Source of the DNA: a bacterium
GTDB taxonomy: Bacteria; Elusimicrobiota; Elusimicrobia; Elusimicrobiales; UBA9959
Assembly (NCBI GenBank): GCA_021786295.1
Contig: JAJYNO010000026.1
Coordinates: 1 to 64,000 of the forward strand
Length of the DNA stretch: 64,000 nucleotides
Direction: 5' to 3'
Positions 1 through 64,000 of this stretch are shown piece after piece. Every line of letters begins with the position of its first letter. Position 1 is the first letter of the stretch. The notes under the pieces are model-generated. The model ran no database searches. It had not been told where the DNA came from and worked only from the letters and a program-made list of their open reading frames with translations. A program made the position numbers and the translations under genes.

Positions 1-176
<176 letters not shown>

Positions 177-186
177 CTACCTGAAA

Positions 187-195
187 AGTATAGCA
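187..195 (-). promoter_or_regulatory. Extended -10 promoter of the PFOR gene
   Basis: On the minus strand this reads TG-C-TATACT, an extended -10 element. Initiation about seven bases downstream would give a leader of roughly 50 bases before the ATG at 131. No convincing -35 is present, because the upstream sequence is a G-run, which is compatible with an extended -10 promoter. Confidence 0.4.
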
Positions 196-249
196 TTTTA
201 CCCCCTCCCCCCGCGCCTCCCAGCGTGAGCCCCGTCACGCTGAAGTTCA

Positions 250-372
250 GGGCCTCCCACGGTCTGGCCCCGCGCTCCTGACTGCAGGGAACCGTTGCGC
301 GGTTCCCCTCAACCGCATAGCGGTTGAGCCTCCCTTCCCCAAAGTCGCGCGGAACCAGACCGTGGGAGGCCC
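250..372. repeat. Palindromic three-hairpin intergenic element
   Basis: This fills most of the 315-base gene-free stretch 132-446. A perfect 18-base inverted repeat (250-267 with 355-372) flanks two further hairpins: GGGAACC/GGTTCCC (287-293 with 301-307), and a nine-base stem CTCAACCGC/GCGGTTGAG (308-316 with 320-328) closed by an ATA triloop. The outer arms continue inward after two mismatches (CCGCGC). No ORF with coding character is present. The architecture is like REP/MITE-type or structured regulatory elements; its identity is unknown. It lies between two divergent promoters. Confidence 0.7.
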
Positions 373-434
373 CTGCGAAGGCATACCCTTGCCAGCCCCC
401 TCTCCGTTGAATAAGGACTACTCGCGGGTTTTTG

Positions 435-446
435 TATAATTGAGGC
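435..446 (+). promoter_or_regulatory. -10 box six bases before the nfnB start (leaderless)
   Basis: A perfect TATAAT occupies 435-440 and the nfnB ATG begins at 447, with only TGAGGC between. A sigma-70 start site would fall on or next to the A of the ATG, so the mRNA should be leaderless. There is no Shine-Dalgarno sequence. The -35 region is weak. Confidence 0.55.
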
Positions 447-1862
447 ATGGAAAACAAGCCCAAGAAGCCTACTCCTTCGATAAAGCAGAACCACGGGCGC
501 CACCAGGACCCGGTGGCACGCCGCTCCAATTTCGACGAGGTCGCCCTCGGCTTCGGCCTGGAAGAGGCCGTCACCGAGGCCGCGCGGTGCCTCAACTGCA
601 AGAACAAGCCGTGCGAGCTGGCCTGCCCGGTCAACGTCAGGATCCCCGAGTTCGTGGACCTGGTCCACAAGGAAGACCTGGGCGCCGCCGCCTCCAAGAT
701 CTTCGAGACCTCGCTTTTCCCCGCCATCTGCGGCCGCGTCTGCCCGCAGGAGACCTACTGCGAGGCCGCCTGCGTCCTGAAGGACAGGTTCGGCCCGGTC
801 TCCATAGGCCGCCTGGAGCGCTTTACCGCGGACTACGCCAGGAAGAACGGCCTGATCAAGCCGCCCGCCTGCGCCCCCGACACCGGCAGGAAGGTCGCCT
901 GCGTCGGCTCCGGCCCCACGTCGCTGGCGGTGGCGGCGGAGTTGCGCAAGCTCGGCCACGCGGTCACCGTGTTCGAGGCGCTGCACGAGTTCGGCGGGGT
1001 CTTAAGCTACGGCATCCCCACCTTCCGCCTGCCGCGCGAGGTGGTACGCTTCGAAGTGGACATGCTCAGGAAGATGGGCGTGCGCCTGCTCAAGAACGTG
1101 ATGGTGGGCAAGTCCATCACGATCGACGAGCTCAAAAAGGATTTCGACGTCATCTACATCGGCTCGGGCGCCGGCCTGCCAACGCCGATGAACGCCCCCG
1201 GCGAGGACCTGGTGGGCGTCTACAGCTCCAACGAGTTCCTGACCCGCGTCAACCTGATGGAGGCCTACAAGTTCCCCGCCGTGGACACTCCCTACTACGT
1301 GGGCAAGCGCGTGGTGGTGGTGGGAGGCGGCAACACCGCCATGGACTCCGCCCGCTGCGCGATGCGCCTCAAGCCCGAGCGGGTCACGCTGCTCTACCGC
1401 CGCACCCGCGCCGAGATGCCGGCCCGCGGCGAGGAAGTGGAGAACGCGATGGAGGAAGGCATCAAGTTCGAGTTCCTCACCGCGCCCGTGGAGCTCGAGG
1501 GCGACGAGAAGGGACGCCTCAAGCGCGTGAAGTGCGTGCGCATGGAGCTGGGCGCCCCCGACGCCTCGGGACGCCGCCGCCCGGTGCCGCAGAAAGGCTC
1601 CGAGTTCTATATCGAGGCCGACAGCCTCGTCGTGGCCATAGGACAGAGCCCCAACCCGGTGATCCAGCAGACCACCGCCGGCCTCTCGGTCAACAAATGG
1701 GGCGGCATAATAACCGAGGAGGCCACCGGCAAGACCTCCCTCGACGGCATCTACGCCGGCGGCGACGTCGTGCGCGGCGGCGCCACCGTGCTGCTGGCCA
1801 TGAAGGACGGCAAAGCCGCGGCCCGCGCCATCCACGAAAAACTTTCCGCGAAGGTGAACTGA
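447..1862 (+). CDS. nfnB: NADH-dependent reduced ferredoxin:NADP+ oxidoreductase, large subunit (GltD-like)
   Basis: 471 residues, the usual size for NfnB. Two cysteine clusters at the N-terminus (C48, C51, C56, C60 and a second set near residues 95-110) match the two [4Fe-4S] centres of the GltD/NfnB family. Two Rossmann folds follow: the FAD site VACVGSGPTS near residue 150, and the NAD(P) site VVVVGGGNTAMDS near 285. The protein would bifurcate electrons between NADPH, NAD+ and ferredoxin together with NfnA. The nfnA start follows after one base. The alternative, a lone glutamate synthase small subunit, is unlikely because an NfnA-type partner is adjacent and no gltB is seen. The start is fixed by the -10 position and by the lack of a better upstream codon. 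Confidence 0.88.
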   Translation: MENKPKKPTPSIKQNHGRHQDPVARRSNFDEVALGFGLEEAVTEAARCLNCKNKPCELACPVNVRIPEFVDLVHKEDLGAAASKIFETSLFPAICGRVCPQETYCEAACVLKDRFGPVSIGRLERFTADYARKNGLIKPPACAPDTGRKVACVGSGPTSLAVAAELRKLGHAVTVFEALHEFGGVLSYGIPTFRLPREVVRFEVDMLRKMGVRLLKNVMVGKSITIDELKKDFDVIYIGSGAGLPTPMNAPGEDLVGVYSSNEFLTRVNLMEAYKFPAVDTPYYVGKRVVVVGGGNTAMDSARCAMRLKPERVTLLYRRTRAEMPARGEEVENAMEEGIKFEFLTAPVELEGDEKGRLKRVKCVRMELGAPDASGRRRPVPQKGSEFYIEADSLVVAIGQSPNPVIQQTTAGLSVNKWGGIITEEATGKTSLDGIYAGGDVVRGGATVLLAMKDGKAAARAIHEKLSAKVN

Positions 1863-1863
1863 C

Positions 1864-2742
1864 ATGAAACACGACATCTATTCCACCGAAGGTCTCTACC
1901 GGATAGAGGAGAAGGAGGACCTCTCCCCCACCATCTCGCGGCACGTCATCTACGCCCCGCTGATAGCCGCCAAGGCCCGGCCGGGGCATTTCGTGATCCT
2001 GCGCGCCAGGCCCGGCGGCGAGCGCATCCCGGTGACGCTGGTGGACTGGAACGCCGAGGCCGGCACCGTGACCGTCATCATCCAGGCCATCGGCAAGTCC
2101 ACCACCGAGATGAACGCCTTCAAGACGGGCGAGTATTTCTCCGACGTGGCCGGCCCGCTCGGCACCCCCGTGGAGATAAAAAAATGGGGCACCGTGCTCG
2201 GCGTGGGCGGCGGCGTGGGCATAGCGGAGCTCTACCCCATAGCCCGCGCCTACAAGGAGGCCGGCAACAAGGTCATCTCCATCCTCGGCGCCCGCTCCAA
2301 GGACCTGCTGATCCTCGAAAAACAGATGGAGGCCATCTCCGACCAGGTCATCGTCACCACCGACGACGGTTCGGCCGGCAGGAAAGGCCTCGTCACCGAC
2401 GCGATGAAGGACCTCTACGCCGCGGGCGAGAAGATCGACGCCGCCTTCACGATAGGTCCGATCATCATGATGAAGTTCGTGGCCGAGACCACCCGCCCGC
2501 ACGGCACCCCCACCTTCGCGAGCCTCAACCCCGTCATGCTCGACGGCACCGGCATGTGCGGCGGCTGCCGCGTCGAGGTGGGCGGCAAGCCCAGGTTCGC
2601 CTGCGTGGACGGCCCGATGTTCGACGCGCACCTGACCAACTTCGACCTGCTGATGAAGCGCACCGCGGCCTACCGCGAGCAGGAGGCCAGTTCGCTGGAG
2701 AATTACGCCCGGGACCACGAGTGCAGGATAGGACTGCATTGA
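1864..2742 (+). CDS. nfnA: NADH-dependent reduced ferredoxin:NADP+ oxidoreductase, small subunit
   Basis: 292 residues. The N-terminal half is a ferredoxin-reductase-type FAD-binding barrel (PGHFVILRARPGGERIPVTL). The middle carries the nucleotide-binding GVGGGVGIAELYPIARA, and the C-terminus the DGTGMCGGC...C motif that ligates a [2Fe-2S] cluster, as in NfnA and dihydroorotate dehydrogenase electron-transfer subunits (PyrK). It is translationally coupled to nfnB, with one base between stop and start. With the divergent PFOR gene it makes a ferredoxin/NAD(P)H balancing module typical of fermentative anaerobes. No pyrD is adjacent, so a PyrK role is less likely. Confidence 0.88.
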   Translation: MKHDIYSTEGLYRIEEKEDLSPTISRHVIYAPLIAAKARPGHFVILRARPGGERIPVTLVDWNAEAGTVTVIIQAIGKSTTEMNAFKTGEYFSDVAGPLGTPVEIKKWGTVLGVGGGVGIAELYPIARAYKEAGNKVISILGARSKDLLILEKQMEAISDQVIVTTDDGSAGRKGLVTDAMKDLYAAGEKIDAAFTIGPIIMMKFVAETTRPHGTPTFASLNPVMLDGTGMCGGCRVEVGGKPRFACVDGPMFDAHLTNFDLLMKRTAAYREQEASSLENYARDHECRIGLH

Positions 2743-2778
2743 CCGGCAGGCGGCATAACTGGCAGAATAGCCGGGCGG

Positions 2779-2784
2779 TATATT
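2779..2784 (+). promoter_or_regulatory. Putative -10 (TATATT) of the DUF3015 gene
   Basis: TATATT at 2779-2784 would start transcription near 2791. This leaves a short leader that carries GGGAGG (2798-2803) five bases before the ATG at 2809. No clear -35 is seen. Confidence 0.35.
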
Positions 2785-2808
2785 AGGTAAAGGGACTAGG
2801 GAGGAAAA

Positions 2809-3261
2809 ATGAAAAAGATACTGTTAAGCGCGGGACTGCTGGGCCTTTTCGGCGCGGCGGCCTACGCTGCGGGCGGTTACGGCAGCGCGGGCTGCGGCCT
2901 CGGCAGCCTGGTATTCCAGAAGAACGACGGGACCCAGATCCTGGCGGCCACCACGAACGGCACGTTCGGCAGCCAGACCTTCGGCATCACGTTCGGCACT
3001 TCCAACTGCAACGCGCAGGGCATGATAAAGGTGAGCATGGTCCGCCAGAGCTTCATAGAGGCCAACTACAAGGACCTGTCCAGGGACGCGGCCAAAGGTT
3101 CCGGAGAGTACGTGAACAGCCTCGCCCGTCTTTACGGCTACTCGCAGAAGGACGAGGCCGTCTTCGCCCAGCTGCTGCAGAAGAACCACTCCGCCGTCTT
3201 CGCCGCGAACGACGCCGGCAAGGCCTTCGAGGCCATCAACAGGCTGGTCGCGGGCGCTTAA
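2809..3261 (+). CDS. DUF3015 family exported protein
   Basis: 150 residues with a clear signal peptide (MKKILLSAGLLGLFGAAAYA, cleavage after AYA). The mature part has the DUF3015 signature: YGSAGCGLGSLVF, then ATTNGT, then SQTFGITFGTSNC. Two conserved cysteines (in AGCG and TSNC) could form a disulfide in the periplasm. The function of the family is unknown. In other Gram-negative bacteria it is often found beside a DUF4105 protein, and that is the next gene here. A strong Shine-Dalgarno GGGAGG supports this start. Confidence 0.85.
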   Translation: MKKILLSAGLLGLFGAAAYAAGGYGSAGCGLGSLVFQKNDGTQILAATTNGTFGSQTFGITFGTSNCNAQGMIKVSMVRQSFIEANYKDLSRDAAKGSGEYVNSLARLYGYSQKDEAVFAQLLQKNHSAVFAANDAGKAFEAINRLVAGA

Positions 3262-3280
3262 GACCCGCAGGGCAGCCTTC

Positions 3281-3307
3281 GGGCCGGCGTCCTGCGGGCG
3301 CCGGCCC
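3281..3307 (+). terminator. GC-rich hairpin after the DUF3015 gene
   Basis: Perfect nine-base stem GGGCCGGCG/CGCCGGCCC (3281-3289 with 3299-3307) with a nine-base loop, 20 bases after the DUF3015 stop. Only two T follow, so it may be a weak terminator or an mRNA-stabilising stem before the DUF4105 gene, whose start is 23 bases further on. Confidence 0.5.
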
Positions 3308-3329
3308 GTTCCATATCCACGGAGACAGC

Positions 3330-5243
3330 ATGTCGATCCAGCGCAAGATCCTCGCGGCGGCCGTACTCTTTCTGGCCTCCGGAACGGCCTCGGCCCTGCT
3401 CAGCCCCGACGCCGAACTGCGGCGCTTGGACCTGCTCCAGCGCGCCGCCGGCCTGCACGCCTGGCGGGACCCCTACTGGCAAAAACTGCTCTACTACCAC
3501 AAGACCCTTTCCGGAGGCCTGCGCAGCTCGTCGCTGAACCCGGCCTTCTATCTCTCGAAATGGGGCAACATAAACCCCAGACTGGAAATGGAGGCCGAGA
3601 TAGACGGCCTTTTCTTCCAGGGGAACGACGACGACAGCCCCGAGTGCCTCTTCCCGGAGCGCTACCGCTGGCTGCGCAGGGAACTGGGACTCTCCGACGC
3701 CGACTTCCCCCGGCGCAAATGCGCCAAGTTCGAATCCTGGAAAGCCGGGCTGGACCCGGAATCTGTCAGCCTGATCTTCGCGGCCGGCTACCTGAACAAT
3801 CCTTCGACCCTCTACGGGCACACCTTCCTGCGGCTGCACAAACGCGGCGGGGACGGCGCGGACCTGCTGGACTACACGATGAACTACGCCGCTGACACCG
3901 GCGACCAGAAAGGACTGCTGTTCGCCCTCAAGGGGCTGGTCGGGGCCTACCCGGGGCAGTTCTCCACCGTGCCGTACTACCTGAAGATACAGGAATACCA
4001 CAACATGGAGAACAGGGACCTGTGGGATTTCCCGCTGGACCTGACGCAGCAGCAGATAGACCGCCTGCTGCGCCACGCCTGGGAGCTGGGCAAGGCGTCC
4101 TTTCCATACCGCTTCTTCACGCGCAACTGCTCCTGGCAGCTCCTGCCGCTGCTGGATATAGCTGAGCCGGGGCTGGACCTGGAGGGCAGGTTCCATCTCT
4201 GGGTGATACCTTCCGACACGGTCAAGGCGGTCGTTACCTCTTCCGAGGCGGCGCGGGCTGTCTGGCGGCCGTCGCTCTGGGATACCGTGAACTGGAAGCG
4301 CGCGCAGCTGGGGCCCGCTGAACGCGGGCTGGCGCTGCAGCTGGCCCGCGGCGACCAGAGGGCGGCCCTGGCCGGCCTGGCGCTGCTGCCGCCGCAGAGA
4401 CAGGCTGCGGTGCTGGAAACCGCCGCGGATTACCTGAGCTGGCGCTTTTACGCCGGGCGCGTCGGCAAGGGCCAGCTGGACTCGCGCACGGACCCGCTGC
4501 TGGCCGCGCGGGCCGCGCTGGGGCCGCGGACGCCCTTCACGGGCGGCCCTGCCCGCCCCCCCTCCGTGCTGGACGGCCATGACAGCATGAGGCTGGGCGC
4601 CGGCCTGGTCTCGCTGAAGAACGGCCCGGCCTACGAACTGCAGGCCCGCTTCGCTCTGCAGGACCTGCTGGACGATCCGGCCGGCTACCTGCCGGACGCC
4701 GCGCTGGAGATGGGTTCCCTGCGGCTGCGCTACGAACCCCGCTATAACCGCTATTACCTAAAGGAAGGCGTGCTGGCGCACGTCCTGAGCCTCAATCCCT
4801 GGGACGACTGGGTGCGCAGGCCGTCGTGGGAGCTCTTCGCCGGCTTCCAGCAGGCCCCGGAGACCGGGGCGCAGAGCGGCAAGGCGGACATCTGGGCCAT
4901 GAACGCCGCCTCTGGTATTTCCATGAAGCTTGACGGGGCGGTCCGCCAGGTCTGGTTCGCCATGGCCCAGGCGGACAGCGGTTTCGGGCCTTCGCTGAAC
5001 TCCGGCTGGAGGGCCGGCGCCGGCCTCAAGGCCGGGGTTCTGGCCTCCCGCGGCCCGGTGCGCGCGCTGCTGCAGGCCAGGTACATAAGCTACGCTTTCG
5101 GCGACACCAGGCCTCTCTGGGCAGGTTCCGCCGCCGCCTCGGTGCGCCTGGCGAAGGACAGCGCCGCCAGACTGGAGTACGCCTGGCGCGGCGGAGAGAG
5201 GGAGACGGGCCTGTACTTCCACCAGTTCTTCTTCGCTCCTTAG
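3330..5243 (+). CDS. DUF4105 (Lnb N-terminal periplasmic domain) envelope protein
   Basis: 637 residues with a signal peptide (about 1-22, ending SGTASA). Residues about 140-310 form the DUF4105 domain: GHTFLRLHKR carries the conserved His, and RFFTRNCSWQLLP carries the conserved Asn-Cys-Ser, a Cys/His pair also seen in the lipoprotein N-acyltransferase Lnb. The C-terminal third (about 420-637) has alternating polar/hydrophobic strands and ends in an aromatic (YFHQFFFAP), as expected for an outer-membrane beta-barrel. The adjoining DUF3015 gene and downstream lipoprotein hydrolase suggest an envelope role. Acyltransferase activity is inference from Lnb and is not visible in the sequence. Confidence 0.8.
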   Translation: MSIQRKILAAAVLFLASGTASALLSPDAELRRLDLLQRAAGLHAWRDPYWQKLLYYHKTLSGGLRSSSLNPAFYLSKWGNINPRLEMEAEIDGLFFQGNDDDSPECLFPERYRWLRRELGLSDADFPRRKCAKFESWKAGLDPESVSLIFAAGYLNNPSTLYGHTFLRLHKRGGDGADLLDYTMNYAADTGDQKGLLFALKGLVGAYPGQFSTVPYYLKIQEYHNMENRDLWDFPLDLTQQQIDRLLRHAWELGKASFPYRFFTRNCSWQLLPLLDIAEPGLDLEGRFHLWVIPSDTVKAVVTSSEAARAVWRPSLWDTVNWKRAQLGPAERGLALQLARGDQRAALAGLALLPPQRQAAVLETAADYLSWRFYAGRVGKGQLDSRTDPLLAARAALGPRTPFTGGPARPPSVLDGHDSMRLGAGLVSLKNGPAYELQARFALQDLLDDPAGYLPDAALEMGSLRLRYEPRYNRYYLKEGVLAHVLSLNPWDDWVRRPSWELFAGFQQAPETGAQSGKADIWAMNAASGISMKLDGAVRQVWFAMAQADSGFGPSLNSGWRAGAGLKAGVLASRGPVRALLQARYISYAFGDTRPLWAGSAAASVRLAKDSAARLEYAWRGGERETGLYFHQFFFAP

Positions 5244-5251
5244 GTGACGGC

Positions 5252-6079
5252 GTGAAAAGACTCCTGCGCGGACTTCTGCCGCTGGCCCTGCTCTCGGCCT
5301 GCGGCTGCACCTATCTTTTCTTCAAGCCCAGCAGGGCCCTCTTCTCCGACCCGGCTGCCGCAGGCTACGACTGCGAGGCCGTGAAGTTCAGCGCGGCCGA
5401 CGGCGCGCAGCTGACCGGACTTTATTTCCCCCCCGCCGGACCAGAGAAGGCTATAGTGGTCCATTTCCACGGCAACGGCCAGAACATGACGGCCCATTAC
5501 CATTACTCCGCCTGGCTGGCCGCCCATGGCTACGGAGTGCTGGTCTTCGACTACCGCGGCTACGGCGCCTCGGGCGGGAAGCCCTCGCTGGACGGCGCCG
5601 TGCTGGACGGCGAGGCGGCGCTGCGAGAGGCGCTCAGGCTGCCCGGGGCGGAACCGGGCAAGGTGGTGGTCTTCGGCCAGAGCCTGGGCGCGGCGATAGC
5701 GGTGGCGGCGGTCGGCGAGTCCGGCTTCAAGCCGGCCGCCATGGTGCTGGAGGGAGGCTTTGATTCCTACCGCGGCGTAGCGTCGGCGGTGCTGCGCCGG
5801 GGTGTTCTGGGCTGGCCGGTCTCCTGGCTGCCCTGGCTGGTCGTCAGCGGAAGACATTCCCCGGACGCCTACATCGGCCGGATAACCTGCCCCAAGCTGT
5901 TCATCAGTTCTCCGGAGGACCCCGTGGTCCCGTTTCGGCAGGGCAAGGAGCTTTACGAGGCGGCCAAGCCGCCCAAGGAGTTCTGGCGGCCGGCCTCCGG
6001 CCACATAGAGGCCTTCGGAGGCTTCAGGGACGTATACGGCCCGCGCCTGCTGGCCTTCCTGAAGGGGGCGCTGGGATAG
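5252..6079 (+). CDS. Alpha/beta hydrolase, predicted lipoprotein (BEM46-like)
   Basis: 275 residues. Lipobox LLSAC with the acylated Cys at 17, so the protein is membrane anchored. The hydrolase core has the oxyanion region VVHFHGNG, DYRGYGASGG, the nucleophile elbow GQSLG with Ser144, a late acid (SSPEDPVVP) and a catalytic His (SGHIEAF). This is the BEM46/YfhR group of serine hydrolases, of unknown natural substrate. The GTG start lies eight bases after the DUF4105 stop, so it is probably co-transcribed with it. An esterase acting on lipids or lipoproteins would fit the neighbours but is only inference. Confidence 0.8.
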   Translation: MKRLLRGLLPLALLSACGCTYLFFKPSRALFSDPAAAGYDCEAVKFSAADGAQLTGLYFPPAGPEKAIVVHFHGNGQNMTAHYHYSAWLAAHGYGVLVFDYRGYGASGGKPSLDGAVLDGEAALREALRLPGAEPGKVVVFGQSLGAAIAVAAVGESGFKPAAMVLEGGFDSYRGVASAVLRRGVLGWPVSWLPWLVVSGRHSPDAYIGRITCPKLFISSPEDPVVPFRQGKELYEAAKPPKEFWRPASGHIEAFGGFRDVYGPRLLAFLKGALG

Positions 6080-6083
6080 CCGT

Positions 6084-6788
6084 TCAGCGTCCCGGCCCGG
6101 CGCGCGGCGGCGCCGCCAGTCTTACCTTGATCCAGAGATGCAGCGGGCTCGTCTCGTCGCCGGCCGCGCCGCCGCCCTCCCCATCCCCGCGGCGCCTGCC
6201 GCCCCGGCCGTCAGCGAAGGACGGGTTTGCGGCCAGGTGCTTAGCGCCGGGCGGAGCCTGCAGCCCCACCCCGACCTCTTCCGGCAGCGGAGAACCGAAG
6301 CAGGCAAGAGGGAGCCTGGCCTCCATGATACCTCTGTCGTCGAAGGAACCGGATCTTATCTCAGGGGCCGCGGCGCCGGAGGAAAGCGCCACTTCGGGGC
6401 AGGCCCCGGACAAGGAAAGGTCCCGGTCATCGTAGCCGGGACCGCCGTCCGGAGGGCCGAGCGTTATGCGCAGCCCGCCTTTCCACGGCTTGCCGGTGGA
6501 AAGTATTATGGTGAAATCGCCTCCGCGAGCGCCGGAGAGCTGCTCCTTGGCCTCGCGCGTGTGCGGGTAGAGCATCAGGTAGAGCCAGTCGGCGTCGTTG
6601 ACGAAGGCGTACTCGATGCCGGAGAAGTCGTCCTGCTCGCGCGGGCGCCACTTCCCCAGGTCGCCGTCCATGACGACCGGCGCGGTGCTCCAGGAGCTCT
6701 CCCCTTTGGGGCTCCACCAGAAGGCCCCCGCCGGAGCCGCGCAGAACAGCGCCGCCAGAAGGGCCGCGAGCGGTAGCGCGCGCCTCAT
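6084..6788 (-). CDS. Exported protein with CBM9/DOMON-like fold, RND operon
   Basis: 234 residues with a signal peptide (MRRALPLAALLAALFCAAPAGA). The mature part has MDGDLGKWR, then DDFSGIEYAFVNDADWLYLMLYPHT, which resembles the beta-sandwich of family 9 carbohydrate-binding-like domains (D-G-x-L-x-E/K-W and a W-L-Y-L strand). A Gly/Arg-rich low-complexity patch sits near residues 195-212. Its ATG overlaps the stop of the RND permease by four bases, so it is translated with the efflux operon. It is not a membrane-fusion adaptor: there is no lipoyl hairpin or coiled coil. Function unknown. Confidence 0.6.
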   Translation of the reverse strand: MRRALPLAALLAALFCAAPAGAFWWSPKGESSWSTAPVVMDGDLGKWRPREQDDFSGIEYAFVNDADWLYLMLYPHTREAKEQLSGARGGDFTIILSTGKPWKGGLRITLGPPDGGPGYDDRDLSLSGACPEVALSSGAAAPEIRSGSFDDRGIMEARLPLACFGSPLPEEVGVGLQAPPGAKHLAANPSFADGRGGRRRGDGEGGGAAGDETSPLHLWIKVRLAAPPRAGPGR

Positions 6789-9700
6789 CTCTCCCCGCCT
6801 TCCGCCGGCTTAAGCTCCCCCAGCTCCGTCAGGGCCTCCTTCAGCTCCTTCTCGTGCTTCGTGCTCTCCAATGGCGCCAGAAGGCTGTAGGCGCAGGGCA
6901 CCACCAGCAGCGTCAGCAGCGTGGAGAAGAACATGCCGCCGATGACCACCAGGGCCATCGGCACGCGGGTCTCCGCGCCGGGCCCTATGCCCAGCGCGGG
7001 CGGGATGGCCGCGGCTATCGTGGCGAACGAGGTCATCAGGATCGGGCGCAGCCTTATAGGGCAGGCTTCGAGCAGCGCGTCGTGCACGCTGAGGCCCTTC
7101 TCCCGCCGTCGCACGTTGGTGAAATCCACCAGCAGGATCGAGTTCTTCTTGACTATGCCCATCAGCAGGATCATGCCGATCATGCTGTAGATGTTGAGCG
7201 ACTGATGTCCTATCAGGAGCGCGATGAAGGCGCCAGTTATGCTGAACGGCAGGGCCAGCAGCACCGTGAACGGGTGCAGGAAGCTGTTGAACTGCGACGC
7301 CAGCACCATGTAGGCCACGAACACGCCGAAGACCAGCGCCATGAGCAGGCTTGAGAAGGACTCCTTGAAGGTCTGGGAACCGCCCGAGAGGACCATGTGG
7401 TATCCCTCCGGCAGCAGCTCCTTGGCCTCCTTCTGCACCTCGGCCAGCGCGTCCCCCTGCGCCACGCCGGGGGCGGGGTTGGCGAAGACGGTGATGGCCC
7501 GCTCGCGGTTGTCGCGCGAGATGGAGAGCAGCGTGTTCTTCTGCACCACCTTCATCACGTCGGAGAGGTGGATCATCTCGCCCTGGTTGTTGCGCACCCA
7601 GATCTTGCCTATGTCCTTGGGGCTGCTGCGGTCCTTGTCCACCAGGCGCACGCGGATGTCGTAGCGCTTGCCGTTCTTGGTGTACTTGCCGACGCGTACG
7701 CCGCCTATCATCGCGTTGACCGTGTCACCGATCGTGGCCACGTCCACGCCGCGCGCGGCGGCCTTCTCGCGGTCCGGCACCACCTGAACCTCGGGCATGC
7801 CGGCCTGGTAGTCCGTGTCTATGTCCACCATCTTGCCGGAGGCCGCCATCTTCGCCCTCAGAGCCCGGGAGAGCTCGGCCAGTTTGTCCCAGTCGGGGCC
7901 GCGCAGGCTGACCTCCACCGGATAGCCGCGCTTGGCGGTGAAGCCGGCCTGCGAGAGGTCCTGTATCGAGAGGCGCGCTATTCCGGGGATCTTCTTCAGC
8001 GCCCGGCGCGTGTAGTTCATGATGTCCTGCTGCGTCGGCCTCTTCCCCCCCGGGGTCAGCGGCGCCCGGTCGGGCGGGTCCTTGAGCGTGAGGAACAGCA
8101 TGCCGCTGCTGATGCCACCCCCTCCGCCCACCATGGCGAAGTAATGCGCCACGTCCGGCTGCTTCATTACCCAGTCCTCGACCCTGCCCATGACCTTGGC
8201 GCTGTTGTCGAAGGAGGAGTCTATAGGCATCGAGACGCGCACCAGGAACTGGCTCTGGTCCTGCGACGGGGTGAATTCCATCGGCAGCTTCTCGGCTATG
8301 AGCAGAGAGGCCGCGAAGACCAGCGCGGCGACGATTATGGTCTTCCAGCGGTGGCGCAGGACTATCTCCAGACCCCGGCGGTAGAGGCGGGACACCGCCG
8401 CGAAGGCGGCGTCCACCCTGCGGCCCATGGCCGAGCTGCGGCCCGTGGTCACGAACTGCGAGCAGCGCATCGGGGAGAGGGTAAGGGCCTCCAGCAGAGA
8501 CAGCAGCACCGCGGCGGACATCGTGACGCCGAACTGGAAGAAGAACTTGCCGATGATGCCCTGCATGAAGATGACGGGCACGAAGATGGCCAGTATGGCC
8601 AGCGAGGCCGCTATGGCGGGGAAGGTTATCTCCCTGGCGCCGACGATGGCGGCCTTCACGCGGCCGTAGCCCATCTCATTGTAGCGCACGATGTTCTCCA
8701 GCATCATGATCGCGTCGTCCACGACGATGCCGATGGCCAGCGACAGGCCAAGCAGCGTGAACGTGTTGAGCGTGAAGCCCATGAAGTACAGGACCAGGAA
8801 CGCGCCGATAACGGACGTCGGGATGGCCAGCAGCACGTTCAGCGTGGAGGACCACGAGCCCAGGAACAGCCAGCAGACGAAGCCGGTCAGCAGCGCCGAG
8901 AGCAGCAGCGTGAAGTTGAGTTCGTGCGTGGACTGGGCTATGAACCGGGTGGTGTCGTTGACCACCCGCAGACGCATCCCTTTCGGCAGGAAGGGCTGCA
9001 GCTGCTGCACGCGCTTCCGCACGGCGTCGGCCACCTCCACCGCGTTGGCCCCGCGCTGTTTCATTATACCTATGCCGACGGAGAGCTTGCCGTCGGTATG
9101 CGCGATGCGGCGGATGTCGTCGAGGCCGTCCTCCACCGTGGCCACGTCCCTGATGTGGTACGTCTTCCAGATGTGGGCCCCGCCGCGCCCGGTTATCACC
9201 AGGTCCCCGAACTGCTCGGGGGTGACGGCCTCGCCCATCACGCGCACGTTCATCTCTTTGGGGCCGGCGTCGATGTAGCCCGCCGGCGTCTCCACGTGCT
9301 GGTTCTCCACCGTGTTGATGACGTCGTCCACGGTGAGCTGCTTGGCGTTCAGCTTGTTCATGTCCACCCAGATGCGCATGTTCGGGGACACGAAGCCGCC
9401 CATGTCCACGTCGCCGACGCCAGCTATCGTGGTGAACTGACCCTCCAGCGTGTCGTTGGCGTAGGTCATCAGGTCCTTCAGCGGCACGTCGCCGCTCAGG
9501 GACACTCGGATTATCGGCTGGTCCTCCGGGTTGCTCTTGGTTATCGTGGGCGGGTCTATGTCCTTGGGGAGATCGCGCTGCACCTCGGAGATCTTGGCCT
9601 GCACCTCCTGCATGGCCACGTCGATGTTCTGGTCCAGGCCGAACTCTATCGTGATATTGCACTGGCCGTCCTTCGAGACCGAGGAGACGTCCTTGATGTC

Positions 9701-9925
9701 CTGTATGCCCATCACGGCGCCTTCTATTACGTCGGCCACCTGGGTCTCCATCACCTCGGGCGCCGCGTTCTCGAGCGTCACGCTGACGGTGACCACGGGG
9801 TAGTCCACGTCCGGCATCTGGCTGATGCCCATCTTCGTGAAGCCGATCCAGCCGAAGACTATCAGTCCCAGCATCAGCATCCAGGCGAAGACAGGGTTCT
9901 TGATGGAATAGTCGGAAAGGGTCAT
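6785..9925 (-). CDS. RND efflux permease, HAE1 family
   Basis: 1046 residues, normal for an AcrB/MdtB-type inner-membrane proton antiporter. It starts with the usual short cytoplasmic helix and TM1 (MTLSDYSIKNPVFAWMLMLG) and has the large periplasmic pore domains. The proton-relay Asp pair is present in TM4 (GIVVDDAIMMLEN) and the matching Lys in TM10 (GIVKKNSILLVDF). It is the third gene of a TetR-TolC-RND operon, with one base between the TolC stop and this start. No periplasmic adaptor gene is present. The substrate cannot be told from sequence; drug, dye or solvent export is typical of HAE1. Confidence 0.92.
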   Translation of the reverse strand: MTLSDYSIKNPVFAWMLMLGLIVFGWIGFTKMGISQMPDVDYPVVTVSVTLENAAPEVMETQVADVIEGAVMGIQDIKDVSSVSKDGQCNITIEFGLDQNIDVAMQEVQAKISEVQRDLPKDIDPPTITKSNPEDQPIIRVSLSGDVPLKDLMTYANDTLEGQFTTIAGVGDVDMGGFVSPNMRIWVDMNKLNAKQLTVDDVINTVENQHVETPAGYIDAGPKEMNVRVMGEAVTPEQFGDLVITGRGGAHIWKTYHIRDVATVEDGLDDIRRIAHTDGKLSVGIGIMKQRGANAVEVADAVRKRVQQLQPFLPKGMRLRVVNDTTRFIAQSTHELNFTLLLSALLTGFVCWLFLGSWSSTLNVLLAIPTSVIGAFLVLYFMGFTLNTFTLLGLSLAIGIVVDDAIMMLENIVRYNEMGYGRVKAAIVGAREITFPAIAASLAILAIFVPVIFMQGIIGKFFFQFGVTMSAAVLLSLLEALTLSPMRCSQFVTTGRSSAMGRRVDAAFAAVSRLYRRGLEIVLRHRWKTIIVAALVFAASLLIAEKLPMEFTPSQDQSQFLVRVSMPIDSSFDNSAKVMGRVEDWVMKQPDVAHYFAMVGGGGGISSGMLFLTLKDPPDRAPLTPGGKRPTQQDIMNYTRRALKKIPGIARLSIQDLSQAGFTAKRGYPVEVSLRGPDWDKLAELSRALRAKMAASGKMVDIDTDYQAGMPEVQVVPDREKAAARGVDVATIGDTVNAMIGGVRVGKYTKNGKRYDIRVRLVDKDRSSPKDIGKIWVRNNQGEMIHLSDVMKVVQKNTLLSISRDNRERAITVFANPAPGVAQGDALAEVQKEAKELLPEGYHMVLSGGSQTFKESFSSLLMALVFGVFVAYMVLASQFNSFLHPFTVLLALPFSITGAFIALLIGHQSLNIYSMIGMILLMGIVKKNSILLVDFTNVRRREKGLSVHDALLEACPIRLRPILMTSFATIAAAIPPALGIGPGAETRVPMALVVIGGMFFSTLLTLLVVPCAYSLLAPLESTKHEKELKEALTELGELKPAEGGER

Positions 9926-9926
9926 A

Positions 9927-11192
9927 TTATCTGGACGTCAGGCCGGCGGAGATCTCCAGCTTGATCAGCGCGAGGGCCGCGCTGTCGTGCGCCTGCGCGA
10001 GCGAGAGGCGCGCCTGCTCAACCGTGACCAGCGCGCTCAGCACGTCAAGATTGGTGACCAGGCCCAGCTTGTAGTCCTCCTGCTGGAGCCGGGCGTTCTC
10101 CTTGGCCAGCCTGATGGCGTCCACCAGGCTGTCGGTCTGCAGCGAGAGGAAGTGGAAGTCGTCATAGGCCGAGCGCACGTCGCTGAGCGCCTGCCGCTCG
10201 GCCAGCCGCACGCCCAGGGCGGCCGAACGCTTGGCCGCGTTGGCGGAGTCGCGCTGGGCGGCCGCGGAGCCTCCCGTGTAGAGCGGCAGCGAGAGCGTCA
10301 GCGCGCCGTCCCAGCGGTCCGCCGGTTTCGGGGCCGGATCGCGCAGGACGTAGTAGTCACCGGAGGCGGTCACCGACGGCCACAGGTTGTGGCCCTGGAC
10401 GTCGGCCTGGTAGGAGGCGGCCTCGTAGGCCTTGCGCTGCGCCTCTATGTCCGGCCGCAGCAGGGCCGCGCTGAGGTAGGTCTTCAGCTCCGTCTGCGAG
10501 CGGCGCGGCAGTTCCCTCGGGGCCAGGTCCTCGTCCAGGCCCGTCAGGAAGCGGAGCACCTGCTGCGCCAGCCCCTCGGAGGCGGCCGAGTTCAGGTAGG
10601 CGGCCCTGTCCTGGGCCAGCTGGGTCTGCGCGGTGACGACCTCGCTGACGCGGGAGCGCCCTATGTCTACCCTGGCCTGCAGCTCGGCTATGCGCCGCGC
10701 GTCCACGTCTATCTGTCCGCGGCGTATGACCAGCTCGCGCTGCGCTTCGTGCAGCGTTAGATAGGCCTGAGCGACGGTGAGGTAGAAAAGCTGCGTCGCG
10801 CGGGCCAGGGCCAGCTTCGCGGAGCCGGTCCTGGAGGCAGCGGCCTTGGCGTTGAGATAGTCGCGCATGCCCGAAAAGACGGAATAGGCCGCCGTGAGAT
10901 AGCCCTTGTTCTGCGTGTCGGCGTTCTGCTGCTTGTAGGCGGAGCCCGTAAAAGCCAGGGTTGGCCTGAAGGCCGCGCCAGCCAGCCGTTCCGCGTCCTC
11001 AAGCTGCGTCACGCCCTCGCCCTGCTGCGCGAGGACCTCGCTCTTGGCCAGGGCCAGCCGGTATGCCTCTGGCAGCGTGATCTGCCGCATGGTGTCGGTG
11101 GAGATCTCCTCGACGGGGGAGGTGGAGACGTTCTGGGCCGCCAGGGCGCAGGGTATCAGCTGGAGCAGCGAGAGCATAAAGACGCGTTTCAT
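9927..11192 (-). CDS. TolC-family outer membrane efflux channel
   Basis: 421 residues. N-terminal signal peptide (MKRVFMLSLLQLIPCALAA), then two OEP repeats. The first begins ITLPEAYRLALAKSEVLAQQ and the second is the matching long-helix half from about residue 230 (LRPDIEAQRKAYEAA). Beta-barrel strands are seen in LAFTGSAYK and VTASGDYYV, and GLVTNLDVLSALVTVEQAR is the typical C-terminal helix. It would form the trimeric outer-membrane duct for the RND pump encoded next. The start overlaps the TetR stop by four bases (ATGA). Confidence 0.9.
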   Translation of the reverse strand: MKRVFMLSLLQLIPCALAAQNVSTSPVEEISTDTMRQITLPEAYRLALAKSEVLAQQGEGVTQLEDAERLAGAAFRPTLAFTGSAYKQQNADTQNKGYLTAAYSVFSGMRDYLNAKAAASRTGSAKLALARATQLFYLTVAQAYLTLHEAQRELVIRRGQIDVDARRIAELQARVDIGRSRVSEVVTAQTQLAQDRAAYLNSAASEGLAQQVLRFLTGLDEDLAPRELPRRSQTELKTYLSAALLRPDIEAQRKAYEAASYQADVQGHNLWPSVTASGDYYVLRDPAPKPADRWDGALTLSLPLYTGGSAAAQRDSANAAKRSAALGVRLAERQALSDVRSAYDDFHFLSLQTDSLVDAIRLAKENARLQQEDYKLGLVTNLDVLSALVTVEQARLSLAQAHDSAALALIKLEISAGLTSR

Positions 11193-11782
11193 GTTTTTTT
11201 CCTCGTTCCGTTCAGAAAGATCTCCAGCACGCGCCGCGCGCGCGCCTCCACCGGCAGCCGGTGCCCGGCCGCTCTTGCGTAGGTGTTGGATCCGCGGCAG
11301 AGGCCGAACAGCGCGGAGGCCGCGAAAAGCGGGTCCTCCAGGCGCAGCAGGCCCCCGGAGACGCAGAGTTCCAGGATCGAAGCGATGAGCTGCATGTTGG
11401 CGGCGAAGCGTTCCTTGAGCGCCTCACGCCTGGCCCCGGAGAGAGGCATCCCCCCGGAATAGCCTGTGATGTCCCTGCGCCTGTCGAACTGGTTGAGCAG
11501 CGCCAGGACCAGTTCCTCCAGCAGTTTCCCCGGAGGCAGGCCGGAGGACGCCAGCCTGCGCAGGCGGGAGTGCAGGTCCTCCACCATCGCGGCGAAGACG
11601 GCCAGCAGCAGGTCCTCCTTTTTCCTGTAGTAAAGGAAAAGAGTGCCTTTGGCCAGGCCGGCCTCCCTGGCGACCTCTTCCATCGTCATCGCGGAGAAAC
11701 CGCGGACCGCCATGACGCGCGTGGCCGCCTGGGTTATAGCCCGCTCCCGCTCCTGTTTTTCGGAATCAGTTAAAGGCCTCAT
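11189..11782 (-). CDS. TetR/AcrR family repressor of the efflux operon
   Basis: About 197 residues from the ATG at 11782. An alternative TTG at 11794 would add four residues. The N-terminal HTH is canonical: AATRVMAVRGFSAMTMEEVA, then REAGLAKGTLFLYYRKKEDLL. The C-terminal ligand domain is divergent, as usual. It is the first gene of the TetR-TolC-RND operon. A perfect palindrome overlaps its start codon and promoter, which points to autoregulation with release by a pump substrate. There is no Shine-Dalgarno sequence before the ATG. Confidence 0.88.
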   Translation of the reverse strand: MRPLTDSEKQERERAITQAATRVMAVRGFSAMTMEEVAREAGLAKGTLFLYYRKKEDLLLAVFAAMVEDLHSRLRRLASSGLPPGKLLEELVLALLNQFDRRRDITGYSGGMPLSGARREALKERFAANMQLIASILELCVSGGLLRLEDPLFAASALFGLCRGSNTYARAAGHRLPVEARARRVLEIFLNGTRKKT

Positions 11783-11804
11783 AATGACCGACAAGTCATT
11801 ATGA
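11779..11804. promoter_or_regulatory. TetR operator palindrome over the promoter and start codon
   Basis: Perfect inverted repeat TCATAATGAC-CGACAA-GTCATTATGA (arms 11779-11788 and 11795-11804). The right arm on the minus strand contains TATCAT/CATAAT, a likely -10, and the left arm contains the ATG at 11782. Bound repressor would cover both the -10 and the translation start of the tetR-tolC-RND operon. Size and symmetry match operators of TetR-family dimers. Confidence 0.75.
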
Positions 11805-11836
11805 TAGCAAAAAAACCGGAAAAAATCCCGCCGCTC

Positions 11837-12925
11837 CTACGGCTTCTTGACGAACTGCCAGACCAGTTCCGCGGTCCTGGCCATGTCGTCCAGGAGGACA
11901 TATTCTCCAGCCGCCCCCGGATGCATCACGCCGGTACCCAGGGCCAGGGCCGGCACGCCGCGGGCGTTGATGGCGTTGGCCTCTCCCCCCGGGGCGGAGC
12001 CGGCGGGCACCGGCGTCAGGCCGGCCCCCCTGATGGCCAGTTCCGCCTGGCGGCACAGGTCCGCCCCTTGCGCATGAACGTACGGGGCGTATTCCCAGGA
12101 CCATTTGAAGGCCGCTCCGCCTCCGGCGGCGGAGGCGGCCTTCTCGAATTCGCCCTTTATGCGTTCCAGCAGCGGCAGGGCCTTGCCCTCCTCCATCGCC
12201 CTCACCTGCCCGCGGGCCAGGGCGGCGGGCGGGACTATGGCCGTGCCGGCCCCGCCGGCGATCGTCCCGATGTTGGACGTCGTGTCCGGATCGTGCCGGC
12301 CCCAGGGGAAGGCGGCGATGGCCCTGGCCGCGATGCTGATGGCGCAGACCCCCTGCTCGGGGGAGGCGGCATCGGCGGCCCTGCCCAGCACGTCAGCCGA
12401 GAAAAGCGCGATGCCCGGGGAAGAGACCGTGTAGGACCCTACGGGCAGGCCCGGGGCAAGAACGAAGGCTCCGCGCACGCCCGGCGGCAGCTCCAGATGC
12501 TTCGCGCCGGCGGTATTGCCGCAGCCGCGGGTGGTGAAGGCCAGCGTGAAGGGGCGCAGCGGCTGGTTGACGCTGACGGCGCGCTCCAGCGCGTAGAGCA
12601 CGGCGGCCAGCGGCGCCCGCCCGTCCGCCCCGGGAGCCCCGCCTTCGCCGGTTACCCGGTCGAAGGAGAGCACCTGCTTCACGCGCGAGGTGTGCCGCAG
12701 CGTGTCCATGTGCGCCACCAGCGCGAAGGTCCCGCCCCCCCCGACGTGGCAGACCACGTTGCTGGTGTTGGAAAGCGCCGCGGCGGCGGAGCCGTCGGCC
12801 CGCGCCTGAAAGCCGAGGTTCTTCAGGAAGGAAAGCAGGCGGCTGGCCACCTGGGCCTCCTTGCCCGGCACGCCGTCCAGCCTGGCCAGCTCCAGGAACA
12901 GGTCCGTCAGACGTCTGTTAGCCAT
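11837..12925 (-). CDS. M20-family peptidase paralogue, catalytic residues lost
   Basis: 362 residues with an M20/PepT-like fold. The first metal motif AHMDT and the bridging-Asp motif (GADGRAP for GADDKAG) are present. The base-plus-ligand motif PDEE of PepT is replaced by TTRGCGN, and the next ligand (VDG) by LAPG. A late His (VMHPG) remains. With the general base Glu and two metal ligands gone, it is probably inactive as a peptidase. It is co-oriented with and ten bases downstream of pepT, so a regulatory or scaffold role, or decay after duplication, are both possible. The reading frame is intact and codon use is like the neighbours. Confidence 0.7.
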   Translation of the reverse strand: MANRRLTDLFLELARLDGVPGKEAQVASRLLSFLKNLGFQARADGSAAAALSNTSNVVCHVGGGGTFALVAHMDTLRHTSRVKQVLSFDRVTGEGGAPGADGRAPLAAVLYALERAVSVNQPLRPFTLAFTTRGCGNTAGAKHLELPPGVRGAFVLAPGLPVGSYTVSSPGIALFSADVLGRAADAASPEQGVCAISIAARAIAAFPWGRHDPDTTSNIGTIAGGAGTAIVPPAALARGQVRAMEEGKALPLLERIKGEFEKAASAAGGGAAFKWSWEYAPYVHAQGADLCRQAELAIRGAGLTPVPAGSAPGGEANAINARGVPALALGTGVMHPGAAGEYVLLDDMARTAELVWQFVKKP

Positions 12926-12935
12926 AGCGTCCCCG

Positions 12936-14168
12936 CTATTCGGCCCACTTGCGGGCCAGGTTTATCAGGACTTCCAGGGACTTGTTCATGCCGTCCAGCG
13001 AGACCCACTCGTAGCGGCCGTGATAGTTGTAGCCGCCGGTAAAGACGTTGGGCGTCGGCAGCCCCATGAAGGAGAGCCTGGAACCATCCGTGCCGCCCCG
13101 GACCGGCTTGATCTCCGGGGTGAGGCCGGCCGCGCGCACCGCCGCCAGCAGGTTGGACATGACCTCGGGGCGCCTGGAGATGACAGCCTTCATGTTGCGG
13201 TACTGTTCCTTGAACGAGAGCTCTATCTTCGCCAGCGGGTGTTTGAGCCGCGCTGCGGCCACGATGGCCTCCAGCTGCCGCTCCATAGCCTTCAGTTTCT
13301 TCAGGTCGTGGTCCCGGACTATACCGGAGACCTCGGCCTTTTCGGTCTCCGCCGCGATGTCCGTGAACATCACGAAGCCCTCGCGGCCCTCGGTGGTCTC
13401 CGGCAGCAGGTTCTCGGGCCAGGAGGCCACTATCTCCGCTGCGACGCGCGCGGCGTTGGCCATGGCGTTCTTGGCCGAGCCGGGATGCACGCTCTTGCCG
13501 GCCACTTTCAGCGTCAGACCGTCGGCGTTGAAGGTCTCCTCCTCGACGGTCCCGGTCACGTCGCCGTCGACGGTGTAGGCCGCGTCGGCCCCGAAAGCCT
13601 TCACGTCGAAATGCTCCACGCCCCGCCCGACCTCCTCGTCCGGAGTAAAGCCGATCTTCAGCGTCCCGTGCGGGACCTCCGGATGTTTCAGCAGGTACTC
13701 GGCCGCTGTCATGATTATCGCCAGGCCGGCCTTGTCGTCGGCCCCCAGCAGGGTGTCGCCGGAGGCGGTTACGATGTCCTCGCCCTTGTGCGCGGCCAGC
13801 TCCGGACAGCCGCGGACGTTCAGCACCACGCCAAGCCGGCGGCTGATCACGATATCCCCGCCTTTCCAGGCGCGGTGAAGCTGAGGCTTCACGCCCTTGC
13901 CGGGGGCGGCGGGGGCGGTATCCATGTGGGCCAGCAGCCCGATGACCGGCTTCCGTCCTTTCACCGTAGCCGGGACCTCGGCGGTGACGTAGCCGTACCG
14001 GTCGAGCCGCACCTTCTTCGCGCCTACCGCCCTGAGTTCGTCGGCCAGCATCCTGGCCAGGACCAGCTGCCTGTGCGTGGACGGAAAGGTCCCGGACCTC
14101 TCGTCGCTCTGGGTGTCCACCTTCACGTACCTTTCAAGCCGCCGGTAAAGTTCAGTCTTGAGCTGCAT
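12936..14168 (-). CDS. pepT: Peptidase T (tripeptide aminopeptidase)
   Basis: 410 residues, the normal PepT length. All dinuclear-zinc and catalytic motifs are visible: LLAHMDTAP, TLLGADDKAG, GFTPDEEVGRG, YTVDGDVTG and the late His in GYNYHGRYEW. It removes the N-terminal residue from tripeptides in the cytoplasm, feeding amino-acid use. Start: ATG at 14166-14168 with GGAGG about five bases upstream on the minus strand. It is divergent from the phosphate transporter pair, with overlapping promoters, and followed by its degenerate paralogue. Confidence 0.92.
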   Translation of the reverse strand: MQLKTELYRRLERYVKVDTQSDERSGTFPSTHRQLVLARMLADELRAVGAKKVRLDRYGYVTAEVPATVKGRKPVIGLLAHMDTAPAAPGKGVKPQLHRAWKGGDIVISRRLGVVLNVRGCPELAAHKGEDIVTASGDTLLGADDKAGLAIIMTAAEYLLKHPEVPHGTLKIGFTPDEEVGRGVEHFDVKAFGADAAYTVDGDVTGTVEEETFNADGLTLKVAGKSVHPGSAKNAMANAARVAAEIVASWPENLLPETTEGREGFVMFTDIAAETEKAEVSGIVRDHDLKKLKAMERQLEAIVAAARLKHPLAKIELSFKEQYRNMKAVISRRPEVMSNLLAAVRAAGLTPEIKPVRGGTDGSRLSFMGLPTPNVFTGGYNYHGRYEWVSLDGMNKSLEVLINLARKWAE

Positions 14169-14207
14169 GCTTCCTCCGTGATGTCTTTTTGGGGCCCGCG
14201 CAAAAAG

Positions 14208-14235
14208 GATATAATTAAAGTATCACGTTTTTCAA
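14208..14235 (-). promoter_or_regulatory. pepT promoter overlapping the divergent phosphate promoter
   Basis: On the minus strand TTGAAA (14230-14235) is followed after 16 bases by TATATC (14208-14213). This -10 overlaps the plus-strand TATAAT at 14210-14215 used by the DUF47/PiT pair, so only one polymerase could bind at a time. Confidence 0.45.
14210..14215 (+). promoter_or_regulatory. -10 box of the DUF47/PiT operon
   Basis: TATAAT lies 29 bases before the ATG at 14245. An AAGGAGAGG Shine-Dalgarno starts at 14234, so this operon has an ordinary short leader. The -35 region (TTTTGG) is weak. Confidence 0.5.
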
Positions 14236-14244
14236 GGAGAGGCT

Positions 14245-14871
14245 ATGGCGTTCAACTTGCTGCCGAAAGAGGGCAAATTCTTCGAGTTCCTGAGCATGCA
14301 GGCAGAGAACATCGTGAAGGCCGCGGCCGCCTTCAAGGAGGCGGTCAAGGCCGGGCCTTTCAGCGAGGAGACCGTCCGGAAGATAAAGGACTTCGAGCAC
14401 GAGGGCGACACCCTGGCCCACGAGATCGCGGACATGCTCAACCGCACGTTCATCACGCCGATAGACCGAGAGGACATCTACTCGCTGTCCAACAACCTCG
14501 ACGACGTCCTGGACATGGTCAACTCCATGACCAACCGGATCCACCTCTACAGGCTGAACCCCTCCAACGACGGCATGATCGCCTTCGCCGACAACATCGG
14601 CCAGGCCGCGCACGCGCTGTCCAACGCGGTCAGGCACATGCACGACACCAAGCGCGCGCGCCGCGTGCTGGACTACTGCATAGAAGTCAACAGGCTGGAG
14701 AACATGGGCGACCAGCTGCGCGACAAGACCATCAGCGGCCTCTTCGAGCACGAGAAAGACCCGATAATGGTCATAAAGTGGAAGGAGATCTACGAGGGGG
14801 CCGAGGCCACGCTGGACACCTGCGAGCATGTGGCCAAGGTTATAGAGGCCATCCTGGTCAAGCATGGATAG
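14245..14871 (+). CDS. DUF47 (PhoU-like) regulator of phosphate transport
   Basis: 208 residues, all-helical, TIGR00153/DUF47 family. It has the PhoU-like metal-binding motifs IKDFEHEGDTLAHEI and ITPIDREDIYSLSNNLDDVLD, including the E-x-x-x-D and D-x-x-D patterns. Proteins of this family are encoded next to PiT transporters and are thought to control their activity. Here the gene overlaps the PiT gene by eight bases. Confidence 0.9.
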   Translation: MAFNLLPKEGKFFEFLSMQAENIVKAAAAFKEAVKAGPFSEETVRKIKDFEHEGDTLAHEIADMLNRTFITPIDREDIYSLSNNLDDVLDMVNSMTNRIHLYRLNPSNDGMIAFADNIGQAAHALSNAVRHMHDTKRARRVLDYCIEVNRLENMGDQLRDKTISGLFEHEKDPIMVIKWKEIYEGAEATLDTCEHVAKVIEAILVKHG

Positions 14872-15886
14872 CGCCATAGCCTTCAACGCCACTTTCTTCT
14901 CCGTAGCCGGACTGGTACTGCTGGCGCTGGTCTTCGATTTCCTGAACGGCTTTCACGACGCCGCCAATTCCATAGCCACGATAGTCAGCACGCGCGTGCT
15001 GACGCCGCGCCAGGCCGTGGTCTGGGCAGCGTTCTTCAACTTCGTAGCCTTCTTCTTCTTCAGCCACGCCGTAGCGGCGACGATGGGAAAGGGGCTGGTG
15101 GACATTTCGGTGATAGACTTCCGCGTGATCTTCGCCACGCTGGTCGGGGCCTGCGTCTGGGATATCCTCACCTGGTATTACGGCATGCCCACCAGTTCCT
15201 CTCACGCGCTGATAGGGGCGCTCGCCGGCGCGGCCGTGGTGAAGGCCGGCACCTTACGGGTGCTGATCATGGGCACCCTGGCCAAGGTCATAGCCTTCAT
15301 GCTGCTCTCGCCGCTGCTGGGGATGGCGCTTGGGCTGCTCTTCGGCGTGCTGACCTACCGCCTGCTGGCCAGGACGCCGCCCAGCAAGGTGAACCAGTGG
15401 TTCCAGAAGGGGCAGTTCGTCTCCGCGGCGGCCCTCAGCCTGGGCCACGGCGGCAACGACTCGCAGAAGACGATGGGCATCATCACCGGGCTCCTGTTCA
15501 GCTCGGGCTACCTGCACGGCAGCTTTTACGTGCCGGACTGGGTGGCGATGCTGTGCTACACGGCGATGGGCCTGGGCACGCTGTTCGGCGGCTGGCGCAT
15601 CGTCAAGACGCTGGGGCACAAGATCTCCAAGCTCAAGCCCGTGGACGGCTTCTGCACCGAGGCCGGAGCCGCGGTCACCCTCTACATCTCCTCGGCCATG
15701 GGCGTGCCTGTCAGCACCACGCACATCATCACCGGCTCCATAATGGGAGTCGGCACGATGAAGCGCTTCAGCGCTGTGCGCTGGGGGGTCGCCGGGGAAA
15801 TAGTCTGGGCCTGGGTCCTTACGATACCCGGCGCGGCGCTGATCGCGGCGCTGACCTACGAGCTTTCCAGGCTCCTGGTCCGCTGA
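14864..15886 (+). CDS. pit: Inorganic phosphate transporter, PiT family
   Basis: 340 residues with about ten hydrophobic segments. The two inverted PiT repeats are visible: DFLNGFHDAANSIATIVSTRVL near residue 30 and LSLGHGGNDSQKTMG near 195, each with the G-x-N/H-D signature. SSSHALIGALAG and VSTTHIITGSIMGVG form the matching half-repeats. It takes up phosphate with a cation. Its start lies inside the DUF47 gene, so the two are translationally coupled. Confidence 0.92.
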   Translation: MDSAIAFNATFFSVAGLVLLALVFDFLNGFHDAANSIATIVSTRVLTPRQAVVWAAFFNFVAFFFFSHAVAATMGKGLVDISVIDFRVIFATLVGACVWDILTWYYGMPTSSSHALIGALAGAAVVKAGTLRVLIMGTLAKVIAFMLLSPLLGMALGLLFGVLTYRLLARTPPSKVNQWFQKGQFVSAAALSLGHGGNDSQKTMGIITGLLFSSGYLHGSFYVPDWVAMLCYTAMGLGTLFGGWRIVKTLGHKISKLKPVDGFCTEAGAAVTLYISSAMGVPVSTTHIITGSIMGVGTMKRFSAVRWGVAGEIVWAWVLTIPGAALIAALTYELSRLLVR

Positions 15887-15913
15887 TCCCCGCCGGCCAT
15901 CCTACATCTCCCG

Positions 15914-15943
15914 AGCGGACCGCGTCCTTGCGGAACCGCTTTT
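15914..15943 (+). terminator. Terminator after pit
   Basis: Nested stem AGCGG-A-CCGC, loop GTCCTT, GCGG-AA-CCGCT (15914-15940) followed by TTT. It lies 28 bases after the pit stop and just before the end of the convergent flavoprotein gene. Confidence 0.55.
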
Positions 15944-15949
15944 CCCGGG

Positions 15950-17221
15950 TTATTTGCGGGCTGCGGCGCGGCCGGCCAGGATGCCGGAGGTCCACGCCAG
16001 GTGCAGATTGTAGCCGCCGGAGTCCCCGTCGGCGTCGACCAGTTCCCCGGTGACGAAGAGTCCGGGGACCTTCTTGGAGGCGAAAGAGACCGGGTCCACC
16101 TCGGAGACCGGGCAGCCGCCGGCGGTCACCATCGCGTCCTCGAAGCCCAGCGTGCCGGTCAGTTCCAGCGTGAAAGCTTTCAGCAGGGAAGCCAGCGCGT
16201 CCAGTTTACCCTCTGCCGCCTGGGGAGCCGGCGCCTGCCAGCCTATGCCGCAGCGGGCGGCGCAGACCTTCAGCAGTTTCTCGTTATGCAGGCCGCAGGC
16301 GAAATGCGAGAAAGGCCTGCCGGCGAAGGCGGCCGCCCTCCCGCGCAGCAGGGCTGACATCTCCCCCGGGCTATAGTCAGGGAAGAGGTCCGCTGCCAGC
16401 GAGACCGGGCCCGCCTTAAGCGCGGCCAGCGCCTCGCGGCTCAGGTCCAGCGCGGCCGGCCCGGAGACGCCGTAGTCGGTGAACAGCAGTTCGCCTTCGG
16501 AGCGGGCGGGCCTGCGCCCCTCGGCGAGCAGCGTAAGCGCGGCCTGCAGGCGCACGCCGTCGAGCTCCTTTATGCGCTCGCAGCGCGCCTTGAGGGGCGC
16601 TATCGCCGGGGAAAGCGGGGTGACGGTATGGCCCAGCCGGCGCAGCAGTTCGTAGCCGCCTGAAGTCCCGCCTATCTGCGGATAGCAGGGGCCGCCCGCG
16701 GCGAGGACCACCCTGGCCGCGCGCAGCGATGTTTTTTCCCCCCGCGGGCCTTTCTTCTCCCACTGCGGCGGCACGCGCTGGGCCTCTACCTCGAAACCGC
16801 AGCCGGACGGCTTAACGGACACGGCCTCCATGAGCGTGCGCACCGGCACGGCGCGCGAGACCAGTTCGTTCATCAGAACGCCCACAACGTCCTGCGCCCG
16901 CATGGAGCGCGGGAACAGCTTGCCGTCCTCGCCCTCGGTCCACAGCAGGCCGAGCCCCTCGAAGAAGGACAGGACCGCGGCGGGCGGGAGCGCGGCGAAA
17001 GTTTCCCGGAGGAAAGCCGCCGGCGCGCCGTGGTAAGCCGCTGGCTTCACCTTCCTGTTGCTGAAATTGCACTTGCCGGCGCCGGTGGAAAGTATCTTGC
17101 GCCCGGGCACGTGGTTCTTCTCCAGCGCCAGCACGGAGGCCCCGGCCCGGGCGGCCTCCACGGCCGCCGCCAGCCCCGAAGCCCCCGCCCCCACCACTAT
17201 CACGTCGAAAGTGTTATCCAT
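15950..17221 (-). CDS. BaiN/HI0933-family NAD(P)/FAD-dependent oxidoreductase
   Basis: 423 residues from the ATG at 17221. It opens with a dinucleotide fold, VIVVGAGASGLAAAVEAARAG, followed by the family motif GRKILSTGAGKCNFSN. It ends with CPVSEVDPVSF-KKVPGLFVTGELVDADGDSGGYNLHLAWTSG, the C-terminal FAD-binding signature of the HI0933/BaiN/RdsA group. Some members reduce bile-acid enones, but most have no known substrate. A longer reading frame to 17320 exists, but it would put 33 unrelated residues before the flavin fold and runs through the aldolase terminator, so I reject it. No strong Shine-Dalgarno is seen. Confidence 0.82.
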   Translation of the reverse strand: MDNTFDVIVVGAGASGLAAAVEAARAGASVLALEKNHVPGRKILSTGAGKCNFSNRKVKPAAYHGAPAAFLRETFAALPPAAVLSFFEGLGLLWTEGEDGKLFPRSMRAQDVVGVLMNELVSRAVPVRTLMEAVSVKPSGCGFEVEAQRVPPQWEKKGPRGEKTSLRAARVVLAAGGPCYPQIGGTSGGYELLRRLGHTVTPLSPAIAPLKARCERIKELDGVRLQAALTLLAEGRRPARSEGELLFTDYGVSGPAALDLSREALAALKAGPVSLAADLFPDYSPGEMSALLRGRAAAFAGRPFSHFACGLHNEKLLKVCAARCGIGWQAPAPQAAEGKLDALASLLKAFTLELTGTLGFEDAMVTAGGCPVSEVDPVSFASKKVPGLFVTGELVDADGDSGGYNLHLAWTSGILAGRAAARK

Positions 17222-17318
17222 AGAAATAAGCCGGGACCGAAGCGCCGCCGTTACCGCGCTGGGGCGGGGATCCGCCAGGCCCCGGGCGCGCCCGTCCGGC
17301 AGCGCTCCCATAGGATAC

Positions 17319-17346
17319 AAAAAAAGACGCCCGGCGTGGGCCGGGC
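17319..17346 (-). terminator. Rho-independent terminator of the aldolase gene
   Basis: On the minus strand GCCCGGC-loop-GCCGGGC (17329-17335 with 17340-17346, four-base loop) is followed by seven T (17319-17325). It lies about 23 bases after the aldolase stop. Confidence 0.85.
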
Positions 17347-17368
17347 GGCTTCTTCGCGTCGGCGGCGG

Positions 17369-18346
17369 TCAGACGCGGCCGGCTGAACCCAGCACGGCCT
17401 GGTTCTTGTCCATGTACATCTTGATCAGTTCCTCGCGCGCGGGCCCCAGGTATTTGCGGGGGTCGAACTCGGCCGGCTTCTCGCCGAAAACCTTGCGCAC
17501 CACCGCGGTCATCACGAGGCGGCCGTCCGAGTCGATGTTGATCTTGCAGACCGCGGACTTCGCTGCCTTCCTGAGCTGCTCGGCCGGCACGCCGACGGCG
17601 TTCTCCATCCTGCCGCCGTACTTGTTGATCATGTCTATGTACTCGGTGAGGACCGAGGAGGCGCCGTGCAGCACGATCGGGAACCCGGGGATGCGTTTCT
17701 CCACCTGCTCGAGGATGTCGAACCTGAGCGGAGGCACGCTCTCGCCGGGCTTGACCTTGAACTTGTAGGCCCCGTGGCTGGTCCCGATCGAGATGGCCAG
17801 CGAGTCCACGCCGGTCTTCCCGACGAAATCCTCGACTTGCGCCGGGTCGGTGTAGTGCGAGTGCTCGCTCTGCACCTCGTCCTCTATGCCGGCCAGCACG
17901 CCGAGCTCGCCCTCCACGGTCACGTCGAACCGATGAGCGTACTCGACCACCTGCTTCGTAAGCTTCACATTGTCCTCGTAGGACTTGCTGGAACCGTCTA
18001 TCATGACCGAGGAGAAGCCGTTATCTATGCAGTTCTTGCACAGCTCGAACGTGTCGCCATGGTCCAGGTGGAGCGCCACCGGCACCGGCCCCTCCTTCAT
18101 CTCCTTGATCATCTCCATCGCGCCGCGGCCCATCCACCTGAGCAGCGTGGCGTTGGCGTAGTCGCGGGCGCCCTTTGAGATCTGCAGGATCACCGGCGAG
18201 CGGCTGCGGACGCAGGCGGTGAGTATAGCCTGCAGCTGTTCCATGTTGTTGAAATTGTAGGCCGGGACGGCGTAGCCGCCCTTCATCGCGTCCCTGAACA
18301 TCTGGCGCGTATTCACGAAACCCAGTTCCTTGTACGATACCGGCAT
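17369..18346 (-). CDS. fba: Class II fructose-bisphosphate aldolase
   Basis: 325 residues. Motifs: GYAVPAYNFNNMEQLQAI at the start, the zinc ligand region VALHLDHGDTFE, VMIDGSSKSYEDN, the Glu of VEGELGVLAG, GTSHGAYKFK and LHGASSV (zinc His), and INIDSDGRL. It cleaves or forms fructose 1,6-bisphosphate in glycolysis and gluconeogenesis. Start: ATG at 18346 with GGAGG upstream on the minus strand. It has its own promoter and a strong terminator, so it is monocistronic. A tagatose-bisphosphate aldolase is the alternative within the same family. Confidence 0.9.
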   Translation of the reverse strand: MPVSYKELGFVNTRQMFRDAMKGGYAVPAYNFNNMEQLQAILTACVRSRSPVILQISKGARDYANATLLRWMGRGAMEMIKEMKEGPVPVALHLDHGDTFELCKNCIDNGFSSVMIDGSSKSYEDNVKLTKQVVEYAHRFDVTVEGELGVLAGIEDEVQSEHSHYTDPAQVEDFVGKTGVDSLAISIGTSHGAYKFKVKPGESVPPLRFDILEQVEKRIPGFPIVLHGASSVLTEYIDMINKYGGRMENAVGVPAEQLRKAAKSAVCKINIDSDGRLVMTAVVRKVFGEKPAEFDPRKYLGPAREELIKMYMDKNQAVLGSAGRV

Positions 18347-18381
18347 AATACCTCCGTTCGTTTTTTCCCTCGTATCAGTCT

Positions 18382-18409
18382 ATTATATGAATTCCCGGCT
18401 CCCAGTCAA
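18382..18409 (-). promoter_or_regulatory. Aldolase promoter
   Basis: Minus strand: TTGACT (18404-18409), 16-base spacer, TATAAT (18382-18387). This gives a leader of about 30 bases carrying GGAGG before the ATG at 18346. It is one of the best sigma-70 matches in the window. Confidence 0.65.
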
Positions 18410-18444
18410 AGCCGTCCCGGCTCCAATTTTCCCTCGTAATTTGA

Positions 18445-18536
18445 TAAAATATCCTTCGCGCTCCGCAAGGAGAGCGCGGGGAGGCCCGACGGGCCGCGGA
18501 TCCACCGGATCCAGAACGGGGACAACGGAGGGATAA
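18445..18536 (+). promoter_or_regulatory. Promoter and hairpin-rich leader of the PPC-era pair
   Basis: GATAAAAT (TAAAAT at 18445-18450) is a plausible -10. The roughly 80-base leader holds a perfect seven-base stem CGCGCTC/GAGCGCG (18457-18463 with 18472-18478), then GGATCC-ACC-GGATCC, and ends with a GGAGGG Shine-Dalgarno (18527-18532). No known riboswitch fold is recognised. Confidence 0.35.
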
Positions 18537-18986
18537 ATGCAGCAGCAGGAAAAACCTTATCTTACAGGCAGGACCTTTCTGTTCAGCATACACAAAGGGG
18601 AGGACCTGCTGCAGTCGATCCAGTACTTCTGCCACCACCACCAGGTGCGCTGCGGCCTGATAAACGCGATAGGCGCCGTGGAGCGCGCCACCGTCACCAT
18701 CTACGACCAGAAGGCCAAGAAGTACAACAAGATCAACTTCGAGAAGGAGCTGGAGATAGTCTCTCTCTGCGGCAACGTCAGCCTCTTCGACGACAAGCCG
18801 ATGGTCCACGCGCACGCGGTGTTCTCCGACGCGGAGGGCAGCGCCTTCGGCGGCCACCTGGTGGCCGGCACTCGCGTCTTCAGCTGCGAAGTCTTCGTCC
18901 AGGAGCTCACCGGCGACGTTAAGGTGCGCAAACTGGAGAAGGCAACCCAGCTCCCCCTCTGGAGCAACCCGGTCTGTCTTAAGTGA
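18537..18986 (+). CDS. PPC (DUF296) domain protein
   Basis: 149 residues that make up one PPC/DUF296 domain: GRTFLFSIHKGEDLLQSIQ, CGLINAIGAVERATV, then the conserved HAHAVFSDAEGSAFGGHLVAG. In plants the domain is linked to AT-hook DNA binding. Bacterial stand-alone copies form trimers, and their role is not settled. The H-x-H plus later G-G-H residues could bind a metal. It overlaps the next gene, era, at stop/start, an unusual partner that may hint at a housekeeping role. Confidence 0.82.
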   Translation: MQQQEKPYLTGRTFLFSIHKGEDLLQSIQYFCHHHQVRCGLINAIGAVERATVTIYDQKAKKYNKINFEKELEIVSLCGNVSLFDDKPMVHAHAVFSDAEGSAFGGHLVAGTRVFSCEVFVQELTGDVKVRKLEKATQLPLWSNPVCLK

Positions 18987-19939
18987 CGATGGGCCCGGAA
19001 GCGCGCGAGCCTGGCGGGGATGGAGGCGGCTCAACGCCTCCATCCGCTTTCAGGGCGGGTTTCGTCCCGATAACCGGGCTGCCGAACGCCGGGAAATCCA
19101 CGCTGATGAACGCCCTCTGCGGAGCCAGGCTCTCCATAATCTCAGAGAAGCCCCAGACCACCCGCAACAATATCCTGGGCATACTCAACGAGCCCGGCCT
19201 TCAGGCGGTCTTCGTGGACACGCCAGGCTTCCTGCGGGGACGCAACCTGTTCGAACGGAGCATGGCCGGAGCCATAAAGCGCGCGGCCTCGGAGGAGGGC
19301 GACCTCTGCATACTGATAACAGAGCCCGGTCTTCCGCCCGAGGACAAGGCCCCGCTCTTCGAGCCGCTAAAAAGGCTATCCTGCCCGCTCTACCTGGCCG
19401 TCAACAAACTGGACAAGGAGAAGACCCCCGACAGGGCGAAAACGGCCGCGGATTATTTTTCTGCGCTGCTGCCCGTGAGCAGGGTGTTTCTCATCTCGGC
19501 CCTGACCGGCGCCGGCCTGAAGGAGCTGCGCGCGGCGATAAAGGGCGCCATGCCGGAGCATCCCCCGTATTACCCGCAGGACCAGCTCACCGACCGCTGG
19601 GAGCGGTTCTACGCCGCCGAGATAATAAGGGAACAGATCTTCAGGCTGTACAGCCAGGAGGTGCCCTATTCCTCGGCGGTGGAGATAGAACTTTTCCAGG
19701 AAGCGCCGGGGCGCCCGGACCAGGTCATGGCCGTGGTGCATGTGGCGCGCGCCGGCCAGAAGCCGATAGTGATAGGCAAAGGCGGGGCGATGGTGAGGCG
19801 TCTCCGGGAGAGCGCTCAAAAAGCGCTGTCCGCTTTCCTTCGCCGGCCCGTGGAGCTGAGGCTTACCGTTAAGGTGACGCCGGGCTGGCAGGACAACGCC
19901 GCCTTCCTCCGGGAAATAGGGTTCTACGAGAAGAAGTGA
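18983..19939 (+). CDS. era: GTPase Era
   Basis: 318 residues. G1 GLPNAGKST, G2 region KPQTTRNNILG, G3 DTPG, G4 NKLD and G5 SAL are all present. The C-terminal KH domain carries the usual IVIGKGGAMVRRLRESAQKAL and ends LRLTVKVTPGWQDN. Era binds 16S rRNA and assists 30S assembly. The GTG at 18983 overlaps the upstream stop; an ATG lies two codons later at 18989, and either could be the start. An extra 20-residue Gly/Pro-rich segment precedes the G domain. Confidence 0.93.
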   Translation: MTMGPEAREPGGDGGGSTPPSAFRAGFVPITGLPNAGKSTLMNALCGARLSIISEKPQTTRNNILGILNEPGLQAVFVDTPGFLRGRNLFERSMAGAIKRAASEEGDLCILITEPGLPPEDKAPLFEPLKRLSCPLYLAVNKLDKEKTPDRAKTAADYFSALLPVSRVFLISALTGAGLKELRAAIKGAMPEHPPYYPQDQLTDRWERFYAAEIIREQIFRLYSQEVPYSSAVEIELFQEAPGRPDQVMAVVHVARAGQKPIVIGKGGAMVRRLRESAQKALSAFLRRPVELRLTVKVTPGWQDNAAFLREIGFYEKK

Positions 19940-19951
19940 GGGGCCGCCGCC

Positions 19952-20848
19952 TTACCTGCCCTGCAGGCTCGGCTTCGGCGCCACGACCCTAAGCGCCGCG
20001 GGAAGCGCGGCGAACTTCAGCTTGCCGTCGGGGGAGTAGAAATCCTCGCCGTCCAGGTGGTACCAGACGCCGCCGCCGCAGTCCAGCTCTATGATACGGC
20101 CCTTGAAAGCCGAGTAGATATCGGGGCGGCGGTCCAGCGTGCCGCGGAACAGCGCCGGCACGGCGGAGAGGAGGCGCGGCAGCGAGGCCTTCTTTACGGA
20201 GACCAGGTCCAGCAGCCCGTCGTCGAGGTACGCGCCCGGAGCCATTCTGGCCCCGCCCCCGTACTGCACCCCGTTAAGGACGGCGTTGACGAGAGCCGTG
20301 AGCTCCAGGCGCCTGCCGTCCACCGAGGCGACCACCTTCGACGGCCGGAACGAAAGCACGCGCCTGGCGGCGTGCCAGACATAGGGCAGGATGCCGCGTC
20401 TCTCGCTCAGGGAATTGAAGTCGTGGGCGACCTCGGCGTCCAGCCCCACGCCGGCGGCGCAGAAGAAAGGGCGGCCGTTGGCCAGCCCGGCGTCCACACG
20501 CCTCTCCCCCCACTTTAGCAGCCCGTCGAGGGCCGCGTCGAAATCGAGCGGGACATAAAGATTCCGGGCCAGTCCGTTGCCGGAACCGCAGGGCAGTATG
20601 CCCAGGGCGGTCTGCTTGCCTATCAGCGGGATGGCGGCCTCCCGGATGGTGCCGTCCCCGCCGGCAGCCACGACTCGCGAGAAACCGTGCAGCGCGGCCT
20701 TGGCTGCCAGCTCGGAGGCGTGCTCCCTTGCGCGGGTGAACTCGATCTCGAAGCGCAGGTTCCGGCCGGCCAGGAAACGCTCTATACGTTCTCCGACGTT
20801 CCCGTATTTTAGCCCTGCCTTGGGGTTTACGATGAAGAAATAGGACAT
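19952..20848 (-). CDS. Diacylglycerol kinase-family lipid kinase (YegS/DgkB-like)
   Basis: 298 residues. DAGK catalytic domain: FIVNPKAG at the start, VVAAGGDGTIREAA (nucleotide site) near residue 60, LGILPCGSGNGLARNL near 85 and a VGLDAEVA motif near 135. The C-terminal beta-sandwich ends in WYHLDGEDFYSPDG, close to the usual DGE motif. It would phosphorylate diacylglycerol or a related lipid using ATP. It follows the unknown anchored protein gene on the minus strand with one base between, so both are probably one operon. Confidence 0.87.
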   Translation of the reverse strand: MSYFFIVNPKAGLKYGNVGERIERFLAGRNLRFEIEFTRAREHASELAAKAALHGFSRVVAAGGDGTIREAAIPLIGKQTALGILPCGSGNGLARNLYVPLDFDAALDGLLKWGERRVDAGLANGRPFFCAAGVGLDAEVAHDFNSLSERRGILPYVWHAARRVLSFRPSKVVASVDGRRLELTALVNAVLNGVQYGGGARMAPGAYLDDGLLDLVSVKKASLPRLLSAVPALFRGTLDRRPDIYSAFKGRIIELDCGGGVWYHLDGEDFYSPDGKLKFAALPAALRVVAPKPSLQGR

Positions 20849-20849
20849 G

Positions 20850-21629
20850 CTACTCTACGGCGCTCATGCCCGTGGCCCAGTCGGCCTTCTGCCCCGTGGG
20901 CTTTATCGAGATAAGCCTGTTGCCCGAGTCGGCCAGTCCGCCGGAGCAGGAGAACAGGACGTCGTACATGTAGCCTATGCGCAGGTCTGGCGCGGCGCCG
21001 AGCACGCCATCGGCGTCGTCCAGATAAATGTAGTTTAGGGTCTTCTTAGGTCCAGTGTATACGAGGTTCAGCCGCCAGCCGGAAAGCGTTTTGCTGGCCG
21101 TTATCATCTGAAGGTCCATCCGCAGTTCCCGGCCCTGGAACGAAGCGGGGTTCCGGAAAAAGGCCTCTTCCTGCCCGCTCTCCGGCGACGCCTGGGCGCG
21201 TTCGGGCTCGATTACTATAGGCGCCCCCGCGGCCGCCGAAGAGAGCCCGGCGGAAGAATCGTCTGCAGGCGAAGACGTGTCCCGCGGGACCGCGGAGTCC
21301 CCGGAGCCGGCGGCTGGAGCCGCGGCCTTCACGGACGCGGAATCCTCGGGCGCCGGCCCGGACGAGTCCTCCTCGTCCGGAGAGGTCTCGTCCGGCCCGA
21401 GTCCGTCCTGCTCCGGAGCCGCGCCCGCAGAACCGCCGGCCCCGGCTTCCGCGGCCTGCCCCCCCGCTGACCTGTCCGTCAGGTCGGCCGGGGTATAGGA
21501 GGAGCGGTAAGCGGGGGCGTTCTGGAAGTCGGCGGGCGGGTAGAACTTCTCCTTGAGCATGAAGCCTATCATGATGCCCACGCCGAAGAGCAGCAGCGTG
21601 TTGACGAAGCGCATCCGGAAGAAATTCAT
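20850..21629 (-). CDS. Unknown membrane-anchored protein with acidic low-complexity linker
   Basis: 259 residues of no family I recognise. One N-terminal transmembrane helix (about 8-25, LLLFGVGIMIGFML) is followed by roughly 100 residues rich in Ala, Ser, Glu, Asp, Pro and Gly. A compact C-terminal domain begins about residue 155 (EEAFFRNPASFQGRELRM) and includes GWRLNLVYTGPKK and RIGYMYDVLFSCSGG. The layout suggests a periplasmic domain on a flexible tether. It is first in an operon with the lipid kinase and divergent from a FecR-domain gene. Its start follows a -10 box by seven bases with no Shine-Dalgarno. Confidence 0.6.
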   Translation of the reverse strand: MNFFRMRFVNTLLLFGVGIMIGFMLKEKFYPPADFQNAPAYRSSYTPADLTDRSAGGQAAEAGAGGSAGAAPEQDGLGPDETSPDEEDSSGPAPEDSASVKAAAPAAGSGDSAVPRDTSSPADDSSAGLSSAAAGAPIVIEPERAQASPESGQEEAFFRNPASFQGRELRMDLQMITASKTLSGWRLNLVYTGPKKTLNYIYLDDADGVLGAAPDLRIGYMYDVLFSCSGGLADSGNRLISIKPTGQKADWATGMSAVE

Positions 21630-21636
21630 ATTACGG

Positions 21637-21642
21637 ATTTTA
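21637..21642 (-). promoter_or_regulatory. -10 box seven bases before a start codon (leaderless)
   Basis: Minus strand TAAAAT (21637-21642), with an overlapping TATAAA at 21639-21644, is followed after seven bases by the ATG at 21629. No Shine-Dalgarno lies between, so the transcript probably begins at the start codon. Confidence 0.45.
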
Positions 21643-21688
21643 TAATATTTGAGTTATATTGTATATTTGGACGTCAGGGGAGGCGAAT

Positions 21689-22420
21689 ATGCTCAAAATA
21701 CTGCTGGCCGCGCTGTTTTTGGCGGCGCCATGGGCGGGAGCCTCGGAAACGGGCTGCGTCTACGGCATGCGCGGCGAAGTGCGGATACAGAAATCGGGCG
21801 GAGGGCCCTGGACGGAGGCGTACAGGGGGACCCCGGTCTCCGAAGGCGACGCCATCAGGACCGGGGAAAGCTCCTGGTGCGAGCTGCTGCTGCGGGACGG
21901 GAGTTTCATCCGGCTGGACTCGGGCGCGCAGGTCTCCGCGGAGGAGCTCAGGGTACACGAAGGGGACAGGTTCTTCCTCTTCTCTTTTCTGAGAGGCAAG
22001 GCCCTCTGGCTGGCAGCCAAGCTCAAGCCGGCCGGCGGCGGCAAGTTCGAAGTGCGCACGCCTTCCGCGGTCTGCGCCGTGCGGGGCACGGATTTCGCCA
22101 TATCGGTCTCCACGGAAGGCCGCACGGACATCGGACTTTTCGACGGCGTCGTCCTTCTTTCCACCGGGCCAAGCCACGAGGAGCTGCTGCCTGGCGGAGA
22201 AGCCGAGGCGGAGCGGGGAAGGCTCGCGGTGCAGGCAAGGCTTTCAAAGCTGATGCTGGCGGAGGAACGCCGCTGGAGGAAGCTCAAGTCCCGCGTGGAA
22301 CGGCTGAGGGAGCGGCTGCGGGAACGGCAGGATTTCATAGACCGCTACGTGGCCGAGCGGCAGAAGGCGCTCTCCGATTTCAAGGCCCGCCAGCGGGAAA
22401 AGGTCGGGCGCCGCAACTGA
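21689..22420 (+). CDS. FecR-domain protein with C-terminal coiled coil
   Basis: 243 residues with a signal peptide (MLKILLAALFLAAPWAGAS). Residues about 25-165 are a FecR domain: GEVRIQKSGGGPW, EGDAIRTGESSWCELLLRDGSFIRLDSG, then FEVRTPSAVCAVRGTDFAISV, the family hallmark. The last 60 residues are a charged Arg/Glu/Lys coiled coil (KLKSRVERLRERLRERQDF). Such exported FecR proteins outside iron uptake are common and of unknown role. I choose the ATG at 21689 because GGGGAGG precedes it by five bases; an upstream in-frame TTG lacks this. Confidence 0.82.
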   Translation: MLKILLAALFLAAPWAGASETGCVYGMRGEVRIQKSGGGPWTEAYRGTPVSEGDAIRTGESSWCELLLRDGSFIRLDSGAQVSAEELRVHEGDRFFLFSFLRGKALWLAAKLKPAGGGKFEVRTPSAVCAVRGTDFAISVSTEGRTDIGLFDGVVLLSTGPSHEELLPGGEAEAERGRLAVQARLSKLMLAEERRWRKLKSRVERLRERLRERQDFIDRYVAERQKALSDFKARQREKVGRRN

Positions 22421-22422
22421 CG

Positions 22423-22465
22423 GGCGCGAAAAAGGCCGGGGAACTCCCCCAGGCCTTTTCGCGCC
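22423..22465. terminator. Bidirectional terminator between convergent genes
   Basis: Stem GGCGCGAAAA(A)GGCC pairs with GGCCTTTTCGCGCC (22423-22437 with 22452-22465; one bulged A), with an inner GGGG/CCCC. A-rich and T-rich arm segments let it act on both strands, closing the fecR-domain gene (+) and the five-gene envelope operon (-). Confidence 0.8.
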
Positions 22466-22474
22466 GCCGCCGGA

Positions 22475-23533
22475 CTAAGGAAGTTGCGCGTCCAGGTCGT
22501 AGGACGAAGTGCGGTTTACCTTCACCCGCATCCGTTTGTCGGAGATAAGAAGCTGCGAGAGGTCGGCCGCGCCGCCTGCGTGCATGGCCACGTCCAGCAC
22601 CGCCGTGGAGCCGTCGTATGACCGGAGCCAGGAAGAACGGACGGCCGGAATGCTGCGGAGCAGTTTGGTGAAGTCGCTCAGGGCGTTCATGTCCCTCACG
22701 TTCTCAAGCGTCAGGCGCACCACCGACCTCTCACGCAGCGCCTTCAGGATCTTGTCCGTAAGGTCGCCGGAGGCGCGCTTGGCCGCGTTTATCAGCGAAG
22801 CCCGGGCCGCAGCCTGGTCGTTAAGGTCTATGCCGCCGGCGGAGTCCTGTACAGAGGCCAGAGTTTCCCGGGAACCCTGCTTGACCGCGGACAGGGAAAT
22901 GCCCGCCCTATAGGAGACGAACCCGCCCAGCCCTTCCCTGGTGTTGAAGGACGTCTGAGCCTCGCCTTTTACCAGGATGTCGGCCTTGTCCTTCTCGCCC
23001 GTCAGGAACCCGGCCGCTATGAACCTGTCCTTCAGTTCCAGCGCGGAGTATTCCGTCTTCTGCGGAACGCCGTCCACCGACTCGGTTATGTCGAACCCTA
23101 TCACCGGGTTGCCCAGCTTCTGCGGCTCCGGCTCCAGATTGCGCAGTTTGGCGGCCAGGTCTTCCTTGCGCACATGCGCGCGGATGCGCACCTTGTAGAA
23201 GCCGCCGTCCTGCCACTCCTTGAGCGTCTCGTACTTCTCGATATAGCCCTCGCTCTGCGAAGTGATGGAGTCGTCTATCAGCACGGCCTTGGAGACCATC
23301 GCGTCCTGGGAGACGTAAACCCCTACCACCAGCCCGAGCGCGTTCTTCATGGCGTCGGACATGGCGCTCTTGCGGGCGGAGGCGACGTCGCCGTCGACCA
23401 CGGGGGCCATGCCGTCGGCCTCCACGACCTCAGTCTGATAAGCGGGATTCAGCGAGCTTCGGTGGACGCTGGCGCAGCCGGCGGCGGCCAGGAGGACCGC
23501 CGCCAGCAGGACGCGGGAAAGGCCGGAACGCAT
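22475..23533 (-). CDS. Lipoprotein with FlgT-like N-terminal domain
   Basis: 352 residues. Lipobox LAAAGC with Cys about 19. Residues about 37-120 (EADGMAPVVDGDVASARKSA, then MKNALGLVVGVYVSQ, then YKVRIRAHVRKEDL) match the N-terminal domain of FlgT, the Vibrio H-ring protein at the base of the flagellum. The rest (about 130-352) is alternating sheet/helix with an ADILVKGEAQTSF segment like the FlgT middle domain. It lies nine bases downstream of an LPP20/FlgP-like lipoprotein gene, and FlgP and FlgT cooperate in Vibrio. No other flagellar gene is in the window. Confidence 0.62.
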   Translation of the reverse strand: MRSGLSRVLLAAVLLAAAGCASVHRSSLNPAYQTEVVEADGMAPVVDGDVASARKSAMSDAMKNALGLVVGVYVSQDAMVSKAVLIDDSITSQSEGYIEKYETLKEWQDGGFYKVRIRAHVRKEDLAAKLRNLEPEPQKLGNPVIGFDITESVDGVPQKTEYSALELKDRFIAAGFLTGEKDKADILVKGEAQTSFNTREGLGGFVSYRAGISLSAVKQGSRETLASVQDSAGGIDLNDQAAARASLINAAKRASGDLTDKILKALRERSVVRLTLENVRDMNALSDFTKLLRSIPAVRSSWLRSYDGSTAVLDVAMHAGGAADLSQLLISDKRMRVKVNRTSSYDLDAQLP

Positions 23534-23542
23534 GCCCTGCCG

Positions 23543-23992
23543 TTACTCGGCCAGTTTCAGGCCGGCATCCGTGAGGGCCTGCTTGGGCAGGCGGAGCGTG
23601 ACCACGCAGCCGTCGTCGGAGGTCCACTCGGTGCGCACTATCTGCGCGCCCTTGATAACCGCGTTGATCTTGGTGGCCAGCACGGAGTCCGTCTCCAGGG
23701 CCTTCTCCACGGTCACCCCGCCCTCCAGCGTTACGCCCTTTATCAGGGAAAGCATGTTGTACTGGGCGTTGACTATGGCCGCGTTGCGGGAAGTGGCCAT
23801 GCGCTGGGTCTTGTTGTCCATCGTCTGGTCGGCGGCGCCGAGGCCGCGGGCGAAGATATAGTGCTTGGTTACGCCCTGCTCCACCCACTCGCGCTCTATC
23901 TCGCCGGTCTTGGAAACTGTACCCTTGTCCGGCGAGGAAGAGCAGGCCGCGGCCAGCAGCCCTACCGCGATTATGAAAAACGCTTTTTTCAT
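23543..23992 (-). CDS. LPP20/FlgP-like lipoprotein
   Basis: 149 residues. Lipobox LLAAAC, Cys about 17. The mature part (YIFARGLGAADQ, MATSRNAAIVNAQYNMLSLI, then VIKGAQIVRTEWTSDDGCVVTLRLP) has the LPP20 pattern found in FlgP, an outer-membrane lipoprotein that builds basal discs around flagella. Start: ATG at 23990-23992, eight bases after AAGGAGG. It has its own promoter and is followed by the FlgT-like gene. LPP20 domains also occur in non-motile bacteria, so a flagellar role is not proven. Confidence 0.65.
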   Translation of the reverse strand: MKKAFFIIAVGLLAAACSSSPDKGTVSKTGEIEREWVEQGVTKHYIFARGLGAADQTMDNKTQRMATSRNAAIVNAQYNMLSLIKGVTLEGGVTVEKALETDSVLATKINAVIKGAQIVRTEWTSDDGCVVTLRLPKQALTDAGLKLAE

Positions 23993-24033
23993 GACGAAAG
24001 CCTCCTTGGAACCCTCTTGTAACCCGAAATCCT

Positions 24034-24062
24034 ATTCTATAAACAAAACATAACGGTGTCAA
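24034..24062 (-). promoter_or_regulatory. Internal promoter of the FlgP/FlgT-like pair
   Basis: Minus strand: TTGACA (24057-24062), 17-base spacer, TAGAAT (24034-24039), an excellent sigma-70 match. The leader is about 35 bases and carries AAGGAGG at 24001-24007. It lets the two lipoprotein genes be expressed apart from the upstream PorV and peptidase genes. Confidence 0.75.
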
Positions 24063-24105
24063 TTTGGCGCCGCCCGCCCCGCCTCAACGCGCGGCACGCG
24101 GTTTG

Positions 24106-25272
24106 TCAGTATATCCAGAAGAAATCGGAGTCTTTCTTCGGAGCCTGCTTGGGCGCCGAGCCGGAGGAGGTCCCGCCCTGCCGGGCTTTCGGTTCCGGAG
24201 CCAGCCAGACCCGCTCCTTCTTCTTTTTTACTTCCGCCGTGTGCCAGCCCGCGAACTGGTAGGAGAAGGCCATCTGCGAGGTGTTGAAGACCTGCCCCGA
24301 GACCAGCATGCCGAAGTCCAGGGAGAAATTCTGGTAATTTATGCCCATGCCGAAAGCCATGCCCTTGTTGTCGTCCAGGCCCTTGTACCCCAGGCGCAGG
24401 GCGAAGATATCCTGGAAGCGGTACTCGATCCCGGCCCGCAGGCTCTTGAGCTTTTCCTGCAGATAAAGGTCGCCGTCCACAGTGAACAGCAGCGACTGCG
24501 ACATCACGGTAGGAGGCTGGAACGCAGCGCCGACCCGGAGTATGGACGGAAGCGGCGTGCTCTGCTGGTAGTACTTGAGGCCGGAGCCGAGGTTGGCCGC
24601 GGAGACGCCGAAGGAAACGCCCGAATTAAGGTCGCGCACCAGCCAGCCCGCGTCCATGGCCAGAGCCGAGGCGGAATAGGTGTCAAGCAGTTTGGAGTTC
24701 ACGTACTTGGCCGAAAAGCCGAGATACTGCTCTATATTGGCCTTGTAGCCTTCCAGGTCCGTCTCGCCCGCGTAGACCTTCTCGGCGTAGCTCAGAGTAA
24801 GCACCTTGGTGGTCTCGGCGTTCATGCTGATAGCCGGGACCGTGCCGTCGGGCTGTATGGGCCGGTAGACGAAATCGCCGCTGTTGGTGAACAGCGCGGA
24901 TATCCCGACTCCGGGCTTGTCGTAACCGGCCACTCCCTGCACCGGCAGCGGCATGGCGAAAGCGAAATAGTTCAGTCTGGAGTCGTCGAAGCCGGAGTAG
25001 TACATGGCCGAGGCCTGTGGCAGATAGAGCTGCCCCAGGCCGGCGGGATTGTAGTTCATGGCGTAGACGTCGTCCGCGACGGCGGCGAAGCTCCCGGCCA
25101 TGCCCGCCGCGCGCGGGCTGATGTCGGACTTAAGGATCTGCACGCCGGCCGAGCCGGGCCCCCCCGCGCGGGCCGGAACGGCGGAGAAAAGCAGGCCGGC
25201 AGCGGCAAGAAGCGCCGCCAGGCGGAAGACCCGCCCGCAAGCCCCGGTTGACGCCGTTATAGCAGAGTTCAT
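24106..25272 (-). CDS. PorV/PorQ (UPF0164)-family outer-membrane protein
   Basis: 388 residues with an N-terminal signal sequence (about 1-36, ending AVPARA). The first mature segment has the family signature SPRAAGMAGSFAAVADDVYAMNYNPAGLGQL, followed by alternating strands of a FadL-like beta-barrel. The tail has a basic KKKKERVWLAPEPK stretch. PorV in Bacteroidota is the shuttle subunit of type IX secretion that carries substrates to the attachment complex; this wider family occurs in other phyla too. It begins 17 bases after a secreted peptidase that ends in a sorting-type domain. Whether it does PorV work here is inference. Confidence 0.78.
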   Translation of the reverse strand: MNSAITASTGACGRVFRLAALLAAAGLLFSAVPARAGGPGSAGVQILKSDISPRAAGMAGSFAAVADDVYAMNYNPAGLGQLYLPQASAMYYSGFDDSRLNYFAFAMPLPVQGVAGYDKPGVGISALFTNSGDFVYRPIQPDGTVPAISMNAETTKVLTLSYAEKVYAGETDLEGYKANIEQYLGFSAKYVNSKLLDTYSASALAMDAGWLVRDLNSGVSFGVSAANLGSGLKYYQQSTPLPSILRVGAAFQPPTVMSQSLLFTVDGDLYLQEKLKSLRAGIEYRFQDIFALRLGYKGLDDNKGMAFGMGINYQNFSLDFGMLVSGQVFNTSQMAFSYQFAGWHTAEVKKKKERVWLAPEPKARQGGTSSGSAPKQAPKKDSDFFWIY

Positions 25273-25289
25273 AAATCTGGCCGCCGTCC

Positions 25290-28200
25290 CTAGCGGATGA
25301 CCGCGATCTTCACCACCTTGTCCAGGCCGGCGCCCTTGCCCTTCACGAAATAGATGCCGCTGACGACCTCGGAGCCGTCGGAGTTGGTCCCGTCCCAGTC
25401 CACGGAGCCCCTGCCCGCTGGCACGCCGCCGTCCAGCAGGGTCTTGACCAGCGCGCCGGCCTGCGTGTAGACCTTTATCGAGAGATCGCCCGGAGAGAGG
25501 ACGTTGTACTGCACGATGGCGTGTCCGCCGTCCTTTATAATGTTGTTGAACGCGGTGAGGTCGGTCCTGTCGGCCGTAAGATTGATGGCGTTCGAGACGC
25601 CGAGGGAGACCACGTGCCCGAGGTGGTCCCGCCCGAAGATCTCCAGGTATACCGTGCCGACCCCTGGGTAGCGGGCGGCGAAGCCAGGCTGCAGGCGCAC
25701 GCGGCCCGAGATCTGGGGACGGCCCAGAGGGTCCGTATTGGAGACCGACTGGTCCGGGCCTTCCGAAAGGGTCAGATATGACCCGCTGAGGTCGGTCCTG
25801 GCCAGATCGACCGGCACGTAGTCGTGGTCCCGCAGCTGGGCGTACTGGAAAACCGTCTCCGCCCCGGTCAGCGTGGAGGAAGAGACCGCGCCCAGAGCGG
25901 AGAAATTGGAGTAGGGCACGCTGAACGAGATCTCGTCCCTGTCGTATAGCGCGGCGTAGATGCCGGCCGTGGCCGTCCCCTGAACGTTGCGGCTCAGCGT
26001 CAGGGTGTAAGGCAGGGGAGAATTGGCCTCCGAATTGCCGTAGTACTGGTTAGGCGAGGCGGAGACCACCAGGTAGTAGCGCCCCCCGCCGTAAGGCACC
26101 GTGTAGTTCAGCGTGACGGAATTGTCCAGCGTGTAGCACTGGCCGGTGGGGTCGCAGGCGTTGCCGCCGGTGCCGTAGATGTCCGGGTTGGCCTCGGTGA
26201 CGTAGTTGCGGTCGGCGTCGAACAGGAACAGCGAATAGGCGTAGTAGATCCCGTTGTCGCCGCTCATCGGCAGGGTGAGAGCGGCGGTGAACTGGCCTGC
26301 CGCCAGCGGCAGCGAGTAATAGTCCACGTCGCCGAGCGGGTAGATGGTGGCGGAGATCACGGTGAAGGTGCTGGCGTCCGTGGCGCATTCCGGGCCGTTG
26401 TTATTTGGGCACAGCGGCGAGGAAGGAGAGGTCTCGAACGAATCCACCCCGGCGCTGCTGCCGATGTTGTGGTCGGCGAAGGCCGCCTGGATGGCGTCCT
26501 GCACGGTGGAGTCGCACTGGCCAGGCCACATCGTGTTGAACTGCGTGCAGGCGTCCTGCATCGCGTCCTCGAAGTTGGCGAAATCGTCCGGGAAGTAGAA
26601 AAGCGCCGCGAAGGCCAGGATCTCCGCCTTGGTCTTGCCGGCGAAAGTGCCGGCGGAGAATTTGCCCTGGTAGCGCGTCCCGTTGGGGTTGGCCAGCTCG
26701 TAAAGGGTCTGGGAAAGGAAGAGGCTGTCGTCGTGGACCTCGCCGGCCCAGCAGGTGCTGGTGCCGCCGGAACCGTCGGTAGTGCAGGCGGGCGGAACGG
26801 AGGAGCTGAACCTGCGGAAGTACGTGGGCTTGCCGCTGCCGGAAATGTCGCGGGCCGAGCCCTCTCCGGCGCCGACGAAGCTGCCCAGCGTGATCTGGTT
26901 CGGATAGGAGGTGCCGTCATAGCCCTCGTCCCAGAAAGAGGAGAGAGAGAAGAAGTCCGCCATCGCCTCGCTGATGGCTCCGAACTCCCCGAAATTGACT
27001 ATCGGATAGATATGGTCCACCACCAGGTGCGTGTACTCGTGGCGCACGATGGTGCCGTCCAGCGCGAAAGAGCGGAACTGGCCCGTATTGTCCTTCACGC
27101 CGTCGCCCAGCAGGATCTGCTTCTTCTGCAGGTCGTAGAAGGCGTTCAACATGCCGCTGCAGTTGCTGACGCCGGAAGTGTAGCAGGAATAGAGCGCGTC
27201 CGGGTCGCCGGTAGCGTGCACCATCACCGGGACCTGCCCGGAGATGTCCGCCGGCGGGGTGTTCGGGTCCGAGGGGTCTATATCTATGCCCTCGAAAAAG
27301 CGGTGCACGGCGTTCAGATGGTAGAAAGCGTTGATCTCGGAAAGGCCCTCGAGGGGACCTAGACTGTTGTCCATGTAGACCGTGGCGGCGGCGGTGGACC
27401 AGACCACGGAGCCGGTGGCGTTGCTGGTGGCGCCGGTGCTGACGGTCAGCACCATGTAGCTGGAATAATCTATCGTGAAGCCGTCGCTGGTCCCGGAGGC
27501 GTCCGCGTCCAGCGTTACCGTATAGGAGGGGTTCTCCACGGCCGCCCCGAAGAACGGGGTGCTGCGCGAGCCCAGATAGGAACCGTAGACCGTGGAGCCG
27601 CTCTTCACCTGCACGGTGTCCTCGTCGTTGACGGAGCCGTAGCCGTCCATGGAGCCGGCGCTGAAGGAGGCGAAGTGCGGCATCACCTTGGCGAAGGCGC
27701 CCCCAGGATAGGACGGCAGCCAGTCGGAGGTGTTTATCGAGACCGGATAGGAATAGGAGGTGTTGTCGGAGTAGGGATGCGGCGTGGAGACCGGCGTAGT
27801 CTTGGTCAGCCACCTCCCCCCGCCGTTGTCGAAGGAGGCGCTGGCCCCCAGGAAGTTGGTGACCGAGAAGTACGGGCCCTGCAGAGAGGAGAAGACCTTT
27901 CCCTGCTGCTGGGTGCAGTAATCCCCGTAGGCGTTAGTCACGACCGGATAGGTCGAGCCGGCCACCCAGACGTGCTGGTCCGGCAGCGAGGCAGGCGCGG
28001 GCTGCCTCCAGATCTCGCTCAGGTTGTCGGGCATGTCATAGGTCGGCAGAGGCGAAATGGCGTAGACCGTCCCGGAGGAAGTGCCGTAGGTCTGATAGGA
28101 GACGCCGTTGCAGAAGTTCTGGAGCTGATCGTACCTGAAGAGCACCGAGCCGTCAGAGGCGTCCACATAATAGACCCACAGCCCGTTGCCCCTGCCGGTC

Positions 28201-28838
28201 ACCTTCCAGGCCAGCTTCAGGACGCCGTCGGCCTCGTCGGGATAGATCACCAGCTCCGTGCCGGAAAGGACCAGGGAGCGGCCCGCGGCGGCGTCGGCGG
28301 CGGCGACGGCCGCCTGCGCCGTTATGGCCGGCGTGGTGTTGAGCGCAAGGTCGGGCTCGTACCTGCCCTGGTAGCCGGCGATGCGGCCGTCCTTCAGCAC
28401 GTGCACCCTGGCGTAGGAGAACTCGACCGGGATGCCGTCCTTGTACTGGCGGTATTCCAGGTGGGTCACGCCCATGAATTCCTTTTTAAGGACCAGGCGC
28501 AGCGTGGAAGGGTCCACGTTAAGGAGCCCCTTATTATCGGTAAAGAAGGCCATCGCCGACTGCTCCGGGGTGCCGGGGTAGCTGATGGTGCGCCCGCCGG
28601 TTATCGCCGCCGGCAGGGCGGTGCGCGGGTTGTAGCGTATCTTCCAGCCCCTGCCGCCCTGTTTAGCCACGAAATCCCGGAAAGCCGCGCGCGCGGCCAG
28701 CGAGGGCGACCTGCGGACGGCGAAAAGCGAATCCGAAAGAGGGGACGGGCGGCGTCCGGAGGGGGCCGCCCAGACCGCGGCCGCGCCGGCCAGAAGCAGG
28801 ACCGTGAAAGCGAGAAGCGAGGTCTTTCTGTTCGGCAT
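25290..28838 (-). CDS. Large secreted M4/M36-type zinc metallopeptidase with C-terminal FlgD-like sorting domain
   Basis: 1182 residues. Signal peptide (about 1-25); FTP propeptide about 75-150 (TISYPGTPEQSAMAFFTDNKG); PepSY-like part about 165-240. The catalytic gluzincin domain has H600-E-Y-T-H604 and the third ligand in GAISEAMADFF (E624). Next comes a pre-peptidase C-terminal-like beta domain (about 810-960). The end is a FlgD/T9SS-type domain (VQYNVLSPGDLSIKVYTQAG, SGIYFVKGKG) that closes with KIAVIR. It would be made as an inactive precursor and secreted. It starts one base after the HEAT gene and is followed by a PorV/PorQ-like gene. Chitin, collagen or general protein substrates cannot be told apart. 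Confidence 0.85.
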   Translation of the reverse strand: MPNRKTSLLAFTVLLLAGAAAVWAAPSGRRPSPLSDSLFAVRRSPSLAARAAFRDFVAKQGGRGWKIRYNPRTALPAAITGGRTISYPGTPEQSAMAFFTDNKGLLNVDPSTLRLVLKKEFMGVTHLEYRQYKDGIPVEFSYARVHVLKDGRIAGYQGRYEPDLALNTTPAITAQAAVAAADAAAGRSLVLSGTELVIYPDEADGVLKLAWKVTGRGNGLWVYYVDASDGSVLFRYDQLQNFCNGVSYQTYGTSSGTVYAISPLPTYDMPDNLSEIWRQPAPASLPDQHVWVAGSTYPVVTNAYGDYCTQQQGKVFSSLQGPYFSVTNFLGASASFDNGGGRWLTKTTPVSTPHPYSDNTSYSYPVSINTSDWLPSYPGGAFAKVMPHFASFSAGSMDGYGSVNDEDTVQVKSGSTVYGSYLGSRSTPFFGAAVENPSYTVTLDADASGTSDGFTIDYSSYMVLTVSTGATSNATGSVVWSTAAATVYMDNSLGPLEGLSEINAFYHLNAVHRFFEGIDIDPSDPNTPPADISGQVPVMVHATGDPDALYSCYTSGVSNCSGMLNAFYDLQKKQILLGDGVKDNTGQFRSFALDGTIVRHEYTHLVVDHIYPIVNFGEFGAISEAMADFFSLSSFWDEGYDGTSYPNQITLGSFVGAGEGSARDISGSGKPTYFRRFSSSVPPACTTDGSGGTSTCWAGEVHDDSLFLSQTLYELANPNGTRYQGKFSAGTFAGKTKAEILAFAALFYFPDDFANFEDAMQDACTQFNTMWPGQCDSTVQDAIQAAFADHNIGSSAGVDSFETSPSSPLCPNNNGPECATDASTFTVISATIYPLGDVDYYSLPLAAGQFTAALTLPMSGDNGIYYAYSLFLFDADRNYVTEANPDIYGTGGNACDPTGQCYTLDNSVTLNYTVPYGGGRYYLVVSASPNQYYGNSEANSPLPYTLTLSRNVQGTATAGIYAALYDRDEISFSVPYSNFSALGAVSSSTLTGAETVFQYAQLRDHDYVPVDLARTDLSGSYLTLSEGPDQSVSNTDPLGRPQISGRVRLQPGFAARYPGVGTVYLEIFGRDHLGHVVSLGVSNAINLTADRTDLTAFNNIIKDGGHAIVQYNVLSPGDLSIKVYTQAGALVKTLLDGGVPAGRGSVDWDGTNSDGSEVVSGIYFVKGKGAGLDKVVKIAVIR

Positions 28839-28839
28839 A

Positions 28840-29934
28840 TCAGCTCCGTCCGGCGAGGCGCAGCACGCGCAGAGCCGCCGCCAGCCTGACCCTGGTGTCG
28901 GGATCGTCCAGCCCCTGGGCGAAGACAGGCAGAGCCTCGTCCTTCGGGAAGGAGGCCGCCACCTCCAGCGCCGTAAGCCTTGTGTCGGGACTGGCGGCGG
29001 TCATGGCGTCGCGCACCACGGAGACGTCCGGCTGCGCGCCGCAGAGCATCAGGGATTTCTGCGCCGCTATGCGGACCCTTATATCTTTGCTGTCCTGGGA
29101 GATCTGGAAGAGCTTGGTCTTGACCTTGGCGTCCTGTATGCCGCCCAGCGCCGCTATGGCCTTGTAGCGGATGGTCGGGTTGTCGTCGTCCGTCAGCTTC
29201 AGCAGGACGTCCTCCGCGTCCCTTTTGGCCGGCGAGCAGGCCAGCGCGTCGAGGGCGGCCATGCGCACCCTTACCGAGTCGTCCCCGGCCGCCAGCTTGG
29301 CCAGCGGGCCGGCGCCAGCGGGATGGCAGATCCTGGAAAGCACCGTGGCCGCCTCGAAGCGCACGGCCTCGTCCTGGTCGGAGAGGGCGCTTATGAAGGT
29401 GGCAAGCTCGTCGTCGTGCCCGAGCCGGGCCAGTTCGCGGGCGGCGGTGTCGCGGATCGGGCCGTAGGCGTCGTTCTTCAGCTTGTAAAGCAGGTCCGCC
29501 CCTTTCTCCCCCCGCATCCAGGCGTAGGCCTCTATGGCCTTTTCCCGTATGCTGTTCTGCGAGATTATCCTGAGCTGGACCAGGGGGTCGTTGGTGACCG
29601 GGATCGGCCCCTGGGCCGGTACGTCGTCGATGATGGCGCGTATCGTCTTCATGCCGGCCGGGCTGCCCAGTTCCCACAGCGCGCGGGCGGCCGCGATGCG
29701 CACGTACTTATCCTTATCGTTCAGCATGTCGCGCAGCATTCCTTCCGCGGCCTTGTTGCCGGCCTCGCCAAGGACGCGCACGGCCTGCTCCCGCACGTCG
29801 GAATCGGCGCTTTTCAGGTCCGCTACCACGATCTTAAGCGCTTTGGGCCCGAGCTCCTTCTCGGACGCGGGCTGGGCGGCCAGCCCGGGACGGGCTGAAA
29901 AAGCGAGCAGCAGAGGCAGCAGTAAGGCGGCCAT
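28840..29934 (-). CDS. Exported HEAT-repeat protein
   Basis: 364 residues from the ATG at 29934. It starts with a signal peptide (MAALLLPLLLAFSARPGLAA), followed by about nine HEAT/PBS-lyase-type repeats of 30-35 residues (DSDVREQAVRVLGEAGNKAA, DKYVRIAAARALWELG, DDSVRVRMAALDALACS and so on). Such solenoids bind proteins; here it should act in the periplasm or at the outer membrane. A longer frame to 29967 adds 11 residues and would break the signal peptide, and the TATAAT sits inside that extension, so I reject it. It is first in a five-gene operon with the secreted peptidase. Confidence 0.8.
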   Translation of the reverse strand: MAALLLPLLLAFSARPGLAAQPASEKELGPKALKIVVADLKSADSDVREQAVRVLGEAGNKAAEGMLRDMLNDKDKYVRIAAARALWELGSPAGMKTIRAIIDDVPAQGPIPVTNDPLVQLRIISQNSIREKAIEAYAWMRGEKGADLLYKLKNDAYGPIRDTAARELARLGHDDELATFISALSDQDEAVRFEAATVLSRICHPAGAGPLAKLAAGDDSVRVRMAALDALACSPAKRDAEDVLLKLTDDDNPTIRYKAIAALGGIQDAKVKTKLFQISQDSKDIRVRIAAQKSLMLCGAQPDVSVVRDAMTAASPDTRLTALEVAASFPKDEALPVFAQGLDDPDTRVRLAAALRVLRLAGRS

Positions 29935-29946
29935 GTTTGAATTATA
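29935..29946 (-). promoter_or_regulatory. -10 box six bases before the HEAT gene start (leaderless)
   Basis: Minus strand TATAAT (29941-29946), then TCAAAC, then the ATG at 29932-29934. The spacing is identical to that before nfnB. No Shine-Dalgarno is possible in six bases, so translation should start on a leaderless mRNA. Confidence 0.55.
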
Positions 29947-30015
29947 GGTTCTTGCCCTTTGCGTCATGATTGACTTTTGATTACAAAAAAATTACAGCCG
30001 GTACCGGCAAAATCG

Positions 30016-30089
30016 TGCCCCCTGCAGGACTCGAACCTGCAACCCACTGCTCCGAAGGCAGTTGCTCTATCCAGTTGAGCCAAGGGGGC
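30016..30089 (-). tRNA. tRNA-Arg (anticodon TCG)
   Basis: A complete 74-base cloverleaf on the minus strand. Acceptor GCCCCCT/AGGGGGC, D stem GCTC/GAGC, anticodon stem ACTGC/GCAGT with loop CTTCGGA (anticodon TCG, reading CGA), T stem GCAGG/CCTGC with loop TTCGAGT. The discriminator is A and CCA is not encoded. Anticodon TCG with G37 fits arginine. Confidence 0.93.
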
Positions 30090-30097
30090 CTCTGTCT

Positions 30098-30124
30098 CCC
30101 GGCCCAGCGAGGTGCTGGGCCGGG
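30098..30124. other. Perfect 11-bp stem between tRNA-Arg and yebC
   Basis: CCCGGCCCAGC/GCTGGGCCGGG (30098-30108 with 30114-30124, loop GAGGT), nine bases upstream of the tRNA 5' end on the tRNA strand. On the plus strand it is followed by TGTTT. No gene ends here in either direction except the divergent pair, so its purpose is unclear: a tRNA precursor leader, a terminator for antisense transcription, or a palindromic insert. Confidence 0.6.
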
Positions 30125-30146
30125 TGTTTCACTAACGGGAACCCCA

Positions 30147-30175
30147 TTGTGAAACCAACCGCATTATTATAGAAT
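30147..30175 (+). promoter_or_regulatory. Promoter of the yebC-ruvCAB operon
   Basis: TTGTGA (30147-30152), 17-base spacer, TAGAAT (30170-30175). The leader is about 65 bases and ends with AAGGAG before the yebC ATG at 30249. No LexA box (CTG-N10-CAG type) was recognised nearby. Confidence 0.55.
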
Positions 30176-30248
30176 TATTCTGCGGCGCCATGAAAGCGGC
30201 CCGTTTTAAGCGCGGACAATCACAATCCCTGATATTAAGGAGTTCACC

Positions 30249-31001
30249 ATGGGCGGACATTCTCACTGGGCGGGCATCAAGCACAAGAAGGCGATCACGG
30301 ACGCCAAAAGGGGCAAGGTCTGGACAAAGATCATCAAGGAGATCTCCATCGCCGCACGGATAGGCGGCGGCAAGGTCGAGGACAACCCCCGCCTGCGCAA
30401 GGCCGTAGAGGACGCCAAGGCCGCCAACATGCCGCTCGACAACGTCAAGCGCGCCATCAACCGCGGCACCGGCCAGGAGCCCGGCGTCACCTACGAGGAG
30501 ATCACCTACGAGGGCTACGGCCCCGGCGGCATAGCCGTCATCATCAACGTCACGACCGACAGCAAGAACCGCGCCGCCAGCGAGATCCGCAAGATCCTCG
30601 ACAACCACGGCGGGAACATGGGCTCGGCCGGCAGCGTGGCCTGGATGTTCGAGCAGAAGGGCTACATCTCCGTCAAGAAGTCCGACGCCAACGAGGACGA
30701 ACTGATGAACCTGGCGCTGGAGATAGGGGCCGAGGACTTCCGCTCGCCCGCGGGAGAGGAATACGAGATCATCATCTCCCCCCAGGATTTTGAAGCCGTA
30801 AAGGCGAAGCTGGAGGAAAAGAAGGTCCCGCTCGCCACCGCCGAAGTCACGATGCTGCCCAAGAACGAGGTCAACATCGGCGAGGACAAAGCGCGGCAGG
30901 TGCTTGACCTGATGGAGGAACTGGAGGACCACGACGACGTCAACCAGGTCTACTCCAACTTCAATATTCCGGACGAGATAATCGCCAAACTGGAGAAGTG
31001 A
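30249..31001 (+). CDS. yebC: YebC/PmpR-family regulator or translation factor
   Basis: 250 residues, starting with the invariant MGGHSHWAGIKHKKAITDAKRGK. The family hallmark GRGTG-type loop is present (NRGTGQEPGVTYEEITYEGYGPGG) and all three domains are complete. Members are described as transcriptional regulators of the PmpR type and, more recently, as ribosome-associated factors easing proline stalls. It is first in a yebC-ruvC-ruvA-ruvB order, a widespread arrangement. AAGGAG precedes the ATG. Confidence 0.93.
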   Translation: MGGHSHWAGIKHKKAITDAKRGKVWTKIIKEISIAARIGGGKVEDNPRLRKAVEDAKAANMPLDNVKRAINRGTGQEPGVTYEEITYEGYGPGGIAVIINVTTDSKNRAASEIRKILDNHGGNMGSAGSVAWMFEQKGYISVKKSDANEDELMNLALEIGAEDFRSPAGEEYEIIISPQDFEAVKAKLEEKKVPLATAEVTMLPKNEVNIGEDKARQVLDLMEELEDHDDVNQVYSNFNIPDEIIAKLEK

Positions 31002-31011
31002 TCCCTCCCAG

Positions 31012-31527
31012 ATGAGGATCCTAGGCATAGACCCGGGGCTGGACAGGACCGGCTGGGCCGTCCTTGACAAGGACGGGACGGCGCCGCCCGTTCTTGCCGC
31101 CGCGGGGCTCGTCCACACCCCCAAGAACACCCTTCTCGAGCGCCGCCTGGTGGCCATTTACGACGCCTTCGCCTCGCTGATAGGCGAGCACCGCCCGTCC
31201 GAGGCGGCCATAGAGGAGGTATTCTTCTCCAAGCGCGCCGACACCCAGGCCAACACCACGCACGCGCGCGGCGTGATCCTGCTGGCCTGCGCCAAGGCCG
31301 GCCTCCCGATCTCGGCGTACAACCCTAAGACCATTAAGAAGACGGTATCCGGCAGCGGCACAGCGGAGAAGCGCCAGATGCAGCGCGTCGTGCAGATAAC
31401 GCTGAACCTGCCCTCGGCCCCGGAACCGGACGACGTGGCGGACGCGATGGCCGCGGCCCTCTGCCACCTGCGGCTCGCCCCGTTCGCCAGGACGCTGGCC
31501 GCGGCCAGGGGAGGTTCGAGGTGCTAG
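31012..31527 (+). CDS. ruvC: Holliday junction resolvase RuvC
   Basis: 171 residues. Active-site acidic residues are visible: RILGIDPGLDRTGWAVLD (first Asp), AIEEVFFSKRADT (Glu), and the late pair in EPDDVADAMAAALCHL. It cuts Holliday junctions made during recombination repair, together with RuvAB. The ATG lies ten bases after yebC, and its end overlaps ruvA by seven bases. Confidence 0.93.
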   Translation: MRILGIDPGLDRTGWAVLDKDGTAPPVLAAAGLVHTPKNTLLERRLVAIYDAFASLIGEHRPSEAAIEEVFFSKRADTQANTTHARGVILLACAKAGLPISAYNPKTIKKTVSGSGTAEKRQMQRVVQITLNLPSAPEPDDVADAMAAALCHLRLAPFARTLAAARGGSRC

Positions 31528-32129
31528 CCTACCTGCGCGGCCGCGTGGTAACCCGCGGCGAGGAGAGCGCCGTGATAGAGGTCAACGGCCTCGGCTACGA
31601 GGTTTTCTTCTGCCCCCCCTCGCTGGAGGCCCTGGGACCGGAAGGGGCCACGGTGGAGATTTTTCTCGCCGAATCCATCAGCATGTACGGCGGCACAGCC
31701 CTCTACGGCTTCCGCACGCGGGAAGAGAAGCAGCTCTTCGACCTGCTGCGCGACGCGGTCCCCAACACCGGCGCCAAGAAGGCCATGGACTACCTCGGCA
31801 AGGCGGTCAAGTCGATGCCGGATTTCGCGGCGGCAGTAGCCGCCAGGGACCCTAAGCGGCTTACCGCCATCTTCGGCTTCACCGCAAAAACCGCGGACAA
31901 ACTGATCACGGCCTTAAAGGACAAGTTCAAGGACGCGCTGCCGGCATACCAGGGCGCGGCGACCGCCTCCTCCGGAGCCTACGCGCAGGCCATGAGCGCC
32001 CTCACCGCGCTCGGCTTCCGCCCCGGAGAGGCGCGCGCGGCTCTGGAGGAGGCCTCGGCGGAGGCGGGCCGCGACGCCTCCGCCGAGGCCGTCATAAGGC
32101 TGGCCCTCAGGCGCCTTTCCCCCAAGTGA
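31521..32129 (+). CDS. ruvA: Holliday junction branch migration protein RuvA, degenerate HhH motifs
   Basis: 202 residues, the normal length. Domain I is clear (MLAYLRGRVVTRGEESAVIEVNGLGYEVFF) and domain III is present at the C-terminus (ALTALGFRPGEARAALEE). The two helix-hairpin-helix motifs of domain II are unusual: AVPNTGAKKAM stands for the usual NGVGPKLA, and IFGFTAKTADKLI for PGVGKKTAERLI, so both GxG turns are altered. GTG start at 31521, inside ruvC. Position between ruvC and ruvB leaves little doubt about identity. Confidence 0.88.
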   Translation: MLAYLRGRVVTRGEESAVIEVNGLGYEVFFCPPSLEALGPEGATVEIFLAESISMYGGTALYGFRTREEKQLFDLLRDAVPNTGAKKAMDYLGKAVKSMPDFAAAVAARDPKRLTAIFGFTAKTADKLITALKDKFKDALPAYQGAATASSGAYAQAMSALTALGFRPGEARAALEEASAEAGRDASAEAVIRLALRRLSPK

Positions 32130-32131
32130 CC

Positions 32132-33157
32132 ATGGAAAGAAAAGACGACATACTGTCCCCCCGCCCGGCGCAGGACGAGACCGCCCGGATGGAATCCGCC
32201 CTGCGGCCGGCCTCCCTGGACGAGTTCGTGGGACAGGAGCGTCTCAAGGAGAACCTGAAGGTCTTCATCCAGGCCGCCCGCGCTCGCCGGGAGCCGCTGG
32301 ACCACTGCCTGTTCTACTCCCCCCCGGGGCTGGGCAAAACGACGCTCTCCCACATCCTCGCCCGCGAGATGGGGGTCGGCATCAAGGTCACCTCCGGTCC
32401 GGTACTCTCCAAGCCGGGAGACCTGGCGGCCATGCTGACCACCGAACTGGCCGAGGGCGACATCCTTTTTATCGACGAGATACACCGGCTCAATGCCGCC
32501 GTGGAGGAGGCCCTCTACCCCGTGATGGAGGATTTCCTTTTCTTCATAAACACCGGCCAGGGGCCTGGCGCCACGACGCTCAAACTGGCCGTCCCGCGCT
32601 TCACGCTGGTAGGCGCCACCACCCGCAGCGGCCTGCTCACCGGCCCGCTGAGGGACCGGTTCGGGATAGTCTTCAATCTGGGCTTCTACGGGGAAGCGGA
32701 GATCGCCAGGATACTGGCCCGCTCCGCGGCCATACTGGGCAGCAGGGCGGAGCGCCCGGCGCTGGAACTGATAGCGCGCCGCTCCCGCGGCACGCCGCGC
32801 ATAGCCAACCGTCTGCTCAAGCGCGTGAGGGATTTCGCCGACGTGAAGTCCGGGGGAGTGATAACCCCGGAGGTCACCGAGGCAGCCATGGCCTCGCTGG
32901 AGATCGACTCCGAAGGGCTGGACAACCTGGACAGGCGTATCCTGGCCACGATAGCCGAGAAGTTCGGCGGCGGACCGGTCGGCATCGAAACGCTGGCGGT
33001 GGCGGTCTCGGAAGAGCCGGACACGCTGACCGACGTCATCGAGCCTTTCCTGATGCAGGTCGGTTTCCTGAAACGCACCACGCGCGGCCGCGTCATCACG
33101 GCCAAGGCGGCCGCGCATCTGGGGCTGAAACTCCCGCGCCAGGCGGAGCTGCTCTGA
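32132..33157 (+). CDS. ruvB: Holliday junction helicase motor RuvB
   Basis: 341 residues. AAA+ ATPase: SLDEFVGQERLKENLKVFI, Walker A PPGLGKTT, Walker B LFIDEIHRL, sensor GATTRSG and arginine finger region GPLRDRFG, ending with the winged-helix DNA-binding domain (FLMQVGFLKRTTRGRV). It drives branch migration as a hexamer on RuvA. The ATG at 32132 lies two bases after the ruvA stop; the upstream GTG at 32126 is possible but overlaps that stop. Confidence 0.95.
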   Translation: MERKDDILSPRPAQDETARMESALRPASLDEFVGQERLKENLKVFIQAARARREPLDHCLFYSPPGLGKTTLSHILAREMGVGIKVTSGPVLSKPGDLAAMLTTELAEGDILFIDEIHRLNAAVEEALYPVMEDFLFFINTGQGPGATTLKLAVPRFTLVGATTRSGLLTGPLRDRFGIVFNLGFYGEAEIARILARSAAILGSRAERPALELIARRSRGTPRIANRLLKRVRDFADVKSGGVITPEVTEAAMASLEIDSEGLDNLDRRILATIAEKFGGGPVGIETLAVAVSEEPDTLTDVIEPFLMQVGFLKRTTRGRVITAKAAAHLGLKLPRQAELL

Positions 33158-33168
33158 CCCTCCGGACG

Positions 33169-34299
33169 ATGATGCGACTTCCCGCTCTGCTCCTACTGCT
33201 CCTGCCCGTCTGGCCGCTCCGCGTTCCAGCCGCGGAGGAGGCCCCGGTCATACGCGTCGCCATTTCCCGCGGCTCCCCCTCCCTCAACATAAAGACCTCT
33301 CCGCGCCTTTACGTGCGCGAGGTCTCCACAGGCCAGAAGTACATGCTGCTGGAGAACTCCGCCTACGAACTTCGCCCGGCCAACGGAGGCATCTCGGTGG
33401 CAGGCCAGCAGCTCTCGTCGCCCATAGAACTTCTCCCGGGAGAAGGGGAGCGCTACGTGCGCCTGGGCAAGCACGTCTATAAGGGAAGCATCTTCATCCT
33501 GGCCATGAAGGACCGCACTCTGGACGTGATCGAGCGCCTCTCGCTCGAGGACTACCTCTACGGCGTCCTGCCGGCGGAAATGAGCCCGGACTGGCCGCTG
33601 GAGGCGCTGAGGGCGCAGGCGGTGGCCTCGCGCACCTACGCGCTGAAGCAGATGAACCCGCAGCAGGACTACGACGTCACCGACGGGGTGGAGGCCCAGG
33701 TCTACGGCGGCATCAACGGCATCAATCCGAAGATAAAGGAAGCGGTGGACTCCACGCGCGGCGAGGTGCTGACCTACAGGGGCAAGCTCATAACCGCCTT
33801 CTTTCACTCCTGCTGCGGCGGGCACACGGCCAGCGCCTCCTCCGCGTGGGGCGAGCCGGTAGTCAGGCCGCTGAAAGGCGTCCGGGACCCGTACTGCAGG
33901 CATTCCAGCCACTACAGCTGGGAATATTTCGTGGCCGACCAGGACTTGCTGCGGCTGGTGCAGTCCACCGGCTCCACCGCCCTCAAGGTCCGGGACATAA
34001 GGAGCTACCGCAAGGATGGTTCCGGACGCACGGTCACCTTCAAGGTGAGGACCGACAAAGGCAGTTTCCTGCTGAAGGCCGCCGACGTGCGAAGGCGCTT
34101 CGGCACTTTCGACTTCAAGAGCACGCTGATCACGCGCATCAGGAAGGTCAGGGGCGGCTACGAGTTCTACGGCCGCGGCTGGGGACACGGCGTGGGGATG
34201 TGCCAGGACGGGGCCAAGGTCATGGCGCAGAGGGGCAAGAACTACAAGCGGATACTCCACTTCTACTATCCCGGGGCGGACATCAAGGACTATGAGTGA
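33169..34299 (+). CDS. SpoIID/LytB-domain protein
   Basis: 376 residues with a signal peptide (about 1-21, ending VPA). The SpoIID domain covers about 115-370: LEDYLYGVLPAEMSPDWPLEALRAQAVASRTYAL, then FFHSCCGGHTA, and the end GRGWGHGVGMCQDGAKVMA. SpoIID is a lytic transglycosylase that cuts peptidoglycan after stem-peptide removal; here it is a Gram-negative relative. The usual GHGVGMSQ reads GHGVGMCQ. It sits between ruvB and queA, an arrangement also seen in other non-sporulating lineages, and overlaps queA by eight bases. Confidence 0.88.
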   Translation: MMRLPALLLLLLPVWPLRVPAAEEAPVIRVAISRGSPSLNIKTSPRLYVREVSTGQKYMLLENSAYELRPANGGISVAGQQLSSPIELLPGEGERYVRLGKHVYKGSIFILAMKDRTLDVIERLSLEDYLYGVLPAEMSPDWPLEALRAQAVASRTYALKQMNPQQDYDVTDGVEAQVYGGINGINPKIKEAVDSTRGEVLTYRGKLITAFFHSCCGGHTASASSAWGEPVVRPLKGVRDPYCRHSSHYSWEYFVADQDLLRLVQSTGSTALKVRDIRSYRKDGSGRTVTFKVRTDKGSFLLKAADVRRRFGTFDFKSTLITRIRKVRGGYEFYGRGWGHGVGMCQDGAKVMAQRGKNYKRILHFYYPGADIKDYE

Positions 34300-35335
34300 G
34301 GCCCTCTCGGAATTTTCCGGGCTCGATATAGAGCCCCTGATAGCCGACCGCCCGGCAGAGCCGCGCGACTCGTCGCGCCTCGCCGTCGTCGACCGCGGCG
34401 CGGGCGCCGTCTCCCACCGCGTCTTCCGGGACCTGCCCGCCCTGCTGGGGCCGTCGGACCTGCTGGTGATGAACCGCAGCAAGGTGTGGAAAGCGCGCCT
34501 GCCGGCCGCCAAGCCTACCGGCGGAAAGTCGGAGATCCTGCTGATGGCGCCGGACTCCCCGGACGGGCGCGTCTGGGCAGGGCTCTGCCGCAAGACGCAG
34601 CCCGGCCAGAGGCTGACATGCGCCGGTGGCGCGGAGGCCGAGTGCCTGCGCCGGAATCCGGACGGCAGCTATTCCTTCCGCTTCTCCGCGCCCGTGGACG
34701 AGGCCTACCTGGCCGCCAACGGCGCGGTGCCGCTGCCGCAGTACATACTTAACGCGCGCAAGCGCCGGGGGACCTCAGCGCCGGAGGACGAGGACCGCTA
34801 CCAGACGGTCTACGCCGCGGAGGCCGGGTCCATAGCCGCGCACACGGCCGGCTTCCATTTCACTCCCGGGCTGCTGGCCGCGCTCGGGAAGGCAGGCGTC
34901 GGCAGGGTCTTCGTCACGCTGCACATAGGCTGGGGGACTTTCCGGCCGGTGCGCTCGGACGACCCGGCCGCCCACGTGATGATGGAGGAATCCTGCTCGG
35001 TGACGCAGGAGGCGGCCGCGGCGATAAACGCGCACAGGGCCGCCGGCGGACGCGTGATAGCCGTAGGGACCTCCTCGATGCGCACGCTGGAGACCTTCTC
35101 CGACGAGAACGGGACCGTGCGGCCCGGCTCAGGCAAGGCGGGCGTCTTCATTCGCCCCGGTTACCGATTCAAGGTGGCCGGCGCGTTCATCACGAACCTG
35201 CACGTGCCGGAGTCGGCGCCGCTCTACATGACGGCGGCCTTCGCGGGCCGCGAACTGCTCTTCAAGGCGTACTCCGAGCTCGTCAGGCAGAAGTACCGTT
35301 TCTACTCCTACGGCGACTCGATGCTTATATGCTAA
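34292..35335 (+). CDS. queA: S-adenosylmethionine:tRNA ribosyltransferase-isomerase
   Basis: 347 residues. QueA motifs: DLLVMNRSKVWKARL, SEILLM, LPQYI near 150, TVYAAEAGSIAAHTAGFHF, VTLHIGWGTFRPV, VGTSSMRTLE and FITNLHVPESAPLYMTAAFAG. It moves ribose from SAM onto preQ1 at tRNA position 34 to make epoxyqueuosine. Its partner tgt follows after a 256-base hairpin-rich gap. The start overlaps the SpoIID gene by eight bases. Confidence 0.95.
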   Translation: MSEALSEFSGLDIEPLIADRPAEPRDSSRLAVVDRGAGAVSHRVFRDLPALLGPSDLLVMNRSKVWKARLPAAKPTGGKSEILLMAPDSPDGRVWAGLCRKTQPGQRLTCAGGAEAECLRRNPDGSYSFRFSAPVDEAYLAANGAVPLPQYILNARKRRGTSAPEDEDRYQTVYAAEAGSIAAHTAGFHFTPGLLAALGKAGVGRVFVTLHIGWGTFRPVRSDDPAAHVMMEESCSVTQEAAAAINAHRAAGGRVIAVGTSSMRTLETFSDENGTVRPGSGKAGVFIRPGYRFKVAGAFITNLHVPESAPLYMTAAFAGRELLFKAYSELVRQKYRFYSYGDSMLIC

Positions 35336-35340
35336 AACTC

Positions 35341-36731
<1,391 letters not shown>

Positions 36732-36773
36732 TGCCGGCCGGGGCCCTTCCGTCCCTTTTATATGAAAATTTGT

Positions 36774-36779
36774 TAAAAT
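36774..36779 (+). promoter_or_regulatory. -10 box of the yajC-secDF operon
   Basis: TAAAAT, 28 bases before the yajC ATG at 36808, with GGAGGAAAG as Shine-Dalgarno. The -35 region is AT-rich but not a clear match. Confidence 0.4.
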
Positions 36780-36807
36780 AGTCCTGAATTCGCGCAACGG
36801 AGGAAAG

Positions 36808-37083
36808 ATGAACACGAACTCGGCTTTCATGCAGCTAGTCCCTTTCATAGCGGTGGCGGCGATATTCTATTTCCTGCTCATCCGTCCCCAGCAGAAGCAG
36901 ATGAAAGAAACCAAGAAGATGCTCGAAGCCCTCAAGGCCGGCGACAGGGTGCTGACGCGCGGCGGCCTGATAGGCGTGATCGCCTCCGTGAGCGAAGAGG
37001 AGATCGAGGTGGAGATAGCAAAAGGGGTGAAGTCCGTCTTCGCCCGCAACGCCGTGGGCGCCGTCCTGAACCAGGCCAAGTAA
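36808..37083 (+). CDS. yajC: Sec translocon accessory subunit YajC
   Basis: 91 residues. One N-terminal transmembrane helix (FMQLVPFIAVAAIFYFLLI), then the family motif RPQQKQMKETKKMLEALKAGDRVLTRGGLIGVI. YajC joins SecDF and YidC at the Sec translocon. It is followed by secD after 25 bases, the standard order after tgt. Confidence 0.95.
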   Translation: MNTNSAFMQLVPFIAVAAIFYFLLIRPQQKQMKETKKMLEALKAGDRVLTRGGLIGVIASVSEEEIEVEIAKGVKSVFARNAVGAVLNQAK

Positions 37084-37108
37084 ACACCGTAAGGAGCGAC
37101 AAGAGGAA

Positions 37109-38536
37109 ATGAACAAATTACACTGGAAGTTGGGCACCATCCTGGGCCTGCTGGTACTTTCGGTCTGGCTGATCTACCCGACCGCGGACTGGTACAGCAA
37201 GACCTCCGACGAGCGCGCCAAGCTGGAGGCAGTGAGGCTCCGCCCGGCGCATCTCCTCAATCTGGGCCTGGACCTGCGCGGCGGCACGCACCTGCTCCTG
37301 GAACTGGACGTGGACAAGCTCGGCAAGAACGAGAAGATCTCCGACGCGATGAGCCGGGCCATAGAGATCATCCGCAACCGCATAGACCAGTACGGCGTCG
37401 GCGAGACCCCGATCTCCCGCGAGGGCGACCGCTGGATCTCCGTGGACCTGCCCGGCATATCCAACACCGAGGAAGCGGAGAACCTCATCGGCAAGACCGC
37501 CCTTCTGGAGTTCCACCTGGTGGACACGTCGGACGCGGCGCAGGCCGTGCTGAACAAGGTCAACGACATGGACGGCTCCCCGTTCGACAAGGACGGCAAC
37601 CTGGTGCCGGCGATAGCCAAGCTCATGCCGAAGGGCGACATCCTGTGCAAGGCGTCCGCGCAGGATGACCAGCACAACAGCTATTACGTGCTGGACGCCA
37701 GCGCTCCGGTCACCGGCGCCTACCTCGAGAGCGCCAGAGTGGAGACCGACAGGCAGTTCGGCACGCCGACCATAGGCTTCACCTTCAACCGCGAGGGCGG
37801 CAAGCTCTTCGGCCGGTTCACGGGGGCCAACATCGGCAAGTACCTGGCCATAGTCCTGGACGGCGTGGTCCACTCGGCGCCGGTCATACATTCCCGCATA
37901 GACAACAGCGGCGTGATAGAGGGCCAGTTCACGATGGAGGAGGCCCGCAACCTGGCGATAGTCCTGCGCGCCGGCGCCCTGCCGGCGCCGGTGCACATCA
38001 TCGAGAAGCGCGTCGTGGGCCCCGGCCTCGGCGAGGACTCGATCCACAAGGGGCTGCTCTCCGCCATGAGCGCCTTCCTGCTGGTGGTGCTGTTCATGAT
38101 CGTTTACTACAAAGGAGGCGGCTTCATCGCGGACGTGGCCCTGGGCCTCAACTTCGTGTTCCTGATCGCCGCGATGAGCTACTTCAACGCCACGCTGACG
38201 CTGCCCGGCATAGCCGGCATGATCCTGTCGCTGGCCATGGCCATCGACGCCAACGTGCTGATCCTCGAGCGCATGAGGGAGGAGATGGACCTCGGCAAGC
38301 CGGTCGCGATGGTCATCCCGATCGGCTACGACAAGGCCTGGAGCGCCATCCTGGACTCCAACATGACGACGTGGATAGCGTCGGTCTTCATGTTCCAGTT
38401 CGGCTCCGGGCCGGTGAAGGGTTTCGCCGTCACGCTGACGCTGGGCCTTCTGATAGGCATGTTCACCTCGGTCTTCGTCACCCGGGCCATCTACGAGTTC
38501 TGGCTCACGTCCAACCCCAAGGAGCTCAGCATATGA
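37109..38536 (+). CDS. secD: Protein translocase subunit SecD
   Basis: 475 residues. TM1 at the N-terminus, then LGLDLRGGTHLLLELD, the P1 periplasmic domain (about 50-290) and the RND-type transmembrane bundle from IEKRVVGPGLGEDSIHKG onward with AMAIDANVLILERMREE. It uses proton motive force to pull proteins through SecYEG. It is shorter than the 615-residue E. coli protein, as in many phyla. Its stop overlaps the secF start (ATGA). Confidence 0.95.
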   Translation: MNKLHWKLGTILGLLVLSVWLIYPTADWYSKTSDERAKLEAVRLRPAHLLNLGLDLRGGTHLLLELDVDKLGKNEKISDAMSRAIEIIRNRIDQYGVGETPISREGDRWISVDLPGISNTEEAENLIGKTALLEFHLVDTSDAAQAVLNKVNDMDGSPFDKDGNLVPAIAKLMPKGDILCKASAQDDQHNSYYVLDASAPVTGAYLESARVETDRQFGTPTIGFTFNREGGKLFGRFTGANIGKYLAIVLDGVVHSAPVIHSRIDNSGVIEGQFTMEEARNLAIVLRAGALPAPVHIIEKRVVGPGLGEDSIHKGLLSAMSAFLLVVLFMIVYYKGGGFIADVALGLNFVFLIAAMSYFNATLTLPGIAGMILSLAMAIDANVLILERMREEMDLGKPVAMVIPIGYDKAWSAILDSNMTTWIASVFMFQFGSGPVKGFAVTLTLGLLIGMFTSVFVTRAIYEFWLTSNPKELSI

Positions 38537-39432
38537 TAAGGATACTGCACAAGACCAGGATAAACTTCGTCGGGATGCGCCACGTCTTCTTCGCCATCTC
38601 GGGCGCGGTGGTACTGACCGGCATCGTCTCCCTCTCGGTCAAGGGCGTCAATCTGGGTCTGGACTTCACCGGCGGCACGATGATGCAGGTCACGTTCAAC
38701 AAGCCGGTCTCCACGGCCGAGCTGCGCTCGGTCCTGAACGCCGCCAAGACCGACGCCGTGATACAGGGCTTCGCCGGAGGGACCTCCTACGAGATCAAGG
38801 TCAAGGGCACGCAGGAGAACGTCAACGAGAAGGCGCAGGAGATAGAGGCCGCCCTCAAGGGCCTGCCAGGAGGCGTCACGTACACCAAGGACAAGCAGGA
38901 CTACGTCGGGCCCGTAGTAGGACACGACCTGGCCAAGAAGGCGCTGTTCGCCATCATCCTCTCGATGTTCGGCATCATCGTCTACGTGGCTTTCCGCTTC
39001 TCCAACCCCATCTGGGGGACGGCCGGCGTAATAGGCCTGCTGCACGACGTCTTCGTCGCGCTTACGGCCATGTCCCTCACGAACCGCGAGATAGACCTGG
39101 TAATAGTAGCCGCCTTCCTGACCATAGCCGGCTATTCGATCAACGACACGATAGTCATCTTCGACCGGATGCGCGAGAACATGAGGACCTTCCCGAAGAT
39201 GCCGATGGGGGAACTGATCAATCTCAGCGTCAACGAGACGCTCTCCCGCACGATCATCACGACCAGCACGGTCTTCATCACCGTGCTGGTGCTGTTCCTG
39301 TTCGGCGGCAGCGCGATCAACAACTTCGCGTTCTGCATGCTCGTCGGCACCGTGACGGGCGTTTACTCCACGGTCGCGCTCTGCACGCCGATGGTGTACC
39401 AGTGGGAGCACAGGGGCGGGCGCCGCAAGTAG
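38533..39432 (+). CDS. secF: Protein translocase subunit SecF
   Basis: 299 residues from the ATG at 38533, which overlaps the secD stop. Motifs: GLDFTGGTMMQVTF, VGPVVGHDLAKKALFAIILS, GLLHDVFVAL and TIAGYSINDTIVIFDRMREN. A frame extending upstream to 38371 is only secD read in another frame. Confidence 0.95.
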   Translation: MIRILHKTRINFVGMRHVFFAISGAVVLTGIVSLSVKGVNLGLDFTGGTMMQVTFNKPVSTAELRSVLNAAKTDAVIQGFAGGTSYEIKVKGTQENVNEKAQEIEAALKGLPGGVTYTKDKQDYVGPVVGHDLAKKALFAIILSMFGIIVYVAFRFSNPIWGTAGVIGLLHDVFVALTAMSLTNREIDLVIVAAFLTIAGYSINDTIVIFDRMRENMRTFPKMPMGELINLSVNETLSRTIITTSTVFITVLVLFLFGGSAINNFAFCMLVGTVTGVYSTVALCTPMVYQWEHRGGRRK

Positions 39433-39456
39433 CGTCCGCCGCCCGCGGAGAACAGC

Positions 39457-40086
39457 GTGCGCAAGATAAAGAAGTTCAAGATCCCCGTATACGCCTACGA
39501 GGTGCTGCGCAAGGCGCGCAAGCACAGGCTGGACCTGGCCGCGATAGGACTGGAGAGCGAGGACTCGGTGCGCGAGCACGCCTCGTCCCTCGCGGCGGCC
39601 CTGGAACCGGCGGTTGTCTTCGAGTACCTGCCGGCCGAGGACGAAGCCGCCGCCAGGATAACCGGGGAGGAGAAGCGCGCGCTGACCGTAGGGATACTGA
39701 CCCTCGGCAGGTCTTTCGAGGAGAAACTGGCGGCCCAGCCGGACGAGACCCACAAACGGCTCGGCCGCATAGCTGCCCAGGTCTTCATGCAGACCGCGGT
39801 CGGTGTCACCTCGGAGCTCGCCGTGCGCGAGGCCGAGCCGGAAGGCTTCGAGCTCGGTCCCGCGGTCTACATCGCCTCCTGCCCGGAGCCGGAACTGCCG
39901 CCGAAAGAGACTACGTCCGTACCGCTGTTCGAGAACGAGCTGATAAAGGCGCTGTGCGCGCGCCTCGAGGCTTCCAAGATAGGGGTCTCCTTCGATACCG
40001 GGGCCTTCGAGCCAAAATACTCGGCCCTTTTCGCCCTGCCCTGGCTTTCCAAGAAAAAGAAGAAGACGGCGGCCGCGAAGAAATAG
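39457..40086 (+). CDS. Unknown protein between secF and waaA
   Basis: 209 residues, no signal peptide or membrane segment, with a basic tail (SKKKKKTAAAKK). The order is an N-terminal IKKFKIPVYAYEVLRKARK, an acidic middle, a helix LGRIAAQVFMQTAVGVTSELAV, then YIASCPEPELPP and IGVSFDTGAFEPKYSALFALPW. The last parts recall the activation domain of B12-dependent methionine synthase and its small stand-alone relatives (an S-C-P stretch, then IGV-x-x-T/D-x-G-x-x-P), but the match is weak. GTG start at 39457 with GGAG upstream. It is co-directional, ending seven bases before waaA. Confidence 0.45.
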   Translation: MRKIKKFKIPVYAYEVLRKARKHRLDLAAIGLESEDSVREHASSLAAALEPAVVFEYLPAEDEAAARITGEEKRALTVGILTLGRSFEEKLAAQPDETHKRLGRIAAQVFMQTAVGVTSELAVREAEPEGFELGPAVYIASCPEPELPPKETTSVPLFENELIKALCARLEASKIGVSFDTGAFEPKYSALFALPWLSKKKKKTAAAKK

Positions 40087-40093
40087 CTCCCCG

Positions 40094-41362
40094 ATGGGAC
40101 ATTTCCTGCTGCTCATCTACAGCCTGCTGGCGCCGGCTATCGCCGGCCTTTACGCTTTGTTCTTCCTGCTCTCCCCCCGCCGGGCCCTGATGAAGGGACT
40201 GGGCGGCGAACTCGGGGAGAGGCTTGGCGACGGCGCCCCGGATTTCGCCTCTCGCCCGCTCTGGGTCCACGCGGCCTCCGTCGGAGAGGTGAAGGCCGTC
40301 TCCCGCCTGGCCCCGGAACTCGCCGCCCGCCTCGGCGCCCCCATTTTTTTCACCTCCTCGACCGCGGCCGGCCGCGCCGAAGCACGGAAGACCGGGGCCG
40401 AGGCCAGGCTGGCGCCCCTGGACTTCTACCCGCTGGCCGCCGCCTTCGTGTCCAGGCTGCGCCCGCGGCTCCTGCTCCTCGTGGAGACCGAGATCTGGCC
40501 GGCCACGCTCTACGCCGCCGCGAACGCGCACGTGCCGGTCTTCCTCGTCAACGCGCGCATCTCCCCCGGCACAGCTCGCCTCTACCGGTCCCTCGGGCCC
40601 TTCACCAGGCTGGCCTTCACCGGCGTCCGCGGAGTACTGGCCCAGACCCAGGCCGACGCCGACAGGTTCGCGGCCCTGCCGGGCCTGGCCGGGAAGGTCT
40701 CGCTGACCGGCAACCTGAAGCACGACCTCCTCGGCATATCCGCGGCCGGCGCGGAGAAGGTGAAGGGGTTCATGGCGGCCTCAGGCTGGAGCGGGGCGCC
40801 TGTCCTGACGGCGGGCAGCACGCATCCGCCGGAGGAGCCGGCGATCGTGGACGCCTGGCTGAAAGCGCGGGAAAAAGTCCCGGAGCTTAAGCTGGTCCTG
40901 GTCCCGCGCCACCCGGAGCGCCTGGGCGAGACGGAGGAGCTGCTCGTGGGCCGCGGGATTGAATTCACACGCTGGTCGCGGGCGGCCGGCCCGGCGAAGG
41001 ACTGTCTCCTCGTCGACGCGATGGGCCTGCTGCAGGCCTTTTATTCGGTCTCGGCGGTCTGCTTCGTGGGCGGCACGCTGGACGACACCGGCGGGCACAA
41101 CCTGCTGGAACCGGCGCTCTTCGGCAAGCCGGCGCTCTTCGGGCCGAACTACCGCAACGCCAGACAGGCCGGAGACGCGCTGATAAAGCAAAAAGGCGGC
41201 TTCCTCGTGGAAACCGCCTCACAGCTTGCCGGGACTCTCGTCCGCCTGCTGACCGACCGGGCCGCCATGGCCGCCGCCCAGGCGGACTCCTCCAGAGCCC
41301 TCTCCTCCCTCAAGGGCGCCACCGAAAGGACCGCCTCCGCCATCCTTCAGACGCGTACGTAG
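40094..41362 (+). CDS. waaA: 3-deoxy-D-manno-octulosonic acid (Kdo) transferase
   Basis: 422 residues. N-terminal membrane anchor (about 1-25), the family stretch LWVHAASVGEVKAVSRL, LVETEIWPATLYAA, VNARISPGTARLYR, LTGNLKHD, AGSTHPPEE and FVGGTLDDTGGHNLLEPALFGKPALFGP in the donor-binding half. It adds Kdo from CMP-Kdo to lipid A precursor on the inner face of the inner membrane. The substrate supply genes kdsA, kdsB and kdsD are elsewhere in the window. Its TAG stop lies in the loop of a short palindrome. Confidence 0.93.
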   Translation: MGHFLLLIYSLLAPAIAGLYALFFLLSPRRALMKGLGGELGERLGDGAPDFASRPLWVHAASVGEVKAVSRLAPELAARLGAPIFFTSSTAAGRAEARKTGAEARLAPLDFYPLAAAFVSRLRPRLLLLVETEIWPATLYAAANAHVPVFLVNARISPGTARLYRSLGPFTRLAFTGVRGVLAQTQADADRFAALPGLAGKVSLTGNLKHDLLGISAAGAEKVKGFMAASGWSGAPVLTAGSTHPPEEPAIVDAWLKAREKVPELKLVLVPRHPERLGETEELLVGRGIEFTRWSRAAGPAKDCLLVDAMGLLQAFYSVSAVCFVGGTLDDTGGHNLLEPALFGKPALFGPNYRNARQAGDALIKQKGGFLVETASQLAGTLVRLLTDRAAMAAAQADSSRALSSLKGATERTASAILQTRT

Positions 41363-41369
41363 CGTACGC
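41353..41369. terminator. Palindrome with the waaA stop codon in its loop
   Basis: GCGTACG-TAG-CGTACGC: perfect seven-base arms (41353-41359 and 41363-41369) around the waaA TAG, ending directly before the stop of the convergent surface-protein gene. No T-run follows. It may mark the end of both transcripts; only seven bases separate the two genes. Confidence 0.35.
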
Positions 41370-44300
41370 CTAGTTGCAGGTGCAATTGCCGCTCGTGTCC
41401 GGTTGTGTGGAACAATAACCCAGCGTGGTGGCCGTCTTCCAGCATACGGCGTGACCCGCCGAGGGATTCCCAAGCGCCGTACAGTTGACGGCATTGCCGG
41501 AAGCGTCCACTCCCAGCGGGTAATTCCCCGCGGAACACTGGCTGCCGGCTACGGCCAAGGCGGAAGCCGTAGAGGCGTTCCCGCTCAGAGTCCCGCTGAA
41601 GGTGGTCGCGGTGACCGTGCCCGCCCCGGAAATGTTGTGGGAGTTCATGCTTATGTTCCCCGCCATGCTGAGGCCGGTCAGGGCGCCGACGGACGTGACG
41701 TTGCCCTGCGCGGCCGTGCTGAGCGTCCCGGAGAGGGTCGTCGCGCTCACGGTGCCCGCCCCGGTCAGGCTGTTGCCGTTCATCGTGATGCCGCCGGCCA
41801 TGCTGAGGCCGGTCAGGGCGCCGACGGACGTGACGTTGCCCTGCGCGGCCGTGCTGAGCGTCCCGGCGAGGGTCGTCGCGCTCACGGTGCCCGCCCCGGT
41901 CAGGCTGTTGCCGTTCATCGTGATGCCGCCGGCCATGCTGAGGCCGGTCAGGGCGCCGACGGAAGTGACGTTGCCCTGCGCGGCCGTGCTGAGCGTCCCG
42001 GCCAAGGTCGTCGCGCTCACGGTACCCGCCCCGGTCAGGTTGTTGCCTCCCATCGCTATGCCAGAGGCCATCGTGACCCCGCCGCTGAAGGTCTGAGCCC
42101 CAGCCCAGGTATTGCCGTGGCTCAGGTTGAGGCCCAGCGGGAACAGGGTGCTCCCGGACCCCTGCAGCGAGGCATCGGTGATCACGCCTCCGATGCTGGA
42201 CATGGACTGCCAGCTGGCGTTGCCGCCGCCGTCTGAGGTCAGGACGTAGTTGTTGCCGGCCCCGGTCGGCATGGTAAAGGAGGTCGTCCTGGTCTGGCCG
42301 GCCACGTTCAGCACTCCGGCGTCCACTTTTATCCCGGAAGAGGTCTCGATGCTGTACTGGGCGGCCCCGCTGGCCCTGAAGGTGCCGCTGGAAGTGGCGG
42401 TTATGGCGGCGAACGTCGGTTTTGCGGCGCTATCCACGTTCTGCGGCAGCGAGAGAACTATGCTCCCCGGGCCGTTCGTTACGTAGACCTGGCTGGCGGT
42501 CCCGGTCAGCGTTCCGGTGGACGGGGCGCCCGAGCCGTCGCCGATCACAAGGCCGCCGTTGCCGAGCAGCGGCAGGGTACCGAGGGGCGAGGCGCCGTTG
42601 CCGTAGATCAGCGCTCCGGCCGTGAACGAGCCGGCCCCGGTACCGCCGCGGCTGACTGCGGCGTACTGTTCCGCGGCGATGGTATTCGCGTCGCTCCAGT
42701 AGGCGTTATACCCGGCCGTGCCGTTCATCACTCCAGGGACTCCGGAGCCGTTGGCCTTAAGCACGCCGTTCAGGGCGCCGGTCACGGCAAGCCCGGAAGC
42801 GCCTTTATAGACCAGGCCGCCCTGCGCCGCCGCGGAAAGGTCCGCGCCGGAGCCGCCGTACTGAAGGCTCAGCGGGCTGGCCAGCGACAGGGCGCCGCTG
42901 GTGCCGAAGCCGGACCTGGCGCCGGCGGAGTTGCCGAACAGCGCGTCGCCGTTAACGTCGAGGGCCGCGGCCGGGGCGATGGTATTCACGCCCGTGCGCG
43001 CGCCGGTGCCGGTGGAAAGATAGACGTCCCCGGCGACCACCAGCGCGGAGAGCTTTACCGGCAGCACCGAGCGCTGGACCAGTTCCCCGTCGAAGGCTAT
43101 ATTGCCGCCCACCACGAGGTTCTCCACCGAGCTCCCGGCGTAGGGATCGTAGGGCGTGCCTATCACCAGGTCTCCGCCTCGCACGTTAAGGCGCGAGACC
43201 GGGTTCACCGTGCCGATGCCGACGTTGCCCCCGGTATTGAGCACCAGCCCGTCGAGAGCGCCGGCCTGCAGGACCACGTTGCCGGTGCCGTTCTGGTCAG
43301 CGTCGGAGCGGACCACCGCGTCGCCGTTGGCGGATACGTTGGTGGCCGATCCCAGCGATCCGGCGCTGTTTATAGTGGTGCCGTCGGGAAAAATTATCCC
43401 GTTGGACAGCGGACCCGAGATGCGGATATTGCCGTTGACGGTGAGCCGCCAGTTCGGGTCCATGACGGAGGTCCCCATTCCGACGTTCCCCATATAGGAG
43501 CTCACATATATGGCCGGGGTGGTGTTGTAGCCGGTGGAGATCCAGACCACGCTGTTCTGGATGCGGTGGTAGACGGAATCGGTGACGACCCTGGGGGTGC
43601 CGTTCAGGACGAGCGCGAGGTTCGGCAGGTAGTCCCCGCTCAGGGTGCCCAGGGTGGCGGTCTTCGCGGCGCCCCGGTAGAATTCTACGCGGGCCTCCGC
43701 GGTGGAGCCGGCCACCAGATAGGCTACGGCGTTGTCGTTGGCGAAGACGGGATTGTTGTCGCCCACCTGCAGATAGGCGGGATCCGGGAAATCGAAGCTC
43801 CTGAGCCCGGCGCCGAGGCGGCCGAACACCGCCGCGTCGCTGGAGACCGTGACCTGGCCCGCGAAAGCGTTCTGCCCGGTAAAGGAGTTCGTGGAGGCCA
43901 GGTACGCCGGGAAGCCGGCGTCGGAACCTATGGCGCCGCTGACCCTGAGCCAGCCGTTCACGACGGTGGAGGAGAGGTAGACCGTGCTGGGATGGGGCGG
44001 GTTGGCGTAGAAATCCCCGTTGACGTGGACGTCGCCGGAAAAGACCGCCGTATCCGCGGCCACTCCGTAGTCAGAAAGGATGGTCCCGTGCACGTGCAGT
44101 TTTTCGCGCGGCGTGTCCGTGCCTATGCCGACGTTATACGGGTTGTTCTCCTGCAGCAGCAGCGGATAACCGTCGGCGGCGCGCACCTCGTTGGGGCGGC
44201 CGGTCCAGGTCCCGGAATAGGAGCCGATGGAGACCTCGTTGCCGCGCACTCCTGTGTCCGAGCGGATGTCGCCGGCCACGTGGAGCGGGGCCTGCGGCGA

Positions 44301-45329
44301 CGCCAGGCCGATGCCGACGTTGCCGGACGAGTCTATCCGCATGCGCTCGGTGGAGTTGGAGTTGAAGGTTATCACGTCGGAGGCGCCCTGGCCCAGGACT
44401 ATGTTCTGGGAATTCATGCCGGTCACGCGGCCGCTGGAAACGTAGAGATTGGAGAAAACGTCGACGTCACCGCCGGTGCGGGAGTTTATCCCCCCGCTGC
44501 CGACATAGAGGCTCCCGTCCACGTCAAGCGCGCCCTTCGGCGGGTTGGGGCCGGTGTCGGCGGTGAAGGACGGGCCTATCCCTATGTTCCCGGAACTGTT
44601 CATGCGCATAAGCATCTTCGCAGGAGTATCGAAGATGACGTCGCCGACCCCCAGGCCGTTGTTGGCGGAGCGGATGCCGACGTCGGTATTGGAGGTGACC
44701 CCGTTGACAGAGGTCCCCACGCCGGCCGTGGTCATGCGGGTGCCGTCCGGAAAGGTTATGCCGTAGCCGACTCCGTACATTTTTATGTCGCCGCCGTTCA
44801 CGGTGAGCTTGGCGTCCGGAGAATTGGTGCCGATCCCGACGTTGGAATAGGACTGGGTGGCCAGCAGGACCTGGTAGGCCGCCGTGAAGGTGGTGACGGA
44901 GACGTTCGCGCCGTCCTCCAGGCGCTTGGCCACCATGGCGTAGGCCACGCTGTCCAGCGGCTCTCGCGGGGAAAGCACGTCGCTCTCGACCTGGACTTCC
45001 AGGTAGAGGGGCTGCCCGGTGGCCAGCACGGAAAGAGGGGGCGTCAGCTCGGCGCTGAAGATGCCCTGCGTGGCCTGCACCGCGGTCTCCGGGCTCTGCC
45101 AGAGGCAGGGCTGGAAAGGCTGGCCGCAGGCCCCCCCGTTGGCGTTGTTGGCCGTAGGGGAGTTGAAGATGCGGAAGTAAAGATGGACGGTATTGGTGAT
45201 CGGCGCGTTGTCCTGTTCCAGGCGGCCCTGGTAGTTCAGGGTGCCGGGCACGCTCCCGGGGGTAATTTCCCCGGCCGTCAGCGCCCGCGGCAGGAGCGCG
45301 GCCGCCAAGAGGAAGATCAGTTTTTTCAT
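41370..45329 (-). CDS. Large repeat-rich surface/stem-fibre protein
   Basis: 1319 residues with a signal peptide (MKKLIFLLAAALLPRALTAG). Residues 20-160 form a compact domain (GTLNYQGRLEQDNAPITNTV...). Next is a long array of fibre-like units with the recurring NVGIGT-x-x-P and L-x-V-x-G motif (about 165-780), each coding a beta-turn as in phage tail-fibre and trimeric stem proteins. The C-terminal third holds 45-residue repeats (TGAGTVSATTLAGTLSTAAQ), three of them nearly identical at DNA level. The end is cysteine-rich (six Cys in the last 70 residues). It is probably exported to the surface; the role is unknown. It follows the small sorting-domain protein gene after 19 bases. Confidence 0.72.
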   Translation of the reverse strand: MKKLIFLLAAALLPRALTAGEITPGSVPGTLNYQGRLEQDNAPITNTVHLYFRIFNSPTANNANGGACGQPFQPCLWQSPETAVQATQGIFSAELTPPLSVLATGQPLYLEVQVESDVLSPREPLDSVAYAMVAKRLEDGANVSVTTFTAAYQVLLATQSYSNVGIGTNSPDAKLTVNGGDIKMYGVGYGITFPDGTRMTTAGVGTSVNGVTSNTDVGIRSANNGLGVGDVIFDTPAKMLMRMNSSGNIGIGPSFTADTGPNPPKGALDVDGSLYVGSGGINSRTGGDVDVFSNLYVSSGRVTGMNSQNIVLGQGASDVITFNSNSTERMRIDSSGNVGIGLASPQAPLHVAGDIRSDTGVRGNEVSIGSYSGTWTGRPNEVRAADGYPLLLQENNPYNVGIGTDTPREKLHVHGTILSDYGVAADTAVFSGDVHVNGDFYANPPHPSTVYLSSTVVNGWLRVSGAIGSDAGFPAYLASTNSFTGQNAFAGQVTVSSDAAVFGRLGAGLRSFDFPDPAYLQVGDNNPVFANDNAVAYLVAGSTAEARVEFYRGAAKTATLGTLSGDYLPNLALVLNGTPRVVTDSVYHRIQNSVVWISTGYNTTPAIYVSSYMGNVGMGTSVMDPNWRLTVNGNIRISGPLSNGIIFPDGTTINSAGSLGSATNVSANGDAVVRSDADQNGTGNVVLQAGALDGLVLNTGGNVGIGTVNPVSRLNVRGGDLVIGTPYDPYAGSSVENLVVGGNIAFDGELVQRSVLPVKLSALVVAGDVYLSTGTGARTGVNTIAPAAALDVNGDALFGNSAGARSGFGTSGALSLASPLSLQYGGSGADLSAAAQGGLVYKGASGLAVTGALNGVLKANGSGVPGVMNGTAGYNAYWSDANTIAAEQYAAVSRGGTGAGSFTAGALIYGNGASPLGTLPLLGNGGLVIGDGSGAPSTGTLTGTASQVYVTNGPGSIVLSLPQNVDSAAKPTFAAITATSSGTFRASGAAQYSIETSSGIKVDAGVLNVAGQTRTTSFTMPTGAGNNYVLTSDGGGNASWQSMSSIGGVITDASLQGSGSTLFPLGLNLSHGNTWAGAQTFSGGVTMASGIAMGGNNLTGAGTVSATTLAGTLSTAAQGNVTSVGALTGLSMAGGITMNGNSLTGAGTVSATTLAGTLSTAAQGNVTSVGALTGLSMAGGITMNGNSLTGAGTVSATTLSGTLSTAAQGNVTSVGALTGLSMAGNISMNSHNISGAGTVTATTFSGTLSGNASTASALAVAGSQCSAGNYPLGVDASGNAVNCTALGNPSAGHAVCWKTATTLGYCSTQPDTSGNCTCN
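41640..42060 (-). repeat. 135-bp tandem repeats inside the fibre gene
   Basis: The sequence ATGCTGAGGCCGGTCAGGGC recurs at 41665, 41800 and 41935, an exact 135-base period. This codes for 45-residue units that differ at only a few bases, with more diverged units on both sides. Such repeats can expand or contract by slippage or recombination. Confidence 0.9.
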
Positions 45330-45348
45330 AAAGTCCGCCTTATCCGAC

Positions 45349-45882
45349 TCATCTGACGATTATAAGTTTCCCTTTCTTGGACGACCCGTCCGAGGTGACG
45401 ACGTAAAAGTACAGGCCGCTCGCGACCTTGCTGCCGGCCGTGTTGCGCAGGTCCCAGCCCACGCTGTCCAAGTTGCCGTCCTTCTGCACCGTGCAGACCC
45501 TTTCCCCCGAGATGGTATAGATGGTGATAGTGGCGCGCAGCGTGAGGCGGGTGAACGTTACCCCGTCGCAGCCCTGGGAGGCCCTGCAGGGGTTGGGATA
45601 GGCGTGGGCCTCGGAGACGTCGGCCTGAGGCGGGCGCCAGGAGTTGACCGTGCCCCAGTTCAGGGTATATCTGCCTCCGGAGAGCGTTCCAAGACCAAGC
45701 TGGCCGGTGCTGCCCAGCAGCGTATAGAGTCCGCCTGTCTTCAGGGCGGAGTTCCCGATAGTGGACTGTTCGCTGATCAGGATGCGGTATACCCCCCCGC
45801 TCAGGATGGCGGACGCGTACTCATAAAGGGCGGCCGAGAGCAGGATTGCCGAGGCCAGGACGATGGCGCGTTTCGAACGCAT
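45349..45882 (-). CDS. Small exported protein with C-terminal sorting-type (T9SS/FlgD-like) domain
   Basis: 177 residues with a signal sequence (about 1-25). A middle part YRILISEQSTIGNSALKTGG and LGSTGQLGLGTLSGGRYTLNWG looks like short beta repeats. It is followed by AYPNPCRASQG, the usual entry to a T9SS-type A sorting domain, and then ITIYTISGERV, GWDLRNTAGSKVASGLYFYVV and the ending KGKLIIVR. The domain is like the end of the large peptidase (KIAVIR). It is first in a two-gene operon with the fibre protein. Partner or anchor for the fibre is a reasonable guess, not shown. Confidence 0.7.
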   Translation of the reverse strand: MRSKRAIVLASAILLSAALYEYASAILSGGVYRILISEQSTIGNSALKTGGLYTLLGSTGQLGLGTLSGGRYTLNWGTVNSWRPPQADVSEAHAYPNPCRASQGCDGVTFTRLTLRATITIYTISGERVCTVQKDGNLDSVGWDLRNTAGSKVASGLYFYVVTSDGSSKKGKLIIVR

Positions 45883-45918
45883 GATATATTGATATAGTAA
45901 AAACTGTTAACTGTCAAT
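45883..45918 (-). promoter_or_regulatory. Leaderless promoter of the fibre operon
   Basis: Minus strand: perfect TTGACA (45913-45918), 16-base spacer, TATATC (45891-45896), then eight bases to the ATG at 45882. No Shine-Dalgarno. Initiation would fall within one or two bases of the start codon. It faces away from the heptosyltransferase promoter. Confidence 0.6.
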
Positions 45919-45986
45919 GACGATAATGTTAAGCGAAAGTTTCGTCCTCCGCCCTGCCGACGGCGGGACGCGGAACCGATAAATGA

Positions 45987-46004
45987 TATAATTTTTTCGT
46001 ATCA
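45987..46004 (+). promoter_or_regulatory. -10 box of the LPS core gene cluster
   Basis: TATAAT at 45987-45992 lies 12 bases before the ATG at 46005. The predicted leader is only about five bases and has no Shine-Dalgarno, so the first GT9 gene is near-leaderless. Confidence 0.45.
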
Positions 46005-47516
46005 ATGGAAATAAACAAGCCGGACCCGCGGATACTCGTCATCAGGATGTCGTCGCTGGGCGACATCATACTGACAGCGCCGGTCTTCAGGAACCTCAAG
46101 GCCAAATGGCCTGGGGCCCGCCTCGAGATGCTGGTGAAGCCGCAGTTCCGCGACGCGGTATCCAGGTGCGCGTTCATAGACCGGGTGATCCCCTTCAACG
46201 GCCTGCTGGCGGCTCTGGCGGGGATCAACGCCGCCCGCTACGACGTTATCATCGACCTCCACGACACGCCCCGCAGCCGCTTCCTCTCGCTGCTGGCCGA
46301 CGCGCCGGCAAAGCTGCGTTATCGGAAGTCCTCGCTGGCCCGGCGGCTTTTCGTGGGGCTGCGCATCCCCAGCCCCGCGCTGGAGAAGCATACGCTGGAC
46401 CGCTACCTCGAGACCTTGGCCGGACTTGGCGTGCCGGTAGTCCACTCCGGCCCGGAACTCGGCGACTGGCCGCCGGCGCCGGGAGGTCCGGCGCTGGGCC
46501 CCGGGCCTCTCAAGGTCTGCCTGCTGCAGACGGCCTTCCTCGGGGACTGCGTCCTGACGCTGCCGCTGCTGAAAAAGCTCAAGGAGACGCTTCCCGGCGC
46601 CTCCGTCACGGTGGTGACCCGCCCGGAGACGGCGGAGGTGTTCGCCGCCTCCGGCCTGGCCTCCGCCATCGTCGAGGACCGCAAGAAGACCGCCTCCTCC
46701 GGCCTGGCGGAATTCCGCAGGCTTACCGCCGAGCTCCGCTCGGGCGGCTTCGACGCGGCCATCGTGCCGCACCGCTCCCTGCGCAGCGCCCTGCTGGCCT
46801 GGCGGGCCGGGATCCCGGTGCGCGTAGGGTTCTCCTCCAGCGCCGGCAGCTTCCTGCTCACCCACAAGGTGCCGTTCTCCTGGCTGCTGCACGACGTGGA
46901 CCGCAACCTGTCGCTGCTCTCCCCGCTGGCAGAGGACCTGAGGACCGCCTTTCCCGGGCTGCGCCGGTCGGCCGGGCCTCCCTATTCGCCGGCGGAGCGC
47001 GTGACCGCCGGCATCAACCCGGGCTCGGCCTGGCCCACCAAACGCTGGCCTGCGGGGAAATGGGCGCGCCTCATAAAGAAGCTGGCCGCCGCCCACGGGG
47101 GGCGGGTGCTGATAGTCGGCGGGCCGGGAGAAAAGGAATGGAACGGCGCCATAGAGCGCATGGCCGGACCGGAGAACTGCCTGAACCTGACCGGCCGCAC
47201 CACGATGCCGGAGCTGATGGAGGCCGTGCGGCCGCTCAAGGTCTTCGTCTCCAACGATTCGGGGCCGATGCATATAGCGGCCGCGCTGGGCGTTCCGGCC
47301 GTCGGGATATTCGGCCCGACCACGCGGGAGCTCGGCTTTTTCCCCTACGGGGACGGCAACCGGGTAGTGGAAACGCCGCTGGCCTGCAGGCCCTGCGCGC
47401 TGCACGGCTCCAGGAAATGTCCTCATTCCCATTTTCTCTGCATGAAGCTGCTCACAGTGCAGGAGGTCTTCGACGCCGCAGAGAAGTGCAGGAGGGGCTC
47501 CGCCGGGGCGGAGTGA
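46005..47516 (+). CDS. Composite GT9 heptosyltransferase-like protein with duplicated N-terminal half
   Basis: 503 residues, about 150 more than a normal GT9. Residues 9-160 are one N-terminal Rossmann half (ILVIRMSSLGDIILTAPVF, ... IIDLHDTPRSRFL). A full GT9 follows from about 167: LKVCLLQTAFLGDCVLTLPLLKKLK, AAIVPHRSLRSALLAW, and the C-terminal donor site INPGSAWPTKRWP and SNDSGPMHIAAALGVPAVGIFGPT. GT9 enzymes add heptose from ADP-heptose to the LPS inner core. The first half lacks its own C-terminal donor domain, so it may be regulatory or bind acceptor. First gene of the core cluster, six bases before the deacetylase. Confidence 0.83.
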   Translation: MEINKPDPRILVIRMSSLGDIILTAPVFRNLKAKWPGARLEMLVKPQFRDAVSRCAFIDRVIPFNGLLAALAGINAARYDVIIDLHDTPRSRFLSLLADAPAKLRYRKSSLARRLFVGLRIPSPALEKHTLDRYLETLAGLGVPVVHSGPELGDWPPAPGGPALGPGPLKVCLLQTAFLGDCVLTLPLLKKLKETLPGASVTVVTRPETAEVFAASGLASAIVEDRKKTASSGLAEFRRLTAELRSGGFDAAIVPHRSLRSALLAWRAGIPVRVGFSSSAGSFLLTHKVPFSWLLHDVDRNLSLLSPLAEDLRTAFPGLRRSAGPPYSPAERVTAGINPGSAWPTKRWPAGKWARLIKKLAAAHGGRVLIVGGPGEKEWNGAIERMAGPENCLNLTGRTTMPELMEAVRPLKVFVSNDSGPMHIAAALGVPAVGIFGPTTRELGFFPYGDGNRVVETPLACRPCALHGSRKCPHSHFLCMKLLTVQEVFDAAEKCRRGSAGAE

Positions 47517-47522
47517 ACTGAC

Positions 47523-48332
47523 ATGACGATGATATTCGCGGTGGTGACGATAGCGGCCCTGGGGCTCAGCGCGCGCTGGGCCTGGTGGAGGAAACCCGTC
47601 CCGGGGATGAAGGTACTCTGCTACCACAAGGTCGGCTCCCCGCCGCCGGGCTCTAAACTGAAGGACCTCTGGGTCAGCCCGAAGAGATTCCGGGCCCAGG
47701 TCAAGTACCTTCTGGACAACGGCTACGCCACGCTGACCTTCTCTGACCTCAAGAAGCTTCACGACAGCGGAGCTCCCCTGCCGGAGAGATCCGTCCTGAT
47801 AACGTTCGACGACGGCTACGAGAACAACTACACCAGCGCCTGGCCGATACTGCGGGAGCTGGGCGCAAAAGGGAACATCTTCGTGGTCTACAACACCATA
47901 GGCAGGACCAACCTCTGGCACGACCCGGCCACCGAGCCGTGGGTGAACATGGCCACGCTGGAGCAGCTGAGGGAGATGCAGGCCAGCGGCGTGATCGAGT
48001 ACGGCTCGCACACCATGAACCACCCGCACCTGGGTTCGCTGCCGCTCGAGGACGCGGCCTGGGAGATGCAGGAATCCAAGCGCCAGCTCGAGGCGGCTTT
48101 AGGGCGCGAGATGTGCGCCTTCGCCTATCCTTACGGCGACGGGGCCTACTCCCCGGAGGTGCGGAAAAAGGCGCTGGAAGCCGGCTACACCTTCGACTTC
48201 AGCTTCAAGCAGGGCAAGACCCTGTGGCCCTGGGACCGCGCCAGCTCGACCATAGACCGCCTTTTCATACGCGGCTCAGACAACAACTGGGACCTCGAGC
48301 TCCACCTGACCCGCGGCGCCTCTAGGCTCTGA
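47523..48332 (+). CDS. Polysaccharide deacetylase (NodB-type), membrane anchored
   Basis: 269 residues. N-terminal transmembrane segment (about 1-20). NodB domain: CYHKVGSPPPGS, metal Asp in VLITFDDGYENN, the H-x-x-x-H motif in GSHTMNHPHLGSL, and FAYPYGDGAYSPEV. It would remove N- or O-acetyl groups from a saccharide. Placed between two GT9 genes, a role in tailoring LPS core sugars fits better than chitin or peptidoglycan breakdown, but this is inference. Confidence 0.87.
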   Translation: MTMIFAVVTIAALGLSARWAWWRKPVPGMKVLCYHKVGSPPPGSKLKDLWVSPKRFRAQVKYLLDNGYATLTFSDLKKLHDSGAPLPERSVLITFDDGYENNYTSAWPILRELGAKGNIFVVYNTIGRTNLWHDPATEPWVNMATLEQLREMQASGVIEYGSHTMNHPHLGSLPLEDAAWEMQESKRQLEAALGREMCAFAYPYGDGAYSPEVRKKALEAGYTFDFSFKQGKTLWPWDRASSTIDRLFIRGSDNNWDLELHLTRGASRL

Positions 48333-48333
48333 A

Positions 48334-49368
48334 ATGGAAAGCGCGCCGCGGAAGATACTGATAATACAGCTGCGCCAGATAGGCGACGTGCTGCTCACCA
48401 CCCCGGCGGCCAGGGCCCTTCGGGAGGCCTTTCCGGAAGCCAGGCTGGACTTTCTGACCCAGTCTCCGTCGGATCAGCTCCTGAGGGGCAACCCGTACAT
48501 AGACAACGTGCTGGTCTACGACCGGGCGAAACCCTTCCGGGAACTGCTCCGCGCGAGGCGCGCGGGCTACGATATCGTGCTGGACTTCCTGTCCAATCCG
48601 CGCTCCGCGCTGCTGGCCGCGCTCAGCGGGGCACGGATCAAGGCCGGCCCGGGGTATACAGCTTCGGCCTGGGCTTACAACAGAAAATTCTTCCCCGGTC
48701 CGGAGCGCCCCTATTCCGCCTTCAGGAAGATAGACGCCCTCTCGGTACTGGGCGTCTCCCCCGCCAGCTACCGCTACCCGGAGCTTTTCCCCTCGCCCGA
48801 GGACCTGGCCTGGGCGGACGCGGCCTTCGCCGCCGCCGGCTTTCCGGCCGGACCGGTCCTGGCCTTCGCTCCGGCCTCGCGCAGGATAACGCGCCAGTGG
48901 CCTCCGGAGCATTACGCGCGCCTTGCGGCCCGCTGCGCCGCCGAACTCGGCGCCGGAGTAATGGTGCTCTGGGGCCCAGGGGAAAAGGAGCTGGCCGGGA
49001 AGGTCGCCGGCCTGGCCGCTTCGGGCCTGGTTAAGCCGGCTCCGGAGACCTCCACTCTGCTGCGGCTGGCCGCCCTGATAAGGAAAAGCGTTCTGACGGT
49101 CTCCAATTGCAGCGGCACCAAGCACATCGCCCAGGCGGCGGGCGTACCCACGCTGGGGATCTACGGGTCCAGCGATCCCGCGCACTGGACCCCGCCGGAC
49201 GACCCCGAGCACCAGACGGTCAGGGACGGGACCCTGGATTGCATAGCGTGCCGCCGGAACTACTGCGACATCGGGATAAAGTGCCTCAGGGACTTATCCC
49301 CCGATACCGTTTTTGCTAAACTAGTCTCTATGCCGGCGATAAAAAGGCTCGGGCGGGGCGCGCCGTGA
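48334..49368 (+). CDS. Glycosyltransferase family 9 (heptosyltransferase) protein
   Basis: 344 residues, normal GT9 size. ILIIQLRQIGDVLLTTPAARALREAFPEA at the start, IVLDFLSNPRSALLAAL, then FAPASRRITRQWPPEHYA and TVSNCSGTKHIAQAAGVPTLGIYGSSDPAHW in the donor-binding half. It likely adds a heptose or related sugar to the LPS core. It starts one base after the deacetylase stop and overlaps lpxK with GTGA. Confidence 0.88.
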   Translation: MESAPRKILIIQLRQIGDVLLTTPAARALREAFPEARLDFLTQSPSDQLLRGNPYIDNVLVYDRAKPFRELLRARRAGYDIVLDFLSNPRSALLAALSGARIKAGPGYTASAWAYNRKFFPGPERPYSAFRKIDALSVLGVSPASYRYPELFPSPEDLAWADAAFAAAGFPAGPVLAFAPASRRITRQWPPEHYARLAARCAAELGAGVMVLWGPGEKELAGKVAGLAASGLVKPAPETSTLLRLAALIRKSVLTVSNCSGTKHIAQAAGVPTLGIYGSSDPAHWTPPDDPEHQTVRDGTLDCIACRRNYCDIGIKCLRDLSPDTVFAKLVSMPAIKRLGRGAP

Positions 49369-50477
49369 AGCGGGACGGGTTCTCCGCCGAAGGACTGCGC
49401 GACTCCATGCGCTCAAGCGCCGCGGGACGGCTCGCGCTCGGCGCGCTTTCGGCCGTCTACTCGGCGGCCGTCGCCGGGCGGCGCGGTCTGTACGCTTCAG
49501 GCCTGAGGAAAGCCCGCCGCCTGCCCGTTCCGGTGGTCTGCTTCGGCAACATCTCCTCCGGCGGGACCGGCAAGACCTCCACCGTGGTCACGGTCGCCAT
49601 GGAACTGGCGCGCGCCGGACGCAGGCCGGCCGTGCTGCTGCGCGGCTACAAGCGCCGCGTCCCCCCGCGCACCGTGACCGTGCTGGCCAAGGGCCGCCCT
49701 CTCAGCCTCGACGAGTCCGGCGACGAGGCGCTGATGCTCTACAGGCTGCTGGAGCCGGCCGGCGTGCCCGTAGTGGTTTCCTCGGACCGCTTCGCCTCGG
49801 GCAGCCTGGCCGCCTCGCAACTGGGGGCCGACATACTGCTGATGGACGACGGCTTCCAGCACTTCGCCGTGCGCCGCGACGCCGACATCGTGCTGGTCAA
49901 CGCTACCGCCCCTTTTTCCTCCGACCGCGTGCTGCCGGCCGGGGACCTGCGCGAGCCGGCCTCCGGCCTGGCCCGGGCGAAGGCCGTAGTGATAACGCAC
50001 TGCGAACAGGTGACCCAGGATTCCATAGAGAGGCTGCGCGGGGAGATCAGGGCTGCCGCGCCGAAGGCCGAGATCGTGGAGAGCTTGCACGCCCCTGAGG
50101 CCTTCATCGACCCCGTCACGGCGGAGAAAGTGGACCTCAACGTCCTGAAGGGACGCAAGGCGGTCTCGCTCTGCGGCATAGGGGACCCCGCCTCGTTCGA
50201 GGAGACGCTGAAGAAGATGCGCATAGAGCTGTCCCAGATCTGGCGCTACCCGGACCATCACCCTTTCTCGCTGGACGACCTGGGCGCGGCACAGCAGACG
50301 CGCGGCGGCCTGCCTCTCATCACCACCTACAAGGATTTCGCGCGCTTCCCGCAGGGCTGGCAGCAGGTCCTGCCAGGCGGGGTACTCCTGCTTTCGGTCA
50401 AGATAGTCTTTCTGCTCGACGGCTGGAAGCGCCTGATGCGGATAGTGGCCTCGGCCGGGGAACCGGAGTCCCGATGA
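49365..50477 (+). CDS. lpxK: Tetraacyldisaccharide 4'-kinase
   Basis: 370 residues. N-terminal membrane-associated helix region, then VVCFGNISSGGTGKTSTVVTVA (Walker A), LLRGYKRR, SLDESGDEALML, ILLMDDGFQHFAVRRDADIVLVNA and LPAGDLREP, all typical of LpxK. It phosphorylates the 4' position of the lipid A disaccharide. GTG start within the GT9 stop; ATGA overlap with gmhB. Confidence 0.93.
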   Translation: MKRDGFSAEGLRDSMRSSAAGRLALGALSAVYSAAVAGRRGLYASGLRKARRLPVPVVCFGNISSGGTGKTSTVVTVAMELARAGRRPAVLLRGYKRRVPPRTVTVLAKGRPLSLDESGDEALMLYRLLEPAGVPVVVSSDRFASGSLAASQLGADILLMDDGFQHFAVRRDADIVLVNATAPFSSDRVLPAGDLREPASGLARAKAVVITHCEQVTQDSIERLRGEIRAAAPKAEIVESLHAPEAFIDPVTAEKVDLNVLKGRKAVSLCGIGDPASFEETLKKMRIELSQIWRYPDHHPFSLDDLGAAQQTRGGLPLITTYKDFARFPQGWQQVLPGGVLLLSVKIVFLLDGWKRLMRIVASAGEPESR

Positions 50478-51073
50478 GGGCCTGGCCCTCCAAGCTCAGG
50501 AAGGGCCCGCCGCGCCCGACCGCGTTCCTGGACAGGGACGGGACGCTGAACCACGACCGGCCCGGCGCCTATATAACCCGTCCCGAACAGCTGAAGATCT
50601 ACGCGAAGGCCCCGGCCGCGCTCAGGCTAATGGCCTCCAAGGGCTACCGCATCGTAGTGGTCACGAACCAGTCTGCCGTGGGCCGCGGCTACATGACCCT
50701 CGAAGCCTCCAAGAGGATAAACCTGCGCCTGGCCCGCGCATTGCGCGCCGCAGGCGCTCCGGTCGACGCCATCTATTTCTGCCCGCACGCTCCGTCGGAA
50801 AGCTGCTCCTGCCGCAAGCCGGCTCCGGGCCTGCTCGAGGAGGCCGCGGCCGACCTGCCGTTCGTCAGGACCTCGTCCTTCGTCGCGGGAGACAAGAAGA
50901 GCGACCTGGACCTGGCCCGCAACTCAGGCCTCAGGGGTCTGCTGGTGCGCACTGGGCAATGGCGCTCTCTCGCACCGGCGGCCGCGCGGAAAAGCTACGC
51001 CAGCCTGCTGGCGCTGGCGCGGGCCCTGCCGGACATGACTCGCGCGGAAACGCGCAAAAGGAAAACACGGTGA
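50474..51073 (+). CDS. gmhB: D-glycero-D-manno-heptose 1,7-bisphosphate 7-phosphatase
   Basis: 199 residues, HAD-IIIA family. Nucleophile motif AFLDRDGTLNHDRPG, motif II VVTNQSAVGRGYM, zinc loop CPHAPSESCSCRKP, and motif III GDKKSDLDLARNSGL. It removes the 7-phosphate in ADP-heptose synthesis. The heptose kinase gene follows 1.4 kb downstream. gmhA and hldD are not in the window. Confidence 0.9.
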   Translation: MRAWPSKLRKGPPRPTAFLDRDGTLNHDRPGAYITRPEQLKIYAKAPAALRLMASKGYRIVVVTNQSAVGRGYMTLEASKRINLRLARALRAAGAPVDAIYFCPHAPSESCSCRKPAPGLLEEAAADLPFVRTSSFVAGDKKSDLDLARNSGLRGLLVRTGQWRSLAPAAARKSYASLLALARALPDMTRAETRKRKTR

Positions 51074-51621
51074 AAAAGCGCATACTTGTATCGCAGATCG
51101 TCACGCTGCTGCTGCTCATAGCGGCCCGCCCCGAGAGTTGGCGTCTTTTCTGGTACGGGCTGGGCGTCATGGTCCTCGGCCAGCTAGTCCGGCTGGCGGC
51201 CAGCGCGGCCATAGTCAAATCCAAGACGCTGACCACGACCGGCCCCTACGCCGCCGTCCGCAATCCGCTGTACCTGGGAACCCTGCTGATGACCGCCGGC
51301 CTGCTCCTGATGCTCTCCTCCCCTTCCCGTCCGCTGCTTACGCTCTTCGTCTGGGCCTTCGGCGCGGCCTCCTTCGGGTGGATCTACTACGTAACGATAA
51401 AGGCCGAGGAGAAATACCTGCGCTCGGTCTACGGGACGGATTTCGACAAGTACGCGGCCGCGGTCCCCTCCATACTGCCGCGGCCCTCGGGCTTGGCCGG
51501 TTTCTTCGACTTTTCCGCCTACTCCGCGGCCGTCTTCCGCAAGAACAAGGAATGGCGCGGGCTGAGCGCGGCGCTGCTCCTGACGCTGCTGGTCGCGGGG
51601 CTCATCAAGTATGGCATCTAA
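51070..51621 (+). CDS. ICMT/PEMT-family membrane methyltransferase
   Basis: 183 residues from a GTG at 51070 that overlaps the gmhB stop. About four hydrophobic segments; the conserved core TGPYAAVRNPLYLGTLLMTAG and KAEEKYLRSVYGTDFDKYAAAVP matches isoprenylcysteine carboxyl methyltransferase-like and phospholipid N-methyltransferase proteins. The bacterial substrates are mostly unknown. It is translationally coupled inside the lipid A/core cluster, so a lipid or sugar acceptor is possible. Confidence 0.78.
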   Translation: MKKRILVSQIVTLLLLIAARPESWRLFWYGLGVMVLGQLVRLAASAAIVKSKTLTTTGPYAAVRNPLYLGTLLMTAGLLLMLSSPSRPLLTLFVWAFGAASFGWIYYVTIKAEEKYLRSVYGTDFDKYAAAVPSILPRPSGLAGFFDFSAYSAAVFRKNKEWRGLSAALLLTLLVAGLIKYGI

Positions 51622-52432
51622 ACTGGCGCTTCTCCTCTGCCTGGCCATGGCCCTGCCGGCCTCCGCCGCGGAGAAACTGCTGGAGCATCCCTACTGGAAA
51701 AGCGCAGTCCCGGCCGCGAAGCCCCCCCCGCCTGACGCTGGGATAACGCCGGGGGAAACGCTGCAGTACAAGATCTACTGGGGCATTATCCCAGTCGGAA
51801 GTTCCTACCTGCGGGTGGAGAAGGCAGTGGACGTCTCTTCCCGCACGGTCTGGCACCTCGTCTCCGAGGCCGATTCGAATTCCTTCATCGCCAATTTTTA
51901 CCCGGTCGCCGACCGCAACGAATCCTGGATGGACGTCTCTAACCTCGATTCCCTGGGCTACTACCGCAAGATCTCCGAGGGCCGTTATTTCTACAACGAA
52001 TGGGCCGTCTTCGACAGGGCCGCCGGGCGTTTCTACGGCGAAGAGATGAACCGCAAGGGGAAGGTCTCGGCTTTCGAGGGAAAACTGGACGCGCCCGTGC
52101 CTGTAAGCGACTACCTGTCGGCCGTCTACCGCCTGCGCGCGGAGAAGCTCTCGCCGGGAGACGTGGCGCAGGTTGACGTAATGATCAAGAAACCGCTGCG
52201 TCTTACCGTCAAGGCGCGCAAGTTCCAGAAGATCTCGACTCCTTACGGGACCAGGAAATGTCTGCTCCTGGAGCCGACGGAGGGCGGGAACGGGCTTTTC
52301 GTCTCCAAATCCGGCAAGCGCATGTACGTCTGGGTCACGGACGACGAGTTGCGGCTGCCGATGATGCTGAAGGCGGAGATCTTCATCGGCTCGGTCACAG
52401 CGAAGCTGGTAAAGCGCACGATAACGCCCTAG
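51611..52432 (+). CDS. DUF3108 exported protein
   Basis: 273 residues with a signal peptide (MASKLALLLCLAMALPASA). The mature part has the DUF3108 pattern: GETLQYKIYWGIIPVGSSYLRVE, YPVADRNESWMDVSNLDSLGYYRKISEG and VWVTDDELRLPMMLKAEIFIGSVTAKL. It resembles the LolA/LppX beta-fold families and may bind lipid in the periplasm. It overlaps the methyltransferase gene by 11 bases and ends the first stretch of the LPS cluster. Confidence 0.83.
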   Translation: MASKLALLLCLAMALPASAAEKLLEHPYWKSAVPAAKPPPPDAGITPGETLQYKIYWGIIPVGSSYLRVEKAVDVSSRTVWHLVSEADSNSFIANFYPVADRNESWMDVSNLDSLGYYRKISEGRYFYNEWAVFDRAAGRFYGEEMNRKGKVSAFEGKLDAPVPVSDYLSAVYRLRAEKLSPGDVAQVDVMIKKPLRLTVKARKFQKISTPYGTRKCLLLEPTEGGNGLFVSKSGKRMYVWVTDDELRLPMMLKAEIFIGSVTAKLVKRTITP

Positions 52433-52468
52433 ATCCGCAGCCGCCTTCCCCACGGTTCCGTTGCTTTG

Positions 52469-52483
52469 TATAATATCTATATT
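52469..52483 (+). promoter_or_regulatory. -10 box nine bases before the heptose kinase start (leaderless)
   Basis: TATAAT at 52469-52474, then nine AT-rich bases, then the ATG at 52484. No Shine-Dalgarno is present. The start site would lie zero to three bases before the ATG. Confidence 0.55.
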
Positions 52484-53500
52484 ATGACAAAGGCTGCTTT
52501 CAAACGCCTTTCTGCCGTCGCGGCCTCGTTCCGCGGCCGCCGTATAGCCGTATTCGGCGACCTGATGCTGGACCGCTACGTGAAAGGCACCGTAAAAAGG
52601 ATCTCGCCGGAGGCGCCGGTCCCGGTAGTGAGGGTCACCTCCGAGTCCGCAGTCTGCGGCGGCGCCGCCAACGTGGCCGTGAACCTGGCCGCGCTGGGCG
52701 CCGAGCCGCAGCTGCTCTCCGTCACCGGGCGCGACCCGGCTGCCCAGGAACTGGCCTCTCTCCTCTCCGCGGCAGGGGTCTCCTCCTCCAGGCTGGTCGC
52801 GGACCCGGGCTTCTCGACCATAGAGAAGACCCGCGTGATAGCCGAGCACCAGCAGGTCGTGCGTTTCGACCGGGAACAGCCCTCGCTGCTGGGGCACTCC
52901 GCCAAGAAGGCCGCGCTGGACGCGCTGGACGGGGCCCTGAAGGACGGCTGCGGCGCGCTGATACTTTCCGACTACGGCAAAGGGCTGCTGGAACCGGCTA
53001 CGATAAAGGCCGCCGTCTCGCTGGCCGCCTCGCGGCGTGTCCCGGTCTTCGTCGACCCGAAAGTGGAGCATTTCCAGCTCTACCGCGGCGTGGACTGCAT
53101 AACGCCCAACACGAGCGAGGCCTTCGGCGGCATGCGCCTGACGCAGAGGGACGGGCAGGAAGCGGCCGAAGAACTGGGGAAGGCCATCATGCGGAAGCTC
53201 TCCTGCCGCACGCTGCTGGTGACGCAGGGCGAGCACGGCATGACGCTGTTCACGCGCCGCGGCGGGTCGGTGCGTCCGGAACACATCCCGACGCGCGCGA
53301 GGGAGGTCTTCGACGTCACCGGGGCCGGCGACACCGTTATCTCCACGCTGGCCCTGGCCTGGGCCGCGGGAGCCTCCCCGGAGGAGGCGGCGGCGGCGGC
53401 GAATTTCGCCGCCGGCGTGGTGGTGGCCAAACTGGGCACCGCCTCCGTGAGCGTGGAGGAACTGCTGGAGAGCGCCAGATCATGGCTACAACCTGCCTGA
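52484..53500 (+). CDS. rfaE1: D-glycero-beta-D-manno-heptose-7-phosphate kinase (PfkB family)
   Basis: 338 residues. Single kinase domain: GRRIAVFGDLMLDRYVKGTVKRISPEAPVPVV, GGAANVAVNLAALGAE and the catalytic GAGDTVISTLALAWAAG. It lacks the C-terminal nucleotidyltransferase half of E. coli HldE, so the adenylyltransferase must be separate. It makes heptose 1,7-bisphosphate, the substrate of GmhB. The ATG at 52484 is preferred over an in-frame TTG at 52466 that lies inside the -10 region. It overlaps kdsB by 19 bases. Confidence 0.9.
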   Translation: MTKAAFKRLSAVAASFRGRRIAVFGDLMLDRYVKGTVKRISPEAPVPVVRVTSESAVCGGAANVAVNLAALGAEPQLLSVTGRDPAAQELASLLSAAGVSSSRLVADPGFSTIEKTRVIAEHQQVVRFDREQPSLLGHSAKKAALDALDGALKDGCGALILSDYGKGLLEPATIKAAVSLAASRRVPVFVDPKVEHFQLYRGVDCITPNTSEAFGGMRLTQRDGQEAAEELGKAIMRKLSCRTLLVTQGEHGMTLFTRRGGSVRPEHIPTRAREVFDVTGAGDTVISTLALAWAAGASPEEAAAAANFAAGVVVAKLGTASVSVEELLESARSWLQPA

Positions 53501-54222
53501 TAGTCATACCGGCCCGCTACGGCTCGCAGCGCTTCCCCGGCAAGGTGCTGGCCCCGTTGGCCGGCAAGCCGGTGCTCCAGTGGTGCTGGGAGGCGGCCGT
53601 CAAGGCTCGTCTGGGAAAGGTGCTGATAGCCACGGAGCATACCAGGGTGCTCGAGTTCGCGCGCTCCATAGGGGCCTGCGCCGTTATGACCAGCCCCGGC
53701 TGCCAGTCCGGCACCGACCGCGTCTTCGAGGCCTCGCGCGGCAGCCGCGCGGACTTCATCCTGAACGTGCAGGGCGACGAGCCGTTCATGACGGCCGCCA
53801 TACTGAAGAAGGCCCTCCGGAAACTCAAGGCCTCCCCCTCCTGCGAGATCGGCACCGCCTGCACCCGCATCTCCTCCGGGGCCGAAGTCCGCGACCCTAA
53901 CTGCGTGAAGGTCGCGATGAACGCCGAGGGCCGCGCGCTGTACTTCTCGCGCGCCCCGATCCCCTTTCACCACGAGCTGTCGCCGCTCAAGGACCGCCCG
54001 TGGCACAGGCACTGCGGCTTCTACATCTACCGCCGCGGCGCGATAGAGAGGTTCGTAAGGCTGCGGCCCAGCCCGCTGGAGCGCCTGGAGCGCCTGGAAC
54101 AGCTGCGGGCGCTGGAAGCCGGCATGGGGATCGCGGTGGCGGAAGTCCCAGCCCCCGGCCCGGCCATAGACGTGCCGGCGGACCTGAAGGCGGCCGAGAG
54201 ATATCTTAAAGCCCGCCGCTAG
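53482..54222 (+). CDS. kdsB: 3-deoxy-manno-octulosonate cytidylyltransferase
   Basis: 246 residues. CLIVIPARYGSQRFPGKVLAPLAGKPVLQW, then FILNVQGDEPFM and ALYFSRAPIPFHHE, RHCGFYIYRR and RLEQLRALEAGM are the CMP-Kdo synthetase signatures. It activates Kdo with CTP; the CTP synthase gene pyrG is next but separated by a terminator-like hairpin. Confidence 0.94.
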   Translation: MATTCLIVIPARYGSQRFPGKVLAPLAGKPVLQWCWEAAVKARLGKVLIATEHTRVLEFARSIGACAVMTSPGCQSGTDRVFEASRGSRADFILNVQGDEPFMTAAILKKALRKLKASPSCEIGTACTRISSGAEVRDPNCVKVAMNAEGRALYFSRAPIPFHHELSPLKDRPWHRHCGFYIYRRGAIERFVRLRPSPLERLERLEQLRALEAGMGIAVAEVPAPGPAIDVPADLKAAERYLKARR

Positions 54223-54236
54223 GAGGGCGGCGGGCC

Positions 54237-54262
54237 GGCCCCCCTTCGCGGGGAGGCCTTTT
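54237..54262 (+). terminator. Terminator between kdsB and pyrG
   Basis: GGCC-CCCC, loop TTCGC, GGGG-A-GGCC (54237-54258) followed by TTTT. It lies 14 bases after the kdsB stop. It would limit read-through, giving pyrG and the kdsA-lpt genes separate control. Confidence 0.6.
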
Positions 54263-54293
54263 CGGGATTATGCGCGCTAGCGCGGGGAGCGAC

Positions 54294-55910
54294 ATGACCA
54301 GATACATATTCGTGACCGGCGGTGTGGTGAGTTCTCTCGGCAAGGGAATAACGGCCGCCTCGATAGGCCGTCTGCTGAAAGCCCACGGCTTTTCAGTGAA
54401 CATCGTGAAATGCGACCCGTACATCAACGTGGACGCCGGCACGATGGCCCCGTTCCAGCACGGCGAGGTGTTCGTCACCGACGACGGGGCGGAGACCGAC
54501 CTGGACCTCGGCTACTACGAGCGCTTCCTCGGGCTGGACACCGCGCGCGTCAACATCGTGACGGCCGGCCAGATCTACCAGAGCGTGATAGCGCGCGAGC
54601 GGGAAGGCGGCTACCTGGGCCAGACCGTTCAGGTCATACCGCACATTACCGACGAGATCAGGAGCCGCTTCCTGAAGGCCGGCGAAGGCTACGACATAGC
54701 CATCATCGAGATCGGAGGGACGGTCGGCGACATCGAGAGCCTGCCGTTCCTCGAGGCGGCGCGCCAGATGCGCCCCGACCGCACGCGCAGCGAAGTGCTG
54801 TACCTGCACGTGACGCTGGTGCCCTACCTCTCCGCCTCCGACGAGCTCAAGACCAAGCCCACGCAGCACTCGGTCAACAAGCTGCGCGAGATCGGCATCG
54901 ACCCGGACATCATCGTCTGCCGCGCCGAGAAGCCGCTCGCGCGCGACATCAAGAACAAGATAGCGCTGTTCACCAGCGTGCCCAGGGAGGCAGTGGTGGA
55001 GGCCCCCGACGCCCCGTCGATCTACGACGTCCCGGACCTGCTGAAGAAGCAGGGGCTCGACGAACAGATCATGATGCTGCTGCGGCTGCGCAGCGCCAAG
55101 TGGGACTTCGACGAATGGACCGGCTTCGTGCAGCGGATGCGGAAGGCCGCTTCGGCCCAGCCGGTGCGCATAGCGATAGCCGGCAAGTACACCAAGCTCA
55201 AGGACTCATACAAGTCGCTGGTGGAGGCCATACAGCACGGCTGCATCGCCAACGGCGTCAAGGCGGACCTGGACTACGTCGACGTGGAGGCCCCGGACTT
55301 CAAGACCCGCCTCGCGCAGGCGGACGGTCTGATAGTGCCCGGCGGGTTCGGGGACCGCGGCATCGAAGGCAAGATAGAGGCCGTACGCTACGCCCGCGAG
55401 AACGGCCTGCCGTTCCTCGGCATCTGCCTCGGCATGCAGTGCGCCACGATAGAGTTCGCGCGCAACGTCCTGGGCCTGAAGAAGGCCCATTCCGCCGAGT
55501 TCGACCCGAAGACGCCCCACCCGGTGGTGGACCTGATGGAGGCGCAGAAGGGCGTCAGGGACAAGGGCGGCACGATGCGCCTGGGCGCCTACCCCTGCGA
55601 AATAAGGAAGGGCACGCTGGCGCACCGCGTCTACGGCTCCTCTTCCGTCTCGGAACGCCACCGCCATCGCTACGAGTTCAACACCAAGTACGCCGCGCAG
55701 TACGCTGGCAAGGGCATGACGATCAGCGGCGTCAACAAGAAGCTCAACCTGCCGGAGATAGTGGAGATAAAGGCCCACCCGTGGTTCGTAGGGGTCCAGT
55801 TCCACCCGGAGTTCAGATCGCGCCCGCTGATGCCGCACCCGCTGTTCTTCAGCTTCGTGGCGGCGGCCGTGAGCAACAGGACGCCCCGCGCCGCAGCGGC
55901 CAGGGCCTAG
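54294..55910 (+). CDS. pyrG: CTP synthase
   Basis: 538 residues from the ATG at 54294, eight in-frame codons after a longer possible start and preceded by GGGGAG. Synthetase domain: MTRYIFVTGGVVSSLGKGITAAS, KCDPYINVDAGTM, VTDDGAETDLDLGYYERF. The C-terminal class I glutamine amidotransferase domain has GGFGDRG, the nucleophile Cys in FLGICLGMQCA, and His-Glu in GVQFHPEF. It supplies CTP, also needed for CMP-Kdo. kdsA follows after nine bases. Confidence 0.96.
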   Translation: MTRYIFVTGGVVSSLGKGITAASIGRLLKAHGFSVNIVKCDPYINVDAGTMAPFQHGEVFVTDDGAETDLDLGYYERFLGLDTARVNIVTAGQIYQSVIAREREGGYLGQTVQVIPHITDEIRSRFLKAGEGYDIAIIEIGGTVGDIESLPFLEAARQMRPDRTRSEVLYLHVTLVPYLSASDELKTKPTQHSVNKLREIGIDPDIIVCRAEKPLARDIKNKIALFTSVPREAVVEAPDAPSIYDVPDLLKKQGLDEQIMMLLRLRSAKWDFDEWTGFVQRMRKAASAQPVRIAIAGKYTKLKDSYKSLVEAIQHGCIANGVKADLDYVDVEAPDFKTRLAQADGLIVPGGFGDRGIEGKIEAVRYARENGLPFLGICLGMQCATIEFARNVLGLKKAHSAEFDPKTPHPVVDLMEAQKGVRDKGGTMRLGAYPCEIRKGTLAHRVYGSSSVSERHRHRYEFNTKYAAQYAGKGMTISGVNKKLNLPEIVEIKAHPWFVGVQFHPEFRSRPLMPHPLFFSFVAAAVSNRTPRAAAARA

Positions 55911-55919
55911 GAGACCGCG

Positions 55920-56765
55920 GTGACCAGACAGAAAAAAGTAAGGATCGGCAGAGCGGTCTTCTCCAACGACGGACCGTTGGGCTACATAGCCGGCCCCTGC
56001 GTCGTGGAGGCGGAGAGGTCCTACGCGGCGGAGGCAGCGTCCCTGAAAAGGATATTCTCCTCCCTGAGGACGCCCTTCGTCCTGAAGGCCTCTTTCGACA
56101 AGGCCAACCGCACCTCGCACCGCTCCTTCCGCGGTCCCGGCCTTCAGGCGCTACCTTTCCTGAAGGAGCTCAAGGAGCGCCTCGGGGTGCCGCTCCTCAT
56201 CGACGTGCACGACCCCGCCCAGGCGGCCCGCGTGGCGGAGGCGGCCGATATCCTGCAGGTGCCGGCCTTCATGTGCCGCCAGACGGACCTGCTCTTCGCC
56301 TGCGCCGACACCGGCCGGCCGGTCAACGTGAAGAAAGGCCAGTTCCTTTCCCCCTGGGAGGCGGAGAACATCGTGAAGAAGCTGGAGGACCGCGGCGCCT
56401 CGGGCATCATGCTGACGGAGCGCGGCTCCTCTTTCGGCTACGGGAACCTGGTAGTGGACATGCGCGGCCTGGAGGTCATGAAGCAGTTCGGGTGGCCGGT
56501 GATCTTCGACTGCACCCATTCCGTGCAGAGGCCGGGCGGCCTGGGCAGCGCCACCGCGGGGGACAGGCGCTTCGCGCTGCCGCTGGCCAAGGCGGCGGCC
56601 GCCCTGAAGATAGCCGGCGTCTTCTTCGAAGCTCATCCCCATCCCGAGAAGGCTCTTTCGGACGGGCCCAACTCCCTGAAGCTCGGCTCGGTGAGGGAAA
56701 TCGTCTCCGCGCTGAACCGCGTGGACAGGCTGGCGGCCGACATAGCCGGAGTGACTTCGGACTAA
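55920..56765 (+). CDS. kdsA: 3-deoxy-8-phosphooctulonate synthase
   Basis: 281 residues. YIAGPCVVEAERSYAAEA, VLKASFDKANRTSHRSFRGPG, LLIDVHDPAQAARVAEAADILQVPAFMCRQTDLL, VKKGQFLSPWE, ERGSSFGYGNLVVDMRGL and FDCTHSVQRPG are KdsA hallmarks. It condenses phosphoenolpyruvate with arabinose 5-phosphate. GTG start at 55920. The metal-dependence Cys/Asn position near the N-terminus reads GPCVVE, as in metal-dependent forms. Confidence 0.95.
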   Translation: MTRQKKVRIGRAVFSNDGPLGYIAGPCVVEAERSYAAEAASLKRIFSSLRTPFVLKASFDKANRTSHRSFRGPGLQALPFLKELKERLGVPLLIDVHDPAQAARVAEAADILQVPAFMCRQTDLLFACADTGRPVNVKKGQFLSPWEAENIVKKLEDRGASGIMLTERGSSFGYGNLVVDMRGLEVMKQFGWPVIFDCTHSVQRPGGLGSATAGDRRFALPLAKAAAALKIAGVFFEAHPHPEKALSDGPNSLKLGSVREIVSALNRVDRLAADIAGVTSD

Positions 56766-56782
56766 ACAGCGAGGACAAAGAC

Positions 56783-57046
56783 ATGAAATGCACCAACTGC
56801 GGTCAGGAGAACCGCCCCAACGTCAGGTTCTGCAAGAAATGCGGCACGGACCTCACCCTTCCGCCGCCCTGGTTCCCCGGCTGGCGATGGCACCTCAAGG
56901 CGCTCAGCTGGATCTACCTCTCGGTCATCGCGGGGTTCTTCGTCATCAGTTACCTGCTGCACCAGCTGAAGCCCCCCTACAACCAGCGCCAGATCCCGGC
57001 CGAGATGACGCCCTGGCTGAACCCGCACAAGGTCCCGGCGCCCTGA
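56783..57046 (+). CDS. Small zinc-ribbon membrane protein in the Kdo/Lpt operon
   Basis: 87 residues. The N-terminus is a zinc ribbon, MKCTNCGQENRPNVRFCKKC (two CxxC knuckles), then a Trp/Pro-rich stretch, one transmembrane helix (about 43-62, WIYLSVIAGFFVISYLL) and a short proline-rich tail outside. Its stop shares one base with the kdsD start (TGATG), so it is certainly translated with the operon. No family with a known function is recognised. Topology suggests a cytosolic ribbon at the inner membrane. Confidence 0.75.
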   Translation: MKCTNCGQENRPNVRFCKKCGTDLTLPPPWFPGWRWHLKALSWIYLSVIAGFFVISYLLHQLKPPYNQRQIPAEMTPWLNPHKVPAP

Positions 57047-58026
57047 TGCCCGACAAGGACGCCCTGATACGGAGGACGGCCAAGGCCGTCATAAGGTCCG
57101 AGGCCAGCGCGGTGGCGGGCCTCGCGTCCGCCGTTGACGCCTCGTTCGCAAGGGCCGTCCGCCTGCTGCAGCGCTGCACCGGCAAGGCCGTCCTGCTCGG
57201 GGTGGGCAAGTCGGGCCTGATAGCGCGCAAGGTGGCGGCGACTCTCGCGTCCACGGGCACGCGCAGCGTCTACCTGCACCCGGTGGAATCCCTGCACGGC
57301 GACCTCGGCATGATAGCTTCCGACGACGTGGCGGTGGCGTTCTCCTATTCCGGCGAGACCGAGGAAACCGCCAAACTGCTCCCGGTGCTCCGGAAGCAGG
57401 GCCTGCCGGTCATCTCCGTCACGAACAACCCGGATTCCCGCATGGCGCGCAATTCCGACGTGGTCCTGCGCCTGAGGGTCAGGTCCGAGGCCTGCCCGTT
57501 CGGCATAGTTCCCACTTCCTCCACCACCGCCATGCTGGCTCTGGGGGACGCGCTGGCGGTGACGCTGATGACCCTCAAGGGCTTCGGCCGCGACCATTTC
57601 GCCAGGCTGCACCCCGGGGGCAACCTGGGAAAGCTGCTCAACCTTAAAGTGGGCGACCTCATGCGCGAGGGGGCGCTCAACCCGGTGGTCAGGGAGAGCG
57701 ACAGCGTGGCCGGCGCGCTGCGCGCGATGACCGACACCCGCGCCGGCGCGGTCTCGGTGACTGGCCGCGGCGGCAGGCTCACCGGCTATTTCACGGACGG
57801 AGACCTGCGGCGCAGGCTGCAGGGCGGCTTCACCGACCTGTCCGTTCCGGTGAGCGCGGTGATGACGCGCAGGCCGCTGACCGTGCATCCCGAGACCCCG
57901 GCCATGGAGGCCGCCAGACTGATCTCCGAAAAGAAGATAGATAACCTGCCGGTGACGGACTCCCGCACTGGGCGCCCGGTAGGCATAATCGACGAGCGGG
58001 ACCTGCTGAAGGAAGGCCTGGCTTGA
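57046..58026 (+). CDS. kdsD: Arabinose-5-phosphate isomerase
   Basis: 326 residues. SIS domain (about 30-180): VLLGVGKSGLIARKVAATLASTGTRS, HPVESLHGDLGM, AFSYSGETEET and TSSTTAMLALGDALA. It is followed by two CBS domains (about 205-326; MREGALNPVV, and MTRRPLTVHPETP to KKIDNLPVTDS). KdsD turns ribulose 5-phosphate into arabinose 5-phosphate for KdsA. The start ATG uses the last base of the upstream stop. Confidence 0.94.
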   Translation: MPDKDALIRRTAKAVIRSEASAVAGLASAVDASFARAVRLLQRCTGKAVLLGVGKSGLIARKVAATLASTGTRSVYLHPVESLHGDLGMIASDDVAVAFSYSGETEETAKLLPVLRKQGLPVISVTNNPDSRMARNSDVVLRLRVRSEACPFGIVPTSSTTAMLALGDALAVTLMTLKGFGRDHFARLHPGGNLGKLLNLKVGDLMREGALNPVVRESDSVAGALRAMTDTRAGAVSVTGRGGRLTGYFTDGDLRRRLQGGFTDLSVPVSAVMTRRPLTVHPETPAMEAARLISEKKIDNLPVTDSRTGRPVGIIDERDLLKEGLA

Positions 58027-58526
58027 GGGGACTGCTGCCTCTTTTCCTCCTCTCCCTGGCGGCCTGCGGCGGCGGCGGCGCGCGCGAAGCCGCGCCCGGG
58101 GTCAGCCTGCTCGGCGACTTCTCCATAGCGGAGACCTCCCCGGCCGGAGCCAAATGGAAGCTGAACGCGGAAAAAGGCAGAATGGACGAGAGGCGGAACA
58201 CGATGATCTTCTCCTCGCCTGACATAAAATTCTACGACGGCGGCGCCGTCTCCTCGGAGATAACCGCCCGCTTCGGCTCCCTGAAGATGGGCGAGAGATC
58301 GGCGGTGCTCAACGACGACGTCGTGGTGGACGCCCGCAAGGACGGCATGCGCCTGACCACCACCAGGCTTTACTACAGCTCCGCCCGCGGCAAGATCTGG
58401 ACCGAGGAGCCCCTCATCATCTACAGGGGGCGCACCGTTACCAGGGGCCGCGGCTTCACCGCCAATCCGGACCTCTCCGAGATAGAGATACACCATCAGG
58501 AGACGCGGCTTGGAGGCCAGAAGTGA
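58023..58526 (+). CDS. lptC: LPS export protein LptC
   Basis: 167 residues. Lipobox-like LSLAAC at Cys 15, unlike the transmembrane anchor of E. coli LptC but seen in other phyla. The domain has the LptC/A fold: AKWKLNAEKGRMDERRNTMIFSSPDIKFYDGG, ... LNDDVVVDARKDGMRLTTTRLYYSS. It bridges LPS from LptFG to LptA. TTG start in a TTGA overlap with kdsD, and GTGA overlap with lptA. The first codon is not certain, but the operon context is firm. Confidence 0.85.
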   Translation: MRGLLPLFLLSLAACGGGGAREAAPGVSLLGDFSIAETSPAGAKWKLNAEKGRMDERRNTMIFSSPDIKFYDGGAVSSEITARFGSLKMGERSAVLNDDVVVDARKDGMRLTTTRLYYSSARGKIWTEEPLIIYRGRTVTRGRGFTANPDLSEIEIHHQETRLGGQK

Positions 58527-59257
58527 GACCGCTCCTGTTCGTCGCCCTCCTGCTGCTGGCGCCCGGACTGCTGTCGGCCGAGGACGACTTTCTCCGGGGC
58601 TCGGTGGTCAAGAGCGACAAATGGACGCTGGACAGGGCGAAGGACCTGGAGATCTTCGACGGAGACGTCTCCTTCAACAACCCCCTTTACTCCCTAAAAG
58701 CCGACAACGCTGTCTACCGCCGAAAGGACCAGGCCTGGGACATGAGGGGAAACGTCTACATGCTGCGCCGCTTCACGGACGGTTCGCAGGTGCAGGTGGA
58801 CTGCCACCGGGCCCACTACCTGGAGCAGCAGGAGGCGGCCACGCTGCTCCGCGGCCAGCTCCCGGTGCGCATGAAGTACACCGGCCCCGACGGGCGGGTG
58901 CTCAGGGGCCGCTCGGACAGCGCGGTGGCCCAGAACAAGAAGGGCCTGATGACCTTCGACGGGAGCTTTTCCCTCTCCACCGACAATCTGGACATGTACT
59001 CGCAAAAGGGGCTCTACGACAACTCCGACGCCACCTTCCTGATGTACGACTCCACGCCGCTCGCGGTCGGGACGCGCGAAGGCTACGACTTCGCGATAAA
59101 CGCCGAGGAGATAAAGTTCTTCCGGGATAGCCGGGACATAAAGTTCTATAATAGGGTTAAAGGCTGGGTGAAAGACCCCGGCGACGGCAGCGCGGAGAAG
59201 GCGGCGAAGCGCGGCGCCCGGAACGAGGGGCCCGCTTCCGGCGCGCAGGACATATGA
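58523..59257 (+). CDS. lptA: LPS export periplasmic protein LptA/OstA
   Basis: 244 residues with a signal peptide (about 1-18, ending LLSA). Repeating OstA-type beta units: DLEIFDGDVSFNNPLYSLKADNAVYRR, AWDMRGNVYMLRRF and ADNLDMYSQKGLYDNSD-like segments. It forms the periplasmic LPS bridge. It is longer than E. coli LptA (185) and has a Lys/Ala/Gly-rich tail. GTG start overlapping lptC; ATGA overlap with lptB. Confidence 0.85.
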   Translation: MRPLLFVALLLLAPGLLSAEDDFLRGSVVKSDKWTLDRAKDLEIFDGDVSFNNPLYSLKADNAVYRRKDQAWDMRGNVYMLRRFTDGSQVQVDCHRAHYLEQQEAATLLRGQLPVRMKYTGPDGRVLRGRSDSAVAQNKKGLMTFDGSFSLSTDNLDMYSQKGLYDNSDATFLMYDSTPLAVGTREGYDFAINAEEIKFFRDSRDIKFYNRVKGWVKDPGDGSAEKAAKRGARNEGPASGAQDI

Positions 59258-59973
59258 GACTCGAGTGCGAACTTCTTGAGAAATCCTTCAGCCGCCGCCA
59301 GGTGGTCAACGGCATCTCCCTTCACATAGACTCAGGCGAGGTCTGCGGCCTGCTCGGGCCCAACGGGGCCGGCAAGACCACCACTTTCCACATGCTGGTC
59401 GGCTTCCTCGAGCCAGACTCCGGCAAGGTGTTCCTGGACGGCCGCGACGCGACCAGGGACCCGATGTACGCCCGCGCGCGCGGCGGCATAGGCTACCTGG
59501 CCCAGGAGCCAACCGTCTTCCGCGGGCTGACCGTGGAGGAGAACCTGGAAGCCATACTCGAGCGGACCACGCCGGACCGCAAGACGATGAAGGCCCGCGT
59601 CGAGTCCCTGCTGGGCGAGTTCGGGCTGCTGAAGCTGCGCGGACAGAAGGCCTGGACGCTGTCGGGCGGAGAGAAGCGGCGGCTGGAGGTGGCGCGGGTC
59701 ATGATCAACGACCCGCGCATCATCCTGCTGGACGAGCCCTTCGTGGGCATCGACCCGATCACGGTCAGCGACCTGAAGAAGATCATCCTGCACCTGAAAC
59801 AGAAGGGCATCGGGGTGCTGATCACGGACCATAACGTGCGCGAGACGCTCTCCATCACCGACCGCTCCTACCTGATCTACGGAGGGCAGATCCTCATAGA
59901 CGGCGACGCTAACGCCCTGCTCAGCGACCCCAAGGCGCGAGAGCTCTACCTCGGCTGGGACTTCAAGCTGTAA
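59254..59973 (+). CDS. lptB: LPS export ABC transporter ATPase LptB
   Basis: 239 residues. Walker A GPNGAGKTT, Q-loop LAQEP, signature LSGGEKRRLEVARVM, Walker B IILLDEPFVGIDPITVSDLK and the switch His in LITDHNVRET, all in the LptB pattern. It powers LPS extraction with LptFG, which are not in the window. It is the last gene of the kdsA to lptB run. Confidence 0.95.
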   Translation: MRLECELLEKSFSRRQVVNGISLHIDSGEVCGLLGPNGAGKTTTFHMLVGFLEPDSGKVFLDGRDATRDPMYARARGGIGYLAQEPTVFRGLTVEENLEAILERTTPDRKTMKARVESLLGEFGLLKLRGQKAWTLSGGEKRRLEVARVMINDPRIILLDEPFVGIDPITVSDLKKIILHLKQKGIGVLITDHNVRETLSITDRSYLIYGGQILIDGDANALLSDPKARELYLGWDFKL

Positions 59974-60010
59974 GCCGCGCGATCGGACCACGGGCTTCTC
60001 TTCCGCGGTC

Positions 60011-60040
60011 CCCGGCGCGTTAGCCGGCGGATGCGCCGGG
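60011..60040. terminator. Hairpin between lptB and the convergent TPR gene
   Basis: CCCGGCGC/GCGCCGGG (60011-60018 with 60033-60040), 14-base loop. A second stem GGACC/GGTCC (59985-59989 with 60007-60011) lies just before it. No T-run is present on either strand, so termination may need a factor. Confidence 0.4.
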
Positions 60041-60044
60041 AGGA

Positions 60045-61100
60045 CTAGGTGAAGGTCTCCAGGTGTGTGTGGAGGCCGTGACGGCGGATGTGTTTCATAG
60101 CGGCCGAGTGCTGTTCTTCGGCGCGGGCGGTATGGCCCATCAGGTAGTAGAGGTTGGCCAGCGAGAGCAGCGTAAGCGCCTCGCCGCGGGGCTCGGAGCG
60201 GCCCTTGAAGAGCTTAGCAGCGCGCCTATAGTTCTTCAGCGCCGAAGAGAAATCCCCGTCCTTCCTGCGGATCTCCCCCATTCCCCACTCCACGAAACCC
60301 AGGTCCGCCCAATCCGAGAGCGACGAGTAAAGCTTGTGCGCGCGCTCGTAGCCCGCATAGGCCTCATCCAGGCGGCCCAGTTGGCGCAGCACGTTGGAGG
60401 TCCCGCATTCAGCGTACGCCTTGGCGAAGGTATCGTCGGTCTTAGCGAAGAACTTGCGGGCCCGCGCATAGCATTCCAGCGCGCGGCCCATGAAACCCGC
60501 CACCCGCAGGATGCCGCCCAGGCCGAACAGCGCATAGCCCGCGGCAGCCTCGTCGCCGTCCTTCTCCGCGGCCTTCAGCGAGCCATCAAAAGCGGCTATC
60601 CCGTCCTCGTAACGCCCCTGCAGCCTGTAAAGCCCGCCCAGAGCCCACAGGACAAAGGCCTGCCCGGAGAGGTCTTTCTCCCTGCCGTATACCTTGTAAA
60701 GCCCTTCCAGCAGCTTCGCCGCCTCGGACAGGCGCCCGGCGAGCCGCAGCGCCAGCGCCCACTCCAGCCGCGCGTCCTCTTCAGATACGCCAAGTTTTTT
60801 AGATAAACCGAGAGCCTTCCTGGCGGAATCAAAAGCGCCTTTTTCATTGCCGAGCGCCCTGAAGCAGCGCGCCCCGCTCAACAGCGCCTCCAGCAGCAGT
60901 TCTTCGTCGCGGGCCGCAGCCTTGCGCGCAGCCGCATATTCATTAAGAGCTTCGCCGAACAGCCCCAGCCCCCGCAGAGCCTCCCCCTTCAGGAACAGCC
61001 TTCTTCCCTTCTCCGCTCCCGGCCCCACCCCTTTCAACGCTTTCAGCGCCTTCGCAAATTCCCCGTTATCCAGAAGTTCTTCTATCTTTTCGATTTTCAT
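60045..61100 (-). CDS. Tetratricopeptide-repeat protein
   Basis: 351 residues with no signal peptide, made of about eight TPR units of 34-40 residues (RLFLKGEALRGLGLFGEALNEYAAARKAAA, FVLWALGGLYRLQGRYEDGIAAFDGSLKAA, EWGMGEIRRKDGDFSSALKNYRRA). It probably serves as a cytoplasmic scaffold; the partner is unknown. I choose the ATG at 61100 because AGGA lies in range upstream; an ATG at 61124 has its purine run too close. It stands alone, convergent with lptB. Confidence 0.8.
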   Translation of the reverse strand: MKIEKIEELLDNGEFAKALKALKGVGPGAEKGRRLFLKGEALRGLGLFGEALNEYAAARKAAARDEELLLEALLSGARCFRALGNEKGAFDSARKALGLSKKLGVSEEDARLEWALALRLAGRLSEAAKLLEGLYKVYGREKDLSGQAFVLWALGGLYRLQGRYEDGIAAFDGSLKAAEKDGDEAAAGYALFGLGGILRVAGFMGRALECYARARKFFAKTDDTFAKAYAECGTSNVLRQLGRLDEAYAGYERAHKLYSSLSDWADLGFVEWGMGEIRRKDGDFSSALKNYRRAAKLFKGRSEPRGEALTLLSLANLYYLMGHTARAEEQHSAAMKHIRRHGLHTHLETFT

Positions 61101-61158
61101 GATGTGTTTTCCTGACGAAGTCATCCCTCGCCAGGCCCCGGCTTAGCATCTCGCGGCC

Positions 61159-61941
61159 CTAAATAAGTTTCCCGCAGACCTTATCCAGCGGGCAGGAGGC
61201 GCAGAGAGGTTTCGACTTCCTGCAGAAATCCTTGCCCAGCCTCACTAAAAGAGCGTGATACTCATTATACACTTTTACGTCGGGCCCCACCCCCCCCTCG
61301 AAAAGCCCCTTCCAGCCCTCGTACGAAAGCCCCCGCGCGATCCCCATCCGCTCCCCGATACGCCGCGTATACGCGTCTATCACGAAGGTCCTCTTAGCTC
61401 CCGCGTACAGCGCCATGGAATCCGCAGTCTCCGGCCCCACCCCCCTGTACGAAAGCAGCTCGGACCGGAGTCCTTCCGGAGAAGCGGAAGAGAACCAGGC
61501 CTCGAAGCCCTCCTTGTGCTCGGCCAGCGCGCGCCGGCAGAACTCCTTGAGCCGCCCGGCCTTCTGCCTGAAGTAGCCGCTGCTGCGCAGCGCCTTCTCC
61601 AGCCGCGGCAGCGGGCAGGACGCTATCTTCGCCGGGGACATCAGCCCGCCCCGCCAGAGCGCCTCCAGGGCCTTCTCGACGTTGGCCCAGGCCGTGTTCT
61701 GCGTAAGCAGGGCGCCGACGCAGATCTCGAACATCCCTCTTTCGGTAAGAGGCCCGTAGAATCCAGGCATATAGACGGGCTCAGCGCTTCCCGCGGGCGT
61801 GACGGGCCACCAGCCCTGCGGGCCGAAAGCCTTCAGCAGGAGGGCGTAGACCTTCCTTATTCTTTGGGCAGCAGCCGCTTTATCTCCCGGAGCAGATCGT
61901 CCAGGTTGTACGGCTTTTTCATGAAATTCCGGGCGCCGCAT
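61159..61941 (-). CDS. Endonuclease III-like HhH-GPD DNA glycosylase with [4Fe-4S] cluster
   Basis: Up to 260 residues; the conserved core begins near residue 27 (RIRKVYALLLKAFGPQGWWP). FEICVGALLTQNTAWANVEKAL is the family start, and the HhH motif is LLSYRGVGPETADSMALYAG with catalytic Asp in FVIDAYTRRIG. The lyase Lys of Nth is replaced (GPETAD, not GRKTAN), so it is probably a monofunctional glycosylase. The cluster motif is C-x6-C-x2-C-x5-C near the end. The only ATG overlaps the response regulator by 85 bases; a non-standard start nearer 61865 is possible, so the true 5' end is uncertain. Confidence 0.8.
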   Translation of the reverse strand: MRRPEFHEKAVQPGRSAPGDKAAAAQRIRKVYALLLKAFGPQGWWPVTPAGSAEPVYMPGFYGPLTERGMFEICVGALLTQNTAWANVEKALEALWRGGLMSPAKIASCPLPRLEKALRSSGYFRQKAGRLKEFCRRALAEHKEGFEAWFSSASPEGLRSELLSYRGVGPETADSMALYAGAKRTFVIDAYTRRIGERMGIARGLSYEGWKGLFEGGVGPDVKVYNEYHALLVRLGKDFCRKSKPLCASCPLDKVCGKLI

Positions 61942-62231
61942 TGTTTGGCCTTTTCCATGCTCTCGGGAGTGTCCAGGGTGGAGATTATCAGCACGGGCGT
62001 GTGGCGGGTCAGGTTGTCGCGCATCAGCGCGTTGCAGACCTCGTACCCGTTGAGCTTGGGGAGCAGCAGGTCCAGCAGGATCAGGTCGGGCTTCTCGCGG
62101 CGGGCCAGGGCCAGGCCGGCGACGCCGTCGGAGGCGTGCAGCACTGCATACCCTTCGGCGGCCAGCACCTCCTTAAGCACGCCCGAGGCGGACTTGCTGT
62201 CCTCTATCAGCACTATCTTGCGCGGGGTCAT
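61857..62231 (-). CDS. Single-domain response regulator
   Basis: 124 residues forming one REC domain: KIVLIEDSKSASGVL (acidic pair), phospho-Asp in LILLDLLLPKLNGYEV, Thr/Ser in VLIISTLDT and Lys in ARNFMKKPYNLDDL. There is no output domain, so it must act by protein contact, like CheY or Spo0F. The ATG at 62231 overlaps the carbonic anhydrase stop (ATGA); an upstream extension to 62303 is just that gene in another frame. No histidine kinase is nearby. Confidence 0.87.
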   Translation of the reverse strand: MTPRKIVLIEDSKSASGVLKEVLAAEGYAVLHASDGVAGLALARREKPDLILLDLLLPKLNGYEVCNALMRDNLTRHTPVLIISTLDTPESMEKAKQCGARNFMKKPYNLDDLLREIKRLLPKE

Positions 62232-62740
62232 TTCCGGCCGCCGTCCCTGTAGGCGGCCATCAGACGCATGTAGTTCTGCTCCGACTTCAGCAGCCCGCCG
62301 CATTCTTCGTCCGTCAGCTCCCGCCTGACCTTGGCCGGCATCCCCATCACCATGCTGCGCGGCGGTATCTTAGAACCCGGCGGCACGAGGGCGCCGGCGG
62401 CGATTATGCAGTATTCCCCTATCTCGCTCGCCATGACCACCGCGCCCATCCCTATCAGGCAGTGCGCGCCGACGCGGGAGCCGTGCACCACGGCCGAATG
62501 GCCGATAGTGACGCCCTCGCCGATGACCACGGGCGTGCCGCCGTCGGGATGGATGCAGGCCAGGTCCTGCACGTTGGTGCCGCGGCCTATCTCTATACTG
62601 TCCACGTCGCCGCGCACGACAGCGCCCGGCCAGACCGAGACGTCGGCGGCCAGACGGACCCTGCCGATGACGCAGGCCGAAGGATGCACCCAGGCGCCGG
62701 AGGCCAGCTCCGGGGCCGTTCCCATGAACTCCTCAATCAT
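62228..62740 (-). CDS. Gamma-carbonic anhydrase-family protein
   Basis: 170 residues, a left-handed beta-helix of hexapeptide repeats (VIGRVRLAADVSVWPGAVVRGD, IEIGRGTNVQDLACIHPDG, VVIGEGVTIGHSAVVHGSRVGAHCLIGMGAVV). The zinc His ligands are present (IHPD, GHSAVVHG). YrdA/PaaY-type members are numerous and many show no or weak carbonic anhydrase activity. Overlaps at both ends (ATGA) place it in one operon with the flippase-like protein and the response regulator. Confidence 0.88.
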   Translation of the reverse strand: MIEEFMGTAPELASGAWVHPSACVIGRVRLAADVSVWPGAVVRGDVDSIEIGRGTNVQDLACIHPDGGTPVVIGEGVTIGHSAVVHGSRVGAHCLIGMGAVVMASEIGEYCIIAAGALVPPGSKIPPRSMVMGMPAKVRRELTDEECGGLLKSEQNYMRLMAAYRDGGRK

Positions 62741-63792
62741 CTTGCCCTCCCGTGGCGGGAATGCTCTCCGGTGTACTTCGGCTCAGTGGCGCGAAGCCAC
62801 CAGTAGACCAGGACGCTGGCGAAGGCCGGCAGCAGGTAATAAAGGAAGCGGAAGATGAGGCTGGCGGCCAGGGCCTGGGCCACCGGCACGCCCATTCCGG
62901 AGAAAGCCGCCGTCATCGCGGCCTCCATAGCTCCCAGCCCGCCAGGCAGTATAGGGATCACGGTCATCACCATGCCGAACGCGAAACCGGCGACCAGCAT
63001 CGTAGCCCCCATGGAGACGCCGACGGCCTTGAAGGCGAAATAGAGGATAAGTATGTTGCTGAGCCAGTCCGCGAAGATGTAGCCGATCACCACAGGCAGC
63101 TCGAAGCGGCGGCTGTGTATCGTCCGGATGCCCTCGTCCAGCTGCCTCTCGAACTTGTCGAAGTTCTCGTGAGGGATCTCCTTCCTGGAAAAGAAATAAA
63201 TGACCTGGTTGACGGCCAGGAAAAGCCTGCGCCCCCAGGAAGTGCGCAGTTCGTGGTGGAAGAAGAGCAGGGTCAGCAGGAAGGCGAAGGTCAGCACCGC
63301 CCCCACTCCTATGACCGACTCCAGTATGCTATGGTGGAATTCCGGCGTCTGCAGGAACTGCAGGACGGCCCCCTGCACCACTATGACGGCCAGCGAAAGG
63401 TAGATCAGGACGGTTATGACCACCGAGGAGGTGACGCTGGCGCCGTAGGGGACCTTGCGCTTGCCCAGCAGGTGCGCCCGAGTAGCGAAGCCGCTGATGC
63501 CCGCGGAGGAGACGAAGTAGTTGACCGTGGTGGAGACGAAGGCCACCGAGAAGGTCTCGAGGAAGGGCAGTCTGTGGCCAAGTATGCGCAGGACCTCCCA
63601 CAGCGACAGCCCCATCAGGATGTAACTGGCGACGGAGAACAGCAGCGAGCACAGCAGGAAGAAAACGTCGGCGGACCTCAGAGTGTCCAGAAGGGAATCC
63701 AGGTTGGGATATACCAGCCAGGCCAGGATGGCCAGGGAGAGCAATATGGGGGCGTAGACCGCCAGTTTCTTGCCCACGGAGACCTTTTTCAT
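62737..63792 (-). CDS. Lysylphosphatidylglycerol synthase-type flippase domain membrane protein (UPF0104)
   Basis: 351 residues with about eight transmembrane segments. Family landmarks are FVSTTVNYFVSSAGISGFATRAHLL in the first half and MTVIPILPGGLGAMEAAMTAAF near residue 290. This matches the membrane half of MprF (LPG flippase) without the synthase domain. Such stand-alone proteins may flip or sense lipids. It is first in a four-gene minus-strand operon. Confidence 0.87.
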   Translation of the reverse strand: MKKVSVGKKLAVYAPILLSLAILAWLVYPNLDSLLDTLRSADVFFLLCSLLFSVASYILMGLSLWEVLRILGHRLPFLETFSVAFVSTTVNYFVSSAGISGFATRAHLLGKRKVPYGASVTSSVVITVLIYLSLAVIVVQGAVLQFLQTPEFHHSILESVIGVGAVLTFAFLLTLLFFHHELRTSWGRRLFLAVNQVIYFFSRKEIPHENFDKFERQLDEGIRTIHSRRFELPVVIGYIFADWLSNILILYFAFKAVGVSMGATMLVAGFAFGMVMTVIPILPGGLGAMEAAMTAAFSGMGVPVAQALAASLIFRFLYYLLPAFASVLVYWWLRATEPKYTGEHSRHGRAR

Positions 63793-63813
63793 AAATTTGA
63801 TAAAATCAGTTTA

Positions 63814-63819
63814 TATAAT
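63814..63819 (+). promoter_or_regulatory. -10 box upstream of nadB
   Basis: TATAAT, 39 bases before the nadB ATG. The upstream AT-rich region is shared with the divergent flippase-like gene. No clear -35. Confidence 0.4.
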
Positions 63820-63858
63820 TATGGCCTTCCAGGGAAAGATGCGGGCCCGGAGAAATCC

Positions 63859-64000
63859 ATGACGGCGCATGAATTCGACTTTATAGTGGTAGGAAGCGGG
63901 GCGGCCGGACTGATGGCCGCACGCAAGCTGGCGGCGGCCGGACGGGTAGCCGTCGTGACCAAGCGGGACCCCGAGACCTCCAACAGCGATCTGGCGCAGG
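63859..64000 (+). CDS. nadB: L-aspartate oxidase, N-terminal fragment
   Basis: The first 47 codons before the window ends. The peptide begins MTAHEFDFIVVGSGAAGLMA, then ARKLAAAGRVAVVTKRDPE and TSNSDLAQ: an FAD-binding Rossmann start whose spacing and T-x-N-S-x-x-A-Q stretch fit NadB, the first enzyme of NAD synthesis. Fumarate reductase flavoprotein is the alternative within the same superfamily. GGAG at 63849 precedes the ATG. Confidence 0.75.
   Translation, partial: MTAHEFDFIVVGSGAAGLMAARKLAAAGRVAVVTKRDPETSNSDLAQ

Follow-up and report, generated by a model that had tools for sequence, protein, structure and literature searches.

Translation initiation on a 5′-terminal AUG is established for leaderless mRNAs. 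Zheng et al. 2011 (PMC3160421) reported leaderless genes with a TA-like signal in 207 of 953 bacterial genomes, accounting for ~20% of genes in Actinobacteria and ~40% in Deinococcus-Thermus. In the latter phylum, an ORF-adjacent -10 motif (TANNNT; ~30% of ORFs) at a specific spacing has been experimentally proven to drive leaderless mRNA (PMC12340547). In E. coli, mRNAs have been described that carry an AUG at their 5′ end, with the gene proper being SD-led downstream (PMC4965119). Elusimicrobia are neither among the groups named in PMC3160421 nor mentioned in its text—although its ‘Other Bacteria’ (8/20 positive) may include an elusimicrobium—and the string ‘Elusimicrob’ has zero occurrences in the text of PMC12340547, as distinct from its all-bacteria survey figure. 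A class-level table in PMC10783764 lists Elusimicrobia with the anti-SD CCUCCUUU, which fits SD-led and leaderless modes existing side by side. Within the literature searched, which comprised papers outside subscription and without their supplements and included PMC5397173, we found no report of leaderless genes in Elusimicrobia. The mechanism itself is already known from other bacterial groups; Elusimicrobia would be the addition.

How does the present locus compare? The genome lies outside the phylum Deinococcota, its named nearest relatives being Elusimicrobia, and among nfnB relatives whose records are named, the closest come from Elusimicrobia MAGs. Very probably, nfnB in this genome, together with a minority of operon-head genes that recurs in the lineage, is expressed from sigma-70-type promoters with the -10 element ending 6–9 bases ahead of the start codon, giving a leaderless or near-leaderless mRNA. 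RNA polymerase would start at, or a few bases from, the A of the ATG, the resulting mRNA would have too short a 5′ end for a Shine-Dalgarno (SD) site, and ribosomes would begin on the 5′-terminal AUG as on known leaderless mRNAs, with many other genes remaining SD-led. Such genes resemble those of PMC3160421 in having a -10-like box (there ~10–12 bases before the start), no SD, and the status of a subset beside SD-led genes, but their share is lower (~6% of genes). A -10 motif next to the ORF at a specific spacing is likewise common to Deinococcus-Thermus (PMC12340547) and this genome, here as judged from sequence alone; the present class is smaller and its box is often a full TATAAT. As in the E. 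coli case (PMC4965119), the AUG is proposed to sit at the mRNA 5′ end, but here it is the predicted start of the gene itself.

Six start sites in the window

The window, that is, the whole stretch of DNA analysed, is the initial 64 kb of contig C27, which belongs to a 2.30-Mb assembly that is 79% complete and in which the largest RNA polymerase subunit found no match. Its relevant features are:

430..440, + strand: T-run, G and -10 box of nfnB (TTTTGTATAAT), sequence read directly
435-440, + strand: nfnB -10 box TATAAT, 6 nt from the ATG at 447-449, sequence read
447..1862, + strand: nfnB-like gene (Fer4_20 and Pyr_redox_2; above the cut-off for TIGR01316 gltA), ATG at the predicted +1
21642-21637, - strand: -10 box TAAAAT (not TATAAT), 7 nt from the ATG at 21629-21627
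20850..21629, - strand: gene without Pfam match
29946-29941, - strand: -10 box TATAAT, 6 nt from the ATG at 29934-29932, sequence read
28840..29934, - strand: HEAT-repeat protein gene
45912..45917, - strand: -35 element TTGACA, beginning 35 nt ahead of ATG 45882
45896-45891, - strand: weak -10 box TATATC (4/6 consensus matches), 8 nt from the ATG at 45882-45880
45349..45882, - strand: small protein gene, sub-threshold matches to C-terminal secretion-type domains
45987-45992, + strand: -10 box TATAAT with a T-run right behind it, 12 nt from the ATG at 46005-46007
46005..47516, + strand: family-9 glycosyltransferase gene
52469-52474, + strand: -10 box TATAAT, 9 nt from the ATG at 52484-52486
52470..52485, + strand: inverted repeat ATAATAT-N2-ATATTAT covering -10 box, spacer and start codon
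52484..53500, + strand: heptose-7-phosphate kinase gene (rfaE domain I type)

The sequence-only reading from which this analysis departed had described nfnB as preceded by a TATAAT six bases ahead of its ATG, without SD, and direct reading confirms this. The nfnB start codon was picked from coding potential alone; a DHODB-type subunit gene comes after the nfnB-like gene. That reading had also listed five further sites of the same -10/ATG geometry. All six are found where it placed them (gaps 6, 6, 7, 8, 9 and 12), but the boxes are four TATAAT, one TAAAAT (at 21629) and one weak TATATC (at 45882). The class is mixed in its geometry: gaps of 6–7 predict a leaderless mRNA, and gaps of 8–12 would leave a leader of about 2–6 nt.

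Several features lie beside these sites. The starts flanking 21630-21688 form a divergent pair, the minus start being of the leaderless type and the plus start SD-led (aggggaggcgaat), and between them lies a AAATATACAATATA element that is kept in most genus rows. A tRNA-Arg gene (anticodon tcg) occupies 30015-30089 (-) between yebC and the HEAT-repeat gene. Upstream of the latter (~29950-29994, -), genus relatives carry [G/T]TAA-like units every ~11 bp that are degenerate in the window; we take them to resemble PhoB/PhoP-type direct repeats. These 11-bp repeats before 29934 are visible by eye in relatives, and a pattern search of the window returned no match.

Box-to-start distance across the genome

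In a 0.87-Mb sample of the genome (64.5% GC), 737 starts were predicted by a home-made caller that scores hexamer coding potential, contains neither a promoter nor an SD term, and exactly reproduces 88 of 121 starts annotated in E. coli. An exact TATAAT precedes these 737 starts at gap 6 in nine cases, at gap 7 in two and at gap 8 in six, compared to 0–4 at each other gap in the range 0 to 50; 18 other A3T3 permutations average 0.0–0.5 per gap. Eight of the 11 TATAAT-N6-ATG sites in the sample are predicted gene starts and one more is in frame. Genome-wide, there are 145 occurrences of TATAAT-N2..16-ATG vs 38 of the reversed pattern, and among the 100 places listed, 19 have gap 6, 14 gap 7 and 11 gap 8, with 1–10 at each of the others.

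When one mismatch was allowed and the box was sought upstream of in-frame starts close to the predicted start, a box at gap 6–9 was present in 64 of 349 operon heads, as compared to 7, 21, 18, 18 and 26 at gaps 2–5, 10–13, 14–17, 18–21 and 26–29, respectively, and to an average of 9.0 for ten permuted boxes. Genes inside operons had such a box in 7 of 385 cases (0–6 at other distances). The peak at 6–9 bases for which the sequence-only reading had proposed a genome-wide search is thus present, at operon heads only and at the level of sequence. The excess of 46 genes over the mean control bin corresponds to ~13% of operon heads and 6% of the 737 genes; roughly this proportion is probably leaderless or nearly so. 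In E. coli, the same procedure applied to 150 kb returned a box at gap 6–9 in just 1 of 81 operon heads, and none of 124 annotated starts had a box at gap 4–13.

Might these boxes simply be chance A+T-rich hexamers, with the real promoters further upstream and the mRNAs leadered but devoid of an SD? A+T content is indeed higher ahead of operon heads than in the genome, and TATAAT also occurs 10–60 bases before starts. However, the sharp 6–9 peak relative to permuted hexamers and other distances, the retention of box and spacing while upstream DNA diverges, and the confinement of the gap-6 excess to one class (both described below) make this account hardly credible. For the promoter-adjacent starts that we favour, TATAAT six bases ahead of an ATG would be good start-codon evidence in these genomes and an aid to annotation.

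SD-like 4-mers precede 3 of the 64 candidates vs 142 of 285 other operon heads, a scarcity that arises partly by construction because the box takes the place of the SD. The good SD sites ascribed earlier to pepT, yebC, yajC and fba are all there (acggaggaagc, taaggagttcacc, acggaggaaag and cggaggtatt, respectively), whereas the accompanying statement that genes inside operons have good SDs is half true, with an SD-like 4-mer in 53% of 385. Start-codon choice does not distinguish the candidates (ATG in 57/64 vs 643/737 of all starts). Beyond the window, G000:C27:82119(-) and 82144(+) have divergent leaderless-type boxes, with 24 nt separating the start codons and the start at 82119(-) being two codons off the predicted one.

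Conservation in the genus

Orthologues from the genus retain five of the six window sites. Ahead of nfnB, TTTTG(T)TATAAT at gap 6–8 is kept in 9 of 13 relatives, and in profiles computed over the relatives that carry a box, upstream identity to the window amounts to 0.83 in block -12..-7 and 0.78 in block -18..-13, compared to 0.15–0.44 in other blocks. In four of the 13 relatives, nfnB is leadered. The 29934 box stands at gap 6–7 in 19 of 20 relatives, mostly as TAGAAT, the 21629 box at gap 6–7 in 15 of 17 (17 of the 18 given relatives being alignable), the 46005 box at gap 6–12 in 23 of 23, and the 52484 box is found in 23 of 23 (gap 9 in 22, gap 7 in one); together, these four sites have box and spacing kept in 80 of 83 orthologues. 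At 46005, the T-run directly after TATAAT is kept although the distance from box to ATG varies from 6 to 12. The remaining site, 45882, is the exception, with just one of 22 relatives passing the strict box rule. By eye, TTGAC is present there in 17 of 22 genus rows; in the window, TTGACA begins 35 nt ahead of ATG 45882, so that the +1 would fall on the A of the ATG.

A box-adjacent ATG could in principle be nothing but a 5′-terminal AUG, with the true start being an SD-led codon downstream. Precedents are the E. coli mRNAs introduced above (PMC4965119), and start calls by a home-made caller are imperfect. Against this stands the nfnB N-terminus, which is MENKPKKP-like and conserved in the genus from the box-adjacent codon on, including those relatives in which an SD precedes it. 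Moreover, the start chosen by coding potential is exactly the candidate start in 54 of 64 cases. We thus regard a downstream start as very unlikely.

Do the six sites constitute a single class? Sites with gap 6–7 may be truly leaderless while the others have very short leaders or are regulated, for instance by an operator, a division that would be compatible with the promoter-adjacent starts proposed here. It finds some backing in the kept inverted repeat over box and ATG at 52484, in the T-run after the 46005 box with its gaps of 6–12, and in the combination of TTGACA with a weak -10 at 45882. On the other hand, gap 6–7 by itself already exceeds the controls, and an SD does not fit into a leader of 2–6 nt, so that such genes would functionally belong to the same class. 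Overall, we consider this division conceivable, if rather doubtful. The inverted repeat at 52470-52485, recognizable by eye in 22 of the 24 rows (own included), is a possible operator; as a regulon signal it was discarded, with one copy in the own sample and one in that of relative G018.

Reach within the phylum and history of the nfnB start

Operon heads of three relatives show the box at gap 6–9 as well: 30/148 in G009 (controls 1–11), 46/206 in G033 (controls 7–27) and 29/162 in G018 (controls 8–14). For the phylum, we compared TATAAT-N6-ATG with TATAAT-N13-ATG in 198 genomes, the patterns being counted without gene context and the counts of related genomes being mutually dependent. Across the whole class Elusimicrobia (95 genomes), gap 6 outnumbers gap 13 by 4101 to 1852. 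This holds in the own order (3535 vs 1661; gap 6 leads in 67 of 70 genomes) and in the other orders of the class (566 vs 191; 22 of 25). The 103 genomes from other classes of the phylum show no gap-6 excess (4287 vs 5091; ahead in 25 of 103). Contrary to the trend, the excess is small (676 vs 490) in 11 genomes that belong to the own family but to other genera. Among 19 genomes reached via other loci, both Elusimicrobia have a gap-6 excess (79:37 and 49:36). Of the 17 non-Elusimicrobia outgroups, 12 have none and five a small surplus at low counts (7:4, 3:0, 30:25, 7:3, 6:3).

The proposal that a recurrent leaderless class at operon heads is a property of this lineage thus gains support from the peak, the conservation and the class-wide reach, which all point in this direction. 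A class of mostly uncultured bacteria would join the groups having leaderless genes, and a boundary of the leaderless class is suggested inside one phylum. On balance, we lean toward viewing leaderless initiation as a standing second expression mode, gained by the class Elusimicrobia once it had separated from the phylum's other classes, with single genes having since switched both ways, as nfnB suggests.

The usual preference at transcription start sites is for a pyrimidine before a purine +1. The own genome was placed in family f1, and the same order holds a second family, f2. In six f2 genomes, among the places listed, T precedes the gap-6 ATG in 93 of 111 cases vs 19 of 77 for the gap-13 ATG, as if the A of the ATG were +1 (Fisher p 2.5e-16, an underestimate given that genes are shared among related genomes). 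The corresponding counts of T are 20 of 29 in G033, 12 of 18 in G018 and 5 of 16 in G009, and the 22 sites of the own genome are only weakly skewed, with no strong base preference (5 T, 9 C, 7 G, 1 A; 14/22 pyrimidine). Own leaderless sites have T-runs shortly ahead of the box; a -35 consensus was not seen in this set at n=18. At least four TTGACA matches occur at a rate of 0.17 vs 0.11 in scrambled sequence in the own set (n=18), amounting to no -35 enrichment, whereas the sites of G018 (n=8) lean the other way (0.38 vs 0.12) and 45882 keeps TTGACA; the leaderless sites may or may not share with the Deinococcus-Thermus promoters their independence from a -35 element.

The f2 nfnB rows listed have no adjacent box but SD-like sites, and likewise most of the six f2 rows for the heptose-7-phosphate kinase. 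A tree of 28 nfnB proteins, rooted on f2 (two of the six given f2 rows, L019 and L020, were left out, being on the opposite strand), requires at least three changes of the leaderless label (bootstrap 3–4), although 9 of its 25 inner branches are open, a number of forks have weak support, and only one change is forced by the strongly supported branches taken alone. As the outer branches (f2, L048, L070/L082, L044/L046 and L052) are leadered, the simplest reading is one gain plus two reversions, in L039 and in L045/L050. The nfnB gene thus looks to have been SD-led in the ancestor and to have become leaderless later, with about two reversions. By pairing an SD-led orthologue in one species with a leaderless one in a close relative, such sets open this switch to study. 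If true, this would make the genus a ready-made series in which to follow changes in the mode of translation initiation. In L045 and L050, the aligned ATG has a TATAAT ~30 nt upstream and SD-like sites between the two; one nfnB reversion may have retained a similar -10 box and placed an SD-bearing leader of ~30 bases behind it.
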